Shown here piece after piece: positions 1-7,305 of a stretch of 7,305 nucleotides of DNA. The DNA is taken from contig JAQUEZ010000290.1 in assembly GCA_028684915.1 (NCBI GenBank), forward strand, positions 1 through 7,305, written 5' to 3'. Position numbers and translations under genes: made by a program. The stretch is from Desulfobulbus sp. (lineage in GTDB: Bacteria > Desulfobacterota > Desulfobulbia > Desulfobulbales > Desulfobulbaceae). Position 1 is the stretch's first letter, and each line of letters begins with the position of its first letter. The notes beneath the pieces were generated by a model. That model worked only from the letters and a program-made list of their open reading frames with translations. It did not search any database and had not been told where the DNA came from.

Positions 1-76
1 CTGCCACGGTCTCGCCGTCCTTGGCCAGATACGCCCCTTGGGTGGTGACAAACAAGGTGTTGAGATGTTTTTTCAT
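1..76 (-). CDS. cas1: Cas1 integrase, N-terminal fragment (window edge)
   Basis: Only the first 25 codons are present. They read [20 protein letters not shown] followed by GETVA, which I recognise as the usual N-terminus of type I-C Cas1, the integrase subunit that inserts new spacers together with Cas2. The ATG at 76-74 overlaps the cas4 stop TGA (75-73) as ATGA, so the two genes are almost certainly translationally coupled. Coupling fits the known cooperation of Cas4 with Cas1 in type I-C, where Cas4 selects and trims PAM-containing prespacers. The catalytic residues lie outside the window and cannot be checked. The gene is cut by the window edge rather than visibly broken. Confidence 0.9.
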
Positions 77-750
77 GCAGCCGCCATGGTGCGCAGATAG
101 TTGCTTACTCTTTTCTTGGTCGCCACTTTGGGCAGGCAAAGCGGCAGGAACGAACAGCTCTCGCAGCGGGCGTCATAGCGGGGCGGCGGCGTTACTCCTG
201 CCGCCAGCATGTCGTGTGCCGCGTCGGCCGTCCGAGCGACCGTCTCCCGCAAGGCCGGATCGAAAACAACGGCCGTCCGTCGCTTCTTTTCGCCGTAATA
301 CAAGGCACCTTCCGGCACAACGCAACCGAGCATTTCTTCCAGGCAGATGGCTTGGGCGCAGAGTTGCACCCGGTCGGAAGCGTCTTTTTTAGGCCGCCCA
401 CGCTTGTATTCCACCGGCAGCGGCCGCCACAAGCCGCCTTCGCAAAGATGAAACTCGACAATGTCGGCCCGGCCGGCCAACCCCAGCCGCAAGGAACGGA
501 TGGGCACGTCGAATTCCACCCGCAGCGTGCGCCGCGACTCGCGGCCGCTGGTGTGCACCCGCTCGTGGAGCACCCGGCCCTCGGCGGTCAGCCGGTTTTC
601 CAGCCACTGCTGTTCGATGTGGATCAGGGCGCACTGGCGCGGACAGAACAGGTAATGCTGCAGGGCGGAGATCATCACCAGATCGTCCTCGTCGTACAAC
701 CCCGGCAGCGACGATTGCTGGCCGGATTGTTCCAGGATGCGCTCAGTCAT
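73..750 (-). CDS. cas4: Cas4, RecB-like Fe-S exonuclease of the adaptation module
   Basis: This 225-residue protein is a Cas4 nuclease, which processes prespacers and helps set PAM choice and spacer orientation with Cas1-Cas2. The sequence shows an N-terminal FCPRQC block (C36 and C40), GRAD at 93-96, VEYKRG at 113-118 and QLCAQA at 129-134. These fit the RecB-type metal site, with D96, E114 and K116 as the core and Q129 near it. A C-terminal cysteine group (C196, C199, C205) would complete a four-cysteine iron-sulphur cluster with C36. I chose the ATG at 750 because GGAGGAAGGA lies just upstream (763-754). An in-frame ATG at 786 would add 12 residues but lies deeper inside the preceding gene. 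The start overlaps the end of rhuM-fic by 8 bases and the stop overlaps cas1. GC content is high, about 65-75% in sampled lines, unlike cas7 and cas8c. Confidence 0.93.
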
Positions 751-1783
751 GCGTCCTTCCTCCGTTGGGCAGTGTGGATTCGCCAAGCAGATGAATGATC
801 AGACGGATGAGCACATCTTTCTGGCTCGGGTCAGAGGCGGCAACCAGCAGCGCCAGGGCCACCAGCCCTTTGTTGTCGAAGCGGACCGTATCAACAAGAC
901 TGCTTTTCTGGAGGAAAAGAAGAAAGAGAAAGGAACCGATGCGCTTGTTGCCGTCGCTGAATGGGTGATCCTTGATCACGAAATAGAGCAGGTGGGCCGC
1001 TTTTTCCTCGATGCTCGGGTAGAGGTCCTCACCGCCAAAGGTTTGGTGGATTGCGCCGAGGATGCCAGCCAGGCTCTCGCCACGCTCGCGGCCGAAAAGG
1101 TCGGTGACCTCGCCCCTGGTGGCCAGATCATCACGCAGACAGGCAATGCCCCGGCGCACCACGGCCAGGTCAAAACCCACCGACTCCCGCCGGGTGAGCC
1201 CAGATGGCAGGGGCAGCCGATCTTCGTCATATTGGAGCAGCAATTGCCAGCTCAGGCCGTAACGCCGCACCAACTCCACCACAGCTAACCCGGTTGCATC
1301 CGCCAGTTGATGCTGCTCCAAGGTGGACGCCAGCAAATCGAGCACCCCGCGCAACTCGGCCACCCCCTGTTCCGCCAGCCGTCGCTGATTGAGGGCATAG
1401 CCCTTGATCAGATACTCCTTGAGCACCGACGAGGCCCAGATGCGGAACTGGGTGCCGCGTTTGGAGTTGACCCGATAGCCGACGGCAATGATAACGTCCA
1501 GATTGTAAAAATTGGTTTGGTAGGTTTTGCCATCCGCGGCAGTTTGTGCAAATTTTGCACAAACTGCCGTTCTGGTTAACTCTTCTGATTTGAAAACATT
1601 GTTAATATGCTTGGTTACGACACTGCGCTCCGTCTGAAAAAGAAAAGCCATCTGCGCTTGCGTTAACCAGACGGTTTCATTCCTCAGTTGGACATCCAGC
1701 CTTATTTGCCCGTCATCGGCCTGATAGAGGACGATGGCGCTGTGATCAGAAGGCGAGGTTTGCTGTTCTTGTGAGAACTCCAT
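743..1783 (-). CDS. RhuM-Fic/Doc fusion protein inserted in the cas operon
   Basis: The 346-residue product joins two known domains. Residues about 16-135 match the virulence RhuM family, with a winged-helix-like start (WLTQAQMAFLFQTERSVVTK at 39-58), NFYNLDVIIAVGYRVNSKRG at 91-110 and TQFRIWASSVLKEYLIKGYA at 111-130. Residues about 225-310 form a Fic/Doc domain with the active-site loop HPFSDGNKRIG at 273-283, including catalytic H273, D277, N279 and R281. Fic enzymes move AMP or other phosphate-containing groups onto proteins, and Doc phosphorylates EF-Tu. Here the K after N and the lack of a second Arg resemble Doc more than AMP-transferring Fic. No EG or EN pair exists anywhere in the protein, so the classical (S/T)xxxE(G/N) inhibitory motif is absent. 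The ATG at 1783 has GGAG at 1797-1794. The gene starts 40 bases after cas7 and overlaps cas4. It is not a core type I-C gene. Its target is unknown. Confidence 0.9.
   Translation of the reverse strand: MEFSQEQQTSPSDHSAIVLYQADDGQIRLDVQLRNETVWLTQAQMAFLFQTERSVVTKHINNVFKSEELTRTAVCAKFAQTAADGKTYQTNFYNLDVIIAVGYRVNSKRGTQFRIWASSVLKEYLIKGYALNQRRLAEQGVAELRGVLDLLASTLEQHQLADATGLAVVELVRRYGLSWQLLLQYDEDRLPLPSGLTRRESVGFDLAVVRRGIACLRDDLATRGEVTDLFGRERGESLAGILGAIHQTFGGEDLYPSIEEKAAHLLYFVIKDHPFSDGNKRIGSFLFLLFLQKSSLVDTVRFDNKGLVALALLVAASDPSQKDVLIRLIIHLLGESTLPNGGRTHD
754..763 (-). promoter_or_regulatory. Ribosome binding site of cas4
   Basis: The minus strand reads GGAGGAAGGA, with GGAGG ending 8 bases before the ATG at 750. 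The site lies inside the last codons of rhuM-fic. It decides the cas4 start and suggests that ribosomes ending rhuM-fic at 743 can restart on cas4. Confidence 0.7.
1538..1568. repeat. Perfect 15-bp inverted repeat inside rhuM-fic
   Basis: The arms are GGCAGTTTGTGCAAA (1538-1552) and TTTGCACAAACTGCC (1554-1568), separated by one base. The palindrome lies in the RhuM-domain part of the gene and encodes residues of the VCAKFAQTA segment. It could be an operator-like site, a hairpin in the mRNA, or a by-product of the protein sequence. No function is shown. Confidence 0.85.
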
Positions 1784-1823
1784 AGAAAGCTAGCTCCGTT
1801 TATCGGTTCAAACAATCACGCGG

Positions 1824-2684
1824 TCATAATTTTATATCCAATTCCACTCCCTTCGGGACATCGCCTACGGATACGGAGTAATCCTTGAACGAACGGGCCG
1901 GACCTGTCGATCCCTCTGCACGCTGGATATCGATCAAGTCAAACAGTGTGTGCGCCGGGGCATTACCCATCTTGTTCTCATGTTTGAACACAAAGAGCTT
2001 GCGGCTGCTCATCAATCCACGGGCTGCGGACCGGTCGTGCTCAAACATGTTGATGAGTGCTTCCCACAACAATTCCAAATCATCGTCCGAAAAACCGGTC
2101 TTTTCCGCCAAGGCGGCTGAAACAAAACCATGGGCTACATAGAGGCCATACGGCACGATATGTTTACGGCCCATAGTTCGCTCCTTTTCCAAATCTTTCT
2201 CATTGGTCACAGCCATCCGGGTAATGCTGATCTCCTGGGGCATGATGCTTTCAACGCTCTTGGCAAAGGCCAGCTGTATCGGCCCTCGCACCTGTCCGCA
2301 GTTGACTTCCGTGGTCATCACCGCGCCAAAAGCGCGAATATCGTAAAAATTAGCGCACATCCAGCCAGTGACCTTCTGTGCATCTTCAATGTTTTTGGGC
2401 AATTTCTTGGCTTCCGATTTCAATTCAAAGGCTTTGTACGCCTCCTCGTTGGTGCGATTCAATACTGCCTTTTCCTGAATATAAATTTTGAATCCTTCTG
2501 TTCCGTCCTTGGCTAACGCCACATGATTTCTGATCTTGCGTTTTAAACATACATCCGTCACTAGGCCATGCCCGGTTTCTGGGTCGACGCGAGGGGTGTT
2601 GCCAGCATCCGGGTCACCATTGGGATTGCCGTTTTCCACATCAAAAAGCAGCACAAATTCATAACGATTGGCAATTGCAGTCAT
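1824..2684 (-). CDS. cas7: Cas7c (Csd2), Cascade backbone subunit
   Basis: This 286-residue RAMP protein is the type I-C Cas7, which polymerises along the crRNA spacer and presents it for target pairing. The start shows the family signature FVLLFDVENGNPNGDPDAGN at residues 10-29, followed by PRVDPETGHGLVTDVCLKRK at 31-50. Other typical Csd2 blocks are FYDIRAFGAVM at 113-123, CGQVRGPIQL at 129-138, SITRMAVT at 153-160 and HIVPYGLYVAHGF at 175-187. The length is normal for the family. The ATG at 2684 has GAGGAG 8 bases upstream. The open frame extends up to 2858, but that part would run antiparallel to no signal and inside the end of cas8c, so I reject it. Only 2 bases separate it from the cas8c stop. 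It is the last gene of the interference block, and the 40-base gap after it leads to the inserted rhuM-fic. Confidence 0.95.
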   Translation of the reverse strand: MTAIANRYEFVLLFDVENGNPNGDPDAGNTPRVDPETGHGLVTDVCLKRKIRNHVALAKDGTEGFKIYIQEKAVLNRTNEEAYKAFELKSEAKKLPKNIEDAQKVTGWMCANFYDIRAFGAVMTTEVNCGQVRGPIQLAFAKSVESIMPQEISITRMAVTNEKDLEKERTMGRKHIVPYGLYVAHGFVSAALAEKTGFSDDDLELLWEALINMFEHDRSAARGLMSSRKLFVFKHENKMGNAPAHTLFDLIDIQRAEGSTGPARSFKDYSVSVGDVPKGVELDIKL

Positions 2685-2686
2685 AG

Positions 2687-3079
2687 TCAATTCTCCTCGG
2701 TCGTGTTGGCGGTGGTATTTTTGCTCGTATAGAAATCCTTCATCCGTTGGTAATAGCCGATCATGAACAGTCCCTGGTCCTCCAGCGACATTGTTGGCGG
2801 AAAGTGAGCAAGATGCGCTACCGAATCCTGGATGGATTTTTCTAAATTGATGGCCCAACCCGTTTTCGCGGGGTCTTTGCGCAATTTTGCGATGTGATTG
2901 GCGGCATTTTTCAGCAACATGGGAAAGACCCTGGCTGGCGTTGCAGGCGCCGAGGCGAAAAAACGATCTTTCATAGTGGCTGTTGCTCCTGGAATTGCAT
3001 CTGCCTGGGCTTTCTCGAGAACGGCAAACAAGCCTCCAAGCAAATAAGGGACCTCTTTCCTGCTGGGGTCGTAATACAT
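2687..3079 (-). CDS. cas11c: Cas11c small subunit from an internal start in cas8c
   Basis: An in-frame ATG at 3079 (residue 457 of Cas8c) is preceded by GGAG at 3089-3086 with a 6-base spacing, which is a good internal ribosome binding site. It would give a 130-residue protein that starts MYYDPSRKEVPYLLGGLFAV and shares the Cas8c C-terminus. Type I-C systems are known to make Cas11c in this way, and two copies join Cascade along the belly. The size and position fit that precedent. A second in-frame ATG at 3091 is possible but overlaps the GGAG. I see the start signal directly; expression is inferred. Confidence 0.75.
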   Translation of the reverse strand: MYYDPSRKEVPYLLGGLFAVLEKAQADAIPGATATMKDRFFASAPATPARVFPMLLKNAANHIAKLRKDPAKTGWAINLEKSIQDSVAHLAHFPPTMSLEDQGLFMIGYYQRMKDFYTSKNTTANTTEEN

Positions 3080-4447
3080 AGAAATCTCCATTTGTTTATT
3101 ACGGACGAGAAAGGCTTTCAGCAAAGACGCCCGAAAATATCCGACTTCACGTTCGGCTCGAATACGACCTAATACCGCCGCAAGCAAACTCTGCGGATAC
3201 AAGCCGCCATTCAGCATGGCCTTGGTCATGCCGCCCGCAAGCACGGGCAAGACATTCTCACTCTTTCCAAGGGTCGCAGTCTGGCAGAGCAAGCGCCAAA
3301 GGGGAGGGAACTCCGGTTCGCTGTCGTACTGGCGGACTATCTCCAGATGACGAAAATGCTCCCCGATATTCTTCAACAAATCCCCCACGGTGCTTGCCAT
3401 CCAGAAACGGATGGATAAACGTGAGGCATTGGGGGCAAGCCCCAAAATATAAAAACGGACGGACTCATCTAATGCCGGCACAATATCAACTGCTCGTTTA
3501 CCGGAACGAATGTTATTTAGTAGATGCAATATTTTCCCGGCAGTTTGCTGGTCATCATCGGCCGCTATCGACTTAACGCGGCTTTCATCCGGAGCAAACA
3601 GGTCGGCAAACAACTCTTCGGCGACACTGCGGCATTCCGCCCAAAACACAACGGTCGTATCGCCGATCACCACCTTTTGGCGGCTATCAGTTGCCAAAAG
3701 TGCATTCAAGGCGGTGGCATAGTTAAAAGCCGCCTTCTCGCTTACCGGGGCGTTGATTGACTGCTCCTTGCCGTAGGATTCAAAAGCCGGAAGGTTAAAT
3801 GAAACGATGGAAGCGCCTGAAGATTGCGCACCGCGCACCCCTTTAATGGAAGGATGCAAGCGGGCAAGTGGTTGCTCTTCTTCACCTGAGACGAGACATT
3901 GCCCAGTTGTGGCAGCCTCACGTTGACCCAGGCACTGTTCCCATGCTCTACGCGCTGCCGCACGGTCGTGGATAAAACCCGGCGTACCACTCAAACGGAA
4001 AACCAGGTTTGCACCGCAGATGTCCGCCCAATTTGGCAGGGTGGTTATTGTCCGGAAATCGTGGTCGTAAAAAGAGAGAATTGCCTTGAGACCAGGGTCA
4101 TCAAACGCGCAGAAAGTTCGCAGCTGCTGGACAAAGGCCTTGTGACATTTATCCGTTCGCTCCTGCTTGCCCTTGTCATCCAGTCCGAGGACATAGCTGG
4201 TCGAATCCCAAAGAAAATTTGGTTTGATTCCGCTGGCTTTTTTCTCGGCTGCCGGCACGACCATTTTACGGGGTCGCAGTTGCTTGCCCTCCTGCAGCCG
4301 AAGGTCTTCCACATTCAACAATTCCCCATTGCTATCAAGGATAAGAGCAAACGAGATGTTCTCCACACTGGCGCCATAGGCGGGGATTGCAGCATCAGGC
4401 TCCGCCGCTTTGCGTTCATAATAGCGGTTCAATTCCTGAAGAATCAT
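2687..4447 (-). CDS. cas8c: Cas8c (Csd1), large subunit of type I-C Cascade
   Basis: The 586-residue product is Csd1/Cas8c, the large subunit that recognises the PAM and helps open target DNA. It begins MILQELNRYYERKAA, as is usual for the family. The strongest family block runs from CLVSG at 184-188 through LHPSIKGVRG at 197-206, SSGASIVSFNLPAFESYG at 209-226 and NYATALNALL at 242-251, then VVFWAE near 266-271. The C-terminal 130 residues are helical and correspond to the small subunit Cas11c, which has its own internal start. The ATG at 4447 overlaps the cas5c stop as ATGA, and the stop lies 2 bases before cas7. Length is normal and no frameshift is seen. The position between cas5c and cas7 is the standard type I-C order. 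Confidence 0.95.
   Translation of the reverse strand: MILQELNRYYERKAAEPDAAIPAYGASVENISFALILDSNGELLNVEDLRLQEGKQLRPRKMVVPAAEKKASGIKPNFLWDSTSYVLGLDDKGKQERTDKCHKAFVQQLRTFCAFDDPGLKAILSFYDHDFRTITTLPNWADICGANLVFRLSGTPGFIHDRAAARRAWEQCLGQREAATTGQCLVSGEEEQPLARLHPSIKGVRGAQSSGASIVSFNLPAFESYGKEQSINAPVSEKAAFNYATALNALLATDSRQKVVIGDTTVVFWAECRSVAEELFADLFAPDESRVKSIAADDDQQTAGKILHLLNNIRSGKRAVDIVPALDESVRFYILGLAPNASRLSIRFWMASTVGDLLKNIGEHFRHLEIVRQYDSEPEFPPLWRLLCQTATLGKSENVLPVLAGGMTKAMLNGGLYPQSLLAAVLGRIRAEREVGYFRASLLKAFLVRNKQMEISMYYDPSRKEVPYLLGGLFAVLEKAQADAIPGATATMKDRFFASAPATPARVFPMLLKNAANHIAKLRKDPAKTGWAINLEKSIQDSVAHLAHFPPTMSLEDQGLFMIGYYQRMKDFYTSKNTTANTTEEN
2693..2698 (-). promoter_or_regulatory. Ribosome binding site of cas7
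   Basis: GAGGAG on the minus strand, 8 bases before the ATG at 2684 and inside the last codons of cas8c. It fixes the cas7 start against a longer in-frame alternative. Confidence 0.75.
3086..3089 (-). promoter_or_regulatory. Internal ribosome binding site for cas11c
   Basis: GGAG on the minus strand, followed by ATTTCT and then ATG at 3079. It lies in the coding sequence of cas8c at the border of the small-subunit region. Confidence 0.6.
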
Positions 4448-5109
4448 GACCGCACCTCCGACGACCGGGGCGCAGGCGGGGTGATGATGCCGTCCTGCAT
4501 GGTGGCCTTAAAAAAGAGTGGTTTCATGCCGTTGGCAAAATCGATATCCAGCAGCATGTATCCCAACTCTTTTGTTTCCCCCTTGTAGCAAGAGATCGGT
4601 AACTCGCCCTCTAACAGCTCAAAAAAAGAAGGGAATTCACGGCAGCCAAAACAAGGCTGGTGGAAAAATTGCCCGGTGCGAGCGCGCCGGTTGAAAATAT
4701 CAAGGTGTTTGCCCTCATTCTCCCCCGGCCCCGCTTTCTCTGTCAGTTCAAAATGGGCTTCAATCACATAGTCCACTTGACGAAGCAAAGTTGTGGCTCG
4801 CTGTTGCCGGTTATCCCCCTCATCCACCAAATAAAACAGCGATTTGTTCTCGCGCATCACCGTTGTCGGATTGGGCTTGGGAATTTTTGACTTCACTTCG
4901 TTACGACGAACATTGTCGAATCGAATAGGGTTGAGCACATGAATCCTGTCCACCACCCAACGAATGGCCGGCTTCCAGTGGATTGCCTCTAAAATCCCCC
5001 GGGCGGCAGAAGGCGTCATCACGTCATACGACACCCGCTCCACTTTCATTTCCGGCCTGGAGAAACAAGCGTAGTCACCCCAGACACGAAGTTTAACTCC
5101 ATACCCCAT
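4444..5109 (-). CDS. cas5c: Cas5c (Cas5d), crRNA-processing endoribonuclease and Cascade subunit
   Basis: Type I-C has no Cas6, and Cas5c cuts pre-crRNA at the base of the repeat stem and then holds the 5' handle. The 221-residue protein shows the family start MGYGVKLRVWGDYACFSRPE, then MTPSAARGILEAIHWKPAIR at 31-50, NEGKH at 131-135 and CFGCREFPSF at 153-162. In Bacillus halodurans Cas5d the catalytic residues are Y46, K116 and H117. Here K134 and H135 fit the last two, but the Tyr position holds H44 (IHWKP instead of IYWKP). I chose the ATG at 5109 because AAGGAGG lies at 5123-5117, 7 bases away. A GTG at 5115 would sit directly on that site. The stop overlaps the cas8c ATG. It is the first gene after the 290-base gap and probably has its own promoter. 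Confidence 0.95.
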   Translation of the reverse strand: MGYGVKLRVWGDYACFSRPEMKVERVSYDVMTPSAARGILEAIHWKPAIRWVVDRIHVLNPIRFDNVRRNEVKSKIPKPNPTTVMRENKSLFYLVDEGDNRQQRATTLLRQVDYVIEAHFELTEKAGPGENEGKHLDIFNRRARTGQFFHQPCFGCREFPSFFELLEGELPISCYKGETKELGYMLLDIDFANGMKPLFFKATMQDGIITPPAPRSSEVRS

Positions 5110-5116
5110 AGGCACA

Positions 5117-5123
5117 CCTCCTT
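5117..5123 (-). promoter_or_regulatory. Ribosome binding site of cas5c
   Basis: AAGGAGG on the minus strand, a near-ideal site 7 bases before the ATG at 5109. It decides this start against the GTG at 5115. Confidence 0.8.
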
Positions 5124-5137
5124 GTGAAGAGGATTCA

Positions 5138-5166
5138 TGGATAGTTGCCTGTCAGGCAACTATCCA
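5138..5166. repeat. Perfect 14-bp palindrome / stem-loop before cas5c
   Basis: The arms TGGATAGTTGCCTG (5138-5151) and CAGGCAACTATCCA (5153-5166) pair perfectly around one base. It begins at about position 30 of the pseudo-spacer and ends 28 bases before the cas5c ATG. No T-run follows on either strand, so it is not a typical intrinsic terminator. It may bound or stabilise the 3' end of the crRNA-like RNA, or be an operator for a DNA-binding regulator. Confidence 0.85.
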
Positions 5167-5195
5167 ATAATAAACGACAAATTGCACCAGCTACT

Positions 5196-5227
5196 ATTTC
5201 AATCCGCATCCCCGTGTGGGGGACGAC
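5196..5227 (-). CRISPR. Solitary degenerate type I-C repeat (pseudo-repeat)
   Basis: On the minus strand these 32 bases begin GTCGTCCCCCACACGGGG and end GCGGATTGAAAT. The length and both ends match the type I-C repeat family, whose usual form starts GTCGC and ends GATTGAAAC. A 7-bp stem remains (CGTCCCC with GGGGATG, one G-U pair, loop CACAC), followed by an intact-looking 5' handle. The final C is changed to T. No second copy is found within a spacer length on either side, so this is not a normal array. The stem and handle should still be a substrate for Cas5c. Confidence 0.85.
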
Positions 5228-5342
5228 CACAAACAACACCTTTGCCCAAGGGGGTACTTCCCCGGCAATTCCACGGTGACCGACGACAACACAGCGTGTT
5301 TATCGTCTCGTCACACAGCATGTCCTTGAGGAGATCATACAT
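5199..5342 (-). CDS. Possible 47-codon leader ORF, unrecognised
   Basis: The ORF starts MYDLLKDMLCDETINTLCCR and ends inside the pseudo-repeat. It lies in the predicted leader of the cas5c transcript. I do not recognise it and see no good ribosome binding site before the ATG at 5342. The second Met (5321) has AAGGA only one base away, which is too close. Another frame holds a four-codon mini-ORF from GTG at 5314 (GTG ACG AGA CGA TAA) placed 8 bases after that AAGGA. The region may be non-coding leader; neither ORF is well supported. Confidence 0.15.
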   Translation of the reverse strand: MYDLLKDMLCDETINTLCCRRSPWNCRGSTPLGKGVVCGRPPHGDAD

Positions 5343-5365
5343 GTGCTGATAGTCGCCGCAAAATT

Positions 5366-5394
5366 ATTTTAGTAGATGGTGTATTTTTTCTAAA
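5366..5394 (-). promoter_or_regulatory. Predicted promoter of cas5c-cas8c-cas7 operon
   Basis: The minus strand has a -35 element TTTAGA (5394-5389), a 17-base spacer, and a -10 element TAAAAT (5371-5366), with A/T-rich sequence upstream that could act as an UP element. It begins 5 bases after the cas3 stop and reads toward cas5c, with a predicted start near 5359 and a leader of about 250 bases. The spacing is ideal and each hexamer differs little from the sigma70 consensus. The promoter would serve cas5c, cas8c, cas7 and possibly rhuM-fic, cas4 and cas1. It coincides with the guide match described next. Confidence 0.6.
5371..5390 (+). promoter_or_regulatory. Predicted Cascade target site matched by the crRNA-like guide
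   Basis: The plus strand reads AGTAGATGGTGTATTTTTTC, against the guide AGTAGCTGGTGCAATTTGTC. Mismatches fall at positions 6, 12, 14 and 18. Bases 6, 12 and 18 are flipped out and unread in type I Cascade, so 16 of the 17 read positions match. The three bases on the PAM side (5368-5370) are TTT, close to the usual type I-C TTC. Cascade bound here would cover the -10 and -35 elements. Pairing stops being good beyond position 20, which fits binding without Cas3 cleavage. Confidence 0.7.
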
Positions 5395-5399
5395 ATTTT

Positions 5400-7305
5400 T
5401 TATCTGCAAAAAAACTCAGGATCCCAAAGCTCGGCCATATCTTCTCGAAATCCCAAGCGTGCATCGTAGGCGGCGGCATTCAACATGATCGGGAAAACAT
5501 CACGAACCATCTCAATCACCCCTTTTTGTTGCAAGCGAAACAGCACGTTGCTCCGCACCACCACCGCATAGCGTTGCAGTTTTCGCCCTATCGCCTGGGG
5601 AAACTGCGCGTGTCGCAATTGCTCAACCAATCGTTGCACCTCGTCTTTGTCTTCGGGGAGCCCCGGCATAATCACGCCAACACCCTCGTCTTCAATGAGG
5701 CGGAAATCCTTGGCCATCTCCTGAAACGGCACGATCAGTTCTGAATGCAGGCTGGGATTCGTTCGCTTGACAATGTCTTTTGCATCCAAACTTTCCACGT
5801 CGTACAGCAATTCGAAATAACGTTGCATCGGAACGAGTTCCAAGCAGTCACCCGAGGGAAATAATCGCAGAGTTTCCTGGGCACGCGAGATGCGACGCCG
5901 TAACCAAGGCATGGCGGGCAGTTCTTCCGGTTCATACACATACACCAGACCAAAATCCGACAGCCCTTCACGATTGCACCGCCCGGCTGCCTGGGCAATG
6001 GAATCGAGGCCTGCCATGGCCCGGTAAACAACCGGGAAGTCGAGATCGACACCGGCCTCAACCAAGGAGGTAGAGACCACCCGGCACGGCAACCCATCCG
6101 CAAGCCGCTGCCTGATGACACCAAGTACACGCAACCTATGCACCGGGTACATGTTCGTTGACAGGTGGAATGTGCCCTCGGTTTCTCTCATAATTGCAAC
6201 TGCCTGTTGCGCCTGTTTTTTTGTCGAGACAACGCAAAGCACCTGGGGGGGGCCGTCGAGCTGCCGAGCAAGTTCATCGTTGCTCAAATTGCCGATAAGT
6301 TCGACACGAACCCTTTTGAGCTCCGCAAACAATTGATTAGGATCATCAACAATCTCTTTGGTCTCTGGGAGTTGTAAACGCTTCAGGTTCGTATCATCCA
6401 ACGCTGGCTGAGTGGCGGTGCATAACACGACCGTGCACCGGTAATGAGCGACCAATTCGCGCAACGCGAGGAGGCAAGGTTGAAGAAATTCGGTAGGAAT
6501 CGCCTGGGCCTCGTCAAGGACGATCACGCTCCCGGCGATATTGTGCAGTTTGCGACAACGTGACGGTTTATTGCTATATAATGACTCAAAAAATTGCACA
6601 TTAGTGGTCACCACCACCGGCGCGGCCCAGTTCTCGGTCGCAAGTCCCCGCCACTTGTTGTACATGACCGCATCGTCGTCCTCCCGAGCATGGTAATTGC
6701 AGTGGTGCTCAAGCACGTTGGCTCCACCAAGGGCCTGGCGGAACACTTCGGCGTTTTGCTCGATGATTGAAGTAAAGGGGATGGCATAAATTACCCGCGA
6801 AAGGCCGTGCGTTTCCGCATGCTCCAAGGCAAAGGCCAGCGAAGAAAGTGTTTTTCCGCCGCCAGTCGGTACAGTTAACGAGTAGAATCCTTGGGCTTCT
6901 CTCGCTTGCTCAATACACCGCGCCAAAACCCTCTGCCGCGCAGCGTTCACCTTTCCCAGTTCTGCCGATGCCTGTTTTTGAGAAATGAAGGACTGTAAAG
7001 AACTCCTCAGATTACCAAAATTATTCTGCTGTAATGCCCGCCGCAGTGCTGATTTGTCAGGGTTACAAAAGGCTTCGGTGTCGAGGAAATCGGCGTCCAC
7101 CAGACAGGAGAACAGCATGCGGGTAAAAAAAGCCAGATTGAACATGGACCATTCTCTTTCTAATTGAAAAGGAAAGAGTAATGGTTTGGCACCGCCGAGT
7201 TCCGGCAATATTTCGGTATTTGTAATTTCTTTGCGTAATCGATGGTGCAGCTGTCCTTCCTGAACACCGCCATCGGGCAATCCACCATGATGTCCACAGA
7301 TCACA
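5400..7305 (-). CDS. cas3: Cas3 nuclease-helicase, 5' end outside the window
   Basis: Cas3 is recruited by target-bound Cascade, nicks the displaced strand with its HD nuclease and degrades DNA as a 3'-5' helicase. About 635 residues are visible, starting within the HD domain at ICGHHGGLPDGG. A further HD-domain aspartate block, CLVDADFLDTE, lies near residues 67-77 of the visible part. The superfamily 2 helicase motifs follow in order: Walker A VPTGGGKT at 145-152, motif Ia region YAIPFTSIIEQNAEVF, DEAQ at 264-267, CTATQP (motif III) near 295-300, VSTSLVEAGVDLDFPVVYRA, and QAAGRCNREG (motif VI). The C-terminal domain appears complete, with TAA at 5402-5400. The frame stays open to the window edge, so the apparent first codon (GTG at 7304) is internal and the true start is upstream. 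Unlike the tight spacing of the other cas genes, 290 bases separate it from cas5c. Confidence 0.95.
   Translation of the reverse strand, partial: VICGHHGGLPDGGVQEGQLHHRLRKEITNTEILPELGGAKPLLFPFQLEREWSMFNLAFFTRMLFSCLVDADFLDTEAFCNPDKSALRRALQQNNFGNLRSSLQSFISQKQASAELGKVNAARQRVLARCIEQAREAQGFYSLTVPTGGGKTLSSLAFALEHAETHGLSRVIYAIPFTSIIEQNAEVFRQALGGANVLEHHCNYHAREDDDAVMYNKWRGLATENWAAPVVVTTNVQFFESLYSNKPSRCRKLHNIAGSVIVLDEAQAIPTEFLQPCLLALRELVAHYRCTVVLCTATQPALDDTNLKRLQLPETKEIVDDPNQLFAELKRVRVELIGNLSNDELARQLDGPPQVLCVVSTKKQAQQAVAIMRETEGTFHLSTNMYPVHRLRVLGVIRQRLADGLPCRVVSTSLVEAGVDLDFPVVYRAMAGLDSIAQAAGRCNREGLSDFGLVYVYEPEELPAMPWLRRRISRAQETLRLFPSGDCLELVPMQRYFELLYDVESLDAKDIVKRTNPSLHSELIVPFQEMAKDFRLIEDEGVGVIMPGLPEDKDEVQRLVEQLRHAQFPQAIGRKLQRYAVVVRSNVLFRLQQKGVIEMVRDVFPIMLNAAAYDARLGFREDMAELWDPEFFCR

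Follow-up and report, generated by a model that had tools for sequence, protein, structure and literature searches.

Genetic organisation of the locus

The window, i.e. the whole stretch of 7,305 nucleotides analysed here, encodes on its minus strand a cas3 gene (5400-7304, cut by the window end), followed after a gap of 284 nt by cas5c (4444-5109; PF09704), cas8c, also named csd1 (2687-4447; PF09709), cas7 (1824-2684; PF05107), a RhuM/Fic-type gene and cas4. The presence of cas3, cas5c, cas8c, cas7 and cas4 in the window assigns the locus to type I-C; no cas1, cas2 or CRISPR array was found within the 7,305 nt. Cas5c shares 99% identity with the Cas5c of a Desulfobulbus MAG, and its gene, whose start was read from the sequence together with a Shine-Dalgarno motif (AAGGAGGTG, 5123-5115, minus strand), is the first of a putatively autoregulated operon. 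The RhuM/Fic (Doc-like) gene (743-1783, minus strand) lies between cas7 and cas4, is apparently a passenger in the type I-C operon and contains a perfect 16-bp inverted repeat (1537-1569).

On the operon strand, the gap between cas3 and cas5c contains in succession a target site (5371-5390), which begins about 10 nt after the cas3 stop, a pseudo-repeat, a guide, a 13-bp hairpin and the Shine-Dalgarno motif of cas5c. The pseudo-repeat (5196-5227, minus strand; GTCGTCCCCCACACGGGGATGCGGATTGAAAT) was reported in the preliminary description as a lone degenerate type I-C repeat, and reading of the window sequence bears this out: it has a 7-bp stem (CGUCCCC/GGGGAUG) and a handle ending in GGAUUGAAAU. 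The genome of the nearest relative (locus L089) encodes, on the same contig, an array of 22 repeats whose copies end in GGGGGCGTGGATTGAAAC, whereas its lone copy ends in GGGGATGCGGATTGAAAT; compared with L089, the stem of the window repeat has a G-U in place of an A-U pair. The guide, or pseudo-spacer, of about 29 nt (5167-5195, minus strand) begins with AGTAGCTGGTGCAATTTGTC at 5195 and covaries with its target in relatives (see below). The 3' hairpin (5138-5166, minus strand), identified as an inverted repeat and by folding, is possibly the remnant of a second repeat, since a clear second repeat occupies its place in some relatives, e.g. L013 and L120. The centroid fold shows both the 7-bp stem of the repeat and the 3' hairpin; in the minimum-energy fold only the 3' hairpin is retained (z -3.09). 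An Rfam search gave three matches, all far under the gathering scores. Searches with the region gave no match in phages and only weak matches, to three records, in plasmids; one of these is a Leptolinea plasmid matched at seven places, which are probably array repeats. An antisense frame of 70 codons (plus strand, 5137-5349) was set aside, no counterpart being listed for L089.

Target site and predicted promoters

The target, or protospacer (5371-5390, plus strand; AGTAGATGGTGTATTTTTTC), matches guide bases 1 to 20 at 16 of 20 positions and is flanked by a TTT (5368-5370) on the PAM side; the mismatches fall at guide bases 6, 12, 14 and 18. All of this can be read directly from the window and agrees with the preliminary description. 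For comparisons, 14 guide positions were scored, with bases 6, 12 and 17 onward left unscored. On this scale the target scores 13/14 and is the only site in the window above 10/14 besides the guide itself; when the guide was shuffled 3000 times, no version scored 16/20 at any place in the gap. TTT is accepted as a type I-C PAM in Neisseria lactamica, where TTT and TTC are both used (PMC10865793). The nearest relative has TTC instead, so binding in the window may be weaker.

The same description placed the target on a predicted promoter, TTTAGA-17-TAAAAT (5366-5394, minus strand). The scan does find this pair (9/12), which overlaps the target, and a comparable pair overlaps the site in L090 (TAGAAA-17-AATAAT, 9/12), but none does in the nearest relative. 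An alternative pair lies just downstream of the site, at the same place, in the window and its two closest loci, namely TTGCGG-TATGAT in the window (8/12), TTGACG-TATGCT in L089 (9/12) and TTGAAT-CATAAT in L090 (9/12). The window version of this second predicted promoter (5334-5361, minus strand; -35 at 5361-5356, 16 nt, -10 at 5339-5334) starts 6 nt past the PAM, and its score is below the scan threshold. Either pair may be the promoter, and neither candidate is strong. Elsewhere, TTGACG begins 7 nt past the PAM in L189 and L192, and the site overlaps a strong TTGACA in L013 and L120. Among the 38 matched loci described below, 4 had no hexamer pair in the scan, and the position of the best -35 ranged from -73 to +40 nt relative to the site edge; because such calls are noisy, no single geometry of site and promoter is claimed. 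Transcription of cas5c could also come from read-through originating within or upstream of cas3. No terminator-like site was found in 5000-5500, i.e. none ahead of cas5c.

Occurrence of the module in related type I-C loci

Relatives were collected with an alignment of 24 Cas5c sequences as query, from which the best 80 of 586 loci were kept, together with 7 loci from viral contigs. Class searches added further loci, at most 30 per search; a Cas5 match, not restricted to type I-C, was present in 65 of 257, 36 of 369, 55 of 277 and 15 of 385 genomes. The deduplicated set comprises 181 loci; the gap between cas3 and cas5c is shorter than 100 nt in 114 of them and 100-1200 nt long in 65, and two belong to neither group.

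In a blind count, one repeat per locus was picked before any match was inspected, by a sense-strand core with at most two mismatches to GTGGATTGAAAC, and the PAM was not used. Such a core is present in 36 of 54 gaps of 120-1100 nt in the set used for this count. In 31 of these 36 loci the best guide match reaches at least 10/14 and lies beside TTC (28 loci) or TTT (3 loci). The five others include L068, whose guide best matches another copy of itself and next a site scoring 13/14 with TTC, and L132, in which the module is on the opposite strand. Over the 31 loci, mismatch rates are 0-0.10 at bases 1-5, 0.74 at base 6, 0-0.16 at bases 7-11, 0.71 at base 12, 0.10-0.23 at bases 13-17, 0.81 at base 18, 0.58 at base 19 and 0.74 at base 20. 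Base 17 is still mostly paired (0.19), and near-random rates are seen at bases 6, 12, 18 and 20. Such a profile, with a period of six and pairing up to about base 17, is characteristic of type I Cascade; the relatives agree with the Cascade pattern previously proposed from the window mismatches at 6, 12 and 18. Cognate pairs of guide and site score 12.7/14 on average, versus 4.5/14 for non-cognate pairs, of which 10 of 930 reach at least 12/14, some of the loci being related.

A wider count covered all 65 gaps on both strands, with repeats of up to three mismatches and with sites beside TTC or TTT only, so that its PAM counts follow from its design and the blind count of PAMs is that of the 36 loci. 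A match of at least 11/14 was found in 38 of the 65 gaps, 35 modules being oriented in the cas direction and three inverted (L040, L132 and L199). Under the same criteria 10 of 3612 mock guides reached at least 11/14, a figure that includes mocks able to lie on the real target. Among 2107 mocks kept off the real target, one reached 12/14 and 30 reached 10/14 beside TTC or TTT, and 10 reached 13/14 with any PAM. The remaining 27 gaps gave no match of at least 11/14 beside TTC or TTT; they include L005 and L028, both at 10/14 with TTC, as well as L198 and L200, and they weigh against the reading proposed below for the window. The repeats of the 38 matched modules have stems of at least 5 bp in 28 cases and none, by the rule used, in 4, and 33 distinct stems occur among the matched modules with stems of at least 4 bp.

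Two gap arrangements were observed besides. L198 and L200 carry inverted modules with a perfect 14/14 match and GTC/GCC at the place of the PAM, perhaps a variant with a different PAM. In the L005 gap a short spacer separates two repeats, and there is a long perfect hairpin in which CCTCC faces GGAGG and which may mask a ribosome-binding site.

Guide and site covary, as the preliminary description had predicted for bases 1-5 and 7-11. Comparison of similar guides, in 40 pairs of loci, showed a difference in guide or site at 141 of these seed positions, of which 114 are paired in both loci, both sides having changed; this proportion is biased upward because the loci were selected for matching. 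Positions 6 and 12 differ 53 times in the same pairs and are paired in both loci only once. The 40 pairs are not independent, the loci having been chosen for their match at the scored positions with L028 added by hand at 10/14. The informative part of the covariation is that similar guides have diverged, each still fitting its own site. Between the window and L089, guide base 2 is changed (A for G) and the site identically, while site base 6 differs freely; between the window and L090, co-changes occur at seed positions 1, 2, 9 and 11.

Small open reading frames next to the target site

The device is widespread in type I-C loci, and in many relatives it is accompanied by a micropeptide or another small ORF. 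In nine relatives, assigned by title or class to the Desulfobulbaceae and the kin of Desulfuromonas (L003, L005, L007, L009, L090, L150, L154, L163 and L166), an intact ORF comes after the site. It has 24 codons, except in L150 with 30, and in most of the loci a good Shine-Dalgarno motif precedes it. Its product follows the rough pattern MRxRxRVxxFGRxFxxxExxLEPP-stop, ending in EPP in eight loci and in DPP in L090; the last codon is CCA in all nine, whereas the other proline codon is variable. Synonymous differences exceed non-synonymous ones in 36 of 36 pairs (pS 0.44-0.87, pN 0.12-0.49), and the peptide itself therefore seems to be selected. A similar peptide of 26 residues, ending in EPI, is encoded by the inverted module of L040. 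Several other loci, mostly gammaproteobacterial, have ORFs of 50-62 residues whose products appear membrane-spanning by eye (L013, L023, L036, L069 and L120). No match over the cut-offs was obtained for eight small proteins of the modules in Pfam, or for six proteins (five of modules and the devI-like one described below) in NCBIfam, and a search with the membrane-like protein of L069 (54 aa) recovered only itself. By likeness to CreTA and CrePA, these guarded small ORFs may encode toxins. A Pro-Pro-stop ending is reminiscent of termination stalling, and the 24-aa peptide might conceivably be a toxin that stalls ribosomes or else a leader peptide comparable to TnaC.

The peptide ORF is broken in L156 and L161. 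No such ORF was recognised in L004, L176, L189, L190, L192, L089 or the window, and the last two contain no intact ORF related to the 24-aa one; in all these ORF-less loci guide and site still match at 11 to 14 of the 14 scored positions. A short out-of-frame stretch of the window faintly resembles the peptide, a likeness too weak for it to be claimed as a relic.

In three loci with long gaps (L045, L052 and L068; 859-1035 nt), guide and site are followed by opposite-strand genes that look HicA/HicB-like by eye, a possible Cascade-linked toxin-antitoxin cargo.

A comparable arrangement in Myxococcus-type dev loci

Myxococcus-type dev loci were reached while a precedent for type I-C autoregulation was being sought, by searching the class to which the genome of L027 belongs. 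TIGR02586 was not found in the single genome of L027; the devS family was matched in 17 of 147 genomes of that class, 13 of them over the cut-off, and six upstream regions were fetched. Three of the six (G1411, G1397 and G1394) show a devI-like frame, then a repeat-like element, then a guide, located at 2190-2630 of L214 and in the same region of L218 and L219 (turned to the dev strand); the other three regions contain none of this cassette. The frame has 40 codons from a GTG in G1411 and G1397, its start being unclear in G1394, and we take it to be devI from its position and length. The repeat-like element ends in GTGTTGAGCAA, and the array repeats end in GCGTTGAGCAC in four of the four arrays fetched. 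A second repeat-like element scores 23/36 in G1411; at the same place in G1397 the score is 21/36, no better than chance windows. The guide matches a site just ahead of the frame, beside ATG, at 15, 16 and 15 of its first 17 bases in G1411, G1397 and G1394, respectively; the next best sites score 10-12, and none of 1000 shuffles reached 15 in any of the three. Mismatches occur at bases 6 and/or 9, and base 18 differs yet is paired in G1397 (C/C) and G1394 (G/G).

In Myxococcus xanthus, the Cas8-Cas7-Cas5 proteins (DevTRS) repress the dev transcript, and one review describes the mechanism of this autorepression as unknown, with matching spacers seemingly absent (PMC8616872). The devI product inhibits sporulation, and another review invokes a distinct antisense RNA (PMC8730458). 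Judging from the cassettes, a crRNA-like guide may account for the repression of devI by DevTRS, and they turn this open question into a direct test.

Proposed function and alternative explanations

Anatomy, PAM, pairing pattern and covariation are observed in the sequences, and we infer from them how the window element would be transcribed, processed and bound to its site, and how repression and feedback would follow. The segment 5227-5138 of the minus strand would be a crRNA-like gene in the 5' leader of cas5c-cas8c-cas7, whose transcript Cas5c would cut into a crRNA-like RNA. Cascade loaded with this RNA would bind 5371-5390 by means of roughly the first 17 bases of the guide, of which 14 match, and would cover or crowd the promoter, whichever candidate is used. 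Transcription of the guide and of Cascade's own subunits would then fall, without cleavage by Cas3. As no terminator-like site precedes cas5c and no toxin ORF is recognisable, control of cas5c-cas8c-cas7 by their own complex is the simplest function left. The window element is probably a type I-C CreR-like autorepressor descended from a CreTA-like module that lost its ORF, the ancestor having presumably comprised a promoter, a micropeptide ORF and a guide. The layout of CreR/CreA-type regulators initially proposed holds in that a guide suited to partial pairing by Cascade covaries with a site at the predicted promoter region of these genes. It needs amending for the wider family, which the small ORFs of many relatives and the three inverted modules mark as largely CreTA/CrePA-like, the window being in appearance a toxin-less, CreR-like derivative.

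A full CreTA could instead have been retained, with an RNA toxin or diverged peptide encoded within 5333-5228 and expressed from the promoter, and with the guide acting as an antitoxin through which the host comes to depend on Cascade. The nine relatives with an intact peptide ORF at the same place speak for this, as does a published mini-ORF of type I-F in the cas3-csy1 gap, which is an RNA toxin (PMC10097628). The window itself offers a 47-codon frame from 5342 and, nearer the repeat, TTG/GTG starts with an AGGTG motif. However, the 47-codon frame has no clear Shine-Dalgarno motif and L089 lacks much of that region, while the frames starting at TTG/GTG enter the repeat or cross the guide, and none of these frames resembles the peptide family; we regard a retained toxin as unlikely. 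A decaying relic, in which the toxin was lost recently and the match of guide and site awaits drift, would agree with the absence or disruption of the ORF in the window, L089, L156 and L161 and with TTT instead of TTC in the window; it is rendered rather improbable by the co-change at position 2 between the window and L089 and by the pairing kept in the other ORF-less loci.

Lone degenerate repeats can also be array debris, but an ordinary array leftover or a chance match is ruled out, for practical purposes entirely, by the shuffles, the mock guides, the blind count, in which 31 of 36 loci have a match beside TTC or TTT, and the covariation, which contradicts it. Lastly, the guide might activate or fine-tune transcription instead of repressing it, given that a good -35 begins 1-12 nt past the PAM in several loci; the overlap with TTGACA in L013 and L120 argues against this very improbable role, and we know of no Cascade activator of this kind.

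Beyond the autorepressor reading of the window, we tentatively envisage, with somewhat less than even confidence, a family of modules repressed by type I-C Cascade. Their cargo would originally have been, in the Desulfobacterota-type loci at any rate, a 24-residue peptide ending in Glu/Asp-Pro-Pro-stop, perhaps toxic via termination stalling. Repeated loss of the peptide would have given rise to cas autorepressors such as the one proposed for the window, and Myxococcus devI with its guide would be a parallel case in another subtype. If the proposal for the window is true, RNA-guided self-regulation extends to type I-C, a subtype without Cas6, and a route from addiction module to autoregulator becomes apparent; cas genes, or a possibly toxic peptide, would be derepressed whenever Cascade is lost or inhibited, which bears on the biology of anti-CRISPRs.

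Comparison with known systems

Type I-C is among the commonest CRISPR subtypes (PMC7684278), and a type I-C CRISPRi spacer placed over the -10 of a Neisseria promoter lowers expression (PMC10865793). Two reviews describe CreTA as clarified only for type I-B, in passages that link none of CreR, CreTA and CrePA to type I-C (PMC13131331, PMC12737573). Our literature search found no report for type I-C; Shmakov 2023, Liu 2023, Shu 2025 and Rajagopalan 2017 lay outside its coverage, and no priority is claimed. Shmakov et al. (2023) reportedly made a systematic prediction of crRNA-like standalone repeats and mini-arrays, mostly of type I, with targets in the promoters of cas or cargo genes.

The CreR regulators of types I-B, I-E and V-A are crRNA-like RNAs that partially match a cas promoter and mediate an autorepression sensing crRNA and anti-CRISPRs (PMC13131331, PMC12737573). 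The window shares with them a crRNA-like gene within a cas locus, composed of a guide preceded by a degenerate repeat, and a PAM-flanked, partial match that is conserved by covariation and lies at a predicted cas promoter. It differs in being of type I-C, with Cas5c replacing Cas6, and in that the guide lies in the leader of the very operon it should repress.

In CreTA and CrePA a guide lies between degenerate repeats and matches a small gene's promoter, an arrangement that the module resembles, and the Acinetobacter type I-F CreTA lies in the equivalent gap, between cas3 and csy1; the mini-ORF of that system is toxic as RNA and not as peptide (PMC10097628), which calls for caution in reading the 24-aa peptide as a toxin. 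Two degenerate repeats are usual in creA genes (PMC8501985), whereas in the window only pseudo-repeat 1 is clear and the second element is reduced to the 13-bp hairpin. A toxin gene under the targeted promoter is a further feature of CreTA and CrePA, and no protein toxin ORF is recognisable in the window; the putative cargo of the relatives is the 24-aa Pro-Pro peptide or small membrane-like proteins, unlike the known CreT or the KilA-N CreP. Finally, autoregulation by Cascade proteins has been described for DevTRS of M. xanthus, whose repeat family is different from that of the window.
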